The notes under the pieces are model-generated. The model saw only the letters and a list, made by a program, of their open reading frames with translations, was not told where the DNA came from and did not search any database. Positions 1 through 64,000 of a DNA stretch of 64,000 nucleotides are shown in pieces (the first letter of the stretch is position 1; every line of letters begins with the position of its first letter). The DNA comes from Anadara kagoshimensis (taxonomy: Eukaryota; Mollusca; Bivalvia; Arcoida; Arcidae), in NCBI GenBank assembly GCA_021292105.1, contig CM037874.1:17156615-17220614 (forward strand). The letters run 5' to 3'. Position numbers and translations under genes: made by a program.

Positions 1-540
1 TATCTATTTCCATATAAATATATATATAATGTGTTAAAATAATATACAATTTTAAGTAACAGATCCGGTAACAGAAATATTGTATCTGTCTAATATAAAA
101 CTTTATGTCATTTACAGTAGTGATTTTTGCTTATATTGTATACGCTATGATACTTTGTATATATTTGCATTATTCCATCTTGAAAGATTATTAGTATTTT
201 ATATCATGTAATATGTCAAATAATGTACTAATCAAATATTTAAAGATTTATAGAGACTTACATTTTGTCTTCGTCTTGTTCATACACGCCGAGAACGATG
301 ACAGTACATCTACCAGACCAGTAACAAATGATATTAAATATAATTTAAATGGTAGACGTGTAATAAAGTCGGACGAATGGGGTTATAATCTAGGTCATAA
401 TACAATGCATGTATAGAAAAACTAATACAGTGGTATCTATAGCTACATTGTACATAGTATTAACGTACCACTTACAGGTTAAGGTGTCTAATGGCGCCCT
501 TTCTATCCATTTATTTTTTTTAATAATCTTTTTGTGCTTA
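1..540. other. AT-rich stretch, nothing recognised
   Basis: No supported gene. A hydrophilic 67-codon ORF (213-416, +) has no recognisable family and is not called. Confidence 0.6.
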
Positions 541-566
541 CCCCCCCCCCCCCCCCCCCCCCCCCC
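541..566 (+). repeat. Poly-C tract (26)
   Basis: Uninterrupted C run. Another of 23 lies at 2033-2055 and shorter ones near 3549 and 39019; such lengths may be affected by assembly. Confidence 0.9.
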
Positions 567-737
567 ACTCCAAAATGTAGGACTTGCGCTGCATTGTGAA
601 TTGCAGATTCATGGAATTGCTATTTAAACAACTTTTCAGCCTAATACGGTACTCAGCCAGGTCAATCGGGTGAGGATGAAAGTAGTACATCATAGAAATT
701 TAACAACAGAAGAAGATGACATATCTCAGAAATCTGT

Positions 738-811
738 GGACTTCATTAGGCGTCGAAATTGTCAACGCCTAATGAAGTCCGGACTTCATTAGGCGTCGGA
801 CTTCATTAGGA
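738..811. repeat. Four copies of GGACTTCATTAGGCGT, one inverted
   Basis: Copies at 738-753 (+), 765-780 (-), 781-796 (+) and a shortened one at 798-811 (+). The first two form a perfect 16-bp hairpin. A diverged relative (CCTAATGAAG, GGAGTTGTTACAA) occurs near 56745-56850. Confidence 0.8.
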
Positions 812-1271
812 GTTGTTACAAGTGTACATGTATTTATTATTATACTACACGAAACTTAAGATTTAGGAAGTATAATGCTGTTGGTCGGTTCCTCTGTCCG
901 TCCATCAGTCAATTATAAGTTTTCCGCATTGTTTCCTAAACACTTTCAGATACTAGGCTGAGTTTTTGAATGCTAGTCAACCACAATAAGTTGCAGATCA
1001 AGTTAACGTTTTGTTTGTTACGAATCCGATGCTTTGCAATTGTCTTTGATAATTTGATTGAAATAACAGTTTTCTGCAATTTTTTTTTCGAAAAAGCTTG
1101 CACATATTGAACTGATTTTGCATGTGAGTCTACCACAATGTGTTACAGATCAAGTTCACGTTTAATTTTGCTTCGCTGAAATTTACGTTTTTATGATGAC
1201 TACACTTAATTTGGTCCAATATGTGGGAGCAACCTCACAAAGGTTTTGATAATATTTGCTTATTTTTATTA

Positions 1272-1297
1272 TCTCTCTCTCTCTCTCTCTCTCTCTG
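1272..1297 (+). repeat. CT microsatellite
   Basis: Perfect (TC)n run. Confidence 0.9.
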
Positions 1298-1404
1298 TTG
1301 CATTTACAATACTTCGTAAATATCGTTATTGAAGTATATGAACGGCTTTTTATAAGATGTGTTAGTCTGTAAAATAGAACGTCTGTAATCATATATGGTG
1401 TATC

Positions 1405-1645
1405 TCGTTCCTTCGCCAAGCACTCGGCATAACGAAATGAAAGTCACGGTTCTTTCGGATAGGAACTTAAAAAACGAGGTCCCTTGTCACGGTGGGCATG
1501 GCACGCTAAGAACCCTGCTGTATAATGCCATCAGCGCAACACACAGGCAAAATTTCTGCACCTTCGTCTATAGCTGGCGACGTCTCGATATATGTGAAAT
1601 ATTCTTGACTGGGGCGTTAAACACCATTACTCAACTCTCAACTCT
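1405..1645 (+). mobile_element. 5'-truncated tRNA-SINE
   Basis: Carries the body shared by the intact copies here (CTTCGCCAAGCACTCGG, AACCCTGCTGTATAATGCC, ATAGCTGGCGACGTCTCGAT) and the tail CGTTAAACACCATTACTC, but lacks the tRNA-like head. Confidence 0.8.
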
Positions 1646-1886
1646 TGCACCCTGCTTAGTGTTTAAGTGCACTTCTCACAGGCTAGTTGCGTACCCAATC
1701 CGCTAGAAACAGATCATAGTGTGGCACTTTTTTGTCTGCGGTTTAAATCAAACGGAAGTGTTAAAAAATTCCAGATTGTTTTATCCTGTTATTAAATTCT
1801 TAGCCTATTTTTTTAAATTAGCATTGCTATGGGTGGGTGTCCTGTTGCCTACTGATTATTGCAATTTGACCAACTGGATGAACAAT

Positions 1887-1888
<2 letters not shown>

Positions 1889-1922
<34 letters not shown>
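1889..1922 (+). repeat. Poly-A tract (34)
   Basis: Uninterrupted A run, no recognisable retrocopy in front of it. Confidence 0.9.
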
Positions 1923-1924
<2 letters not shown>

Positions 1925-2169
1925 TGACATAATAAGCAATTTGGCGTTTTCAAAGTTTTAAGTGATAGTTCTCATACTTTAGCCATTATCAGAATTTTTT
2001 ATTTTGTAATTGTCTAGTTATGTACGCATCTTCCCCCCCCCCCCCCCCCCCCCCCAACTTCACCCCCTAACACACGCACACGAAGTAAACTAATTGAAGC
2101 ACTACAAACTGTCTATTTTGATTTGTACAAAGGTTACACGTTTTTAATTGAATAAATTGAATGAATGTT

Positions 2170-2373
2170 CCACTTATATCAAGACTTCACCAGCTATAAT
2201 CGAAGTGGCAGAAAGCCGTTTGACCCATGGAGAGCAATGGAATGCGCTAGGGTTCTTCAACGCGTCACACCTGGTTTTAGGGTCTTTTCCAAATTACCCC
2301 AATGGCTTTCATTTTAAAATACCATTTTTAAGTCTTGGTCAGACCCTGCCCGGGTTGCGAATCCACGAACCTT
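2170..2373 (-). mobile_element. Diverged tRNA-SINE
   Basis: Complement of the SINE body: ATATCAAGACTTCACCAGCTATA at the tail side, GTTCTTCAACGCG in the middle, and CTTGGTCAGACC next to a decayed box B. The tRNA head is mostly lost. Confidence 0.6.
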
Positions 2374-2681
2374 CCTAGAAGTGGAATAATAAACAAACCA
2401 TAACAAATAAATAGAACTCAACCCATCAAAAATGGGGGTGTGACCAAAAAAAAAATCTCTTCGAAGCGGCGACTAATAAATGTACTGGGGACGTGAAATT
2501 CATCTCGGGAGTTCCTTGTAGTAGCCTTGTCAGAGCTGAAATTGACTGTTCACATGAACATGAACCGTGACATTCCACATTGTTATGAGTAGCTTAGAAC
2601 TTAAAAATCGACTTGCATTTGACTCTGGCTAAACATGGTTGAAACCGAGGCATAATATGGGTTTGGGGTTTCATTCCTTAA

Positions 2682-5140
2682 AGGGACACTGAAGTCTAGG
2701 GGATTATGACCAAAATCGATAGTTATAAGTACAATATTAATAATAAAATTCAAAAAAATAAAAAATTATTCCATTAAGATATATATTTCGCTATTTGAAA
2801 ATTGCCGAAAATCATCGCCGCAGCTCTTCTGTGTTGGAGGTGAGAAGAACACGCTGTGACGTCATGTGTGAACAAACCTCGCCATGCTATCAATAGTGTG
2901 GTTACAGTATAGTGTAAAAGTTGTTAAAAATATTGTTTAAATATGGTTTTGTGTGCGACCGTTGATTCTAAAAATAATTAAAAAATTATGATAACTTAGA
3001 ATTTGTCTCTATTTAGACTTATTTTAAATTTAATAATGACCAATATTGGCTAAATCATGTGCACAATGATCTATGCATCAACTAACCTAAAATGATAAAA
3101 TATTCTTTTATTTTTTCACGATAAATCAATAAGATCCCAATTTCTTAAAAGTAGAATTTACATCCCTTTCTCGCATACAGGTAATTAAGAGATTATCAGT
3201 AACCTACAGTACCTTTAGATCCTGTTTATTAGACATTCCATCGCCGGTAATCAAGAGGTAGATCTACCTTACAATATACAACATAGATCTGAAGATTGAT
3301 AGGTGTAAATAAATTAAGTGATAAAGTCTTCACGATATCCCATATTAAATGTAAGTATAATTAATTTGGAATTTTGGAAAGATGCATTAAAAAATATTAA
3401 ATATTTCAATATTGATTTACGAATGTATAAATTGATGGGTCGACTGTCGTGACTGGCGGTATGAAATTAAAATGATTTAAATTATTGAAATATTCCTATT
3501 CGTAAGTTCAATTTTAAACATCAAAAACTCTAAAAAAAATAATTAATCCCCCCCCCCCCCGCTTCTCATGTCATTGATGCGAAGAAAAATTATGTCTGTA
3601 ACAGTGTGATCTAGTTCAGGACAAATTTGAATGCTGACGGCGAGAGTCCGTACAGGCCCGTCCTTTAAAATTGTATAAATTTACTTTTAAATGAATTTCC
3701 ATACAATGACGTTTTTAAGTAGACTTGGCTGCAAATTTCATGAAAATCTCTTAAAAAAACTAAAATAAAGTACAATATCCACGGTATATTATTTACTATG
3801 TTATACTGCTGTTTGTTTTTACCATATCATTTCATAATTTCTGCTACTTCGTCTGTTTCACATCTTGATATAAATGAAATTATCTTGACTACGATTTTGC
3901 CTTACAAGTTATAACATATTCAGATATAAATGGAATTATCAGGACATGGATTATACAATTCAAGCAATAATTATAGCTAGCGTCATCTTGATATAAATAA
4001 AATAATCTTGAGATATATAATACAATCCAAGTTATAATTATTGACATGACTGGTGACATCTTGATATAAGTGAAATTATATTGTGAGATGTGAAGATGCT
4101 TAAATGTAACTACAAATAATTAATACATGTATAAACTAAAGAGAATGTATTGTCCAATTTTCATTAGATTTAAAAGGACAGCTTATTTCCCGGTTTCAAT
4201 GGTACACATATATAAAGAAATTGGGAAACAATTACAACTTATAACTTCTGAAAGAAACGCATCTCTTATTTTCCAAACTATACACAGGATGAAATAACTC
4301 TCCTGTTTATTGTGTAACCAGTAGGTGATCTGATGACGAAACGCATTAAAAATTAAAATAAAATAGTAAAATTAAATTCTTGGCTCATAACAATTGTGTG
4401 GCGGAAAGGGCTCAATAGGTGGTCAGGTGGCCCAATCGGTAGAGCGTATGTTAGTACATGTATTGTGAAGGTCCCGGGTTCGAGTTCGGTTACGCCGCTG
4501 TTACATTTGGGGAATCATCCGACCCTGGGCATTGGCTGACCAACAAGTTGGTCCCAGGGGTGGAACCCGCTGGTTTCGATTCAAGGGAGTTGAATAGAAA
4601 AAAGATGGGAGGAATTTGGCGGTCCGTGTAGCTCAATCGGTAGAACGTCCCGCTAGTATTAGGAAGCTCCCGGGCTCGAGTCCCGGTGTAGCAGCTGCAT
4701 TTTCCCCTTTCCTGTTAGTACATCAAAAGTAGCTATCCCCTCTTCTGATTTACAAATGCTTGTTATTCTTTTTTCATATATAATTATTATCATCATTAAT
4801 ATTATTTTAATGCATATTAACATCATTTTCTGGAAGGACCTATTTATTTATTTATTTATTCTATATACGTATTTATTATAAATAAATATAAGTAAAAGTC
4901 TGAAATAATTATTGTGAAAAATGATGTTTTTAAAAATTCTCTAAAAATTATAGATATTTATGAATTACGAGATTATCAACATCTTAAAATAAGGTGTGTA
5001 AATACACAACTACTGTTGCAGTTAAAGGGTTGGTAAATATACAGGAAGTGTCGGTATACCTGTCTCGTTAGTTAAGTGGATTGGGTACACTCCGATATAC
5101 AACTAGTCAGTCAATATTGAGGGTTTAATTACAGGTGACT

Positions 5141-5171
<31 letters not shown>

Positions 5172-5824
5172 CTTTATTCTCATCAACCGTAAATGTTTTT
5201 TTTTCATGACTGGCCATGGTGTAATGTCTCCTCGTCTTATGTTGTTTCTTGCAATCGTTGCTAATCGCAAAACTTCTTGGTTGAAATGCACGATCTCAAG
5301 GTCAAAGTTGTCGATTATACATTTTTAAATAAATTGCAATTTTTAATTTTGTCTTTGATCTGTACGATTTCTGTGCAGCAAATGCATTCCCTCTCAGTGT
5401 TCATTGCTCGGCAGTTTCATTATATGTCCCAAACCTACAAACGATGATCATTATCTATAACTTCGCATGAATCCGATTTGAATAAATTCTCTGGTTTACT
5501 TTCACTTCCCTAATATTCTGACTCAAAATCAAAAAGATAATGCGCCATTTCTAATAATATGGATAAGTAACAACTCGTAAGATGCGACACTTCAGTATAT
5601 ATAAACAGTAGTTAGGAAGAGTGGTTGTTCATACATGACGTCACAACTTGTTTTCGTACCTCCCGATTGAAGAGTTCCAAAATGGCCTGAGGTTACGAAT
5701 TTTGATTTTTTAAACTTCTATATCTTTTTTATTTCGGCGAATAAAAAGGTGAAATTTTCAATATAATAATAATTTAACATAAATTTTCATATTTTGGTCA
5801 AATTGGCTAGACTTCAGTGTCCCT
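2682..5824. mobile_element. 3.1-kb TTAA-flanked terminal-inverted-repeat element, non-autonomous
   Basis: The left end AGGGACACTGAAGTCTAG (from 2682) and right end CTAGACTTCAGTGTCCCT (to 5824) are inverted repeats, each bordered outside by TTAA (2678-2681 and 5825-5828). Weaker inverted similarity continues about 190 bp inward: TGTGACGTCATGTGTGAAC near 2855 matches the complement of GTTCATACATGACGTCACA near 5630. TTAA duplication is the hallmark of piggyBac-type insertion. No long ORF lies inside, so it would need a transposase in trans. The interior is AT-rich, with two tRNA-like heads near 4.4-4.7 kb and an ATA microsatellite at 5141-5168. Confidence 0.78.
4415..4705 (+). repeat. Two tRNA-like SINE heads inside the TTAA element
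   Basis: Near 4424-4500 a box-A-like CCAATCGGTAGAGCG is followed by the box-B-like GGTTCGAGTTC. Near 4624-4692 a second unit has TAGCTCAATCGGTAGAACG and GGCTCGAGTCCC. Spacing is that of RNA polymerase III internal promoters, but acceptor stems do not pair, so these are tRNA-derived repeats and not tRNA genes. Confidence 0.6.
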
Positions 5825-5935
5825 TTAAATTACTCGACAGACATTCCTTAAATTAACTGAAAGAGAAACCACAGTGCTTGTCATTTGTTAACACTGGCCA
5901 TATTGAAAAAAATATATATTATTATTTTTTAAATT

Positions 5936-6150
5936 TTACTACATTTGTGGTAAAATTAAGTTGTTACATTTGTGGTAAAATTTCGTTGCTACATTTGTGG
6001 TAAAATTTTGCTACATTTGTGACCAACATTTACTACATATGTGACAAACCTTACTACATTTGTGGTTCGTTACTACATATATATATGTGACACTATTTTA
6101 TTACATTTGTGACAGTTACTACATTTGTGGTAGTTAAGTACTACATATAG
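5936..6150 (+). repeat. Minisatellite of TACTACATTTGTGG units
   Basis: About ten degenerate copies of TACTACATTTGTGGTAAAAT and shortened forms (14-24 bp), ending just before the hairpin at 6176. Confidence 0.8.
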
Positions 6151-6175
6151 GGGTCCCACAGAGCTCATTATAACT

Positions 6176-6231
6176 GTCATATACCACTTTTTAATTCAAT
6201 CATAAAATGCATTCAAAAAGTGGTATATGAC
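6176..6231. mobile_element. Short hairpin MITE, relative of the copy at 18274
   Basis: 17-bp perfect arms: GTCATATACCACTTTTT and its complement, 6176-6192 and 6215-6231. Its loop keeps AATCATAAAATGCATTC, as in the longer copy. Confidence 0.75.
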
Positions 6232-6937
6232 GATATGGTGGTAGTGGTAGTTTAGCAGGACTGATGTGTTTGCCCTTTCGATGCACCCCACCTTAATTCC
6301 CTGAACTAAGTCGTTGTTTGGAGTTTGTATTTGTATTTGTTTCTCTACAGTTAGTTTTGTTAAGCAACTTTTATCAATACTTAGTAAAAATTTTAATTTA
6401 AAAATCAAAATATAAAATAATGCATATTAAATCATATATAATATAATGTACAAGTGATAATAAGTCAGTTATAGTGACAAGTCATAAGATCGATTGAGTT
6501 CCCTCCCTCAGTTAAAATAAAACGTGTGTGTGACAGAAGTTGCCTCCCTTTATATGACATGTTAGTGTGTCTAGGTGTACATGATTTGTAGAAAGTCGAA
6601 CAATCATTAGCTATAGTTGAACTGTTTATCAAATTAGAAGAGTTGAAATGATATTTAGAGAATAATACAAGGTGAAAGTCACATCGTGTGCCACATCGGA
6701 CAGAATCCCAGATATTAATTCGAGGACTAGTACTGACATTGGCGGAGGTTTAGTATGGCGTATGATATATTTCTAAAACCTATTTTTCTGTTTATCATAT
6801 GCTAGTACTCCAACTTTCACCATATATAACAAATGCATGTAATACATATTATACATTTGTCTAGAATATGACAAAAATGACCAAGTTAAAGTTTCATCAA
6901 TTAGATGAAAAATCAACAATATTAATGCATCTGGTTA

Positions 6938-7280
6938 ACCACTGCGGTAGCTCAGTTGGTAAAGTGCTCGCTCCGTAAGTGGGAGGTCGTTGGTTCGAAC
7001 TCCGGCCTGGTCTTACCCAAGACTTGAAAGTGGGTAGTGACTGTTCATTTTCCAAGCAATCGGCATTAAGAAATGAAAGTCACGATTCTTTCGGATGGGA
7101 AATTAAAATAAACGTGGTCCCTCCCATGTCACGGAGGGCTCGGCACGCTAAAGAACCCTGCTGCATAATGTCATCAGCGCAACGCACAGGCGTTCTGCAC
7201 TTTCGCCTATAGCTGGCGACGTCTCGACATAAGTGAAATATTCTTGACTGGGACGTTAAACACCATTACTCAACTCAACG
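6938..7280 (+). mobile_element. Full-length tRNA-SINE
   Basis: Head CCACTGCGGTAGCTCAGTTGG with box A and box B (GGTTCGAAC), then CCAAGACTTGAAAGTGGG, the conserved body and the tail GGGACGTTAAACACCATTAC. Best reference copy for the family in this window, with 41984, 54594 and 55322. Confidence 0.85.
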
Positions 7281-7293
7281 CTTCTGACGGAAT

Positions 7294-7484
7294 TTCTGTT
7301 AAATCATCAATTTTCTTTGTTTTCGTGGCTTCATATCGCACGAATTAATATATAAACGAAATAGTAAATATTACAAACCAACCTTAAATGTCAACAGCAA
7401 ACCACGGACTTATCACCCCATGAAATGGTATTTCCTTAGAACCACGAACATTTGACACCGCGAAAATTAGTGATTCCACAGTAT
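7294..7484. mobile_element. MITE of the TACTGTgAAATC family
   Basis: Imperfect inverted ends: TTCTGTTAAATCATCAATTTT at left, and AAAATTAGTGATTCCACAGTA at right. Related copies at 15700 and 51484; single ends near 29390. Confidence 0.65.
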
Positions 7485-7588
7485 TTGAAGAAATGCAATG
7501 ACAATAATCAGTGTAAGTAACAACACACTTAGATTAAACTCATGAAATAAGAAAATGCTGCTGGGCCACTGATATAATAGATTACACA

Positions 7589-7757
7589 CGTGGCGGGTGT
7601 AGCTAGCTAAACAGGAGATGCTTACCCTTCCGAAGCACCCGGCCTCACTTCCCTGGTGGAAGTTCACGTGTCTAACCTAACTTGTCAGTTCCAAAGTTTT
7701 TACTTTGCTTCTGGATTGTGATACGGACATGGAAAAGTATGTTTGTTTTTAATTGAA
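7589..7757 (+). mobile_element. Dispersed repeat with GTAGCTAGCTAAACAGGAG head
   Basis: Shared block: GCGGGTGTAGCTAGC, ATGCTTACCCTTCCGAAGCA, TGGTGGAAGTTCACG, TTTTTACTTTGCTTCTGG and GATTGTGAT. Other copies at 8611, 19524 (+) and 26610, 30795, 41385, 41565 (-). Possibly a tRNA-derived SINE; no A-rich tail. Confidence 0.7.
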
Positions 7758-7929
7758 CGGGCTCTGGATATGATGGCAAATGACTTCACAGTGGTGTGGG
7801 TTCCTCTCTCCCATGACATGCATTCGCAATAATGGGATCTTTCAGTTGAATGGAACAGAAAGGAAATGTTCTGAAATTAAGTGTTGCAAAATGTGCCACC
7901 AAATGCTGTAAATATCCTTTCGAATATGA

Positions 7930-8137
7930 CTTGTGACTGTGGGTCTAGATCGGTCGCAGTACAGTCTGCAGAATTGCGCGCTTCCTAGATTTAATTTCCA
8001 TGCGGGGGAGATTATATTGTGAGAAAGTTTGTCAGTTCGCTTGCCGAAGACCGGTAGTTTTCTCCCGACACTCCGGTTTTCCCTCACCATCCACGAACTT
8101 ACCGCCTCGATGTAAAAGAATCTTGACAGGTGCGTAT
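7930..8137 (+). mobile_element. SINE-like repeat with CCGGTAGTTTTCTCC block
   Basis: Contains AGTTTGTCAGTTCGCTTGCC and ACTCCGGTTTTCC, then CCTCGATGTAAAAGAATCTT, a diverged form of the SINE tail. Related blocks at 33955, 53655 (-), 54825 and 62160 (-). Confidence 0.55.
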
Positions 8138-8139
8138 TT

Positions 8140-8610
8140 TATATTAAATAAATTTAAATAATTCCCGTTTTATTTATTTCTATATTGTGAAATAAAAAAA
8201 GAAATGCGTGCGTCACGAGTCATAACCCCAAAATCGAAACTGAAGTCTCAAAAGTCCCTTCAATACTTCCGTACTAAACACTACTAAAGTGTGTGCGTGT
8301 GCACGCGCGCGCGTGTGTGTGTGTGTCCAGATAAATATTTTTGTTTGTTTGTGTTTTTAAGATTTTTAGGCTTCCTAATACGGATATTTCCGTACACTAC
8401 AACAGTACCTGGTTGTTCAGAATGATAGTCCCAATTGCTTGACAAGTTTGTTACTGAAACGGCGTTTTAACTGTAGATAACTCATTACTACTTGATCATT
8501 GATGATTGGTCATTTTGTAATTTTCTTATTTTCCAAACTTTATCCAAAATAATCTTGGATATTTTTGACGTCTGTAGTTTGATATTTTTTCATTCTCAAT
8601 TTTGATGTCA
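8140..8610. other. AT-rich stretch with a GT/GC microsatellite
   Basis: A GTGTGCGTGTGCACGCGCGC-type run lies near 8290-8325. Nothing else recognised. Confidence 0.6.
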
Positions 8611-8775
8611 CACGTAGCGGATGCAGTTAGCTAAGTATAGAATGCTTACCCTTCCGGAGTACCTAGTCTCACTGTACTGGTGGGAAGTCCAATTGCTTAA
8701 CTTAACTTGCTAGTTTCAAAGTTTAAGCCTTCGTTTGAGATTGTGATTTGGACATTGATTGTTATCTGTTTTTGA
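8611..8775 (+). mobile_element. Dispersed repeat, copy of the element at 7589
   Basis: Same order of blocks (CTTACCCTTCCGGAG, TGGTGGGAAGTCC, GATTGTGATTTGGACATTG), moderately diverged. Confidence 0.65.
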
Positions 8776-9061
8776 TTTGTTTTTGTTTTTGTTTTTTTTT
8801 CAAAATCTAGCTTATACACAACGCTTTTTCACTAATGAACTGATTAAGCGGCCAACTGTGCCTTGGAGTATGTTGACAGTAATCCAGTGTGTACGTACGC
8901 ATTTACTGTGTACATGAGCGACTCGGGTTCATATCCCGGCAGAGGTGTCATTTATGTAATCACACGGATATGCAAGATGAATCGCAGCAAGACAATTGAA
9001 TAGATGGTCGTACATGTGTATAAATTGTAAACTATGTGTATTGTATACTTATTCTATGCAA

Positions 9062-9347
9062 TACATCGATACCTCAGTTGGAAGAATGCTTGCTAGGTAT
9101 ATATTGGAACTATGGTCGAATGTGATCAAGACTTGAAAAGAGGTAGTCAGTTTTCTTTAGCCAAACACTCAACATTTAAAAAAAAGCAATGGAAGAGACA
9201 TTAAAACCGATGCGCCGTGTCATGGTAGGCTTGACTACCCTTGTACTTGCCCTGAGTGCACTGCAAAGTTTGTTCTGACACTTCACCTATAGCTGGTGAC
9301 AATTCGATATAAGTAAAATATTCTAGACTGGCACGTAAAACCTAATT
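9062..9347 (+). mobile_element. tRNA-SINE, subtype with AATCAATC tail
   Basis: Box A TACCTCAGTTGG, degraded box B, body ACTTCACCTATAGCTGGTGA and tail GGCACGTAAAACCTAATTCA. First of three SINEs in a row on the same strand. Confidence 0.7.
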
Positions 9348-9377
9348 CAATCAATCGTATACGTATTTTATGCAAAA

Positions 9378-9630
9378 GTTTGGTGGCTCAATGGGTAGAG
9401 TTCCGTATTTTGAAGATTGAGGTTTGAACCATGGGCTAGTAGACAAACACCGTTCTTTCGCCAAGCACAAATGATAGTCAATGGGTGCATTGGTAGAGAC
9501 TTTGTGCCATGGCAAGGCTGGTCCCCGGAGCGTATTGCAACAGTACAAATGTTGTCAGTTACCTGTGTTGTCTCGATATAAGTGAAATATCCATGACTAA
9601 GATGTAAAACCCCATAAATGAATTAATGAA
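9378..9630 (+). mobile_element. tRNA-SINE, shortened
   Basis: Head TGGTGGCTCAATGGGTAGAG, box B GGTTTGAACC and tail TGTCTCGATATAAGTGAAAT. Part of the body is missing. Confidence 0.65.
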
Positions 9631-9692
9631 CTCATTCTGATACCATAGAGGTTTTCTCTGGTTACTGTTTTAGTTGATTAGTCTTTTTAAAT

Positions 9693-10016
9693 AGTTGGTG
9701 GAGTGCTCGCTCCGTAAGTGAAAGGTCGTGGGTTCGAAACCAGACCGGGTCTGACCCAAGACTTGAAAGTGGATAGTGATTTTCTTTCGCCAAGCACTCG
9801 ACATTAGAAAATGAAAGTCACGGTTCTTTCTGATGGGAACTTAAAATAAACGAGATCCCGTGTCACGATGGGATTGGAACGATAAAAACCCCTTGCTGTA
9901 TAACGCCATCAGCGCAACGCACAGACAAAATTTCTGCACCTTCGCCTATAGCTGGCGACGTCTCGATATAAGTGAAATATTCTTGACTGAGACGTTGAAC
10001 ACCATTACTCAACTCA
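9693..10016 (+). mobile_element. tRNA-SINE, near full length
   Basis: Head starts inside box A (GTTGGTGGAGTGCTCGCTCC), box B GGTTCGAAAC, complete body and ACACCATTACTCAACTCAAC tail. It directly precedes a MITE at 10047. Confidence 0.8.
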
Positions 10017-10046
10017 ACACCTTCTCAAATAACAACATTTACTACA

Positions 10047-10245
10047 GTGCAGACCTGTCGAAAGTTTAACACTAAGCTAACGACTTATTGTCAAATCGAC
10101 AGCTTATTTAGGCCCCTCGACATCTTGGCAGCTTTTCGGCAGCTGCTTTATATCTCGGCAGGTTTACGGTCACTATAGGTATCCATATTTAGATCACTAG
10201 CCAGTCGATGTTCTTTTCGTGTCTTACTTTCGACAGGTCTATACG
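10047..10245. mobile_element. MITE of the ACAGACCTGTCGAAAG family
   Basis: Left end GCAGACCTGTCGAAAGTTTA ACACTAAGCTAACGA; right end ACTTTCGACAGGTCT. Other copies near 17979, 26084, 32347, 44376, 54505 (half), 55045 (diverged) and 59422. Confidence 0.7.
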
Positions 10246-10540
10246 GTAAATACTAAATGTCAAATCAAAAACAACAATAGTATAGATCCTTTAAATAAAT
10301 TATAATTTCGTGATAATATTAACATTCTCTTAAAATGCATGAAAGGATTTACATAGTGTGATAAATATCGTTAGTTAGGCCGAATTAACCTGCTGCAGGT
10401 GATTCACAGCTTTTTTCCTATTTTTGGTAAAATCGATTTATGGATAAAACAGTTACAACAGGTTTTTCGGCCTAGTAGGTTTTATATATACATTGCTCGT
10501 GATAACTGTACACAAACATAACAATTAATTATAAAAAAAA

Positions 10541-10630
10541 ATCTGATGACGTAATAATTACGTAAAACGCACGTGGTTATATAAAATGACGTAATGATTA
10601 CGTAAAACGCACGTGGCTATATAAAATGTC
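10541..10630 (+). repeat. Two tandem ~48-bp units with TGACGTAA
   Basis: Each unit has GACGTAAT-N-ATTACGTAAAACGC, then ACGTGGNTATATAAAATG. The first part can fold (CGTAAT/ATTACG). Confidence 0.75.
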
Positions 10631-10979
10631 ATAATAAGTTTAAGGAATGGTTTTGGGTTGAAATAAAACATTAATAATATTTCGTTAAATATATCACAGA
10701 TATTTTGATTTAGGCTCGCAAATTTTACATTTTCAACAAAAAATTGGAAACTGTAAACGTGGTAATTTTGGCGTTGTCAGATTTTTCGCAACTTCCGTGC
10801 ATTGGAAAAAAAATATTGTGAAAATTCCCACCACGTTAAAAAGTCATAATTTATATACACGAGAATAAGCAAAATCGCGGAAACATAGCCGCATCGCCAA
10901 ATATTACTATTATGTGAAAAATCTCACTCACGAAAATAACCACGTTTACAATGTACAAAATACCTACAACTAAGGATGC

Positions 10980-11240
10980 TGGTCCCGGTTTCACAATCAT
11001 TCCCTAGCTAAGATTTTCCTAAACTTAAATCTTGCAAAATTTCAAATCTTTATATAATTTTGTTAGTTTTCAAGATATTTAGGAATTTAAGGTGTTATTT
11101 TTAAGATCATTTCTAGATTAAACATCTGCATTAAGTTTTGACAAAAATATTCACCAGTAGTTCCAAAATGTGATTAACAAAATTTGCTAAATTTAAGTTA
11201 AGGAAAATGTTAGCTAAGGAATGATTGTGAAACCGGGGCT
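10980..11240. mobile_element. MITE of the CCGGTTTCACAATCATTCC family
   Basis: About 50-bp inverted ends: CCGGTTTCACAATCATTCCC at the left, and GGAATGATTGTGAAACCGGG at the right. Relatives near 12563 (one end), 26740 and 56390/58120. Confidence 0.8.
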
Positions 11241-11573
11241 GGTTCAAGAAAACATGGTTTTGTTTGGTTGCTTCATAAATAAGCAGAGAATCGTCTAAAT
11301 ATGTACGTGTTATGGGAGCCAATACTGGCTTTTTCAAGTCAAAACAACATGTATGCAATTTGCACGATACCCCAGAAAAAGGAACAACATTCGCGTCAAA
11401 TTGGTAACAAGTTGCAGTCGCAAATCTAATTTCCTGACTAAACTTGACGTCTATATTCTAGAAAACAGAATTTAAAAAACACGTAAAAAGTCCATCAATA
11501 TTGCTGAAAGAAGTACAAATCTGTACACAAATATATTATAAGAATTTTTGACGCGAATAGTTCTGTCATGTAC

Positions 11574-11726
11574 AGATTTTTAATTTTTATTAAAATAGCC
11601 CATCCATAAATCAGCACATGACACCTGATTTTGAAATTTTATTAAAATAATGCACCCAAAATCAGCACATGGCAACTGATTTTGAAATTTTATTAAAATA
11701 ATGCTTTCAAAATCAGCAGATGACAG
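11574..11726 (+). repeat. Three tandem ~60-bp units
   Basis: Unit: TTTTATTAAAATAATGCACC, AAAATCAGCACATGACA, CTGATTTTGAAA. The end of each unit pairs with its own CAAAATCAG. Confidence 0.75.
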
Positions 11727-11729
11727 TTC

Positions 11730-12560
11730 TGATAATTGGAATATTATAGGACCTTTTTCTAATGAATTTTACTTTTATTGCAAATACAATCTTATAAACA
11801 CTTATTTTACCCGTCTTGAGCAGATAGGAATAGCTACGTTGCAGACAAAACAATGTTTTCCCAAAGAATTGCAGAAAATTCAATAAACCTGAAGTTAGGA
11901 AATATTCTCTTATTTCGTCGGTGTCTTACGCTTGTTGAAACTAGTTTCGCACATAAGGGCCAAAAATTGGCGTGCAAAAAAACCAGAAAAAGTACTTAAG
12001 TTTTGATAATAAAAAAACTCACATTAATCAACTCATTGAAACAGGAAAGGCAATGGCCTTTAGGTCTTAACCTTTATTCAATTGACCATTGGTTCAACAC
12101 TATAATCAGTGGCGGATTTAGGGGGCAATTTAAAATTAAAAAGAGAGAGAGGGGGAGCTAGAGAGCTATTGACTGATGTGACCCCCCTATGTTAATGTAA
12201 CAACCCATTTCTGTATACGTGTTGTTCCGGATCGCGTTTATTAGACCCCACGTCACCTAGCATTGATATACTAGTAATTCTCAACCCCCCTTTAAAAAAA
12301 TCCTGGATCCGTCCCTTAAATCAAAGATAAAATTTACTTGGTGAAAACGAATATATATTTATTAAGAAAAGCAAATTACTATTTGGCATCCGAATTGATA
12401 CAAAATTCGTTGGACGTGTAAGAAAAATGTTTAAAGAATAAAGATAACGTTATGCGCTAGGTTGGCAGATAATCACCTACAAGAATCTTATTTGTAATTT
12501 AAAAAAAATAATTTTTCAACAAAATGCCCTATATAGTGTTTTTAAACCTTTAAAGATACA
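11730..12560. other. Intergenic, nothing recognised
   Basis: AT-rich DNA with a short GA run near 12140. No supported gene. Confidence 0.5.
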
Positions 12561-12562
12561 TG

Positions 12563-12612
12563 CTTCAGTTTCACAAACATTCCTTAATCAAGACTTTCCT
12601 TAACTTGAATTT
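12563..12612 (+). mobile_element. Single end of a CCGGTTTCACAATCATTCC-type MITE
   Basis: TTTCACAAACATTCCTTAAT and ACTTTCCTTAACTTGAATTT match the left end at 10980. No right end was seen before the ribozyme at 12703. Confidence 0.55.
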
Positions 12613-12702
12613 AGAAAACTTTGTCATTCTCTTTTAGAACAATCAAAGTCATTGAATTAGGAACATGAGCAAATTACATACTATACCAGTTTTATATTTA
12701 CA

Positions 12703-12746
12703 GCACTAGACGGCCGTTTCGGAATACAATTCCTCATCAGTAGCGC
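12703..12746 (-). ncRNA. Type I hammerhead self-cleaving ribozyme
   Basis: Read 5'-3' on the minus strand, the order is: stem I 5' strand GCGCTA; core CTGATGA; stem II GGAAT-TGT-ATTCC (5 bp, loop TGT); core GAAA; a short self-complementary stem III ACGGCCGT; cleavage triplet GTC; and stem I 3' strand TAGTGC. Stem I pairs fully with one G-T wobble and gains an A-T pair outward. All invariant core positions (C3 U4 G5 A6, G8 A9, G12 A13 A14, A15.1-U16.1, C17) are present. Predicted cleavage lies between 12709 and 12708. Very short stem III with an open stem I is the type I form of metazoan retrozymes, Penelope-like elements and some satellites. No reverse transcriptase and no second copy was found nearby. 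Confidence 0.82.
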
Positions 12747-12759
12747 TTGGACCAAAATT

Positions 12760-14930
12760 AGGAAACCAAAATTATTTTGAAGATGTTGAAAAGCTACCCA
12801 AAGGAAACTAACTCGGTTTAACGATATACACATCTCGTATGTATATGTTGATACTTTGTAACAAGCTTGTTTCGTGACATAGTGCTTCATAGTTTTGGAG
12901 AATTAGCGCAGACAAGAATTTCGGATGGACAGAAGGACGGAAACTGGAATTTAATTCCCAATCTCTCTTTGAAAGGCAGGGGCTAATAACGAAGGTTTTT
13001 TTTCAATAAGAGTGATCATGAAACTAGAACCGTTGTTGATTCTATAGTTTAAACCTCGGCATGATGTTTGTTACCAAGGAAACAGACTTGTTTTAGTATG
13101 ATGACATAATACCATGTGTTAAGCTTTAAAGTGTGTTACAATATTTCACTACACTAAATAACATTTGAAATAGTGTAAAATACGAATATTGGCATATGAG
13201 AAACATACAGAATTAAAAAAGAAAGCTATTTGTTATTTGGGTGCCAGCAAGTGTCAAGTGCTATTTTTTTGCTTTTTGTTTATGAAATTAATTTTTAGTA
13301 TTCCAAAAATTAAAAATTATTAGCATATGACAAAGTACAAAATTAAAAAAAATTAAAAATAATAAAAGTTTGGGTAATTTGGGTGTCAACAAGTTCAAAG
13401 TGGTAATTTTTGTCTTTTTAAAATTAATTACAGAAATTTAAAAATTTTGAGTCGTATGGGTGTAAACAAATACCCTTAAAATGGAGAACTGTTTATCACT
13501 TAGTGCTTGGTCAGGCTTGCAATATAGCTTATATTGTGTTTAATAAATAAACGTTAGGTCTAGTGAAAACCCTTGCAGGCAAAGAAGCAGAGATTATATA
13601 AAGAGTGGATTTCATAAGATTTATATTAATGGGGCATGTATAAAAACTATTAGCCCAAACAACCGTTTGTCTTGAATATTGAGAACAATCTCAAATAATA
13701 CACATGTCAATTTCAATCAACGTCTTCAAATATAAATAAAGCAACCTGAAACCAAAGGCCAAGATTTATTTTTTAAAAAAAATCAATTTTGGCGAGTTGA
13801 AATCAGCAAGGCATTTCTGAAATTGCATATATATACATAATTTTTTAGACTTGAAGATATATACACATTTCTTTGCGTGCGTAACGCAATTTATATCTTG
13901 ATTCTTATTGATTATTTCAAACTTTCATTATTTGTCATCAGTTTCGTTGCAAATAAAACTATTTTTGGAGTCTACTTTATTATGGTCCCTTTACGTTTTA
14001 CGTATTAACATATTGCATGATTGTCTTCAATTTTAGAATTGAGAAATGTTTTGTTCAAAAATTAAAAAATATAGGTGAAGGTATTGGTTTTCAATATTTA
14101 CAAAAATTTGAAACGTTTAAAATAACGTCAAATTAACATTTTTGTCTATTTATACAATAGACAAAATAGTTGCATAATGGTTTACATATATAACAAAAAA
14201 CACGTTTTTATACATTTGTGCTATTTCGCTGTCCATTATAAATACTGACATTGCATGTGCTTGTTCTGGAATAAACCAACATATGTGAAAGAAATCATTC
14301 TTTTGTTTGGTTATACATTGTAAGGAAATATCAACACATATAAATACGTACAAAATAATATCAAGTCATAACTGAGCATTTCATCATCCGTAACCCATTG
14401 CAACATTTGTACTCTGACGTCATAATTATTGCTGGAAACATATTTCAAAAATAATATTAAGTAATCACTTAGAATATACAGTTAGTACGTCTCGTCATGT
14501 GATCAACGTGAACTAGCCATTTCCAGATGCAAAAGCAATGGGCGTGGTTAGAAACCGCATAAAGTTACGTCACCACCTGCCGTAACGAACGGCAACGTTT
14601 TTTTCTCTGACGTCAAAATACTGGAAATACTTTCAAAATCATATAAAAATTCAAACGAGACTGTAAAACCTTATCCCTGCAATGTGTGCAGAATTTAATT
14701 TTTATAAAGGAAAATATAAATATTTCTCTAGATTTATTTCAATTTCTATGCACAAAACATAACCCTCGTAACAAAATACATAAATATTGCATAGAGACAA
14801 TAAGATTTAATTTCCGGTAGGTATCTCATAGTGGTTAAAAACGATATCCCAGTTAAAAATGTCATACAAAATTGCATACTAATATAATATGCATTGTAAA
14901 CCTGATGTTTTAAGTAAAAATGTAAGATAC
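12760..14930. other. Intergenic AT-rich DNA downstream of the Kv gene
   Basis: Two tandem ~131-bp units lie at about 13190-13450 (GGCATATGAGAAACATACAG and AGCATATGACAAAGTACAAA starts, both followed by TTGGGTGNCAACAAGT-like text). Otherwise nothing was recognised. Confidence 0.5.
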
Positions 14931-14934
14931 CTAT

Positions 14935-15530
14935 ATCAAGTTTAAAACTTTACAAACTACCTAAGCATTTGCCTCCACATAGTGGATTTGGTATTGATTG
15001 TAAAAAAGGTGTAATTAAATTTAAATTTTTGCATTTGATGGAGTTCGCAGCGTTCCACGTGATCGATACCCCTTAACGTTTGCGCAGATTCTTTTGGAAA
15101 ATAAGTTTAGTAGAAATTTCCAGGAATAACGTCATTTTACAGGAAAACATGAACTGAAACGATTCCATCTCCCACGGAAACAATTATTCCACAGAAACAT
15201 TAAGGGGTATCACGCTGTACACTGGTGAATGTCTTTAATATATATCAATTTTAAAACTTTATAAATTACCCAAAATTTCCTCCACATAGTACATGTTGTT
15301 CATTTGTAAAATTTCAAAATCAATTAAAATATCAATTTAAAAACGTAACAAATTATCGATAGATGTTTTCACATGGTGGATTTTGTATTGTAATGTCTAA
15401 AATGGTGTAATTTAGTTCTAAAATTTCGAAATTGATGTATTGCAAAAACTTTAAAAAATACTAAATATTGCCTCTTGTGTTGCAATATCTAAAAGGTGTC
15501 CTTCGGTTCTAAAATCTGGAAAGGATTAAG
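14935..15530 (+). repeat. Degenerate ~95-bp tandem repeat, interrupted by a MITE
   Basis: About four diverged units share AAAACTTTANAAATTACC, TGCCTCCACATAGTGGATTT and AAAGGTGTAATT. The element at 15048-15217 splits the first from the rest. Confidence 0.6.
15048..15217. mobile_element. MITE with GATACCCCTTAAYGTTT ends
   Basis: The 17-bp inverted core at 15065-15081 and 15195-15211 differs by one base. CAGCG precedes the left core and its complement CGCTG follows the right. No relative was noted elsewhere in the window. Confidence 0.7.
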
Positions 15531-15699
15531 AATCGTCGGCATTTGGAATCTGTAAGGTAACGGAATGGCATAGATATCACAAAAATACTAGTATTTAGAA
15601 GTTGCAAATATCTTATTATTCATCAACCAATGTGACAAAAGACTTTGACAGTCATATTCTCTAATCAATAAACTATATCACAGTCAATCAGTACATACT

Positions 15700-15913
15700 G
15701 TAAAATCATCTGTTTTAGCGGTGTCCTATTTTCGTGCTTCAAAGAAAAAAATATCATTCTGCGAGATTTTAAATTTGTGGTTTGTTACTACCGTTTATGG
15801 AAACTTTGTAATATTTACTATTTCGTTGATATTTAAACTCGTGGGAGAGACTAGCCACCAAAACAACGAAAATTAGAACACCGCAAAAATTAAGGATTTC
15901 ACAGTACTTGTAC
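15700..15913. mobile_element. MITE of the TACTGTgAAATC family just 3' of the Kv stop codon
   Basis: Left end TACTGTAAAATCATCTGTTT, then GCGGTGTCCTATTTTCG; right end CGAAAATTAGAACACCGC, then GGATTTCACAGTA. It begins 26 bp past the channel's stop on the minus strand, so it probably lies in the 3' UTR. Confidence 0.75.
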
Positions 15914-15938
15914 TTAAAATGTACAAAGCAATGCCCTT

Positions 15939-17002
15939 TTACACTTTATTAAAATTACCATCCATGGAATGATTCGGACTTTCACATACTGCATCGTTTT
16001 CGTTTTCAACATCTCTACAATCTTCACTAACGTTAGTTTGTAGAGTTTCCTCCATATTGTCCTTATCCTCCTTATCTTCAGTGTCTTCAACAATGATCAC
16101 GTGTTCGTCCTCAACATGGGACAGCATCTTGGACTTGTCCCGGTCATATTGGACCATTCCATACTGCACATGCGTATAATATAACACAAAATTACTGACA
16201 ATGATAGGCACTGTAAATGCAATCATTAATAATCCAGATATTGCACAAATGGATCCTATAATGTATCCAGCAAAGGTTTTTGGAAACATGTCGCCATAAC
16301 CTACCGTTGTCATGGTAACAACACTCCACCAAAATCCGATTGGTATATTATCGTAAACTTCACTTTCTGCAAAATGCATGAGCGACGCAAAAACTACCAT
16401 TCCGATTAACAAGAATACAAACATTAACATAAGCTCATTAACACTAGCTTTCAAAGTATAAAGTAAAATCCATAATCCTGGAACATGGCGGATCAACCGG
16501 AAGATCCTACATAATCTGAGCATGCGCAGAATAAGTATAAAATCTACGAATGGCAGTGCTTCTCTTTCAGACGGATCGACAGCTTGCAATATAAATGTAA
16601 CGTAATCAGGAACAATGGCGACAAAATCTATAATATTCTGCAAAGCAGTGATAAACTGAAACTTCCTCGGGCAAAAAATGAAACGTGCTAAGAATTCTAA
16701 AGAGAAATAAGAAACACACAAGATCATGATCAAAAGTGCTGGGTGTGTCACCCATTCCGTCTGTTTAGTTCCATTTGTTGGTATTTGTAGTGTTGTGATG
16801 TTAATTGAGGTATTGGAATGGACATTTGGGTTGAAGATGAAGTCATTGCAGTGTCTGTAGATTTCTCATCCAGCACAAAAACGTTGTATAAAACATCAAA
16901 TCCCCCTACCGAATCTGCTTTAACATGGAACAACGGATGTGTCTCCGCACAAAATGAAAATATGGAAAACAACACAAAAGCAATGGACACCCAGGCATAT
17001 AC
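15939..17002 (-). CDS. Kv channel 3' coding exon: S1-S6, pore and C-terminus (frame-shifted)
   Basis: Terminal coding exon of a voltage-gated K+ channel alpha subunit (plasma membrane, tetrameric K+ pore). An acceptor (polypyrimidine then TTTTTAG) precedes 17002, and the first codons read VYAWVSIAFVLFSIFSFCAE, which is S1. The second frame gives S2 (VSYFSLEFLARFIFCP, keeping the Phe and Glu of the gating-charge centre), S3 with NIIDFVAIVP, S4 with five Arg at every third residue (RMLRLCRIFRLIR), an S4-S5 linker, S5, and the pore helix and filter NIPIGFWWSVVTMTTVGYGD. S6 follows with TVPIIVSNF, then an acidic C-terminal tail ending at a TAA. The pore run and linker fit Shaw/Kv3 best. Compared with vertebrate Kv3, the outermost S4 Arg is Leu and the usual Lys is Arg. 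S1 and S2 lie in different frames: the first frame stops at 16750..16748 and the second is open only below about 16868. Length modulo 3 fits one missing base or two extra. The family call is secure; intactness is not. Confidence 0.93.
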
Positions 17003-17978
17003 CTAAAAATAGAAAAAAAATATTTATTTATTTATGGCATTTATGGTAAAATTATTGAATGGCTTTAACAGTTTACACATCCTAGAATTTCTTTTAAAAT
17101 CAAATATAAATGGGCATAAACCGCAAGGATTCAAGCTTATTGGGGAACAATGTTTGAATAATTCTGACCAATACACAGAGGGATAGCAATTAGGACCTAT
17201 TGCCTCCATAGAGCTGCTCTTTACAATTTTTTTAAATCATTTTTAAGTACATTACAAATATAGTATGACAACATTGACAATACTTTGCTCTATACATTTT
17301 TTGTTAATCATCCTTAAATATACTACATATATGGTATATGTAAATATTGGAAATACCATTTTAATAATACTTTAGGAGAAAAAAGGTATATGACAGAGCT
17401 TTAGCGTGACCCAATGGTGATTCCTTCCAGCATTATCATCAGTCCTCATAAAAGATGGTTTTAAGAATGAAGGCTGTATATGTTCTTTAAACTATTAAAA
17501 GTCTGTTCATCATACTTCCAATGTCAACTTTTTTAATAGTCACCTGCAGGAAGCAAAGCAAGAAAATTGTCCAATGACAAACGACTTAAGCCACACTTGT
17601 ACAGTTTCTATTCTTCTCAATTCTTAATTATTGGAACGAAAAATTAGAATAAATAGTCATAATTTAATTAAGTGATTAACCACCGAACTGTGCTTATGCA
17701 TACATCACCAAGTTACAGTAAACTGGCATGGCATGATTATGACGTCATTAACTTCATTGAGAATGGAACGAAACAGAATTATCAAGGCACCATATAACCA
17801 AAAAAAATTAATTACGATCTGATAACATGTACAGTAACTGACTTGTTTAAGTTCCGGTATTAACAATGTAAGTTTCCAATCAGATTGATTTGATTAAGAT
17901 CTCGTAATTTTGCAACTGTGATGGATATTCAAGGTTACACACTCTTCCAAGTCATTATAATTTATATAAGTTGCAGTA

Positions 17979-18187
17979 CAGACTTGTCTAAAGTTTAACA
18001 CTGGGCCAACGAGAAGGGGTCAAGCACGGTAGCCGTGTGGACTAGATATCGATAGGTAGAGACTAAAAAGCTGGTGACAGATAGATATAGCAGCTGCCAA
18101 GATGTAGCTTACGAGGGTCTGAAATGGGTTGACCATTCGACACTAATTCGTTAGTTAAGTGTTAAACTATCCACAGGCCTGTACTGT
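17979..18187. mobile_element. MITE of the ACAGACCTGTCGAAAG family
   Basis: Left ACAGACTTGTCTAAAGTTTA ACACTG; right AAGTGTTAAACTATCCACAG, then GCCTGTACTGTA. It lies in the Kv intron. Confidence 0.7.
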
Positions 18188-18273
18188 AGGTTAAACGAGT
18201 TAGACAACAATTATGTAAATACTTTCTATAACTACCTAAATCATATTGGTAATTTGCCCTTTACATTTAATAT

Positions 18274-18363
18274 TGTCATATACCATTTTTTGAATTTAAT
18301 CATAAAATACATTCCATTTTTTGAATGTATTTTATGATTAAATTCAAAAAATGGTATATGACA
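18274..18363. mobile_element. Hairpin MITE with 41-bp arms in the Kv intron
   Basis: Arms 18274-18314 and 18323-18363 are reverse complements (TGTCATATACCATTTTTTG at the outer end) around an 8-nt loop. A shorter relative with the same outer end is at 6176-6231. Confidence 0.85.
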
Positions 18364-18449
18364 GTATGAATTATCACCTTGTCATTTTAACCATCAATAT
18401 GAATAAATACATTTAAGAATATATGCCTTATGTCTTATTTAAATACCAC

Positions 18450-18772
18450 TATAGGAGCTAAGTCGGTAGAGTGATCGCTTCGTATGCAAGAGGTCATGGG
18501 TTCAAACCCTGACTGGGGTCTTACCAAGACTTGAAGGTAATGACTGTTTCTTGATCAAACACTCGGTATTTAGAGCTGCCACGAGGCGTTTCTGATAGAC
18601 CTCATAACCTGACGTATCACGGCAGGCATGACATGTTGAAGAACCCTCATTGCACATTGCACTGAGCGTACTGCAAAGGCCAAAATTTCTGCCACTTCAC
18701 CTGTAGTTGGTAACGTCTTGATATAAGTGACATAGTCTTGACTAGGATGTAAAACACCATTCAATCAATAAC
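18450..18772 (+). mobile_element. tRNA-SINE, AATCAATC-tail subtype
   Basis: Box A-like AGCTAAGTCGGTAGAGTG, box B GGTTCAAACCC, ACCAAGACTTGAAGG and tail GATGTAAAACACCATTCAAT. Located in the Kv intron, antisense to the gene. Confidence 0.8.
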
Positions 18773-19523
18773 TTTTATTTCTTACTGTATTCGTTGTTTT
18801 TTCTCTCTTTTATATACTCGATTTAAAATTTGAAACAAATGTGCAAAAGCTGAATTATATAAAATCCATTTGTAGTTTGTTCTTGTTCTCTTCTTGTTTG
18901 AAATGACTCAATAAAGTAAATTTATGTGCATGAAATTAAATCTCATTAATGAAATTACGATAAGTAGAAAGATAAAATGACATGATTTACGTTATACAAA
19001 ACTTTATCATATTTTTGATGTGGTCCTTAACTTCTTTGTTGAGTACATATTCGCATTATATTATATGTTATATATAAATGTACAATAAGACAAGTTAAAA
19101 CTGAAATGAGATGCCATTTTAAAATTGTCCGCTACACAAACTCTAACTAGTAAACTCGAGGTTTTCTGACCATGCGCATGAAAAAAACATTTACTCCACC
19201 CAAAAATTGGCCCTGTGAAGATCTGTTAATTAGTTCAGTTTCAAGAAGAAAGGTTGACAAAATGTTCGCAAAAATGGAGTCACATTATAGGACCCCTGCA
19301 CCGTTTGGGGGATATAACTATAGGCAGTGCTTCAGCCAAAAGTTTGGAAATCCATGTTGAAATGGATGTTAATATCACCACAATTTCACCATGTTGAATT
19401 GATATGAATAGAAGGAACAAAATTTATTTTACAAAATTAATGATTTTGTTATTTTCAAAATTTACAGTCAACAACAGCAATACGGATATATAAAGAAAAC
19501 ATTATGAAACTAAATAGATAAGG

Positions 19524-19680
19524 TGTAGCTAGCATTACAGGAGGTGCCTACCCTTCTGGAGCACCCTGCCTCATGTACCTGGTGAAAGTTCACTTAGGTT
19601 TTCAGTTTGATATGTTTTTACTTTGCTTTTTGATTGTGATTTGGAGAGGGATTAGTATGTTTGTTTTTGATCAGTAATGC
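19524..19680 (+). mobile_element. Dispersed repeat, copy of the element at 7589
   Basis: GGTGTAGCTAGCATTACAGG, GCCTACCCTTCTGGAGCACC and TGATTGTGATTTGGAG. Confidence 0.65.
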
Positions 19681-20170
19681 GTTTTATAGTATTAGATAAG
19701 ACTATGTATTAATTTCAATAGGTAAAATGTATCAATAAGGGTTAAGAGCAGGAGCATGACAGGACAAAAAGTCTTGGAGAAGAAAACAATTCTTTCTGAT
19801 TAAAAAATTGGAGATCCATGGACATCTTGGGATTTTAAAGGTATCCCCATTATGTGGCCACATGAACGCTTTCGAAGACTTCTAAAGGTATCCTTACATG
19901 AGAAAGTCTGACGAAAAACACCATTACTCCACTCCACAAAACTATTTTACTTTTCGGTGTAATTACATGTTATAAGATGTCTACACGTAATTGGTCTAGC
20001 TAAGGCAGATTTATGTAAACAAGTTAGTTTAAAATAGTTAAAAAGGTCCAAATAGCTGAAAAAAGTTGGAAAAGCATCTAAACTGCGTTTCTTAAAATTG
20101 GCACTTATATTTGTATATTATAAACATGTAGTTTTAATTTGCAGATATAGAAGTTCATTTAGTAATATAT

Positions 20171-20186
20171 ACACACACACACACAC

Positions 20187-20260
<74 letters not shown>
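20171..20260 (+). repeat. CA and TA microsatellites
   Basis: A short (CA)n at 20171-20186 is followed by about 70 bp of (TA)n. Confidence 0.9.
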
Positions 20261-20266
<6 letters not shown>

Positions 20267-20652
20267 GTTATACTGTAATATAACCTTTGCTAACAACTCT
20301 GTCACAATACGAACATTACAACAACTGTTAAGTGTATAGAATTTCAATTATCACCTATGATGAAGCGCAAAGCATTTTGTTCTGACAACATAACAGGCAA
20401 TGGATTATAAATACTGTATGAACTGATTATACCCGAGTCTAATTACATGATATATAATGTAGATAATATAACCAACCATATAATGTTTATAACCTTATAT
20501 CAATATATAGTTTTGGCCGATTTCCTGCTTTGATATATTTTCAGGTACCAGTTCCATAATAGTGTAGTGTCTGCACAGTGGCCAACAAGCCAAATGCCGA
20601 CGTTTAAGTCTAAATATTATCATCAAAATTGTATATTTTCATTGGCGGTTAC

Positions 20653-20824
20653 TTCAGTACAACCTGCTTTAAAGGTCACCTCTATATAAGGATCATCTGC
20701 TTATAAAGGCCAATAGAATTGTATTCCAATTATTCTACGAGTATATTCATATCATTTGAACCTGTATATAAAGGCCACTTTTACTGGTTCCCTTGGCTGG
20801 TCTTTATAGACAGGTTTGACTGTA
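20653..20824. mobile_element. MITE of the CAGTCAAACCTG family
   Basis: Left CAGTACAACCTGCTTTAAAG; right TATAGACAGGTTTGACTG, then TA. The interior has several AAAGGCCACY motifs in both directions. Ends CAGT..ACTG beside TA suggest Tc1/mariner-type mobilisation. Confidence 0.75.
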
Positions 20825-20829
20825 TATCA

Positions 20830-22105
20830 AGAAGGGTGCTTCTCAGATTTTGGTTAAAACATTGTTGTTTATTGAGGTCCATCCAAATAGTCTTAGTTTT
20901 TGTGTTCTAGAAACAAAAAAAGTGATGCATTGCAATTTAAAACATAAGTTTTTATTTTTATTTAAATTAAAAGCAATGGGAATACAAATTCACCTGGTGC
21001 ATTGCCAAAACAAACATGTATAGATATCCGCAGACACACTTTTTGAACTGCTCTTTACTTCCGCATTGTATTCAGATAAATTGCAGAAATAGAAAACTGT
21101 GCGTAAGCGTTTACGTTGCTTGACACTTTTATATTTAGGGTAAATTTGGAAGTGATATGAAAAAAAAGTTTATGCAGTAAAATATTATGAGTGTACTCTA
21201 AAATTCAACAGGCTGGCCATAGACAGCAATTATTAGTTCTTCAGAATTATATTTTTTCTTACATATTCCAATAATAAACACTAATTTGTATATAGATATA
21301 TCGTGTAGGCCTTTTTTTTAAATACATAGTTGTGTTTTATTGTGTCGTCAAACCTACTGTTGACCAGTGGTACTAGTCGACAAAAAAATCTTTATTACAT
21401 AATGGTATTTATTTTGTAGATATAAGTACATGTTCGATCAAGTATTACAAAACAATGATTTTTCTCGATTAAAGATTTAAATGGCATGTAACTGTTTATA
21501 ATACGAGTATGTTTGGATTGTGTAAATGTAGTGTCATACATTGTATACATTGTTTTTTTTCATTTTCAGGAAAATAAAACAAAACAATCTCCCGGAAGAC
21601 ACCGGAAACAATGGTGTTTATTGGTGTTGTTCAAGGTCATCCATCTCAATCTAAAAACATTCATCCCGAAATTTCACAGGCTACTAGTATTAATTTGGTT
21701 CAAGGTAATCTGTTTCACCCTAAAACCACCTATCCCACATAAGTTACAGTCGTTATTCACGTAGGATGCATTTAAACACGATCAACCTCATTTCCAAAAC
21801 CCAACTTCAAGGCACTTTAATTTATAAATATTTGTATTTTATTTTAGACTTTTTGGCACAAAACAAAGTTTTAATATCAAGGCCAAAATTAGGTTGTAGG
21901 TGTGAGAGAAAGATTATTAGCAAAGGTAGGTAAAACAAACTTATTTGTTTCCATGGAAACGACTACTAACACACATATATTTGTGAATAATGGGTTACAA
22001 AAAATAGCAAACATTGTTATCTTGAACATATGTCAATCAGAAACAAATAAACCACAGAAAGAAGACTTGGCGTTTTATCATATAAACAAAAAATAAATGT
22101 TAACA
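20830..22105. other. Intronic AT-rich DNA, nothing recognised
   Basis: No supported feature. Confidence 0.5.
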
Positions 22106-22109
22106 GTGC

Positions 22110-22455
22110 AGAATAAGAGGCTCTGAAAGGTGTCTAATATTATACAGTGGATCAAACGAAGAAACGCGTTTAAGTGGCTCTGAAAAGTTTTTGATATTGC
22201 AGTTGATCAAACGAAGAAATCCGTTTATAAGGGGTCTTGAAAGGTTTTTGATATTGTAGTGGGTCAAACGAAGAAATCCGTTTATAAGGGGTCTTGAAAG
22301 GTTTTTGATATTGCAGTGGGTCAAACGAAGAAACGCGTTTAAGTGGCTCTGAAAGATTTTTGATATTGCAGTGGGTCAAACGAAGAAACGCGTTTATAAG
22401 GGGTCCTGAAAGGGTTTTGTTATTGTAGTGGATCTAACGAAGAAACGCATTCAAT
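22110..22455 (+). repeat. Minisatellite, ~57-bp unit, about six copies
   Basis: Units share GGGTCAAACGAAGAAACGCG and TCTGAAAGGTTTTTGATATT. GTCAAACGAAG recurs near 22152, 22207, 22264, 22321 and 22376. Because 57 is a multiple of 3, the minus strand stays open as a 19-residue periodic ORF, but start, end and context do not support a gene. Confidence 0.85.
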
Positions 22456-23452
22456 CAGTATCACATGTGTTATATAAACAGTGCATGTTAAAGGGATTTA
22501 GATTTCCCATAGCAATTTGTTTGCGGATGTGGTCTGACAAGTTCGTGACCCATCATTAACGCAGGTTTGTCTGGTTCCGTTATGTGTATCTCCAAGGTTT
22601 ACCATCAGTGGTTTTTATCTTTTTTTTTTTTTTTTTTGTATTTTGTTTCAGTGACTTATTTGTGTTTTGGTTGGATATAGGGTCCAATCACGTGACTAGC
22701 GTGACCGCTGGATCCCTACGAAATCCGATTACATTTACGATTTTACGTAAAGGATATTATTATCGGAAATTGCGACGTAAACGTTTTCTTTCTCGTTTCG
22801 CACACACATCACGAGGCGTTCATAACGTGATACACTGGCGAACCGCATGCTTGTTGCAAGTCTACTAAAGCATGACCAGGAGTTTACACTCTAAAGGTTG
22901 TCCTAAGTGCGCGTTCGTATAAAATAGATCATAAACAACACCACATGATATTGCTTGAGTTCAGGAACAAATTTTCTCGTCATTAATACATGTAGCTGAA
23001 AAAGTCAATGTGATGGAAAAAAGCATTCAACCAACCATGGTATTTAAAAATACATGTGAAAGAGTTTGAAAAGTCATAATGATCAGTATGTTTGGCATTT
23101 TGCAAGTTTTACTTTCGATTGTTCTATCTATTGGTGTATCTGTAAATTACATTCAGTTGCAAGTCTTGCGTCTTCCTTGGATTGTGCATGATGAAACATC
23201 TACTTTCGGAGGAAGATAGAAATGTACCTCAGAATATATACATGTAGATGTTGATGTTAATTTAAAACACCTTCTACAACATAAACAATATTATGTAAAT
23301 AAATAAACATTACCCTTCGTTCTCTAGCTAACATAACATCTTAATATTATCATCCGAGGCTTGTGTTTTATATCCAGATTTACTGCATAATTTGGCAAAA
23401 TATTATTGATGAAAGTCAATTTTATTGGAAAATCGTCAAAAACTGTGTGTAA

Positions 23453-23535
23453 GTAAGTTAACATTGATGCTAAAGAGGCAGAATTTGAAAGTAAGTTAAC
23501 ATTGATGCTAAAGAGGCAGAGCTTGAAAGTACATT
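23453..23535 (+). repeat. 37-bp tandem duplication
   Basis: AGTAAGTTAACATTGATGCT followed by AAAGAGGCAGARYTTGAA is repeated twice, with a partial third unit. Confidence 0.85.
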
Positions 23536-23582
23536 GATGTTATAATCTCATATACTGAGACGATTATGGGACAAAATGCACC

Positions 23583-23672
23583 TAGCAGTCAAATCTCTCT
23601 CTCTCTCTCCAATGCAATATGTTGATTATCTTCAGATGTGTTAGTAGTTATATATATGTAAGGTAAAATGTG

Positions 23673-23707
<35 letters not shown>

Positions 23708-23930
23708 TTACATGCGAGATTTGAAGAATAATGAAATGACAACCTGACATTGAGTCTACAGATATGTTAGAAGTTAAATGTTTATATGTAAAGTAAAATG
23801 GTGATATCTCTCTCTCTCTCTCATAATATACATGTGAGGTTTGAAGAGTTATGGAATGACAAACTGACATTGTGGAGAATATGTTAACTATCTACAGATG
23901 TGTTAGTAGTTATATATATGTAAGGTAAAA
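23583..23930 (+). repeat. ~147-bp tandem repeat carrying CT microsatellites
   Basis: Units contain ATCTWCAGATRTGTTAGWAG, TATATGTAARGTAAAA, a (CT)n run of varying length and GARTTTGAAGARTWATGRAA. CT runs lie at 23593, 23677 and 23808. Confidence 0.8.
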
Positions 23931-24022
23931 CGGTGTGATTAATTAATCCGATGTGTGCTTCATTAACAGACAGATATGATAAAGGACTAAAACTCATATA
24001 GGTCTAAAAACGTCCACTGGTG

Positions 24023-24029
<7 letters not shown>

Positions 24030-24077
<48 letters not shown>

Positions 24078-24088
24078 ATACTGTGTGT

Positions 24089-24128
<40 letters not shown>
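24030..24128 (+). repeat. TA and GT microsatellites
   Basis: (TA)n at 24030-24075 and (GT)n at 24088-24127, close together. Confidence 0.9.
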
Positions 24129-24690
24129 CAGAAAAAATAATGAAAATGAAAAAAAATATACAAAAATTATTCAATAAATAAAAACAGAAATTATTTTTAA
24201 AATAACACCATAAATAATTATAAATTACTACCAGTAAACCTTGTGTGTACGTGTTTTTTATGTAACAGGTACTTACTTATTTACATTACGACTTTCGTGT
24301 CGTTTGAGCAAATTTATCCCGTTTTCTTTTAGAATTTAAATAGTTTACTAGGATGATGAATTGCAAATGAAGGTGATTTAACTATCAATTAAAGAACGTT
24401 TTTCTTGCTTCTTCTTTTTCAATATTTAAAAGCTGGACAATTGAAATAGGGAACCTCTCTCTTGTTCTGAATTTTTTTCACTCATCAAATATGTATATTT
24501 TGCTCCGAGCTGAATGTACGTGTAAATGCATCCAACTGTAATGATTTTGCATTGATTTCATCGAATGTCGCAAACAAATAAATCATTATTAGCTAATGAC
24601 ATTGAACAATACCAAAGCAATGATTTTTTGACAGAAAAATATTAAATATTAGAACTCTTAACTACAGTAAACAAATACACAAGTGCTTAC

Positions 24691-25509
24691 CTTCGCACCA
24701 CATGATGAATTTGGATTCTGTAAAAAGTTCCAAACACATGCTCTACAACGTCTCCAACAGTTTGAACTTTGTCTGTCTTTTTCCAGATCTTTTTGTGTTG
24801 TTGAGCGTTTTCGATCATGTTCCAATTTTTCTAGAGACCGATTTTGTGTTTTCCACGTGTTATATGGCTGCCAACAACATCGTTCAATATCCATCTCGTC
24901 GATTCCCCAATATTTAAATTCATTTTGTACAGCAGGACCACATAGATACGTCGGTAAATGTAATTCCCCGGTTCTAAGATAATTTAAAACAACACTAAAA
25001 ACTTGGGGGTCTCGATCAAAAAAATAATCATTTGGACTTTCTCTGTAGTAACGTTTCATTTCTGATTCTCGCGATAATTTAAACGATTTTAATCTCTTTA
25101 ATGTGGATTTATAGGTTTCAAAAATCTGACCCCCGACATTTAACTTCACCGTCTCTCTATTTCTTTGAATACTTTGAGGTCTATTATTTCCATGGAATTC
25201 CAACTCGTCTGAATTTCGTCTGCTTCCAGGTGCTCTGTATCCCCCGCCGCCTGAACAAACAACCGCGCTAAACGCCATATTGCCTGATTCTGACTGATCA
25301 GGTTGCTGTTTACAATATGCCGTCTGCTCTCGCTGTTCACACCCGTTATCATCTACCTCGTTCCATTTAATACAATTATCACGTTCAGCTGGATCGCCAT
25401 CCTCGGAATCGGAAGCTGTTGCGAGTAATTTTGTTTGACAAATTCCAGTTGATTTTCGCCTTTTTCCATTATCACCAACGGCCTGAGGTAGAGAGGTTCT
25501 TCTTGTCTG
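24691..25509 (-). CDS. Kv channel exon: N-terminal region and T1 (BTB) domain
   Basis: Internal coding exon of the same channel. About 130 N-terminal residues are low-complexity, polar and rich in Ser, Gly and Asp. The T1 tetramerisation domain then begins at VKLNVGGQIFETYKSTLKRL and runs through YFFDRDPQVFSVVLNYLRTG. The segment from the His of ELHLPTYLCG to ERCCW fits the HX5CX20CC zinc-site spacing of non-Shaker (Shab, Shaw, Shal) channels. The exon ends RACVWNFLQNPNSSCGAK, then the donor AAG|GTAAGC. Joined in phase 0 to the exon at 17002 this gives SSCGAK-VYAWVSIAF, the normal T1-to-S1 transition. At the 5' edge a pyrimidine tract ends CTCAGCAG, a tandem (NAGNAG) acceptor, so the exon starts at 25509 or 25506. 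The upstream in-frame MNFYIF reads through the pyrimidine tract and is probably intronic. An internal Met (MAFSAVV) could start a shorter form. Confidence 0.93.
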
Positions 25510-26083
25510 CTGAGAGAAAGGGAAAATATAAAAATTCATAGTTTAAAAATTCCAAAATATAAGTAAACTCCATAAAAAATGGCAATAAATTAAGATACTA
25601 TATCATATCTGTAGATAGTTTGAACATTAATATCATAATTTGGATAGTATCTTAAAGAACGTTGATCTTGCATCTGGTATCTTACAAAAGAATACTATAT
25701 TGGAAATGATTTGGACGTGAATTACTGTCATTTTCCATTTGTGTGGTAGAAAAGTAAGTTTAGTAGAGCTATGAGTATATACACGAAATTATGATATGTC
25801 ACAAATAATATTTGCTAACACATAGTACATAGGAGAGAAATAGAAATGAGTATATGCCAACTTTTATAATACCTAAGTTTGACAGGGAATTCTGCCGAAA
25901 ACAAAAATGTTACACCATAACAAATTATCTCTGCTTATATCGCGTCTTACAAATAATAACTAACAAACACATTTATATAGTTCTACCAGATACATCATCA
26001 ACTGTTTCCACAACACAACATCTGTACATTTTTCTGAACGTGTGATATAGCCATCGTTTTCGGAAAACATTTCGGATTACAGT

Positions 26084-26265
26084 ACAGACCTGACGAAAAT
26101 GTAACACTGAGCTAACAGAATGGAATCAAAGCTCGGTTACCGAATCTTAGAGATACATGGTGGTCGGAAAGCTGCTTGCTGAGATAGATTAAAAGTTGTC
26201 GAAGTATAACTTACGAGATGGGCTGTCGATTCGTTAGGTTAGTGTTAAACTTTCGACAGGTCTGT
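26084..26265. mobile_element. MITE of the ACAGACCTGTCGAAAG family
   Basis: Left ACAGACCTGACGAAAATGTA; right GTGTTAAACTTTCGACAGGT, then CTGTA. Confidence 0.75.
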
Positions 26266-26609
26266 ATGCATTGAACGTGTCCATTCTGTATACCTTGACC
26301 ATATGAGTGAGTCCCTTATGACTGCTGTTGGAGAATAATGACTACGGTCAGATGCTTAAAGTTGCACGTGGCTCGTTGCTTAATGTTACATAATTAATAA
26401 TTAGTGGCCATAAGGTGGTCCAAGGTCTATTGCCTCCTGATGGAGTTAATATCAATTATGTTGATAACGTGTACTTGGTCTCACAAAGCTACTTGCGTAA
26501 TACTGCGCCAAATTACTAATTAGGTCCAGTGCAATACTTCTGGAGATAAACTGTTTATGTTGGGTCGGTTTTATTGTGTATATAAATCCCTATAGACAAT
26601 ACAATACAA

Positions 26610-26730
26610 ATGTTTTATGACAATCAAAAACAAACATACTAATCCATGTCCGAATCACAATCCAGAAGCAAAGTAAAAACTTTGGAACTGACAAGTCAGA
26701 TTAGACACGTGAACTTCCACAACATATTTC
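26610..26730 (-). mobile_element. Dispersed repeat, copy of the element at 7589
   Basis: Complement of its 3' part: AATCACAATCCAGAAGCAAA, GTAAAAACTTTGGAACTGAC and ACACGTGAACTTCCAC. The head end is missing. Confidence 0.7.
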
Positions 26731-26737
26731 ATGCAGA

Positions 26738-26965
26738 CCCCGGTTTCACAATCATTCCTTAACTAAGATTTCTTCTTTAGCTTAAAATTAGTGATTTTTG
26801 ACAATCTCTTTTGGTGCTTTAAATGAATTTTTTGTCATGTATATGTAATAACTAAAACAGATCTTCAAAATGACATCTTAAATTCCTGAATATATAAACC
26901 ATTAATACAAGATTACTAGTATAAAGATTTCAAATGTGTTAGATTTAGATGAAGGAAAATCTTAG
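26738..26965. mobile_element. MITE of the CCGGTTTCACAATCATTCC family
   Basis: Left CCCCGGTTTCACAATCATTC, then CTTAACTAAGATTT; right end decayed (GAAGGAAAATCTTAG near 26951). It abuts the repeat at 26610. Confidence 0.65.
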
Positions 26966-27268
26966 TGTAACGTCACGACGGCCTTGTACCAAACATGTGT
27001 TTCTTGTAATGAAACAGAAAAAGTTTGGAATTGTTACTCCCGTTTGTCTAAAAGAACATTTTACAATTTCCAATTTAAGCGTTAACATAGAAGAGATCAG
27101 TTTGTAGGTATAAAAACTCTGACTTTGGACAGGTGCTAAATTTACCGACAAAACAAGTTAAAAATAATGGAAAGTCTCTAACCCTAAACAGTGGTTAAAA
27201 AAGAAACGTTTAGTCCTATTGTACCAAATAATGGACTAACCGATTGCAACAAAGCTATATATAAAATG

Positions 27269-27312
27269 TATTATTATTATTTATTATTATTATTATTATA
27301 TTATTATTATTA
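27269..27312 (+). repeat. ATT microsatellite
   Basis: (TTA)n with small interruptions. Confidence 0.85.
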
Positions 27313-27591
27313 TAAAACAGCATTGGTTACGAGTATATAATAATAATTATTATTATTTTATTTTACCCGATAAATCCGCGTTTACAAAAATTAAGCGTGA
27401 GTAAAATAACCGGCCAGCCTATAAATAGGCTTATTATTATATGTGCGCAAACATTTTAAAATTACAGTTTTTGGTTTTTTTTTTTTTTTTTTGGTTTTTT
27501 TTTTTGTACGAGATAATAGTGAAAATGCTAAAGTATACTACACAGACGGATATGCTACGCTCTTTGGAATAAGCTATTGATACCAAGAGCA

Positions 27592-27771
27592 TACAGTCAA
27601 ACCTGTCTATAAAGGCCACTCAAGGGAACCAGTAAAAGTGGCCTCTATGGGCAGGTGACCTTTATATACAGGTTCAAATATATAATAAAGAACAATTTGG
27701 ATACAATTCTACTGGCCTTATAAGTAGGTGGTCCTTATATAGAGGTGGCCTTTAAGACAGGTTAGACTGTA
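27592..27771. mobile_element. MITE of the CAGTCAAACCTG family
   Basis: Left TACAGTCAAACCTGTCTATA; right AGACAGGTTAGACTGTA. A decayed partial relative lies at about 28182-28285 (GACAGGTGGTCTTAATATAG, TGGCCTTTATAATCAGG). Confidence 0.8.
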
Positions 27772-28611
27772 TATACCGTACCGACCGAGGTCAAATTAGC
27801 ATTCTTTTCTAGACCATACCAAGAGTATAGTAGATCTATAAATGGGTATTTTTCCATTGATTATGATAAATGAATATATCACTATACCTGTTAAAAATAA
27901 TTAATGACAGTTTCTCGATTTCTATTCTGTGTTAATCATTAATTAGTATGGTGTATTACATGTATCGCTCGTTGCGTGAGATGTGAATTATTAAACAAAT
28001 CAACCAGTGAAGCCTTCCAACACGGAGAGTTTGACCTTCAACACGGAGAGGTTGACCTCCAACACCTAGATGTTTCCTTTTACCAACAATATCATGAAAA
28101 ATGGGAAATAATTTCGAACGGCTAACAGGGTGTATTTTGATATAAAGCTATACATAGACTTCTTGCCCATTAAAATTTTGAGACAGGTGGTCTTAATATA
28201 GAGGTTGAAGAGAAATTTGGATGAAATTTTAGTGGCCTTTATAATCAGGTGGTTCTTATACAGAGATGGTATTTAAGGCATTCCGAATTTATAATTATGC
28301 ATGTGTTGATAGTGCAACGGTGGTACTCCTGTTGGCGTAATTTTTTCTGGTACAGAATTTTCAGAAAACATGTTTGAAATCTTGACACTTGTGCGTTTAT
28401 CCCGTTTGAATAAGATTATTAGTACAGTCATTCCAAGCAAAGAAAACGATGGGAATTTATTCCTTTTGGAAAGATTTTCCTAGCGGGTTTCCTTTTTGAT
28501 CCTAATATTTGTTTATTTTTCTTGTCTTGTTTTTCGTTTCTTTTCACTTCATTGTTTCTTGTTCTTTCGATGATTAAACAAAACCAGCAATGATACTTAA
28601 TATAGTGTGTC

Positions 28612-28800
28612 AAGTTTGACTGGCCGTTTGACCTTTAATTTGAATAGTAGATTGGGTTAATAGACTGTGTAATTAAGGTAAGATAGTGCCCAGTTGTACT
28701 ATCATCTATAGTTATAAACCAAGTTTAAATAGCACCTAATTTACACACTGGATATGTGTGCTTGAATATTCAAATTAATGGTCAAACGGGCAGGTCACAT
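28612..28800. mobile_element. MITE with GTTTGACCTTTAATTTGAAT ends
   Basis: Left CTGGCCGTTTGACCTTTAAT; right ATTAATGGTCAAACGGGCAG. Inverted over about 27 bp. A relative lies at 59642-59836. Confidence 0.7.
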
Positions 28801-28842
28801 TAAGCCAAGCATTGCTAAATGCGGTGGTCGAATTATCTTCTC

Positions 28843-29108
28843 TTGTTGCTTAGTCTGTTTCATTCGCTTCTAGGTGTAAGCGCCCTCTGTAGCGGCCTCA
28901 GGTGGCCTACTCTTTTTTAAACTCTACAGAGGTGTCTTTAGTGTGCACTGAGACACGGGACTTAGGTTTTTAGTCTCATCCGAAAGACTATTCTCGTAAT
29001 GAGCTTTTTACCGCTCTAGTATGGACAGGCACAGAACATTTCCAAGTCTTGAGTGAGGTTCAAACCAACAACTCCGATCGACTTCGAAAGTCAGTGACAG
29101 TACTACTC
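28843..29108 (-). mobile_element. Second SINE family, copy 1
   Basis: Complement carries ACTCTACAGAGGTGTCTTTA, GTGCACTGAGACACGGGAC and GAGGTTCAAACC (box B). Its 3' end GTTTCATTCGCTTCTA matches the copy at 38480 (+). Confidence 0.65.
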
Positions 29109-30451
29109 GGCCATATTTTGCACCTAGGTATACTGACTGCTTTTTGTGACTTCATTCTTGTATAATTTTGATTTTTATAAAAAGTTTCCATAATATTGTC
29201 AACCCATTAACCCCCGTTATGTCCCAATATACACGTCGTTTTCGTTAGCACCGGCCTAAAGTCACGAATTCATATGTCAGCGAGTTAACGATAAAAAGTG
29301 GATATCGCGAAAACAAATAAAAACATTTGATGTTCTAACCTCCGAACCAACAAAGATATACCATTAGCCAAAGTCTGATATCGCGAATATAAATGATTTC
29401 ACAGTATGTAGATTCTAAATACTTAAGATTAATCAGAAAACCTTAATCAGAGAAACCGGTTGAAATGCACTTTACCGTGTTGATTGTATGCAAAAGTGTA
29501 AGCATCAGGTGAAAAAGTTCATAAAAAAGTTATTAAGCAAGTTTTATGGCAGAAAACAGTTGATGGTCTAACCGCCGAATAAACAAAGATATACCATTAG
29601 CCAAAGTCTGTTGGGATTACTGCATCGCTAATAAAGTTAATTGGACGTAATATGAAGATGTAAACCAACACACGTGCATGTGTTTACATGTGGCGGGGGA
29701 GGTAGCCGTATTTACATCATTATAATCATCATTATCTGTGTCTGCTCACAGTCTGTGAGTCATTCTCGATAAAAGTCCACACATATATATATACGGGACC
29801 ATTAGAATCACGTTGTTTAGAGCTTTGGAATAGCATTGAAATATAATATAGGAATTTGTAAACATAAAAACATGCACTTTATAATTTTTCGCAAACTACA
29901 TGTAGATAAATAAGAAAACGAAAGAAGAAGTCAAATTAAACGCATAAAAATGTTATAAATGCATGTTTTTTGAAGAATTAACTTTTTGATTGAAATTTTG
30001 TATATTTTACATAAGTCCATTCAGATTACAATTTGAGCATGTTCAAAAGAGAGACAAATGAATCCCGAGATATCTAACCAATTTACAACATAACATAGTT
30101 AACGAATATTTGTCAACTGGGTTCGAGGTCAAAATGCGTTATGTTGTGCTCTCGAACAAAGCTGTTAACGTTGCGCGAGGCCGAAAGCCAACATGTTTCC
30201 CGTGCAAACATTTGAAATATTGGACTTTTTATTTTATTTAGTTGTACATGTTTATAAAAATGGTTTATAAATGTATCGAATGATAAAAGTGGAAAACAAA
30301 ATGGTATATGTCAAAAGTACAATTATGTCACATACAATTATGTCACAGTTGATGACGTTGACAACAATACATGTATATATGGAGTTTCGAACGCCTAGTA
30401 ATGATGCAAATTGTTTTATCTAAACGGGTATAGATGAAATACTTCATTATT

Positions 30452-30695
30452 ATACCCAGCTTTAAAAGTGGGGGTATATAGTGATAGGGGTGTCCGTCCG
30501 TTCTTCCGTTACACCTTAGGGTACCTATCTCTTATCCGCATCTCCTCCTAAACCCTTCAATGGATTTTCATGAAACTTTCACACAATCTTTTTGATATAA
30601 TGTAGATGTGCACCTCCTATTTAAAAATTTGATCTGATGGATTTTTTGGGAGCGGGGGGATATTTTTGTGAGCTTGTGGCTCACAGTTTTTCTAG
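30452..30695 (+). mobile_element. Helitron-like 3' end, non-autonomous
   Basis: A perfect 6-bp GC-rich stem GTGAGC/GCTCAC (30668-30684, loop TTGTG) lies 7 nt before CTAG (30692-30695), which is followed by T. This is the canonical Helitron 3' terminus (hairpin, CTRR, insertion before T). Upstream is a recognisable dispersed repeat starting about TATACCCAGCTTT with TCCGTCCG. The exact 5' end (expected TC after A) was not found, so the left limit is approximate. Confidence 0.5.
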
Positions 30696-30794
30696 TTTAA
30701 ATTGAGATGTCTTAAAATATACTTTTAACACAGAGTAGATATAATTGTGTTGATATGTGTAAATCACGTTGTGTCAGACCGCTTAAAAACAACT

Positions 30795-30890
30795 GAATTA
30801 ATTAAAAACAAATGTACCAGTCCAAATCACAATGCCAAAAGCAAAAATTGAAATTAAGTTAAATATGTACACTTGAACTTCCACCAGAAA
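30795..30890 (-). mobile_element. Dispersed repeat fragment, relative of the element at 7589
   Basis: AATCACAATGCCAAAAGCAA and ACTTGAACTTCCACCAG; decayed. Confidence 0.5.
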
Positions 30891-31709
30891 AGTGTATACC
30901 TAGATACACCTGTCACGTGTAATAGAGAAAAACGTGGAACTATGGGGAGTCAAATATATCCAGGATAATTTTAGTTACAGAGACATCGTACACGTGCATT
31001 TATCAACAATATTGATAAGTATGATTAGAATTATCAGTTAGTTATACAAAACATGAATCACATCAACTGATCATTCAATCCTACCTGGTTCATTCCATAA
31101 ATGACAACTTTTCTCTTCACTTTCCTGCATAAAGGCTTATTTAATATCGTAAATGTTTTCCACGAACTTATCCTTAACGTTTACCATGAACTGAAACCAA
31201 CTTCCCTGCTCTTTACGTCGGATTCAGATTAGCAGTTTGGACTGGTAAAACCCAAAGAAACATGAAACTTGGAGATTGTAAAAGGATCTGTCTCGGTTTT
31301 TTTGGCGAAGCAGTTGACACTTCATTTAAAATATCCAAAATATCATAGATTTGGCAGAAATATTCTAAGACGAATCGCCTAAAAGATCACGTCAGAAAAC
31401 TATGTGACTTATACGTACAGTGACTTAAATCTATCCAACAGAATAGGAGACGTTAGTAACTTTTATTACATTAATGCATTGAATTAAATCTCTCTCGCTC
31501 ACTGAAACATTTTTCCTTCTACTAACATATCTCTGAATGAGCAAGTCTAAGCTCGATAAAGCACGTTATGTTAGCCAAACTTATGTTTATATCACGACAA
31601 CACATATTAACTAAATCGTTCTACATATACACGAATTCCTGACATATTCATCTCTAGACATATTCCTTAATACATAACTATATATAATTATGATGCATTA
31701 CAAGTCTGT

Positions 31710-31945
31710 CTAAACCACAAATAGTCCCAAAAACGTTGGGCATGTATCTACGAAGTTGTGCAGTTATTTATGTCCAGTTAAACCACAAATATAGTCCCGA
31801 AAACATTGGACCTGTATCAGCGAAGATGTACTTTTAAACCACAAATAGTCCCGAAAACGTTGGACCTATATCAGAGCATTTCTGCAGTTATTTATGTCCA
31901 GTTAAACCACAAATGGTCCCAAAAACGTTGGACCTATTTTAGCAA
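31710..31945 (+). repeat. Four tandem ~50-70-bp units
   Basis: Units share TTAAACCACAAATAGTCCC, AAAACGTTGGACCTGTAT and GCAGTTATTTATGTCCAG; one unit is internally shortened. Confidence 0.8.
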
Positions 31946-32346
31946 AGTTGTGCCGTAACTATACTGTATATCATACATGTAGCCCTAAGAACTTTGGATT
32001 GTACGTAATTATATTGCAGCAAAACGAAATAATTCACTGTTCTCAAGAAAATAAAAACCTGTCTTAGAATTTCCGCAAATATATATGTTTGTTTTCCTGT
32101 AGATTTTCAGATTACATAATCTCATTAAGCTTGTTATCTATATTAAAATGTATGAACAAATAACATAGATTTGTTGCAAACTTGCAACCATTTTGTTTAA
32201 CTAGCGAACAACCACAGATTTGTTGCAACCATTTTGATTCTAGAGAATAACTGAACTAAGCCGATTCATCAGCAGTCGGGGGGTTTAGTGTCAAACTTTT
32301 ATATCGCATAAACCAAACCGATTGGGTAAATACATGTATACACTAC

Positions 32347-32557
32347 AGACTTGTCGAAAGTTTAACACTAAGCTAGCGAGATAGTGCCGAATAGAATCGG
32401 TAGCTCATCTCGTCCGGTCTTTAGTTTTATCTCAACACTTTTAGACAGCTGCTATATATCTCTCGACCACAGACCATCCATATTTTGGCCACTTGGCAAC
32501 CAAGACTCGACTTTTAAGCTCGTTAGCTGAGTGTTAAACTTTTGACAGGTCGGTACT
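32347..32557. mobile_element. MITE of the ACAGACCTGTCGAAAG family
   Basis: Left ACAGACTTGTCGAAAGTTTA ACACTAAGCTAGCGAG; right GTTAGCTGAGTGTTAAACTT, then TTGACAGGTCGGTA. Well preserved. Confidence 0.8.
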
Positions 32558-33303
32558 GAATATACCGAAAGAGGGATCGGATTCTGTAAGCCAAATAACT
32601 ACATTATACAACAATATATCATGACAAAAATAATGCATGTAATTTCTTCTCTGGTTTCGTTTTTTGTTACTAATTACACATACTAGTTGGATTATATTGG
32701 TACGTAATTTGGCGAATGTTGTGTAAATAACGGATCTTTATTGTGAAAATAGATGATGTTGTTGTTATATCTCTGATATATACTTAGTACAAACACATGG
32801 CAGATATGATATCAAATTACCAAAAGAATTACCAGATCCAAAGCTAGCAAAACAAGTAGGTGTCATCGGTCCATCGCGTCAGATAAAGGGTCTTAAAGCT
32901 GTCTCCCGACATAAAATAAAATGAGCAGCAGGTTCTGAATATGTTTGATGAACAACAACAATGTACATATTCAGAATTCCAAATTGCTAACAACCGTCTG
33001 TTTTATTGGAGATGTTCATCTAGTCAATAATTATACAATCATCCTTGTACATAGACCCTCAGCTCCCTACCTATTTTACCGCGACTTTTCCTTAACCAAT
33101 AACCCAAATAATGCAGTATGTACACTCAAATTTAATATTTTAGATGCAAATTAGAAAAATCGAAACTACTACCCCGGTAAATATTGAAAACATCCCGAAA
33201 TTAATAAATGGAGTTTACCCATGTGGTCCCCGATGGTGTTTAAGTTATAGGGGGTAAATAACGATGCATGTTTATAATTTTAATATAGGAATTCTTGTTA
33301 ACC

Positions 33304-33305
<2 letters not shown>

Positions 33306-33348
<43 letters not shown>

Positions 33349-33353
33349 TTATT
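33306..33353 (+). repeat. TTTA microsatellite
   Basis: (TTTA)n, about 12 units. A second run is at 52301-52372 and (AATA)n at 37432-37481. Confidence 0.9.
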
Positions 33354-33954
33354 TTATCATTCAGTATTTAAGATCTTAGGTTATTATTAACTATAGGCAA
33401 AAGTTTGGAGAATATACGACCACTGATTTCATGGGACATTGTGAAAACATTTTAAATTCCTTTTCAACAACACCCAATATTATTTTCTCTATTCTTACCG
33501 TGCTGCTGCAACAGATATAACATATAATTGTCCACTGGCATATCACAAATAATTGTATCAACAGTTATACCCAGAAACGTTCATTTCACTAAGAAAATAC
33601 AACATTCTCTAGCACAATAATCATCACACCCAACCACGAAAAATCCGCAGTATATTTACACAAAATTGTTGATATTTGCGGTATCAAACACTAAGACGAC
33701 TATATCAGATTTACAAATACAAGTTACAAGTTGACATTAATCTTTTGAAAATAAAACAATTTAGAGGAGATATTCCACCATGGCTCCCGACTATTGTTGG
33801 CGAAATATTCACAATGCACATAAAATATTGCACACATAGTGAGAATACAATGAGATTTAAATATAAATAATTACAAAAACATCATATAAAACCCAGACTA
33901 ACAAACTTAAAACTTAACCATAAAATTTAAAACTGCATGTACCACATGTACATT

Positions 33955-34070
33955 TTGTTTTGTTTTGTGAGAAAGTCTGTCTGTTCGATTGTCGAATCTG
34001 GATACTCCGGTTCCCTCTAACATCTCGTAACTGACCGTCCGTCTCGATAAAAGACGAAACTGGTGCGTCA
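33955..34070 (+). mobile_element. SINE-like block, relative of 7930
   Basis: TGTGAGAAAGTCTGTCTGTT, ACTCCGGTTCCCTCT and GTCTCGATAAAAGACGAAAC. Confidence 0.5.
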
Positions 34071-35764
34071 AACCCCACAACTCGTAAAAAATAACAAATC
34101 GTTAGACTAAAAGAAAATGATAATAAACTGTTAAACTTATACCTACTTATAAAGACTATTATTTCAGCACAGGTTCCATCATTGGACATTTACATGCATG
34201 TTCTACTGTAATCGTTGTTTATACAGGGTATGTTGTGTGCTCTAGCCCACCTGGCCTCGGTTTTGTAAAAGACACTGGCGTTACGTTGTAACAACTGTAC
34301 AACATGCACTGTCATGTTTTTGTAATCTTTTAATTTCAGGATTTTGTCACAGTAATCTCTTATTTCTGCGAAAGACTTCGCGATCTCTTAATGCATGCTA
34401 ATTTCTTTATTGAATAATTTCCACTAATCGCATTAGCATATCCTTGTATTGGAGATAAACCCCAACCACCCACCTCCGCCCCAATAAATCTTGTTTTTGA
34501 TAGTCCGTATGCTTTACAAATCATGAAAATCATGTGGTTCAGAACTCGTATATATATTGAGAAGGTTTAATACTTTGTCCGCCTAGAAATAAACATGTAT
34601 TGCTTTCAATAAAATGAAAAATGAACAATGAAAAAGTATTACACTCAGCTTTAAGAAAAACATCGCGCACTGCGATATTTTCAAAATCATTGCAATTTCG
34701 TTTGCCTTTTCTGAAATAAAGAAAAGCGCTTCCATATTTTAAAACTAGTACTGCTGTTTTATTTTAGCCTTACTTAAGTTCTACAATGAATCCATTTTTT
34801 TTTTATTTGTTAAAACCTTGTCATTCGAAAATACGGCAGTATTATTCAGATTATATGGCGAGTTGAAAAGTTGTTAAATATGGCTGTTAGTTGTCGAAAC
34901 TTTGAAAAAAAAACTAAATAGAAAATTTGTCAATATTGACCATCAAGTTTTCTTTTCGCCTTTTCTTTAATTCGTGAACCAGAAAAAAAAACAAAACGAA
35001 ATCAGTAAACTAGCAAAACAAAACAAAATAGTAAAAACTAAAAAAAAAACTAATCTAAAAATCTAAAAAAATTATTTATTAACAAAAGATCAAAATAGCG
35101 TTTATAACGAAATTTTTCTATTTGTATTCTGTCAAAAAATAAACAAAAAACCCTCAAAATTTGCGAAATTAACCATAATCAAAATTGAGTCGTTTTCGCA
35201 GTCAAAAAATTAAAATGTATTATGATGCAATAACTTTGAAGGTAGTATCTCTAATGTTTTCACCAAAACAAATTGATTGTATTTGGTATAAAAGTTCATA
35301 GAATAAAAGTTAAAAAGGGCTTTTGATTTAATATCATAATTTCTTAAATACATTCATGTGGTGCTTAACTTGTGGTCAAGTGTATACACGCATAATTACC
35401 CTCATATATCATTATGGATATGTATGCATAGTATTATGTTACCTCATGTGCCACCTCCAGTGGTGTTAAGCAAATGAATTTGAATTTGGCACTTGAAAAT
35501 TTTCGAGTTTCATCATTAACGCCCTCATCGTTCAGTGTCATCACCTTATTTCAAAGTTATTGTGTCCGCAACCTCATAGACTTCTTGAGAAATTTGTTAA
35601 AAATATTTTACTCCAGAAAGTTTTCATTGATAATGGTGGTATGTTTGGGTGACCGTGACTTGGACATCTCCGGATTCATAGTGTCCTGACGATTTTCACC
35701 GTACATATGAGAAATGAACGGAAGGTAGGTAGGAAAAGTGATGTCATTAGGTCAAGTTACTCAA

Positions 35765-35766
<2 letters not shown>

Positions 35767-35809
<43 letters not shown>

Positions 35810-36448
35810 TTTCTCTCTCCCTCTCTTTCTATCTATCCTCTCTCCCTCCATTGAAAATAGCGATTTAAAGCATTTCAACCAACACAGCATAAATCTTGGG
35901 ACGCGGGGTTTGTCCCCCACATTCTGGTGGTGTCCTGACTATGACGGTAATAATTGTCTCCAGAACAACGGCTGAATCCTCTCTCTCTCATGTTAATCAT
36001 AAAATTACATTTGTTACAAAAATAAGACGACTTTACAAACAGTGAAAGACATCCCTCTCTCTCTCTCTCTCTCTCTCTCTCATGTTAACCATAAACTTAT
36101 ATTTGTTTAAAAAAATAAGATGATTTTACAAACAATGAATGACATATTATTAAGTTAAATCTCTCTAAATATAGACACCTTGTTAATAAAAGGAAATGCT
36201 AGTGCGCATTCCCCTGTTTATACATTATGTTTGTTCAATAACTATTCAATACGACCTTAACTTCAGATATACGAGAAGTTAAGTGTTTAAGACTGTTTTA
36301 ATTTGAAGTTATTCATGCAAAACTTGAAGATGTCAAAACTCGTCAGAATGATATAAGAATGGGGTAAATTGAAACGAAATTGAAAGAATGTTATTTATCG
36401 TGATTTGAATTCCTTGAGAGATTCACATTGATTGCATTTCAGGCGCCG

Positions 36449-36486
<38 letters not shown>

Positions 36487-36560
36487 GAAGAATGTTATTT
36501 ACATTGAATTGCTTGAGAGATGCACATAAATTGTATTTCAGGTACTCTCTCTCTCTCTTA
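35767..36560 (+). repeat. CT microsatellites embedded in duplicated flanks
   Basis: CT runs at about 35767-35807, 35980, 36056-36081, 36452-36483 and 36544-36559. The text between them is duplicated: CATGTTAAYCATAAA, ATAAGAYGAYTTTACAAAC for one pair; GAATGTTATTTA, CTTGAGAGATKCACAT, GYATTTCAGG for the other. Confidence 0.8.
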
Positions 36561-36740
36561 AAGACTGGCTGACTATATATTTTTTTAAATTTTATGTGCG
36601 TCTTTTAAATTCATATTGTACATAAATTGAATGACTAAATTCTATAGCTTTAAGGTAATTTAGTTCACACCTACCCTCGTGTGTATCAAGTTTTAAAAAG
36701 TATTTATTATGTCATAAAATAATGAAATAATTTTGTTTAC

Positions 36741-36842
36741 CTCTTGATCCGCTGGTTCGTATCCATTTTGTATAACAAAATCAACTAACTTTAGTTCATT
36801 ATTGTTGTTGTTAATTCCATTGTTCATAATGTATTTCTTCAT
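36741..36842 (-). CDS. Candidate first coding exon (1a) of the Kv channel
   Basis: An ATG in good context (ACCATGA) opens exactly 34 codons, MKKYIMNNGINNNNNE and onward to YEPADQE, then the donor GAG|GTAAAC. The donor is phase 0, matching the phase-0 acceptor of the T1 exon 11.2 kb downstream on the same strand. The T1 exon lacks an obvious initiator of its own, so a 5' exon is expected. The Asn run comes from an AAC/AAT microsatellite. An in-frame stop lies upstream, so the ATG is the first usable one in this frame. No protein family is recognisable in the 34 residues; assignment rests on strand, phase, donor and position. It could belong to another transcript. Confidence 0.45.
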
Positions 36843-37431
36843 GGTGAAGTTAGTGCTGAATGGCCATGGCCGGAATATTTGGAACACCGTACAAAACAAC
36901 TGATCTTATGTTCAAATATTTGCAGTAAATATCATGTAACATTTACTTCTCGTTATAAATAATAATCCATTCAGTCATGATTGGGAACAAGTTTAGTTTT
37001 GTTAGCACATTTAATGTACAGTGACTTAAACGGTGTGTGAATCTTTACAAACATTATGGGAGGGAATTTTAAAAAAGTTCAAAAATTAGAAAAAGGGGCG
37101 TGTCTCATTCAGTTTTGACACCTTGGTCTTACCCAAGCCCCAGTGTCAGGGGACCCGACACTTCGATGTGCTTTATGACACTGTTCACCTGTACGGCGCC
37201 TATCAGTGCTTGGCAGTGTTCATCCTTGTTTCAGCAAATCATGATTGATCACCACTGATTAACGATGTGACTGAGAATGTTCTTATTGGCAGCAAAAAAG
37301 TAACTAAATTTTTATAAATATAAATTTATAAATGTCTGATAAAACTACCCTAATTTTTCCGTCATTTTGCGTAAGTTGTACAGTGTAAGTAGATACACTT
37401 GATAAATAAATAAATATATTAAATAAATATA

Positions 37432-37479
<48 letters not shown>

Positions 37480-37689
37480 AGTTAAAAGTACCCATATGCA
37501 TGTGCTGCCAGCTGTGTGTGCCTGTTAACGATGATGGATACGTTAAAATGATTGATAAAGGAAACTTTATTATTTATTATTTTTATTTTATTTAGTATTT
37601 TATTTCGTGTCATCCTATTTATTTATTTATTTTACATAAACAGCATGTGATTATCTATCTTGAAGGAAAATTAGTGTGCTCAGACTTAT

Positions 37690-37875
37690 CTATAACTACG
37701 ACGGCATCTCAATTAATAGAGTACTCGCTCCGTATGTGGGATGTTTTTGATTTGAACCCCTGTCGGGGCGTACTTTAAAGGTAAAATTTCTGCCACTTCC
37801 CCATTAGCTGGTGACGTCTCGATATAAGTGAACTGTTCTTGACTGCGACATAAAATCCCAAATCAATCAACCAAT
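37690..37875 (+). mobile_element. tRNA-SINE with internal deletion
   Basis: Head GGCATCTCAATTAATAGAGT, box B-like ATTTGAACCCC, then straight to GTAAAATTTCTGCCACTTCC, GACGTCTCGATATAAGTGAA and a CAATCAACC tail. Confidence 0.7.
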
Positions 37876-38343
37876 TTGTTGTGGTGTTGTTAAGGTACAG
37901 TTGGTAAAAAACCCTGCCTTGTTGGAATCGAAAAGCTTATTCATTTCCCTCAAGTACAAAAAGAAAAAAAAATCAAAGAAATATAGAAATGGGTGCACCT
38001 TATTAACATTAATGTGATATATATACATGCATTTGTTTCACGAAATCATATAAATATATATTTATATATGTATCCGTGAAAATGTTTACAATTATCTCAT
38101 CATTAACTACATTATACAATGAAAATAATCCATCCCACTCAAACCAACATCTGAAAATAGCAAATAAGTGCACACGTTCAGAACGTTTTTTTTATTATTT
38201 TTATTATTTTTTCATATTAAAACAATCTTGGCGTATAAATCATGATTACAGATATTTCTAAAATACTCGTTTGACTTTCTGTTGATAATAAACACTCTAA
38301 CCCGGATGTATCGTGTTTATCGTTGTGTTATAATGTTGTATAT

Positions 38344-38450
38344 ACAGTCAAACCTGTCTATAAAGGCCACCCAATGTAACCAGTAAAAGTGGCCTTTATA
38401 GACAGTTGGCCTTTATATACAAGTTCAAATAATATGAATAAAGAACAATT
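38344..38450. mobile_element. Half MITE of the CAGTCAAACCTG family
   Basis: Left half only: TACAGTCAAACCTGTCTATA, ACCAGTAAAAGTGGCC and AATATGAATAAAGAACAATT. The right end is missing at the border with the next SINE. Confidence 0.7.
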
Positions 38451-38454
38451 CTAC

Positions 38455-38690
38455 ATCTGGCCCGGATGTTTCAGTCTTGTGGTAGAACGCTTCCTTTAAA
38501 CAATAGAGAGCCGAGATCGATTTTCCGTCGACTCTCCCGAGGTCCCCTGTCTCAGTGCACGCTAAAGACACCTCTGTAGAGTTTAAAAAAGAGTAGGCCA
38601 CGTAGCGCTTGTAACAATTAGAAGCGAATGAAACTGACTGAGCAACATAAACCGATAACCGGACACTCTACCACAAGAGTAAAAGACGCG
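38455..38690 (+). mobile_element. Second SINE family, copy 2
   Basis: Box A-like TCTTGTGGTAGAACGCTTCC, then CTCAGTGCACGCTAAAGACA, CCTCTGTAGAGTTTAAAAAA and AGAAGCGAATGAAACTGACT, matching the complement of 28843-29108. Confidence 0.65.
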
Positions 38691-39049
38691 GACCAGAATG
38701 TCTGGCAGCAAATCACTCTATTGATACCACCATCCTATGAAATACGAATCGGTGGCTTTGCCACTTGGGCATTTTTAATGTCTCTTTGACTTCCAGACCT
38801 GTCTTAATTAGTCTTATTGGTTAATAAAGCTGCTTGATGTTGTAATGTTGATTCACTTCGCATGAACAATTTTTCGGATATTTGAGACGAGAGCAAAAAT
38901 TTATATCTAAGATTAAGCTAAGAGCAAGTTCGTTTATGCATGAAACGTGAGAGTGTGTGGCCTGTTCTGTACTATTGCAACCTCAGGGAGATTTAAAGGT
39001 GCTAGCACATACCACTCCCCCCCCCCCCTGACACCGGGTGAACCTGTCT

Positions 39050-39190
39050 ATATTCTACCCTCTACGTAGGGAACGTCAGACGAGGAAGCGGTATTTCAGA
39101 CTTATATCTGACCCGTTCGGGGTTCGAACACGTGACCTCCCGTTCTCGATGTGGACACTCTTTCACTGATCCCCTGAGGGGGTATAACAA
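39050..39190 (-). mobile_element. tRNA-like SINE head
   Basis: GGGGTTCGAACACGTGACCT is a clear box B complement. A decayed box A (TTTCACTGATCCCCTGAG complement) follows. Confidence 0.5.
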
Positions 39191-39429
39191 TGTGATATGG
39201 AAAAATCATGTTCTCTTGGAAATTTAGACATTGAAAAACTTCATTTAAGTGAGAAACAAGTTGCAGAAAAAATTATAAAAAGCAACAATAACTTTGCTCA
39301 AACAAAAAATCATCATCAGCAACAAGACAACAATAGAAACATTATTGGCTTGACTTAACAGCAAAGGTTATTATATGATGAGATCTTCCGTGCAACAAAA
39401 ATAAGTTGGATTGACAATTAGTGAATTGT

Positions 39430-39515
39430 ACTGGTTAAACTTGCTGCGACTTCACCTATAACTGGTGTCGATACGATATAAGTAGAAAATCTTGACTAAC
39501 ACGTAAAAACGTGTT
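39430..39515 (+). mobile_element. SINE tail fragment
   Basis: CTGCGACTTCACCTATAACT and CGATATAAGTAGAAAATCTT match the SINE 3' body; no head. Confidence 0.6.
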
Positions 39516-39617
39516 AACTGCCATTTAACTTACAAAATCATGCATTTATTATGTGAATTTTCCAAAGATTTTAAAAATAATAATAATAAAACATTTAATT
39601 TTAAAATTAATACGTAC

Positions 39618-39719
39618 CAATATGTTATAAGCAAATTCGTTAACAAGTTGTAAAAAGCCTCCTTCTCCCATCTCTAGGTCGTCAATTAATTCAAACTTAT
39701 ATCTTTTATACTTTTTCAT
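39618..39719 (-). CDS. Candidate alternative first coding exon (1b) of the Kv channel
   Basis: A second minus-strand ATG opens 34 codons beginning MKKYKRYKFELIDDLEMG and ending FAYNIL, followed by the donor TTG|GTACGT in phase 0. Start motif (MKKY), codon count and donor phase equal those of the candidate exon at 36842..36741, which suggests alternative first exons spliced to the T1 exon. Directly upstream and in frame, an ATG opens an eight-codon reading frame that ends in TAG immediately before this ATG. That could be an upstream ORF, or CAACTAG could be a 3' splice site. Context at -3 is T, weaker than for 1a. The two peptides are not convincingly similar beyond MKKY. Confidence 0.33.
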
Positions 39720-40049
39720 CTAGTTGGTGTGTAGAAATGTCTTCATTTTAAAACAAAAGTTTTCCTATATATCTTATAAAGTTTACTAATATAAGCTGTT
39801 GTTATCACCATCACCGCTTTCATGTCATTTCGACAAGTGTATGAATTTTTAGGCAACTTCTCAACATCATTAACATATTATAGTCGGTTAGCAGCCAAAC
39901 CTAAGTTCTTCGGAGGAATCGTCACATTAATCACACGTAGCGGGTTTATCAGAGAAAAAGTCGACTAAATTATTTAGTACTGGATGATGTCCGATGATGT
40001 CACTGCGATGTACTCTCAAGAACTTTACACAAGAATGTATATAAACCAC

Positions 40050-40900
40050 AGAAAGACTAGATACATGTATCTGTACTCAGAAGAACTCAACATACATGTA
40101 TCAGAGCATAATAAGTCCAATGGTAAGATACAATTAAAATATGCACCACAATATAACACAACTCGAATATAAAAAGTCCAGTGATAAGAGTCAGTTGAAA
40201 TACACTCCGCAATATAATAAAAAGTCAGAACATGAGAGCATAAGAAGTCCAAGAGTTAGAATGAAATGAAATGAAATATGCATCGCAACATCACAAAACT
40301 CGATAACCAGAGCGCGAAAAGTCCATTAATGAGAGTAAAATGAAATATGCACCACTATATAACAATTTTAAATACAAGAGCGCAAAAAGTCCATTAACAA
40401 GAGTCAATTGAAGTATTCACCACACTATAACAAACTCGAATAACAGAGCGCGAAAAGTCCGTTAACAAGCTGTAAGAGTCAATTGGAATATGCACCACAA
40501 TATAACAATTCTTCAATACCAGAGCGCGGAAAGTCCGGTAATAAGAGTCAATTGAAGTATGCAACACAATATGATAAACGTTTTAAGGAAAAATGAATAT
40601 GAGACGGCATAAACAGTCCAATAATATAAGATAATTAAAATATGCACAACAATACAATAAAACTCCAAATATCAGAGCATAAAAAGTCCAATAGTAAGAG
40701 TGGATTGAAATATGCACCGCAATATAATAAAAGTCTGAAGGAAAAAAATGAATATGAGAGCATAGACAAATAATATAAGAAAATTGAAATATGCACAGCA
40801 ATATAATAAAACTAGAAATCGGAGAGCATAAAGAATCCAAAAATAAGAGTGAATTGAAATATACACCGCAATATAATAATAAAAAGCCTTAAGGAATAAA
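40050..40900 (+). repeat. Minisatellite, ~63-bp unit, about 13 copies
   Basis: Units share AGAGCGCGAAAAGTCCATTA, AAGAGTCAATTGAARTATGC and ACCACAATATAACAA. Divergence is high and some units carry insertions. Confidence 0.85.
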
Positions 40901-41384
40901 TGAATAAATGCAATATCTCAATAAGTCGGCTTTAGGATGTACAAAAAAGTCATATGAAAATTGACTAAAATAATAATCTCTCCTCAATGTACCAATATAT
41001 ATATATAAACTTATGTGACATAGACTACTCCAAAAATCGTTATATAAGTAATGATGGTTTAGTATATAACAACTGTATCTGACTGTAAAATTATTTTTGA
41101 AGGATTGCATGTGGACTGGTGCCAGTAAAACCTTGAACAGAGGCAGGCTGATATATAATAAATGTTTCAAATCTTTTCGTGTTAAATCCATCTCAGATAT
41201 ATATTTAGGTGCTATATATCTTATAGCTAACGCAAGATATATACGTAACACGAACAAACAAACATTGGCAATATAAATAATAGTTGGGGAAAAACATTTG
41301 TCCAATGTCTGGAAACAAATGTTATGAATTTGACATTGCAATTATTAAAATATTAATGTGTCATATAAATAAGAAATATTAATA

Positions 41385-41510
41385 AAAAACAAAATACTAA
41401 TCCATGATCCAATCACAATCCAGAAGCAAAGTAAAAACTTTGAAACTGACAAGTTATATTAGGTTAAACATGTGAACTTCCATCAGGGAAGCAAGGAAGT
41501 GAATATCATA
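41385..41510 (-). mobile_element. Dispersed repeat, copy of the element at 7589
   Basis: AATCACAATCCAGAAGCAAA, GTAAAAACTTTGAAACTGAC and GTGAACTTCCATCAGGGAAG. Confidence 0.7.
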
Positions 41511-41564
41511 TTTGAAAATGAAACTTTTCAAAATTCCCGTGAAACAAATGTTTAAATCACACAG

Positions 41565-41745
41565 ACGGACATACTGAAACCATGTTCAAATCACAATCCC
41601 AAAGGCAAAGCAAAAACTTTGAAAACTGTCTTACTAAATTAAATACGAGAATTCACTGTGGGAGTGAGGCCGAGTTTCCTGGAAGAGTAAGCACTTCCTG
41701 TCTAGCTACCTACACTCGCCATGCTTGACATCGTCAAATATACAA
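41565..41745 (-). mobile_element. Dispersed repeat, near-complete copy
   Basis: AATCACAATCCCAAAGGCAA, then CTGGAAGAGTAAGCACTTCC and TGTCTAGCTACCTACACTCG, the complement of the head. Confidence 0.7.
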
Positions 41746-41983
41746 GGGAATTTCGGATCCAAAGACATCATACTTTTTAAAAGTATTGTGATGATGTTCA
41801 TACAACTTTTGGAGGGCCTTGGTAGCAATAGACATGCCACATCTATGAGATAACAATTTGTTTATAGGCAGTTTGATTCATTGTATAGATCACGTAGTGG
41901 GAACAAGCATAAAAATTAGAAATACAAATGCTGTAGTATGAATAATACTTTGATATTTGCATTCAAAGTACAATGAGTTGAAT

Positions 41984-42325
41984 AAAATAATGGTGTTTAA
42001 CGTCCCAGTTAAGAATATTTCACTTAATATTAAGGCGTCGCCAGTTAATTAAAGGCAAAGATGCAGAAATTTTGCCTGTGCCTTGCGCAGATGACATATA
42101 CAGCAGGGTTCTTTATCGTGCCACGCCTACCATGAAACGGGACCTCGTTTATTTTAGTTCTCACCCGAAGAGCCGTGAGTTTCATTTTGTAATGTCGAGT
42201 GCTTGGCGAAAAAAATAGTCACTACACACTTTCAAGCCTTGTATCTGAAAGGGTCGGTGTTCGAACCCAGGGCCTCCCATTTATGGAGTGAGCAGTCTAC
42301 CAACTGAGTTACCGCAGTGGTTTCT
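41984..42325 (-). mobile_element. Full-length tRNA-SINE
   Basis: Tail AATGGTGTTTAACGTCCCAG, body and head AACTGAGTTACCGCAGTGG on the complement. Box B reads GTTCGAACCC. Confidence 0.85.
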
Positions 42326-42369
42326 AAATATAATGAGAAACAAACTAAAGCAGTAAATAGCATAACGAG

Positions 42370-42960
42370 TCTTTGGGAAAAGTCACTCTTCGCAAAATGT
42401 CCCAGAGCAAAGTCCTAATTAGCACCTAGTGTAATACTTTGAAACAAAAACCATTTGTCAAACTGTCTGAGAATCAAACGTTAGCATCAGGAGTGTTATT
42501 TGAAGATAAACACTTTTCAAAATGTAAAAGAAATGAACTTTGGCAATTGGCGCAATACTTTGAAAAATAATACTTGTCAAATATCTGAGAAATACAAACA
42601 TGTAAATGTTAGCATTAAAAGTAGAATACTTTAAAAGTTACACTTCGGTAAAACAATATAATGCCTGAAAAGTAACAATTCCAAAATTTGAAACAACCTC
42701 TGAAATATGCTCAATGCAATGTTTTTAACAATTGGGCTTGATAAAGTGTTTAAGGAACAAACGTTAGCATTTTGTGTATAGCTTGGTAATTGACACTGGT
42801 AAAAATATCTAAGAATAAACATAACTTGAGCATTGTGGTCGAATTGCTTGAGAGAAATAAACATAAGCAACAAGAATAATGCTTGGAAAGTCTTGCAATG
42901 TCTGCAAAACAAATGTTAGCATTTAAAACAATACTTGAAAATTATAGATGTAAGAATTCA
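42370..42960 (+). repeat. Degenerate ~60-bp tandem repeat
   Basis: Recurring GTCAAATRTCTGAGAAAYAA, ACGTTAGCATT and GCAATACTTTGAAAA. About nine diverged units. Confidence 0.6.
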
Positions 42961-42964
42961 TTGG

Positions 42965-44370
42965 AAGGTGATATGAGATATGAAGATCACCAATCAGTGC
43001 AATACTTATAATTCAATCTTTGCTTGTTATAAGTGTTTTGATTGGTTAGACCTTGTCTGTTATTTTTGTATGAAAGATTTGGCCACTGATGGCATGTGTT
43101 ATAGATTTGGATGACTCGCACAAACATTTGTTTTCTTGTGCCATTACAATGTTACTTTTTTCACTCATTACAGTGGTAAATGTAACTTGTTGAACATTTT
43201 GCACTGGATAATGTGCTTATAGTGAAAAATTGATTTAACTTTTAGTATAGAAATATTATTCAAACGAAAAATGAAACAAATCTTGGAAAAGATCAAGCCA
43301 TCTCAAATAATAAAAGTATTGAGATATGACAGAAATACATGTCAGAGTCTCTTTTTCAGAAAGCATTCAAGCAATCTCTGCTATGCTAAATGGAAACAGA
43401 CAATCTCAGATAAATAGAATATTGTTTCTATGTCTTATATATGTGATGTCACGCTATAGTTCAATATTACATAACAAAGATGCGGCAGAGTGGGGGATGA
43501 TTGCATGTCTTGGCGATAAGCTATAACGGTTACCATTTCCTTCAAAATACATGCAGACTTTTCCTTCATAAAGAATGTTCAGTGACTAATATCCCACGAG
43601 ACCTGACACCTACAAGGAAAAATGGCTTTGCTATGATTACTGATATACACAGTTTACTGGAATGTGGATCACTTATTCCATTTGTCATTTGGTAGTTTTA
43701 AATTTTATGAAATAATGCATTCAAAAGTAACTGTCATTTGACACTTTTGAATTCTTTATTTCATGACAACTAAAAAGTACCACATGACACACCTACGTAC
43801 AAATTATTTATTCCAAAGGACAGATATTGCTTAATAACAGAACAGTTTCTAATGTTCTTGATGAAACTTAAATTTCGCAGTTATCCTTCAAAATCACGGA
43901 AAACAAGTACATACATTTACCTCAAATTAGACCATGGGGAACCTATTACCCCTTCCCTTTGGAATGGTTTGCTACTATGCTTTTTCCAATGTACTAACTT
44001 GACTTTAAAAATAACTTTGCATTTTCAGTTACAAACAGTGTTATTCTTGACTGGGGTGTAGAACTCAAATACTCAACTCAACCATCCCAGAACTGACTCC
44101 CTCAATATAAGTAAAGATTTTTTAAAGAAATAAGAATTACTGCAGTCTGTCTACTCTTCTTCCCATGTAACAATTGGTTGTGTTGGTAGTATGGTCCACT
44201 CCCGATCGACTTTCAGGCATATTACTGTAGACTTTTGATATCATTTCTGTTAACCTTTTGTACCATACTGACATCAGTATTCACTGAGGAAATGATCCTG
44301 TTGTATCGATAATGCAGTTTATATCGATTGATAAGATCTCAATATTCTCACAGCTGTATATCAATGGTGC
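42965..44370. other. Intergenic, mostly unrecognised
   Basis: A loose inverted repeat (AAAATTTTATGAAATAATGC near 43700 versus TTCTTTATTTCATGACA near 43750) and a SINE tail remnant (TTCTTGACTGGGGTGTAGAA, 44044-44085) are the only structures noted. Confidence 0.4.
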
Positions 44371-44375
44371 GGTAC

Positions 44376-44697
44376 AGACCTGTCGAAAATTAATCACCGA
44401 GCAAACGAAATGGAGTCGATGTGGCAGAGATATGGATAGCTGGTAGCTAGAAAAGTTGCCGATAGATAGATATGTAGCAGGTGCCTTATAGCTGCCGATA
44501 GATATGTAGCAGGTGCCTTATAGCTGCCGATAGATAGATATGTAGCAGGTGCCTTACAGTTGCCGATAGATAGATATGTAGCAGGTGCCTTATAGCTGCC
44601 GAGATATAGCTAGCAAGGGTTGAGATAAGCTGCCGATTTGGCACTTATTCGCTAGCTTAGTGATAAACTTTAGACAGGCCCGTACATGTACTGTAGA
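44376..44697. mobile_element. MITE of the ACAGACCTGTCGAAAG family with internal expansion
   Basis: Left ACAGACCTGTCGAAAATTAA; right TAGTGATAAACTTTAGACAG, then GCCCGTAC. At about 320 bp it exceeds the ~200-bp relatives because of a fourfold repeat at about 44457-44610 (GCCGATAGATAGATATGTAG, then CAGGTGCCTTATAGCT). Confidence 0.8.
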
Positions 44698-45060
44698 TAG
44701 ATTACATAATACTTCAGTTTCCTACAGATGATTACGAAAGCTTGTTCGTGCCACTGTTTAATCTAAATTTGTTTTTTTCTCAAATCGTAGGTACCATTTT
44801 TAAAATCGTACCTACGGATTTAAAAAGCGTACCTACGAATTAAAAAAACGAACCAACGAATTTAAAAAATGTCGTACCTACGGATTAAAAAAATCGTACC
44901 CAAGAATTTAAAAAAAGTCGTACCTACGAATAAAAAACGTGCCAACGAATTAAAAAATCGTACCTACGGATTAAAAAATCGTACCCACGAATTTAAAAAA
45001 ATGTACCTACGAATAAAAAGCGTATCAACGAATTAAAAAATCGTACCCACGAATTTAAAA

Positions 45061-46902
45061 CAAGAGGCCCATGGGCCTTAACGCTCACCTGTGACCTTTG
45101 AACCCATGAGCTTCATTTAAATATCAAAATGATAATTAGGCCAATATTCTAATATACATCCCTATACAAAAAGTTTATAGTTTTTTAGATAAATAATCAT
45201 CTCAGTACTTGTTTGTATCTGTGATCTTGACATTTGAACCCATGCCCTTCATTCATATATCAAAATGACCACTGTGCCAGTACCAACAATATTCTAATAT
45301 ACATGCCTATACAAAAAGTTAATAGTTTTCAAGATAATTAACCATTTAGGTATTCATTCGCATCTGTGACCTTGACCTTTGAATCCATGACCTTCATTCA
45401 TATATCAAAATGATGGTTGTTAGGCTAATACCTACAATATTCTAATATACATGCATATATACAAAAAGTTAACAGTTTTCAAGATAATTAACCATTCAGG
45501 TATTCATTCACATCTCTGACCTTGACCTTTAAACCCATGATCTTCATTCATATATCAAAATGATCATTAGGATAATACCTAAATATTCTAATATACATGC
45601 CTATACAAAAGGTTTATAGTTTTTGAGATAAATAATCATTTCAGAACTTGTTCACATCTGTGACCTTGACCTTTGAACCCATAACCTTCATTTATATATC
45701 AAAATGGTTGTTAGGCTAATACCTACAATATTCTAATATACATGCATATATACAAAAAGTTAACAGTTTTCAAGATAATTAACCATTCAGGTATTCATTC
45801 ACATCTCTGACCTTGACCTTTGAACCCATGACCTTCATTCATATATCAAAATGATGGTTGTTAGGCTAATACCTACAATATTCTAATATACATGCATATA
45901 TACAAAAAGTTAACAGTTTTCAAGATAATTAACCATTCAGGTATTCATTCACATCTCTGACCTTGACCTTTGAACCCATGACCTTCATTCATATATCAAA
46001 ATGATCGTTAGGATAATACCTAAAATATTCTAATATACATCCCTATACAAAAAGTCTATAGTTTTTGAGATAAATAATCATTTCAGTACTTGTTTACATC
46101 TGTGACCTTGACCTTTGAACTCATGACCTTTATTTGTATATCAAAATGACCATTGGGCCATTACCTACAATATTCTTATATACATGCCTATACAAAAGTT
46201 CATAGTTTTGCAGATAATTAACTATTTTGGTAAACTTGTACATCTGTGACCTTGACCTTTGAACCCATGACCTTAATCGATATATCAAAATGATCGTCAT
46301 GTCAATACCTACAATTAACCAAAAATCCTACGTCATTATCACCAGAAATGTTTAAAAAATAGCATTTTTTATCAAAGGTCAAAAACTGGGACATGACCTT
46401 GACCTTTGACCTTGACATCAATTGGAAGAAAATCGCAAGACAAGATCAACAGTGAAAACTCCATACAATTATCTTTAGCCATTATGAAGTTATGACAATA
46501 AATGTCTCATTTTAAAAATTACATAATTTTACGCAAAAAACGCGTAACCTATTTTTCGTCGAATTTTCATGAAAAACACAATTTTAATGTGTCTAGGTAT
46601 CCTGAATCCAAAAATCTAATCAAAATTTGTCTGCACCTTTTGGTTTCAGAGAAAAAGATTTTTTTGTCTTTTGGCTATTTATAGTAACGGCAGCCATATT
46701 GTTGGGCGTGGTCAAACCCCGAACACAATTTTGAAAGCCTGTTACCCAGGCATAATAATCACCAAGTTTCATTAAATTTGGCTCAGTAGTTTTGGAGGAG
46801 AAGATTAAAATGTAAAGTTTACGCACGACGCACGACGGACGACGGACGACGGACGGTGATAGATAGCAATAGCTCATATGAGCCTTTCGGCTCAGGTGAG
46901 CT
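45061..46902 (+). mobile_element. Helentron-like satellite-bearing element, copy A
   Basis: Begins CAAGAGGCCCATGGGCC with GCTCACCTG about 21 bases in, and ends in a hairpin (stem GAGCC/GGCTC) plus CAGGTGAGCT. The inner 5' GCTCACCTG and terminal 3' CAGGTGAGC are an asymmetric inverted pair, as described for Helentron/Helitron2 ends. The core is about nine copies of a 145-150-bp unit containing TGACCTTGACCTTTGAACCC. A non-repeated part (46310-46860) precedes the 3' end, with a short GACGACG run. No ORF of note. It sits between TTTAAAA and AAAAAGTCG of the host minisatellite with no clear target duplication. Confidence 0.65.
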
Positions 46903-47030
46903 AAAAAGTCGTACCTACGAATAAAAAGCGTACCAACGAATTAAAAAATCGTACCTACGGATTAAAAATCGTACCCACGAATTTAAATAAAAGTCGTACT
47001 TACGAATAAAAAGCGTACCAACAAATTAAA

Positions 47031-49357
47031 CAAGAGGCCCATGGGCCTGATACGCTCACCTGATAACTAATGGCTAGCTGATAGATTTAAAGAAAACATA
47101 AATACTAAACCCCAATGACTTTTTTTTTACATCATGATAACCGTTGTATTAATACCTACAACATTCTAGTATACATGCCTATACAAAAAGTTAATAGTTT
47201 TCAAGATAATTAACCATTTCAGTATTGTTTTACATCTGTGACCTTGACCTTTGAACCCAAGACCTTTTTCTATACATCAAAATGATCGTTGTATCGATAC
47301 CTACAACATTCTAATATACATGCCTATACAAAATGTTTATAGTTTTCGAGATAATTAAACATTTCGGTATTGTTTCGCATATGTGACCTTGACCTTTAAA
47401 CCCATAACCTTTTTCTATAAATCAAAATGATTGTTGTATCAATATCTACAACATTCTAATATACATGCCTATACAAAAAGTTTATAGTTTTGGAGATAAT
47501 TAACCATTTCGGTATTGTTTTGCATCTGTGGCCTTGACCTTTGAACCCATGACCTTTTTCTATACATCAAAATGATCATTGTATCAATACCTACAACATT
47601 CTAATATACAAGCCTATACAAAAAGTTGATAGATTTTGAGATAATTAACCATTTCGGTATCGTTTCACATCTGTGACCTTGACCTTTGAACCCATCACCT
47701 TTTTCTATACATCAGAATGATCGTTGTATCAATACCTACAACATTCTAATATACATGCCTATACAAAAAGTTTATAGTTTTCAAGATAATTAACCATTTC
47801 AGTATTGTTTTGCATCTGTGACCTTGACCTTTGAACCCATGACCTTTTTCTATACATCAAAATGATCGTTGTATCAATACCTACAACATTCTAATATACA
47901 TGCCTATACAAAAAGTTTATAGTTTTCGAGATAATTAACCATTTCGGTATTGTTTCACATCTGTGACCTTGACCTTTAAACCCATGACCTTTTTCTATAC
48001 ATCAAAATGATCATTGTATCAATACCTACAACATTCTAATATACATGCCTATACAAAATGTTTATAGTTTTCGAGATAATTAACCATTTCGGTATTGTTT
48101 CGCGTCTGTGACCTTGACCTTTGAACCCATGACCTTTTTCTATACATCAAAATGATCGTTGTTTCAATACTTACAACATTCTAATATACATGCCTATACA
48201 AAAAGTTTATAGTTTTCGAGATAATTAACCATTTCAGTATTGTTTCACATCTGTGACCTTGACCTTTGAACCCATGACCTTTTTCTATACATCAAAATGA
48301 TCGTTGTATCAATACCTACAACATTCTAATATACATGCCTATACAAAAAGTTTATAGTTTTCGAGATAATTAACCATTTCAGTATTGTTTCACATCTGTG
48401 ACCTTGACCTTTGAACCCATGACCTTTTTCTATACATCAAAATGATCATTGTATTGATACCTACAACATTCTAATATACATGCCTATACAAAAAGTTTAT
48501 AGTTTTCGAGATAATTAACAATTTCGGTATTGTTTCGCATCTGTGACCTTGACCTTTGAACCCATGACCTTTTTCTATACATCAAAATGATCGTTGTATC
48601 AATACCTACAACATTCTAATATACATGCCTATACAAAAAGTTTATAGTTTTCGAGATAATTAACCATTTCGGTATTGTTTCACATCTGTGACCTTGACCT
48701 TTGAACCCATGACCTTTTTCTATACATCAAAATGATCGTTGTATCAATACCTACAACATTCTAATATACATGCCTATACAAAAAGTTTATAGTTTTCGAG
48801 ATAATAATTATAATCAGAGGTAAAAAAAATTAGGTCACGACCTTCACAATTGACCTTGACCTCATTTTGAAGATACTAACAAGAAGATGTCAAAACTGCA
48901 AACCCCATGTCATTGTCTGGTCAAATAGTCAAGTTATAACAATTTGAAGCTATTTTACGATTTTTTCAAAATTAAACGCAAAAACGCGTAACCTATTTTT
49001 TATCCGATTTTTACAAAATGAACAAACTATAGGCTTAAGACCCTAGAGAAGCCAAATATCACATCAGATTTTTTCTCCAATCAGTACTTTCGGAGAAGAA
49101 GATTTTTTAAGATTTTTGCACCCCTAGGTCACCTTGACCTAGTTATGGTAGCCATGGCAACGCCACGAACAAATCTGAATTGCACCGGCCCATATATACT
49201 TCTGACAAAGTTTCATTAAAAACTGTCCAGTAGTTTCAGAGGAGAAGTCGAAAATAGGTGTTAACGACGCACACACGCACACACGCACACACGCACACAC
49301 GCACATACACACGCTGCGCTATGCCATAAGCTCACATGACCTTCGGTCAGGTGAGCT
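47031..49357 (+). mobile_element. Helentron-like satellite-bearing element, copy B
   Basis: Same ends as the copy at 45061: CAAGAGGCCCATGGGCC at the start, and the hairpin TGACC-TTC-GGTCA inside CTCAC/GTGAG arms ending CAGGTGAGCT. The core has 11 copies of an exactly 145-bp unit, with GTG of the CTGTGACCTTGACC motif at 47238, 47383, 47528 and so on to 48688. A non-repeated 3' part contains a CACACG microsatellite (about 49270-49310). The hairpin sequence differs from copy A but pairing is kept by paired changes. Non-coding. Confidence 0.65.
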
Positions 49358-49752
49358 AAAAATCGTACCCACGAATTTAAAAAAAAAGTCGTACATACAG
49401 ATTTAAAAATCGCATGCACGAATTTAAAAATCGTACCTACGATTTGAGAAAAAAATCAGATTACTAAGTGGCACAAAAAGCTTTCGTAGATGATTCTGTA
49501 TACCAATGTTTTAAATATAGCTATAATTTCTAACTGAGATATATACTTTGATACTTACATTCTGTCGTCTCAGTTTTGGCATGTTTATTTATAATACAAA
49601 AAGTATAAAGATAAGATCAACCCAATGATTGATGTATGCACATGTAATGTTTTAATAACACTTTGCATCAATTTTGCACATAAAAATTATAAATTTCCAC
49701 GGTAGTTTAATTTACGCATGAATTTTTGAGAGTAACAATACTTTTGCGTATA

Positions 49753-49919
49753 CAGTCCAACCTGCTTTAAAGGCCACCTATATATAAGGGCCACCTGCTG
49801 ATAAATATTCCAATTGTTTTTTAAATTCATATTTGAAGCTGTATATCAAGGTTACTTGACCATAAAGGCCACTTTTACTGGTTCCCGTTGGTGGTCTTTA
49901 TAGACAGGTTTGACTGTAT
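49753..49919. mobile_element. MITE of the CAGTCAAACCTG family
   Basis: TACAGTCCAACCTGCTTTAA at the left, TATAGACAGGTTTGACTGTA at the right. Opposite in orientation to the copy at 50153. Confidence 0.85.
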
Positions 49920-50034
49920 CTTATTCTGATATAATCCACATCCCATTATGTCATATTTTTGAAATATGTTTTATTGTTTCATAAAAAAACGTATTATAAC
50001 ATTTATACGGACCATCATCTGACACGATAAAATA

Positions 50035-50152
50035 CATTGTTAAAGTGGGTTTTAAAAGTTGTCGAGAGATAGATTAAAGCTTCCAAATTGCCGAGGTGTA
50101 GCTGACGAGGGCCGAGATGATCTAGTCCGTAAGCTTAGTGTTAAACTATTGT
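50035..50152. mobile_element. Truncated MITE of the ACAGACCTGTCGAAAG family
   Basis: The inner right half is present (GTCGAGAGATAGATTAAAGC, CCGTAAGCTTAGTGTTAAAC). The terminal GACAGGTCTGTA is absent where the next MITE starts. Confidence 0.65.
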
Positions 50153-50335
50153 ACAGTCAAACCTGTCTATAAAGGCCACCCAAGGGAACCAGTAAAAGCG
50201 GCCTTTATGGGAAGGTGGCCTTTATATACAGGTTCAAATAATATGAATAAAGAACAGTTGGGATACACTTCTGCTGGCCTTTATAAGCAGGTGGTCCTTA
50301 TATAGAGGTGGCCTTTAAGGCAGGTTGGACTGTAG
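50153..50335. mobile_element. MITE of the CAGTCAAACCTG family, intact
   Basis: TACAGTCAAACCTGTCTATA at the left; AGGCAGGTTGGACTGTA at the right. About 180 bp. Confidence 0.85.
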
Positions 50336-50463
50336 CTAATAAATGAAGAAATGCACATACCTGGTGCAGTTAGGGTAATCAAGATTGGAATTTGAAATAT
50401 AAGTAAATGTGTCGGTAAACTATTTTACAAATATGCAGCCAGGTAGACAATAATCCTATACTA

Positions 50464-50641
50464 TACAGTTCAACCTGCTTTAAAAGCCACCTCTATATAA
50501 GGTCCACCTGCTTATAAAGGCCAGTAGAATTGTATCCCAATTGTTCTTTATTCAATATTATATGAACCTACATATAAAGGCCACCTGCCCATAAGGTCAC
50601 TTTTCCTGGTTCCCTTGGGTGGTCTTCAGGTTTGACTGTAT
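50464..50641. mobile_element. MITE of the CAGTCAAACCTG family
   Basis: TACAGTTCAACCTGCTTTAA at the left; CTTCAGGTTTGACTGTA at the right, with a small deletion before the right end. Confidence 0.85.
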
Positions 50642-50890
50642 ATAAATAAATAGTTTGTTTTCTACAAGACAGAAGTTTGTAACTGAAAACATTGTACACC
50701 GCAACTGCAAACACAAACAATAAAACCACACAACACAAGTTATGATAGAAACAGCAAAAGCAAGACAACCTCAAAACAAAAGACAATTTTACGTGTTTGG
50801 GTCACTGGTTATGAAAGTACTGACTATGGATGGCATTTGAGTAAATGCCCTGTGGTTTGATTCTAACACTATAGATTAGTCCGAATTCAA

Positions 50891-51003
50891 GTCAATTCGT
50901 CCCACGGTATGTGCAACAAGTGGGACGATTTTGACATGGGGGCGAATTTGTTAAAAGTGGGAGCGAATTTGACGGGGGCGAATTTACCGTGGGACGAAAT
51001 GAC
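50891..51003. repeat. Inverted repeat with 19-bp arms
   Basis: Arms GTCAATTCGTCCCACGGTA (50891-50909) and TACCGTGGGACGAAATGAC (50985-51003) pair at 18 of 19. GGGGCGAATTTG-type motifs recur between them. Confidence 0.75.
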
Positions 51004-51483
51004 CCTGGTATACGTACTATACTACTGTTTATCATTGGACCATACACCTGCACATTTTTTGAAAAAAAAAATCCTATTTAACTAAACGCTGAACCAAAAA
51101 CCGTTAGATGTTATTTATAAAACAATTAATAATTTGATATCAAAATAATCAGACAAAATGCATATTGTGTAAAATAATAGAAAATGTACAACTAATCAAG
51201 AACAGAGAAGAAAATCTTAAATGGATTACCAATCATGTATACTTCTTAGTCTCGGATGTATTAAGCCTCATAGAATTAGAATAAATGTCCATAGACTGGA
51301 TTTGCAGATTTAGGCCTATACGTTAGTAAATCATCAGATATCATGTCAAAATCATATAACTATTATTATAGCGTAAACAACAATGGAGCTTTAAGCCAGT
51401 AATACATTTACAATACCTCAAGTGTAAGTTTAGTGAAACATTTAGACAACATGGTATCTCTCACTTAAACCTGAAGTTATTGT

Positions 51484-51635
51484 AAATCGGGAATTTTTTG
51501 CGTCCGTCAATTTTCGCGACAATTAGTGCATGTGTAAAGTTAATATTCGCGAATGATTAAATTTCGCGTTTTATAATTCTTTGAATTCATGCGAAAACAA
51601 AACGAACGCAGACATTTCTGATTTACAGTTATCAC
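51484..51635. mobile_element. MITE of the TACTGTgAAATC family
   Basis: Left TTGTAAATCGGGAATTTTTT, then GCGTCCGTCAATTTTCGCG; right CGAACGCAGACATTTCTGAT, then TTACAGT. Confidence 0.6.
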
Positions 51636-51679
51636 TTGATATATAGACGACGTTTTGGTGTTGAGCTGTTATCTAATGT

Positions 51680-51990
51680 GTAATACGCTCAGACCACATG
51701 TGGGAAAGTGAAATTTCCTTGCCGTTGGCCTTTACTGGTTCATCTGGTATCAGTTTAATGTGACTGGGAGAGTCTGCGCTTGTCTGCGGCGTACTGACTG
51801 TGTGAGCTAGCACGTTAAAGTCGCCCTGAGTGCGCGCTAGTACAAGGCAGACCATACAACACACTCGCACTTCACATTTATACGAAATTGTTTATATATT
51901 AACCCATAGAGATTAATAAAATATTTCTCGTCGCTAATAGCTGAAAAATTGCTGATGCGACGTTAAGCAACATTCAACAACAAACAACAA
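51680..51990 (+). mobile_element. SINE-like repeat of a third type
   Basis: A GC-richer body (CTTGTCTGCGGCGTACTGAC, CTGAGTGCGCGCTAG) is followed by GCTGATGCGACGTTAAGCAA and a CAACAACAAACAACAA tail, the form of a SINE 3' end. The head was not clear. Confidence 0.5.
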
Positions 51991-52300
51991 TGCTGTAGTG
52001 CTCGCTGACATCCAATGTGTAATAATGTTAATTAGACTTAACGTATACGCACCCAGTGTCCTACCACGAAACCAAGGTATATATATATATAATGATGCAG
52101 AAACTATACAGAAAGAGAAAGCATTTATTGTACGTGATACAGTTAGGGTAACCAAGTCTAAAATAGATATCTTAATTTACATCATTTTATCAACACAATG
52201 CACTCATGATCAACTAATGATAGTTTTTGTTATGTATAATGATGGGAAATTAACGACAAAGAGTATAGTCGATTGTGTTGCAATGTAAATAGAATTACAT

Positions 52301-52321
52301 GTATTTATTTATTTATTTATT

Positions 52322-52364
<43 letters not shown>

Positions 52365-52372
52365 TTTTGTAT
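52301..52372 (+). repeat. TTTA microsatellite
   Basis: (TTTA)n, about 17 units with one interruption. Confidence 0.9.
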
Positions 52373-52513
52373 GTTAAAGTATGTTCAGTTTAAAAATTAA
52401 AATAAGTTTTCTTCATTTTGAAATGGAGTGGAGAAATGTTATTCCATGTTCTAGTCAAGATTATTTTACTTTTATCATATACTTAGTACTAATTACGTAG
52501 TTTCTGCATACCC

Positions 52514-52606
52514 CGATACGGCTAAAATGACATGATCCGTATCGCCGACCGCACGTGCCCGGTCGGAAAAGCCATATCACCGCTGGTCTGATATGCATAT
52601 CAGACC
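52514..52606. repeat. Cluster of three palindromes before the Crypton-like frame
   Basis: In order: GATACGG/CCGTATC; CCGACCG/CGGTCGG around CACGTGCC; and a perfect 22-bp palindrome at 52585-52606 (GGTCTGATATG and its complement). The half-motif CGGTCTGATAT recurs twice at about 53570-53610, downstream of the ORF, so these may be element boundaries. Confidence 0.75.
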
Positions 52607-53195
52607 GGCTACTCGGAACAAATTACTTTATCGTTTCGAAACTTCTCGGACGGCATCCTTAATGTTCATAACGGTTCGCCTAGCTGAAGAGGAAAATCCG
52701 AGCAGACGTTTGTTTGTAAACAATGAAAGGGGCGAGAGAGTGATGAATTCTCTCGCAAATAGATTGCTAGATTTGGGCGGCTTAATAGAACGACAGACCA
52801 TGGACAGAGAAACGCCTGACAGAAGCACGCATGAATTTATAGAAAAAATGCGAAACCCCAACACAGTAAGGAAAACAAATTCGGACATAAACTAATTCCG
52901 TACCTGGCTTGCAACAAGAAATGAAACCAGGGAAATCGAAGAATTGAGCGCACCATTAGCAACATTTTTTATGACGGCTGTAAAGAACGATGGCAGCGAA
53001 TACGAGCCTGATACTATGAAATTTATGCAAACTAGTATCTGCCGTTATTTGAAGCAGAAAGAATATGTGATAGATATAATGGAAGGCCGAGAATTCTCAC
53101 ACTTAAGAGAAGTGTTAGCGTCAAAACGGAAGTGTCTCAGACAACAGGGGAAAGGAAATAGAACTAAACAGGCAGATCCACCCAAGAAGAAATAA
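52593..53195 (+). pseudogene. Crypton-derived recombinase-like (DUF3504-type) fragment with an in-frame stop
   Basis: One reading frame runs for 201 codons with a single TAA at 52893..52895. The part after the stop reads FRTWLATRNETREIEELS, then TFFMTAVKNDGSEYEPDTMK, a Cys/Arg/Tyr helix (SICRYLKQKEY), EFSHLREVLASKRK and RQQGKGN. This is the pattern of the N-terminal SAM-like domain in KIAA1958/ZMYM/QRICH1-like proteins derived from Crypton tyrosine recombinases (recognised from memory of the family). The part before the stop (ending RKTNSDIN) continues naturally into it, so the stop looks like a recent nonsense change. The frame ends in a Lys-rich tail with no catalytic recombinase domain. 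Local GC content is higher than in neighbouring DNA. A palindrome cluster lies just upstream and a 28-bp inverted repeat just downstream. Confidence 0.6.
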
Positions 53196-53218
53196 ACATA
53201 TTGTTTGAAAAGAATCTT

Positions 53219-53372
53219 CCTTGTTAATCTAGTCAGTCATGGATACTTGAACCAAACACTACCACTGAGCCACCAAGGTGGTTAGTAATGAAGTATAGTT
53301 GCTATATGTGAAATTATATTGATATCATATATCTTACTTTACTGGTATCCATGACTGACTAGATGAACAAGG
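53219..53372. repeat. 28-bp inverted repeat just after the Crypton-like frame
   Basis: Arms 53219-53246 and 53345-53372 pair at 27 of 28 (CTAGTCAGTCATGGATAC core). The loop holds a small CCACC/GGTGG hairpin. It starts 24 bp past the stop codon. Confidence 0.85.
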
Positions 53373-53654
53373 AATTTGACATTTCATATCAGTCGTGAAA
53401 GATTGGGAAAACCAGAGTAGCAAAAACAAAAAAAAAACCGTACATAACAGTTATACCAGTTCAAAAGTAACTTTCTTGCAAGTTCGATTCGGCCAATTTT
53501 GTCATTTTAGTACCTGTAATATGTATTTGTTTCTACATGGTGAAAGTTTAAGTATATGATAAAAAGCCCTCGGTCTGATATTGGATTCTCGGTCTGATAT
53601 GGCATATGATATGGATTTCACCATGTATTATTCTCTATATATCAAGGCGATCAT

Positions 53655-53835
53655 TTCATGAATGGTGGAGGAAAACGGGCCGTGCACGAAAAAATACCGA
53701 TATTCAACAAGCGAACTGACAAACTTTCTTACAGTACTCGTAGGATATGTTCCCATTGGAAATCAAACCTAGGCGACGAAAGGCGCTGTGATCCATCCGT
53801 AAGCACGAGTTTCAGACCATTAGGCAACCAATGCT
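53655..53835 (-). mobile_element. SINE-like block, relative of 7930
   Basis: Complement includes AGTTTGTCAGTTCGCTTG and GGTTTGATTTCCAATGGG. Confidence 0.55.
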
Positions 53836-53839
53836 TTCT

Positions 53840-54500
53840 TTGAATTGAAATTGATTCGCTGTACATGCATTTCAGGGCATAATAAAAGATAGCAATATAA
53901 TTTGCAGCTTAAAGACATGAAGGTATACATGGCAAAAAGATAATGTAAACAAAAACACAAACAATCAAGAAAAAAGTAAACAAACAAAAAAAGACCGATA
54001 TGTTTGTTTTTGTAGTATCACATTTATAAACGTAAAATACAAGCATATCATATGTTCAAATACACATGTAAAATTTAATTTTCTCACAATTTTCTTGATT
54101 TTTAATGAATTCGTTCAATGAAAAATAACAAAGTTAACAGAAAATTAACGTTAGTTAAATTAATTCGTCCATCACTGATCTTAACTTATTCTTTCTTCTA
54201 AAAAAAGCTCAGCATGAAAAATTATTCCCTCTGCATTTTCGTAATGGTTATTATTCACGTATGAAAGTATTGTGTATATATGTTTTCTTTTACGTCCGTA
54301 ATCAATTATTTAAAATGACATGTCATTATTCCTCCAATAAAACACAGAATATATTCCATGAAGCAGGGTAATATGTAGATATAAAGTAGATTGGTATCAG
54401 GAGACACCGCTATACTGTAGACTGATGTGAAGAATATATATCACGTTCAAAAACTTTTCATATAAATTGTACTCCTTTTTAAATTATCATTTTAAACTTC
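53840..54500. other. AT-rich stretch, nothing recognised
   Basis: No supported feature. Confidence 0.5.
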
Positions 54501-54504
54501 GGTA

Positions 54505-54545
54505 CAGACCTGTCGAAGGTTTAACACTAAGTTAAGGAAGCAATG
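54505..54545. mobile_element. Left end only of an ACAGACCTGTCGAAAG MITE
   Basis: ACAGACCTGTCGAAGGTTTA ACACTAAGTTAA; no right end before the SINE at 54594. Confidence 0.6.
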
Positions 54546-54593
54546 TTTATCTGTTATCAGTATCTTAGTAGACTTTTTTCTATCTATCGGTGA

Positions 54594-54960
54594 CCACTGC
54601 GGTAGCTCAGTTGGTAGAGTGCTCGCCCCGTAAATGGGAGACCTTGGGCCCGACCGAGTCTGACCCAAGACTTGAAAGTGGAGTGGGTAGTAAAAGTTCT
54701 TTCGCCAAGCACTCGGTATTTCGAAATGAAAGCCATGGTTCTATCGGGTGGAAACTTAAAATAAACGAGGTCCCGTGTCACAGAAGACGTAGCACGATAA
54801 AGAACCCTGCTGTATAAGGCCAACGCGGACAAGATTTTGCTTGCCGTAGGTCGGTGGTTTTCTTTGGGCAATCCGGTTTCCTCTACTATTAGCACTATTA
54901 GTACTGATAGCATTAACGCAAGTGAAACAATCTTGGCTTGGGCGTAATACCCCATGACCT
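54594..54960 (+). mobile_element. tRNA-SINE fused to a second SINE-type 3' block
   Basis: Head CCACTGCGGTAGCTCAGTTGG and body up to AACCCTGCTGTATAAGG, then at about 54825 a switch to the CTTGCCGTAGGTCGGTGGTT block seen at 7930, ending GCTTGGGCGTAATACCC. Box B is damaged (GGGCCCGACC). Confidence 0.75.
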
Positions 54961-55044
54961 ACTATATCTGTCCATATATCCTTTCCACGCGTTTTAGAAA
55001 AATTCAGCCAAGTAAAAAAGAAATATTTTATATGTATAGTGCAG

Positions 55045-55290
55045 ACTTGGTTTTTTAATACCCAATTGGTAATTCATCTTGGTCCCTCGTTGCTTATATG
55101 TCAAGTACAAACCTGTTAAAAAGTTTTTAACACTAGCTAAAACATTCGTACCAAATTGTCAACTCATCTCGGTTCCTCGTTACCTATATCAACAGCTTTT
55201 CGGCAGCTGCAAAGCTGCGATGAATCTCCTGGTAGTTTTGTGCTCGTTAGCTGTCCAGACATCGGCTACTCGCCAGTACTGTGTACCACT
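55045..55290. mobile_element. Diverged MITE of the ACAGACCTGTCGAAAG family
   Basis: CAGCTTTTCGGCAGCTGC and TCGGTTCCTCGTTACCTATA match the interior of other copies; the ends are decayed. Confidence 0.5.
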
Positions 55291-55321
55291 CTACTTACTT
55301 TTTTAATTGCAAAAAAACAGT

Positions 55322-55650
55322 TGAGTTGAATAATGGTGTTTGACGTCCCAGTCAAGAATATTTCACTTATTTTGAGACGTCGCCAGCTATAGGCGGAGGT
55401 ACAGAAATTTTGCCTGTATGTTGCGCTGATTGCATTATACAGCAGGGTTCTTTATCGTGCCAAGCCTACCCAAACACGGGACCTCGTTTTCGAAAGAACC
55501 ATGACTTACATTTCGTAATGCCGAGTGCTTGGCGAAAGAACATTCACTACCCACTTTTAAGTCTTGGTCAGACTTGGTCGGGGTTCGAACCCACGACCTC
55601 CCACTTACGGAGCGAGCACTCCACTAACTGAGCTACCGCAGTGGTTTTGC
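55322..55650 (-). mobile_element. Full-length tRNA-SINE
   Basis: Complement of head and body: AATGGTGTTTGACGTCCCAG, GGTTCGAACCCACGACCTCC and AACTGAGCTACCGCAGTGG. The best preserved box A and box B in the window. Confidence 0.87.
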
Positions 55651-55659
55651 GTCAAAAGA

Positions 55660-56380
55660 CACACAGGCGTAAAGTGCAATACAAGCGAAGCAAGATAAAA
55701 TCGCTGAATACGAATGTATATTACGTCATCGGATGAGACAATATGAATTATATAGAGCAAGGCCTGATTACAACGTAATACTATTTAACCTATATAAAAA
55801 GCAATATTTATTGCACAAGGTGGGTAGCGTGACTAAAGCTATAAATGAGATGATACAGTTGTGTTCAGTTGTAAAAAGGCGCCGTTACATATGTATGTAG
55901 AAACAGATGATCGGATTCTTCAGAGTGAAACAGACAAATAAGAAAATTATCATCATGCTTATCAGACCTAATTCATCGCAAGGTCTTTCTATATATATTT
56001 CATGTTCTAGTTTCTAAAGCTGATATAGATTGCAGCACATGCGGTTCTATTCATCCGTTCATTGTCAGACAAAACATGTCTAGAAAAGCAGATAATATGT
56101 ACATGTAATTCAAATATCTGTCTATTTTACTGACTTTGTTGTCTGCAATTTGGTTTAAATTAATAAATTCGCAGAAACCGAGCCAAAATATGCAACATGA
56201 AGCTCAATAAAAGAACACAATTTTCATTCGGAAAGAAAATTAAAATGAAAAAAATAAAATAAAAAAACAATAAAGAAAAACCCGCATGGTTGATAACACA
56301 ACGTCATTGCATGACATGTACTTGGATGTATTGACGATTAGTAACCTATTATTGGAATGATTGTCTCAAACAGGGTACTA
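55660..56380. other. Intergenic, nothing recognised
   Basis: No supported feature. Confidence 0.5.
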
Positions 56381-56387
56381 GGCTCTG

Positions 56388-56445
56388 GACAGTGTTTCAC
56401 AATAATTTCTTAACTAAGATATTCCTAAATCTTATTTTTTTATTA
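56388..56445 (+). mobile_element. Left end of a CCGGTTTCACAATCATTCC-type MITE
   Basis: GTGTTTCACAATAATTTCTT, then AACTAAGATATTCCTAAATC. A right-end-like piece is at 58095-58135 (GAAATGATTGTAAAACAGGG), probably from a different copy. Confidence 0.5.
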
Positions 56446-56849
56446 TCTTTCGCTGTACTACAAATAAATTTGTTCGGTTAAACTTGGACAATAATGTCGT
56501 CTTCAAAATAATCAGTCAAAATCATTGATATTTTAAATTTTCCAGATTATAGTTCGGGAATATCTATGAAATTGTTAAGCTTTTCGGATATGTCTTGTGT
56601 TATTTTGAAGATCTCTTCAAGATTAATTTATAATATCTGGGTTTTTTAGTTTTGACTCAAATGCAATCAATCAAATCAATCAATCAATCAATCAATCCTA
56701 ATGAAATCTAATGCCTAATAAGTCCCGACTTTATCAAACATCGAATTTGCAACTCCTAATGAAGTTCAATATTATTTCAAGACTTCACGTCTAGAGCTTC
56801 AATCTTGCACTTTATTGTGGCGTTTGACTTTATGAGGAGTTGTTACAAA

Positions 56850-57940
56850 GCATGTGAATATAATGATATTGAAACAAATTGCACGTCTGTGTTGCTACTT
56901 AATACATTTGCCTTTACTTAATAGTATTCTAGCTGAATTTTAGGTTAAAATGTCGAGTTAATTCTGTTGAGGGTTGAATATTACCTCTAATATAGCTTAT
57001 AATTATTTTATTTCTGACTTGAGAGAAACCAGATCCAGGAACTTTATTGACTTTTAACATTAGCGTGATGTACAGCCCTGAAGTGAATACTTATATAATA
57101 TATATAACTTCACTGCATTTATTAAAAATCGAAGATTGTGCATATTGGTATTACTATAGTGAAAAAAATTATCTTACAGATATCATGTGATATCTTCATT
57201 TTTTAGTTAAATTGTTGTTTTGATCGATTTAATTGCATTTTAAAAAAGATCTTAACACATGAAGCAGAAAACAGAATAAAATTGTTTGACCGAGTTTTAG
57301 GTCAACATATGGTATGTTGGATCCTTGGATTAAACTGCTGCCCGATACCCCATGCAAGACAGCAATGTTGCCACGTAATGTTGACCAAGCGGCCAACATC
57401 GTAATATGGACCGGTCAACATTTTGTCTTTGAGGCCATTTGAAATACTGGACTTTGTCTTTATTGGTTTATATAGGGAGTAATTTATAAATGTCTTAGAA
57501 AATTTAAAATATATTAATCTAACTTTACTTGTAAAGACAATTTTTCTACAGTTTATGTTAAGTCCTGAGCATTTACTTCTAAATAATTCGTATTGCATCA
57601 TACAGGTGTTATATATGTAGCTGTTCAATTTTACTCCAACTGACGTAATACTATCTATGTACTGTACTTTAGACTTATTGTCGTTATTTTATTGGTATCA
57701 CAAATATTAAAAACATTCTTCTAGTGTGTCAATAATAGTTAATACAAGGAAACTGTAAAAATAACGATACACATGTAGCATTACGTCACGATTTATGTTT
57801 AAATACATTATATAAATATACGAAATAAAATGATTTTATTACTTAGTCAAACAAAATTTGCACAATCATAATTCTAAGTTAAACATCGTTTATAAAGCTG
57901 CAAGATGCTACTCTATAGTTATTTGGACATCGGGATAATT
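56850..57940. other. Intergenic, nothing recognised
   Basis: AT-rich, no supported gene. Confidence 0.5.
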
Positions 57941-58204
57941 CTTTTAATTACTTTGTCATTTTAAAGATATTCAGAAATTTAAGATGTCATTTTGAAGGTC
58001 AACTCAAACTTATAAAATCTGTATTTATTTTTTGTCAAAAACGATAATTCATTGTTCCACATAAGATTGCCAAATTAGCTAAAAACATTATGGAATTTTC
58101 GTATTTGAGAAATGATTGTAAAACAGGGGTCAGATATTGCAATGTAATCTATACAATAGACTATTTGTAGGCTAAAATGCATTTCCATGATCATCTCGAA
58201 CTAC

Positions 58205-58535
58205 TACGGTAGTTCAATTGGTCACTCGCCCACTTCGTATGTGTAGGTTATGTGTTCGAACCCCGACTGGGGTCTGACCAAGATTTAAAAATAGGTAGTA
58301 TCTGTTTTTTCGCGAAGCACTAAACATTTAGAAATAAAAGTAATTGGATTGTTCAGAAGAGACATTAAAACCGGTGTCCCGCGTTACGACGGACGTGACA
58401 CGTCAAAGAACCTTCTCTGTACATTGCACTAAGCGCACTGCTAAGGTAAAATTTTCTTCAGCTACAGCTGGTGACGTCTTGATATAAGTGAAATATTCAA
58501 AACCCCATTCAATCAATCAATCCATCATCATGAAA
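58205..58535 (+). mobile_element. tRNA-SINE, AATCAATC-tail subtype
   Basis: CTACGGTAGTTCAATTGGTC head, GTTCGAACCCCGACTGGGG, GACGTCTTGATATAAGTGAA and CCCCATTCAATCAATCAATC tail. Confidence 0.8.
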
Positions 58536-59191
58536 AAAAGGTTTACTGTTCAGCGACAAGTAGGCTTTTTAGTACTTTGAGATACAATTTTGGGTATTAA
58601 TTAAAATAAAGTAAATACTTTTACTCACTGTTAATGGCTTTAGTTCTAAATCTGTAGACTTTAATTTTGTGGGCTTGCAATATAAAAACGACATTACACA
58701 TTTGTTATATTATAAAACATGGTCCGAGCAAAAGGAAAAAGTAAGCTAGGCTTCATCATAGTAATCCTACGGCTAGTTTAAATATACATACTTATTATTT
58801 ATTCTTCTTCATTAGATTGAAGGAAGTTTAGACTAATTAATTTTATGTTTATAAAATATCTGTGTAATTAATAATTGTAAAATACAATTTATCATTTTAT
58901 AGAATGTTTATTTGTTATAATTGAAAACACGTGTATTTTACCGTAGAACATTTGGCACCTGATGGCCAAGTGGTTGAGCTGTTAGCGTTCAAACCCAATT
59001 CGACTCATCGCAGTGGGTTCTACCACGGTCGAAAACAAGTTAGGCCTCTTCTGGTTGTCAAAAAAACAGTAAAATGGACTGAGAGACCTGTGATGTTTAT
59101 CCATGACATTGCAGGGGAGATACTAGCATAGACAAAGCACACTTACGCAAAACAGAAAGCGGATCATAAATATTTGCACAAAATACACATG

Positions 59192-59233
<42 letters not shown>

Positions 59234-59252
59234 CTCTCTCTCTCTCTCTCTG
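59192..59252 (+). repeat. Adjacent CA and CT microsatellites
   Basis: (CA)n passes directly into (CT)n at about 59230. Confidence 0.9.
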
Positions 59253-59421
59253 CTTCTTTCTACATTGCCCGTATTGTTTATTAAATTTGCAGTAATATGC
59301 AGGGATCTATACTAATAGAGTAGCTTGTTTATTTTGGAATTACAGACTGCATGCATCAAGTAAACAGACATAAAATAACAACCGATGTAATACCGTAAAC
59401 ATTGGTACATGTATACTACAG

Positions 59422-59625
59422 ACCTGTCGAAAGTTTAACACTGAGCCAACGAAAAGGAGACAAAGCTCGGTTGTCGAGCTCGAGTGATCGAAACATGAAT
59501 ATCTTTAGTGACTGAGAGACAAAAAGCTGTCGAGATATAACTAACGAAGAGTCGAGATGACTGCCGATTAATTATAAGGTACTAATTCATTACCTTGGTA
59601 TTAAACATTCGGCCTGTACTGTACA
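59422..59625. mobile_element. MITE of the ACAGACCTGTCGAAAG family
   Basis: Left ACAGACCTGTCGAAAGTTTA ACACTGAGCCAACG; right end decayed (TACCTTGGTATTAAACATTC, then GGCCTGTACTGTA). Confidence 0.7.
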
Positions 59626-59641
59626 TAGGCAAACAGCATTG

Positions 59642-59836
59642 GCGTGTCCGTTTGACCTTTCATTGGGAACATTCAAATACATGTAAGCGATGGTCTACCA
59701 TATTCATGGGAAGTGTTGGAATTAGTAGTTAATACATAAATAATAAGACATGTTTCCATAATAAACGAAATGAACAACTGTTTTCCATGTATATAAATGA
59801 ATAAATTTAAAATGAAAGGTCAAGTGGACAGGTCAA
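59642..59836. mobile_element. MITE with GTCCGTTTGACCTTTCATT ends
   Basis: Left GTGTCCGTTTGACCTTTCAT; right AATGAAAGGTCAAGTGGACA. Relative of 28612-28800. Confidence 0.7.
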
Positions 59837-59839
59837 TGT

Positions 59840-61530
59840 GGTCTGTGTGCAAAGAACGTGTATTTTGTTTGTTATGAAGATGGCAATGTTTCAAACTTAT
59901 TCAATCCAACCCAATCATAAACAGCTCGTAAAACAAACAAATAAATCATCCCCAATAATAATAATTTGTTTGCTCTCTGTCCTCAATACACACTCTCAGC
60001 CTTTTGTTAATATAAAGAGGAATTTATGAGGTAAAAAATCCGTATTGGTAAACAAAATGCATTCTATCAATTGCCGATGTTTCCTGAGGTCATTTCCTAA
60101 ACGCATAACTATATATTTCATATTGAAATCAAAAAGATACTATAGGGGGCAGAAAGTGCAGTTAGTTTAGTTTAAGCAATATTTATTAGAAAAGTCGAAA
60201 TTATTGAATTACATTAAGATACGGTCTTTACAAATCATGGTAAAACGAACCAGAGTGCAGTTAAAAATCAATTTGAAGAAAATAATAGCTCAATACTGCC
60301 ATTAGGAAACCAGTCCATCAAACAGGTTAACCCCAGTCGGTACCCATTCATTTAGCAGCTTGTTGGACCGAACCAGTGGGAAATACCACACAACCCACAA
60401 TCTGCTATTTCACGAGTCGGCACTAGTGGGCCACGTGACACGTGGTTATGACTATACTATCTTATAATCTTTTTTTATTCATGCGAACACAAAATACAAT
60501 TTCGTTTCAAGCTATCTCCGAAAGAGAACCGGCGAGGTTCCGTCGGTCTGTTATCTTTTTAACACCGAAACAGCTGATAAATGAAAAGGGTACATTTTGA
60601 TTCATTCACATTTACGTGTATTAAACGTGCTCGTAGGACTTCGTATAAACTGCAGTGATCAAAAGTCGGTATGTAACATCATCATAAGTTGACGTCATAA
60701 CCTTTTGGTAACGGTGCAGTATAAGTAACAATGCACAGACAGGAGCTTAACGCATAGTTCTCATGGTAAGGGTCAATTGATGTCGTTTCCAGATAGCCGG
60801 TACATGTATTATGTCTTCTAATCTCCGTATCTAACATAGTTACATATAGTACTGTCCTTACATGTGGTTACATGCCAAACTAGGTGCATTCACTCACTGC
60901 ACTTTTTGCACTAAGTACAATGGTTAAGTTGTCTGCCATGCATAAGGTTCAGAAAAGACGTTTGTCTAGCGCAGAATTTTGAATGTTTTAATCAAAAGAA
61001 ATTTTTTTGCACATGACAGAGAGATAGGCTAAAATCCTGTCCCGGTTAGGCGATTTAAAGAGATTTAGAATTCTATAGCCCAAACGTACCCAAAAAGGAC
61101 GGAATATAACTCTCGTGCCTCATTCAAATCTAAAACGTTTTTTTAAATTACAATAACTTTGATCAAAGTCTTTTGAAAAATATTTATACCATCTTAAACT
61201 TGGATAAAAATTTAGATCAAACTTTTGAAAAACTTTCGTCAAATACAACTCTATCCTAATTTCTTATTTTTTTTAAATTATCGAAATTGGTAGTATTTAA
61301 CTAGTTATAATTTGGGAAATCAAGGTCAAGCTTTCAACTGAAATACATGTATTTGGACATATTATATACCAATGTTATTTGGATAAACACTCCAATGAAA
61401 CAAGCGGCGTAAAATAATTTAAAGGGATTTTTTTTAATTTAAAAGAGTTCTGTTAATTGTTACGTAAAATTATAAGTATTAGAGGTTCGTCTATGTAATC
61501 ATTGACAAAAACCTTTGATAGTGTTACAAA
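59840..61530. other. Intergenic, nothing recognised
   Basis: No supported gene; one CACTAGTGGGCCACGTGACA-type GC-richer patch near 60420. Confidence 0.5.
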
Positions 61531-61534
61531 CAAC

Positions 61535-61710
61535 TAACTTTTATCAAAGTAACCTAGATCAAAGTTCTTCAATCAAATATTTTTATCAAATTTCATCTAC
61601 CAAATATTTTGATCAAATTTCATCAACCAAATATTTTGATCACAGTTCTTCGACCAGATATTTTGATCAAAGTTATTCGATCATATATTTTGATCAAAGT
61701 TCTTTTGCAG
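61535..61710 (+). repeat. ~27-bp minisatellite, about six units
   Basis: Unit ATATTTTGATCAAAGTTCTT plus CGACCA; TTTTGATCAAA is itself palindromic. Confidence 0.85.
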
Positions 61711-62159
61711 AGTTATAAGACCTATAGTTGGCTCTAGTCCGTGTATTATTCCAATGGCTAATTTTTCATTTTCCATTAGAATTTTCAATTTAAAATGGAA
61801 AATGAAAAATAATGTCATGTACATTTTTATTTTTTTTTATTTTCCATTTAAAGTTTTAAATGAAAATGAAAATTTCGTTCGTTTTCTGTTAATTCGAAAT
61901 GGAAAATTGTTTTGTGGAACGATACACGGACAGGTTCTGTCTTTATTATTTAAATGTGAATTATTGAGTTACAGATATAAGTAAAGTGAGTTACAGAATT
62001 ACAAATTAAAAAAAATCAACTAGTTGAGAGAGGGAAATCTTAACCCAAATGTCAAATGAGCATTGAAATTTTAGAATTTTCTAAATAAAATACATGTATT
62101 AAAAATGTGTAGTACAAAAATGTGTGATAGAAGGTCTAATGTTTTATCCAGAATGAGTA

Positions 62160-62335
62160 GAGTCGAGAATAAGTAATGGTATTTTACGCCCTAGTCAAGA
62201 TTATTTCATTTATCCGGGATGTTGGAGGAAAGCGGAGTGCCCGAAAACGCATGTACAGAAATCGAGGTCCGACCGTAAACCATTGATGCGTTTAAGACGA
62301 TGGTCTCATCACCTGTATTAAGTCACCTGTGCGAT
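62160..62335 (-). mobile_element. SINE-like 3' block
   Basis: AATGGTATTTTACGCCCTAG, TCAAGATTATTTCA and GGAGGAAAGCGGAGTGCCCG match the complement of the 7930 type. Confidence 0.55.
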
Positions 62336-62941
62336 CGCCAGCCCGTTAAGTTACAATGGGAACTAGATATACCCGATTTTCAAATTTAAATTTCACCAAT
62401 AACAATATTATTTTCTAAAAATGTCTGGTTCTCAGTGAAAAATACATACTGTCACGAATATTCAAATATAAAAATGATTATTATATAATTATTAAATTCC
62501 ATCTTTATGATTGGCTAAAACGGTAACACGTGACCACTGGATCTCACATCATATACCACGGATTTTCCGGTGAATATCAAATTCGGTGTACGTCATCGAT
62601 TTTTGTTGACGTTCTCCGTAAAATGATTAGAACGTCATCAATTAAGTGTACGCAAGTGATTGTGTCTTGTTATTTTTTTCATAGAACGTTGACGTTATGG
62701 CATTATCAATTTACAATAGTGTATATTTGATTGTGTCTCATCTGGAATGTCATTTATTTTTTCATAGAATCAGACTTAAAAAGTCATATTGATCTAACTA
62801 ATGCGGGATAATTTTAGTTTGATCAACCAGGGTGGGCAGGGAAATCTTAACATTGGTAAAATAGTTAGATTGTCTGGTCACAGGTTTGAGAAAACATTGT
62901 CAGCCGAAGTGCCACAGTAGCTTAATTATATAATAAAACAG

Positions 62942-63075
62942 TTATGGACTTTTTAGTGGTTGTATATGGTGTGATATTCACCGGAAAAATAAATATTGAC
63001 CTCGGCTGTCGCCTCGATCAATATTTATTTTTCCGGTGAATATCACACCATATACAACCACTAAAAAGTCCATAA
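62942..63075. mobile_element. Perfect 58-bp-arm inverted repeat (hairpin/MITE)
   Basis: Arms 62942-62999 and 63018-63075 are exact reverse complements over 58 bp, with an 18-nt loop at 63000-63017. Each arm contains TTTTTAGTGGTTGTATATGG and CACCGGAAAAATAAATATT. The motif TTTTCCGGTGAATATC recurs unpaired near 62562, suggesting an older copy or the source of the arm. No coding content. Confidence 0.85.
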
Positions 63076-63079
63076 TTGT

Positions 63080-64000
63080 ATATTAAAATATCTTGAAAAA
63101 AATCCATTCCACTTTTTGATTTAAAATATGGTGACATTTTACTTAATTTCCCTATGAAACTCATTAGAAAGTGCACAGCACTGTTTTTATAAACAGCTTT
63201 TTTTTATTAAAGATATAGAAAAGTGAAAATGTCTGGTTTTCATGATAAAGTTCACATCGTGATGAAAATTCAGTTATAAAAATCTTTGTGGTACCTTTAA
63301 AAAAATCCATTCCACTTTTAATTTGAAATTTAGGTGGTACAATATTTGTATCAATATTTCAGTCAGTGGATAAGGGCCAATATGATAGACTACCGGTATG
63401 TATATACTATGGATATGTATAGACTATCATGGTTAAATACTAGCCTACTGGATCTAATACAACATTGTGCCCTTTTCTATTTAAAATATTATTAAAGAAT
63501 TAAATGAAGTTAGAAAAAATAGGAAGTAATGAAACGTGCACATTTTTATTTTCCATTTTATTATAATTCTTATTTATTTAAATAATAGCGTATGGGACGT
63601 TAAAATAACAAAAGTTCAGAAAAAAATGTACATTTTTATTTATTATATTTCATTTAACTAATAATAATAATATCTATTTTATTCAAGTTTCAAAAGTAAT
63701 CAATGCCATAAAACATTTAACCCTAAATGAAATATAACATGATTATTCCCAGCCATGTTATTATTATTAGGAAACAACATTGAAGATGACTTAGTTAAAA
63801 TTAACATTTACATTTAAATAATTGTCTATTGAACTGATTTAAAATTGTTTTAATTATACTCAAATAAACAAAACAGGGTGACGAAAATAAATTTATAACT
63901 AATATTTATTAGATTTGCAAACGGTTCGTGATAAAATTATCATTCAAATACATCACATTTAATAATAATAATAATAATAATAATAACTATAACACCACGC
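63080..64000. other. AT-rich right end, nothing but microsatellites
   Basis: (AAT)n at 63962-63986. No gene recognised. Confidence 0.55.

Follow-up and report, generated by a model that had tools for sequence, protein, structure and literature searches.

An ark clam hammerhead ribozyme very probably marks a truncated retrozyme copy from a family with one fixed 3′ end

A stretch of 64,000 nucleotides from the genome of the ark clam Anadara kagoshimensis, referred to here as the window, carries on its minus strand a short segment that an earlier note had read as a hammerhead ribozyme. Such a segment raises the question of what kind of element it belongs to and how that element came to lie there. 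We consider it very probable that the motif is the ribozyme of a 5′-truncated, stranded copy of a non-LTR retrozyme whose family is copied from a fixed site located 35-37 nt past the ribozyme cleavage site.

The claim of an intact type I hammerhead on the minus strand holds, with all the named parts present. The interval originally assigned to it, 12703..12746, had the right location but was one base short at each end, the true span being as follows:

12702..12747, minus strand: type I hammerhead ribozyme, identified by core scan and pairing, with a weak Rfam Hammerhead_1 match

Read along the minus strand, the 5′ arm of stem I (AGCGCTA, 12747-12741) is followed by the core CTGATGA (12740-12734), a stem II of 5 bp with a UGU loop (GGAAT/TGT/ATTCC, 12733-12721), GAAA (12720-12717), stem III (AC(GGCC)GT, 12717-12710), the triplet GTC (12711-12709) and the 3′ arm of stem I (TAGTGCT, 12708-12702). 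Every conserved core base is in place, together with three helices in type I order, and cleavage is predicted between 12709 and 12708. Stem I has 7 pairs, one of which is G.U owing to a difference at 12744, where the family majority has A. Stem III is formed by the self-complementary ACGGCCGT, which can be drawn either as 2 pairs closing a palindromic GGCC loop or as an 8-bp intermolecular helix.

A descriptor scan of both strands of the window retrieved the copy at 12747-12702 as the sole full hammerhead, in agreement with the earlier statement that no other full-core copy lies within the window; the laxest descriptor setting also passed two weak plus-strand rows near 35682, with stems II and III of 2 bp each. 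Since a stricter descriptor found no hammerheads in 300 first-order Markov sequences of 64 kb each, scanned on both strands, the motif is not a chance match. The hammerhead covariance models, proposed as a check, returned a match only below their own cut-off. The Rfam search of the window at the gathering score missed the hammerhead, the search of a 501-base stretch up to E 10 showed none, and a search limited to 71 bases gave a misregistered Hammerhead_1 match of 17.9 bits, with the gathering score set at 34. When the same model was applied to four loci with sister copies, one copy from locus L001 scored 28.1 bits, and the other three loci gave nothing up to E 1. The 34-bit threshold is a matter of scoring and not of structure, and the identification rests on core and pairing. 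Free folding of the hammerhead stretch was no better than that of shuffled sequences (z -0.58), and no convincing excess of stem covariation was observed in 76 copies, with 19 to 90 of 500 shuffles equalling or exceeding the observed values.

The ribozyme is embedded in a longer, sharp-edged block of homology that extends from 12805 to about 12671:

12671..12805, minus strand: 5′-truncated retrozyme copy of 135 bp, delimited by matches to family loci

This copy, the only strong retrozyme match within the window, matched 30 of the 30 first loci (some of which overlap each other) with up to 97.8% identity. The best match began at 12805 in 25 of the 30 loci, and most matches finished at 12668-12682. 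When 101 columns were compared with the majority of the sample, the copy differed in 5 (5%), an average divergence that ranks 35th among 76 copies; its differences at 12696 and 12695 are common to six of the 76, itself included.

The clam's own genome (1.115 Gb in 36 contigs, with the window on contig C18) was searched for relatives. The first search found no family member among the 73 of 112716 candidates that were scored, and DNA patterns were used thereafter. The earlier note had named an absence of genomic copies with common flanks as part of what would refute it; a core pattern that left stem II and the stem III loop free retrieved 7108 matches genome-wide, against 0 for the reversed pattern, and the exact 18-nt tail retrieved 6691. 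A 32-nt hairpin located at the opposite end of the unit had 590 exact matches, several of them in like arrays. Tandem copies, which the note had suggested looking for, are part of the family: head-to-tail arrays are spaced at 338-339 bp, and other neighbouring pairs are 325-378 bp apart. The reference unit (L001:1571-1909) is 339 bp long with a GC content of 33.9%, and its longest stop-free frame, with the unit written twice, comprises 83 aa. As is typical of animal non-LTR retrozymes, GC content is thus below 50% and there is no protein frame; a second such trait, a ribozyme located within tandem units of about 150-450 bp, is seen in the family, though not in the window copy itself. The family is a new, ark-clam-type bivalve member of the non-LTR retrozymes already known in animals.

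Penelope-like elements, which the earlier note had named alongside retrozymes, carry minimal type I hammerheads as well (PMC7761336), and the motif could in principle be the pseudo-LTR ribozyme of such an element. We regard this as highly improbable. The unit of about 339 bp, its frames not exceeding 83 aa, lacks the reverse transcriptase/GIY-YIG frame of a Penelope-like element. Minimal ribozymes of such elements lack stem III or loop interactions; the ribozyme here has a stem III of 2 bp with a 4-nt loop, and an outer helix beyond stem I is present in the family majority. Queries with a single Penelope-like protein from the clam genome and with six relatives of it gave no match in the window or in the loci searched, a result that covers these seven proteins. 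Of the two alternatives, the retrozyme appears the better fit.

A pattern for hammerheads devoid of stem III, with the core followed by GAAACGTC, was found at 174 genome sites, compared with 6 for its reversed form. Since most of the sites listed bear the stem II of the retrozyme family, no separate Penelope-type ribozyme family showed up. Most of them resemble the family ribozyme with 4 stem III bases lost, perhaps by recurrent deletion of the palindrome.

The ends of copies were measured against a real genomic two-unit stretch in a sample that was drawn from 100 of the 7108 core places, all on contig C1. From these, 94 places in 90 loci were taken; of the six left out, five are in an apparent repeat of an earlier stretch and one closes the list. 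Seven loci were excluded for overlap, and 88 islands, including that of the window, were reduced to 76 by removing 3 that were cut by an edge and 9 duplicates, some of which shared the 3′ flank only. The 75 non-window copies are all located on contig C1, between 0.31 and 13.74 Mb. On the same contig, like ribozyme variants with their flanks occur in the same order at about 11.81-12.44 Mb and 12.70-13.23 Mb, about 0.9 Mb apart, as with the pairs L075/L086 and L081/L087; this suggests that a large segment has been duplicated or that a second haplotype was retained.

The sampled copies have a fixed 3′ end and scattered 5′ ends, and some are multimers. When ends were grouped in bins of 12 nt, 60 of the 76 3′ ends fell into a single bin about 35-37 nt beyond the cleavage site, whereas 5′ ends came to at most 9 of the 76 in any bin. 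With up to 2 mismatches allowed, a terminal motif, TATAATATGTAA, was recognised no further than 90 nt from the cut in 60 of the 76 copies and in 1 of 75 in the flanks further on; it ended exactly 35 nt past the cut in 52 of the 60. The other 16 copies had no motif recognisable at this mismatch limit. The base that follows the motif was T in 41 of 51 cases, and a second T came next in 38 of 51. The window copy has its own version of the motif:

12672..12685, minus strand: terminal motif at the 3′ end of family copies, represented in the window copy by TATAGTATGTAATT; putative start of reverse transcription, 35-37 nt beyond the cut

Aligned ends no more than 3 nt from the cleavage site were seen in 3 of 76 copies, though the search pattern required nothing past the cut. 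Near the unit start there was one 5′ end (1/76), and near the previous cleavage site there were none (0/76). Copy length was below one unit in 61 of 76 and at least 339 bp in 15, and the multimers continue across the unit junction in head-to-tail order. The distances copied were compared with simple fall-off models; since the KS p values were 0.047 against an exponential and 0.050 against a uniform distribution, we claim neither form.

Two control sets were selected without the ribozyme core. Twenty places that contained the tail and had no core match, taken from roughly 60 listed, were all retrozyme; some had decayed ribozymes, and three were junctions inside longer copies. Even the shortest matches in this set, of 26 and 28 nt, had the same end, although the selection itself accounts for 18 nt of each. 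The second set was selected by the 5′ hairpin, located about 237 nt before the ribozyme, and its 20 single places (which include L127 and L128, with a common upstream flank) were likewise all retrozyme. In nineteen of these 20 units the end lies between phases 333 and 4, and the remaining one overruns its piece; 15 of 20 reach back into the preceding unit. Since tail-selected and hairpin-selected copies agree, the fixed 3′ end is not an artefact of ribozyme-based selection.

True tandem arrays with a spacing of 338-339 are what one would expect of a plain satellite, in which tandem repeats arise via unequal exchange and single copies are scattered debris. Debris of this kind should, by inference, break randomly on both sides, yet the 61 of 76 sampled copies that are under one unit in length have one 3′ end and scattered 5′ ends. 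We therefore think a plain satellite very unlikely.

The pattern of ends instead suggests that circular or multimeric RNA is reverse transcribed from a single, fixed internal position. A linear monomer released by self-cleavage would end at the cut site, and a fixed 3′ terminus further on argues against such a template. Since almost no sampled copy ends at the cut, the template was intact or had been rejoined across it. We infer that the template is circular, that synthesis is primed at the target and that the enzyme is Penelope-like, and envisage the following course of events. Transcripts of tandem units would cut themselves at each hammerhead, and the cut RNAs would be closed into circles; circular RNAs have been demonstrated in other animals, and a host ligase has been proposed in print. 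A reverse transcriptase from another element would supply the copying, which would start at the fixed site 35-37 nt past the cleavage site. The enzyme would then follow the circle or multimer until it dissociates, leaving copies with one 3′ end and any 5′ end, some longer than the unit. In the case of the window copy, copying would have stopped after about 135 nt.

Circular RNA has the merit of accounting at once for the fixed entry point, the scatter of 5′ ends and the copies that run through. Taken by itself, a fixed 3′ end is also compatible with a linear template, either one with a set 3′ end, as in many SINEs, or an uncleaved multimer. Since 5′ ends do not pile up at the unit start (1/76) and 15 of the 20 hairpin-selected units run into the unit before, a linear RNA of one unit whose 5′ end is set is an unlikely template, and the head-to-tail passage of multimers through the unit junction speaks against it as well. 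Nothing here proves a circle, however, and uncleaved multimeric transcripts remain compatible with the data. Unprocessed RNA was the main substrate of the Penelope-like enzyme of Anolis, and dead ribozymes were without effect on insertion in vitro (PMC11167929); circles are thus not required by that precedent. Overall, we judge a linear template rather than a ribozyme-made circle unlikely, though it keeps a fair share of our doubt.

Target-site duplications, which in animal retrozymes are longer than 4 bp when present (PMC7229834), were not evident in the sample, since words common to both flanks were hardly more frequent than in re-paired flanks. The sole outlier, a word of 32 nt common to both flanks at L011, was dropped, as the insertion lies within a local tandem repeat.

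The earlier note had proposed a relic or an active non-autonomous retroelement. The relic part is borne out by the 135-bp 5′-truncated copy and by the family with shared flanks, while the active part is not, the copy being single and truncated. In the published model a second ribozyme is required for release of a circle; since the window copy has just one, it should be unable to make circular RNA alone and could do no more than cleave transcripts passing through it. As a single 5′-truncated copy it should not be active as an element, and the locus itself is ordinary debris. The remark that such ribozymes often work as dimers need not apply here, as most invertebrate ribozymes of this kind cut efficiently, and it is the amphibian ones that need dimers (PMC7229834).

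The ribozyme does lie downstream of a channel gene and on the same strand, as had been noted, and potassium-channel domains were found upstream of it:

15942..16865, minus strand: frame for the membrane part of a voltage-gated potassium channel, the upstream neighbour (Ion_trans, 114 bits)
24661..25542, minus strand: potassium channel frame with a BTB_2 (T1) domain (BTB_2, 86 bits)

The first frame is 90% identical, over 95%, to a protein of Tegillarca granosa (Arcidae), and the second probably belongs to the same gene. With an intact ribozyme on the channel's strand, about 3.2 kb past the stop codon of the frame, one might suppose that the copy has been recruited for self-cleavage of the channel transcript in its 3′ part. 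We find this extremely unlikely: the divergence of the copy is average for the sample, eight hexamers resembling poly(A) signals precede it, and the genome contains thousands of like copies.

Several other features of the window were recorded. Within the channel coding frame, Rfam K_chan_RES matches 16191-16304 on the minus strand (67.9 bits, against a gathering score of 51), which is probably coding homology and possibly an RNA-editing site. About 30 nt from the retrozyme copy lies the end of an apparently unrelated element:

12568..12640, strand not assigned: end of an inverted-repeat (MITE-like) element, found also at about 10984-11237 and 26738-26965

Members of this MITE-like family measure about 250 bp and have inverted ends about 59 bp long; the family is also represented at 57937-58129 and 56394-56439. 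A 145-bp tandem repeat forms two arrays, at 45142-46315 (8 copies, 84% match) and 47115-48805 (11.7 copies, 94%). The plus-strand frame at 52896-53192 has a weak QRICH1 match (28.6 bits, with a cut-off of 30.8) and is perhaps a remnant of a mobile element.

No autonomous partner was found among the 20 tail-selected and 20 hairpin-selected places, all of which were retrozyme. Penelope-like elements do occur in the genome, where GIY-YIG frames had at least 50 matches among the 150 of 248 candidates scored. One locus, L111, has an open frame of 762 aa with reverse transcriptase and GIY-YIG domains, and its protein had 3342 relatives among the candidates scored, some of them named from Mytilus, Pinctada and Saccostrea. 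Three reverse transcriptases in these searches (P0122, P0124 and P0148) are filed under bacteria that are gill symbionts of Solemya velum, possibly through contamination by the host clam. The 4 kb read at L111, the one Penelope-like copy read, showed neither the shared tail nor, by the lax descriptor, a hammerhead, so that L111 is at most a candidate for the partner.

A 2020 review describes animal retrozymes as devoid of a conserved motif that would betray the mobilising element (PMC7761336). A shared 3′ terminus set near the ribozyme, combined with free 5′ ends, is such a handle: it locates the start of reverse transcription and can be tested against candidate enzymes. Among the matches listed in the literature, titles and abstract openings mentioned no fixed reverse transcription start in animal retrozymes and no retrozyme in ark clams. 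Tentatively, and with more doubt than confidence, we suggest that animal retrozymes may be mobilised by a Penelope-like enzyme that opens at the fixed site 35-37 nt past the cut and runs round a closed circle, the structured stretch just past that site serving as the enzyme's handle.

Among known systems, plant LTR retrozymes share the name, the hammerheads and circular RNA with the family described here, but have type III ribozymes, LTRs and larger units (PMC7229834). Closer by host is the non-LTR retrozyme of the Mediterranean mussel, Mytilus galloprovincialis, with a type I hammerhead, about 5000 ribozyme copies and usually repeats of about 350-390 bp (PMC7229834). The ark clam family likewise has thousands of copies and units of a few hundred bp in a bivalve host; its unit is about 339 bp, the comparison being one of published descriptions, and a fixed 3′ end is described for it here. 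Coral and salamander retrozymes, too, have type I hammerheads and form tandem repeats of two or more units, but these units are of about 220-240 bp in coral and of 330 and 350 bp in axolotl, where one class has a weaker stem III (PMC7229834).

The Poseidon element of Anolis resembles the family in its tandem and partial tandem copies, its hammerhead and its AT-rich sites with ATT (PMC11167929). The purified Anolis Penelope-like protein prefers AT-rich DNA with ATT, and genomic copies end where reverse transcription starts (PMC11167929). Penelope-like elements, unlike the retrozyme, encode their enzyme, and the Poseidon ribozyme is dispensable for insertion in vitro (PMC11167929). The likeness is close and is the ground for the reading of Penelope mobilisation, short of a proof: in Poseidon reverse transcription starts within the RNA, downstream of the ribozyme and some 85-92 nt from the cut, as derived from the numbers in the paper (PMC11167929), and in the ark clam family it would start 35-37 nt from the cut.
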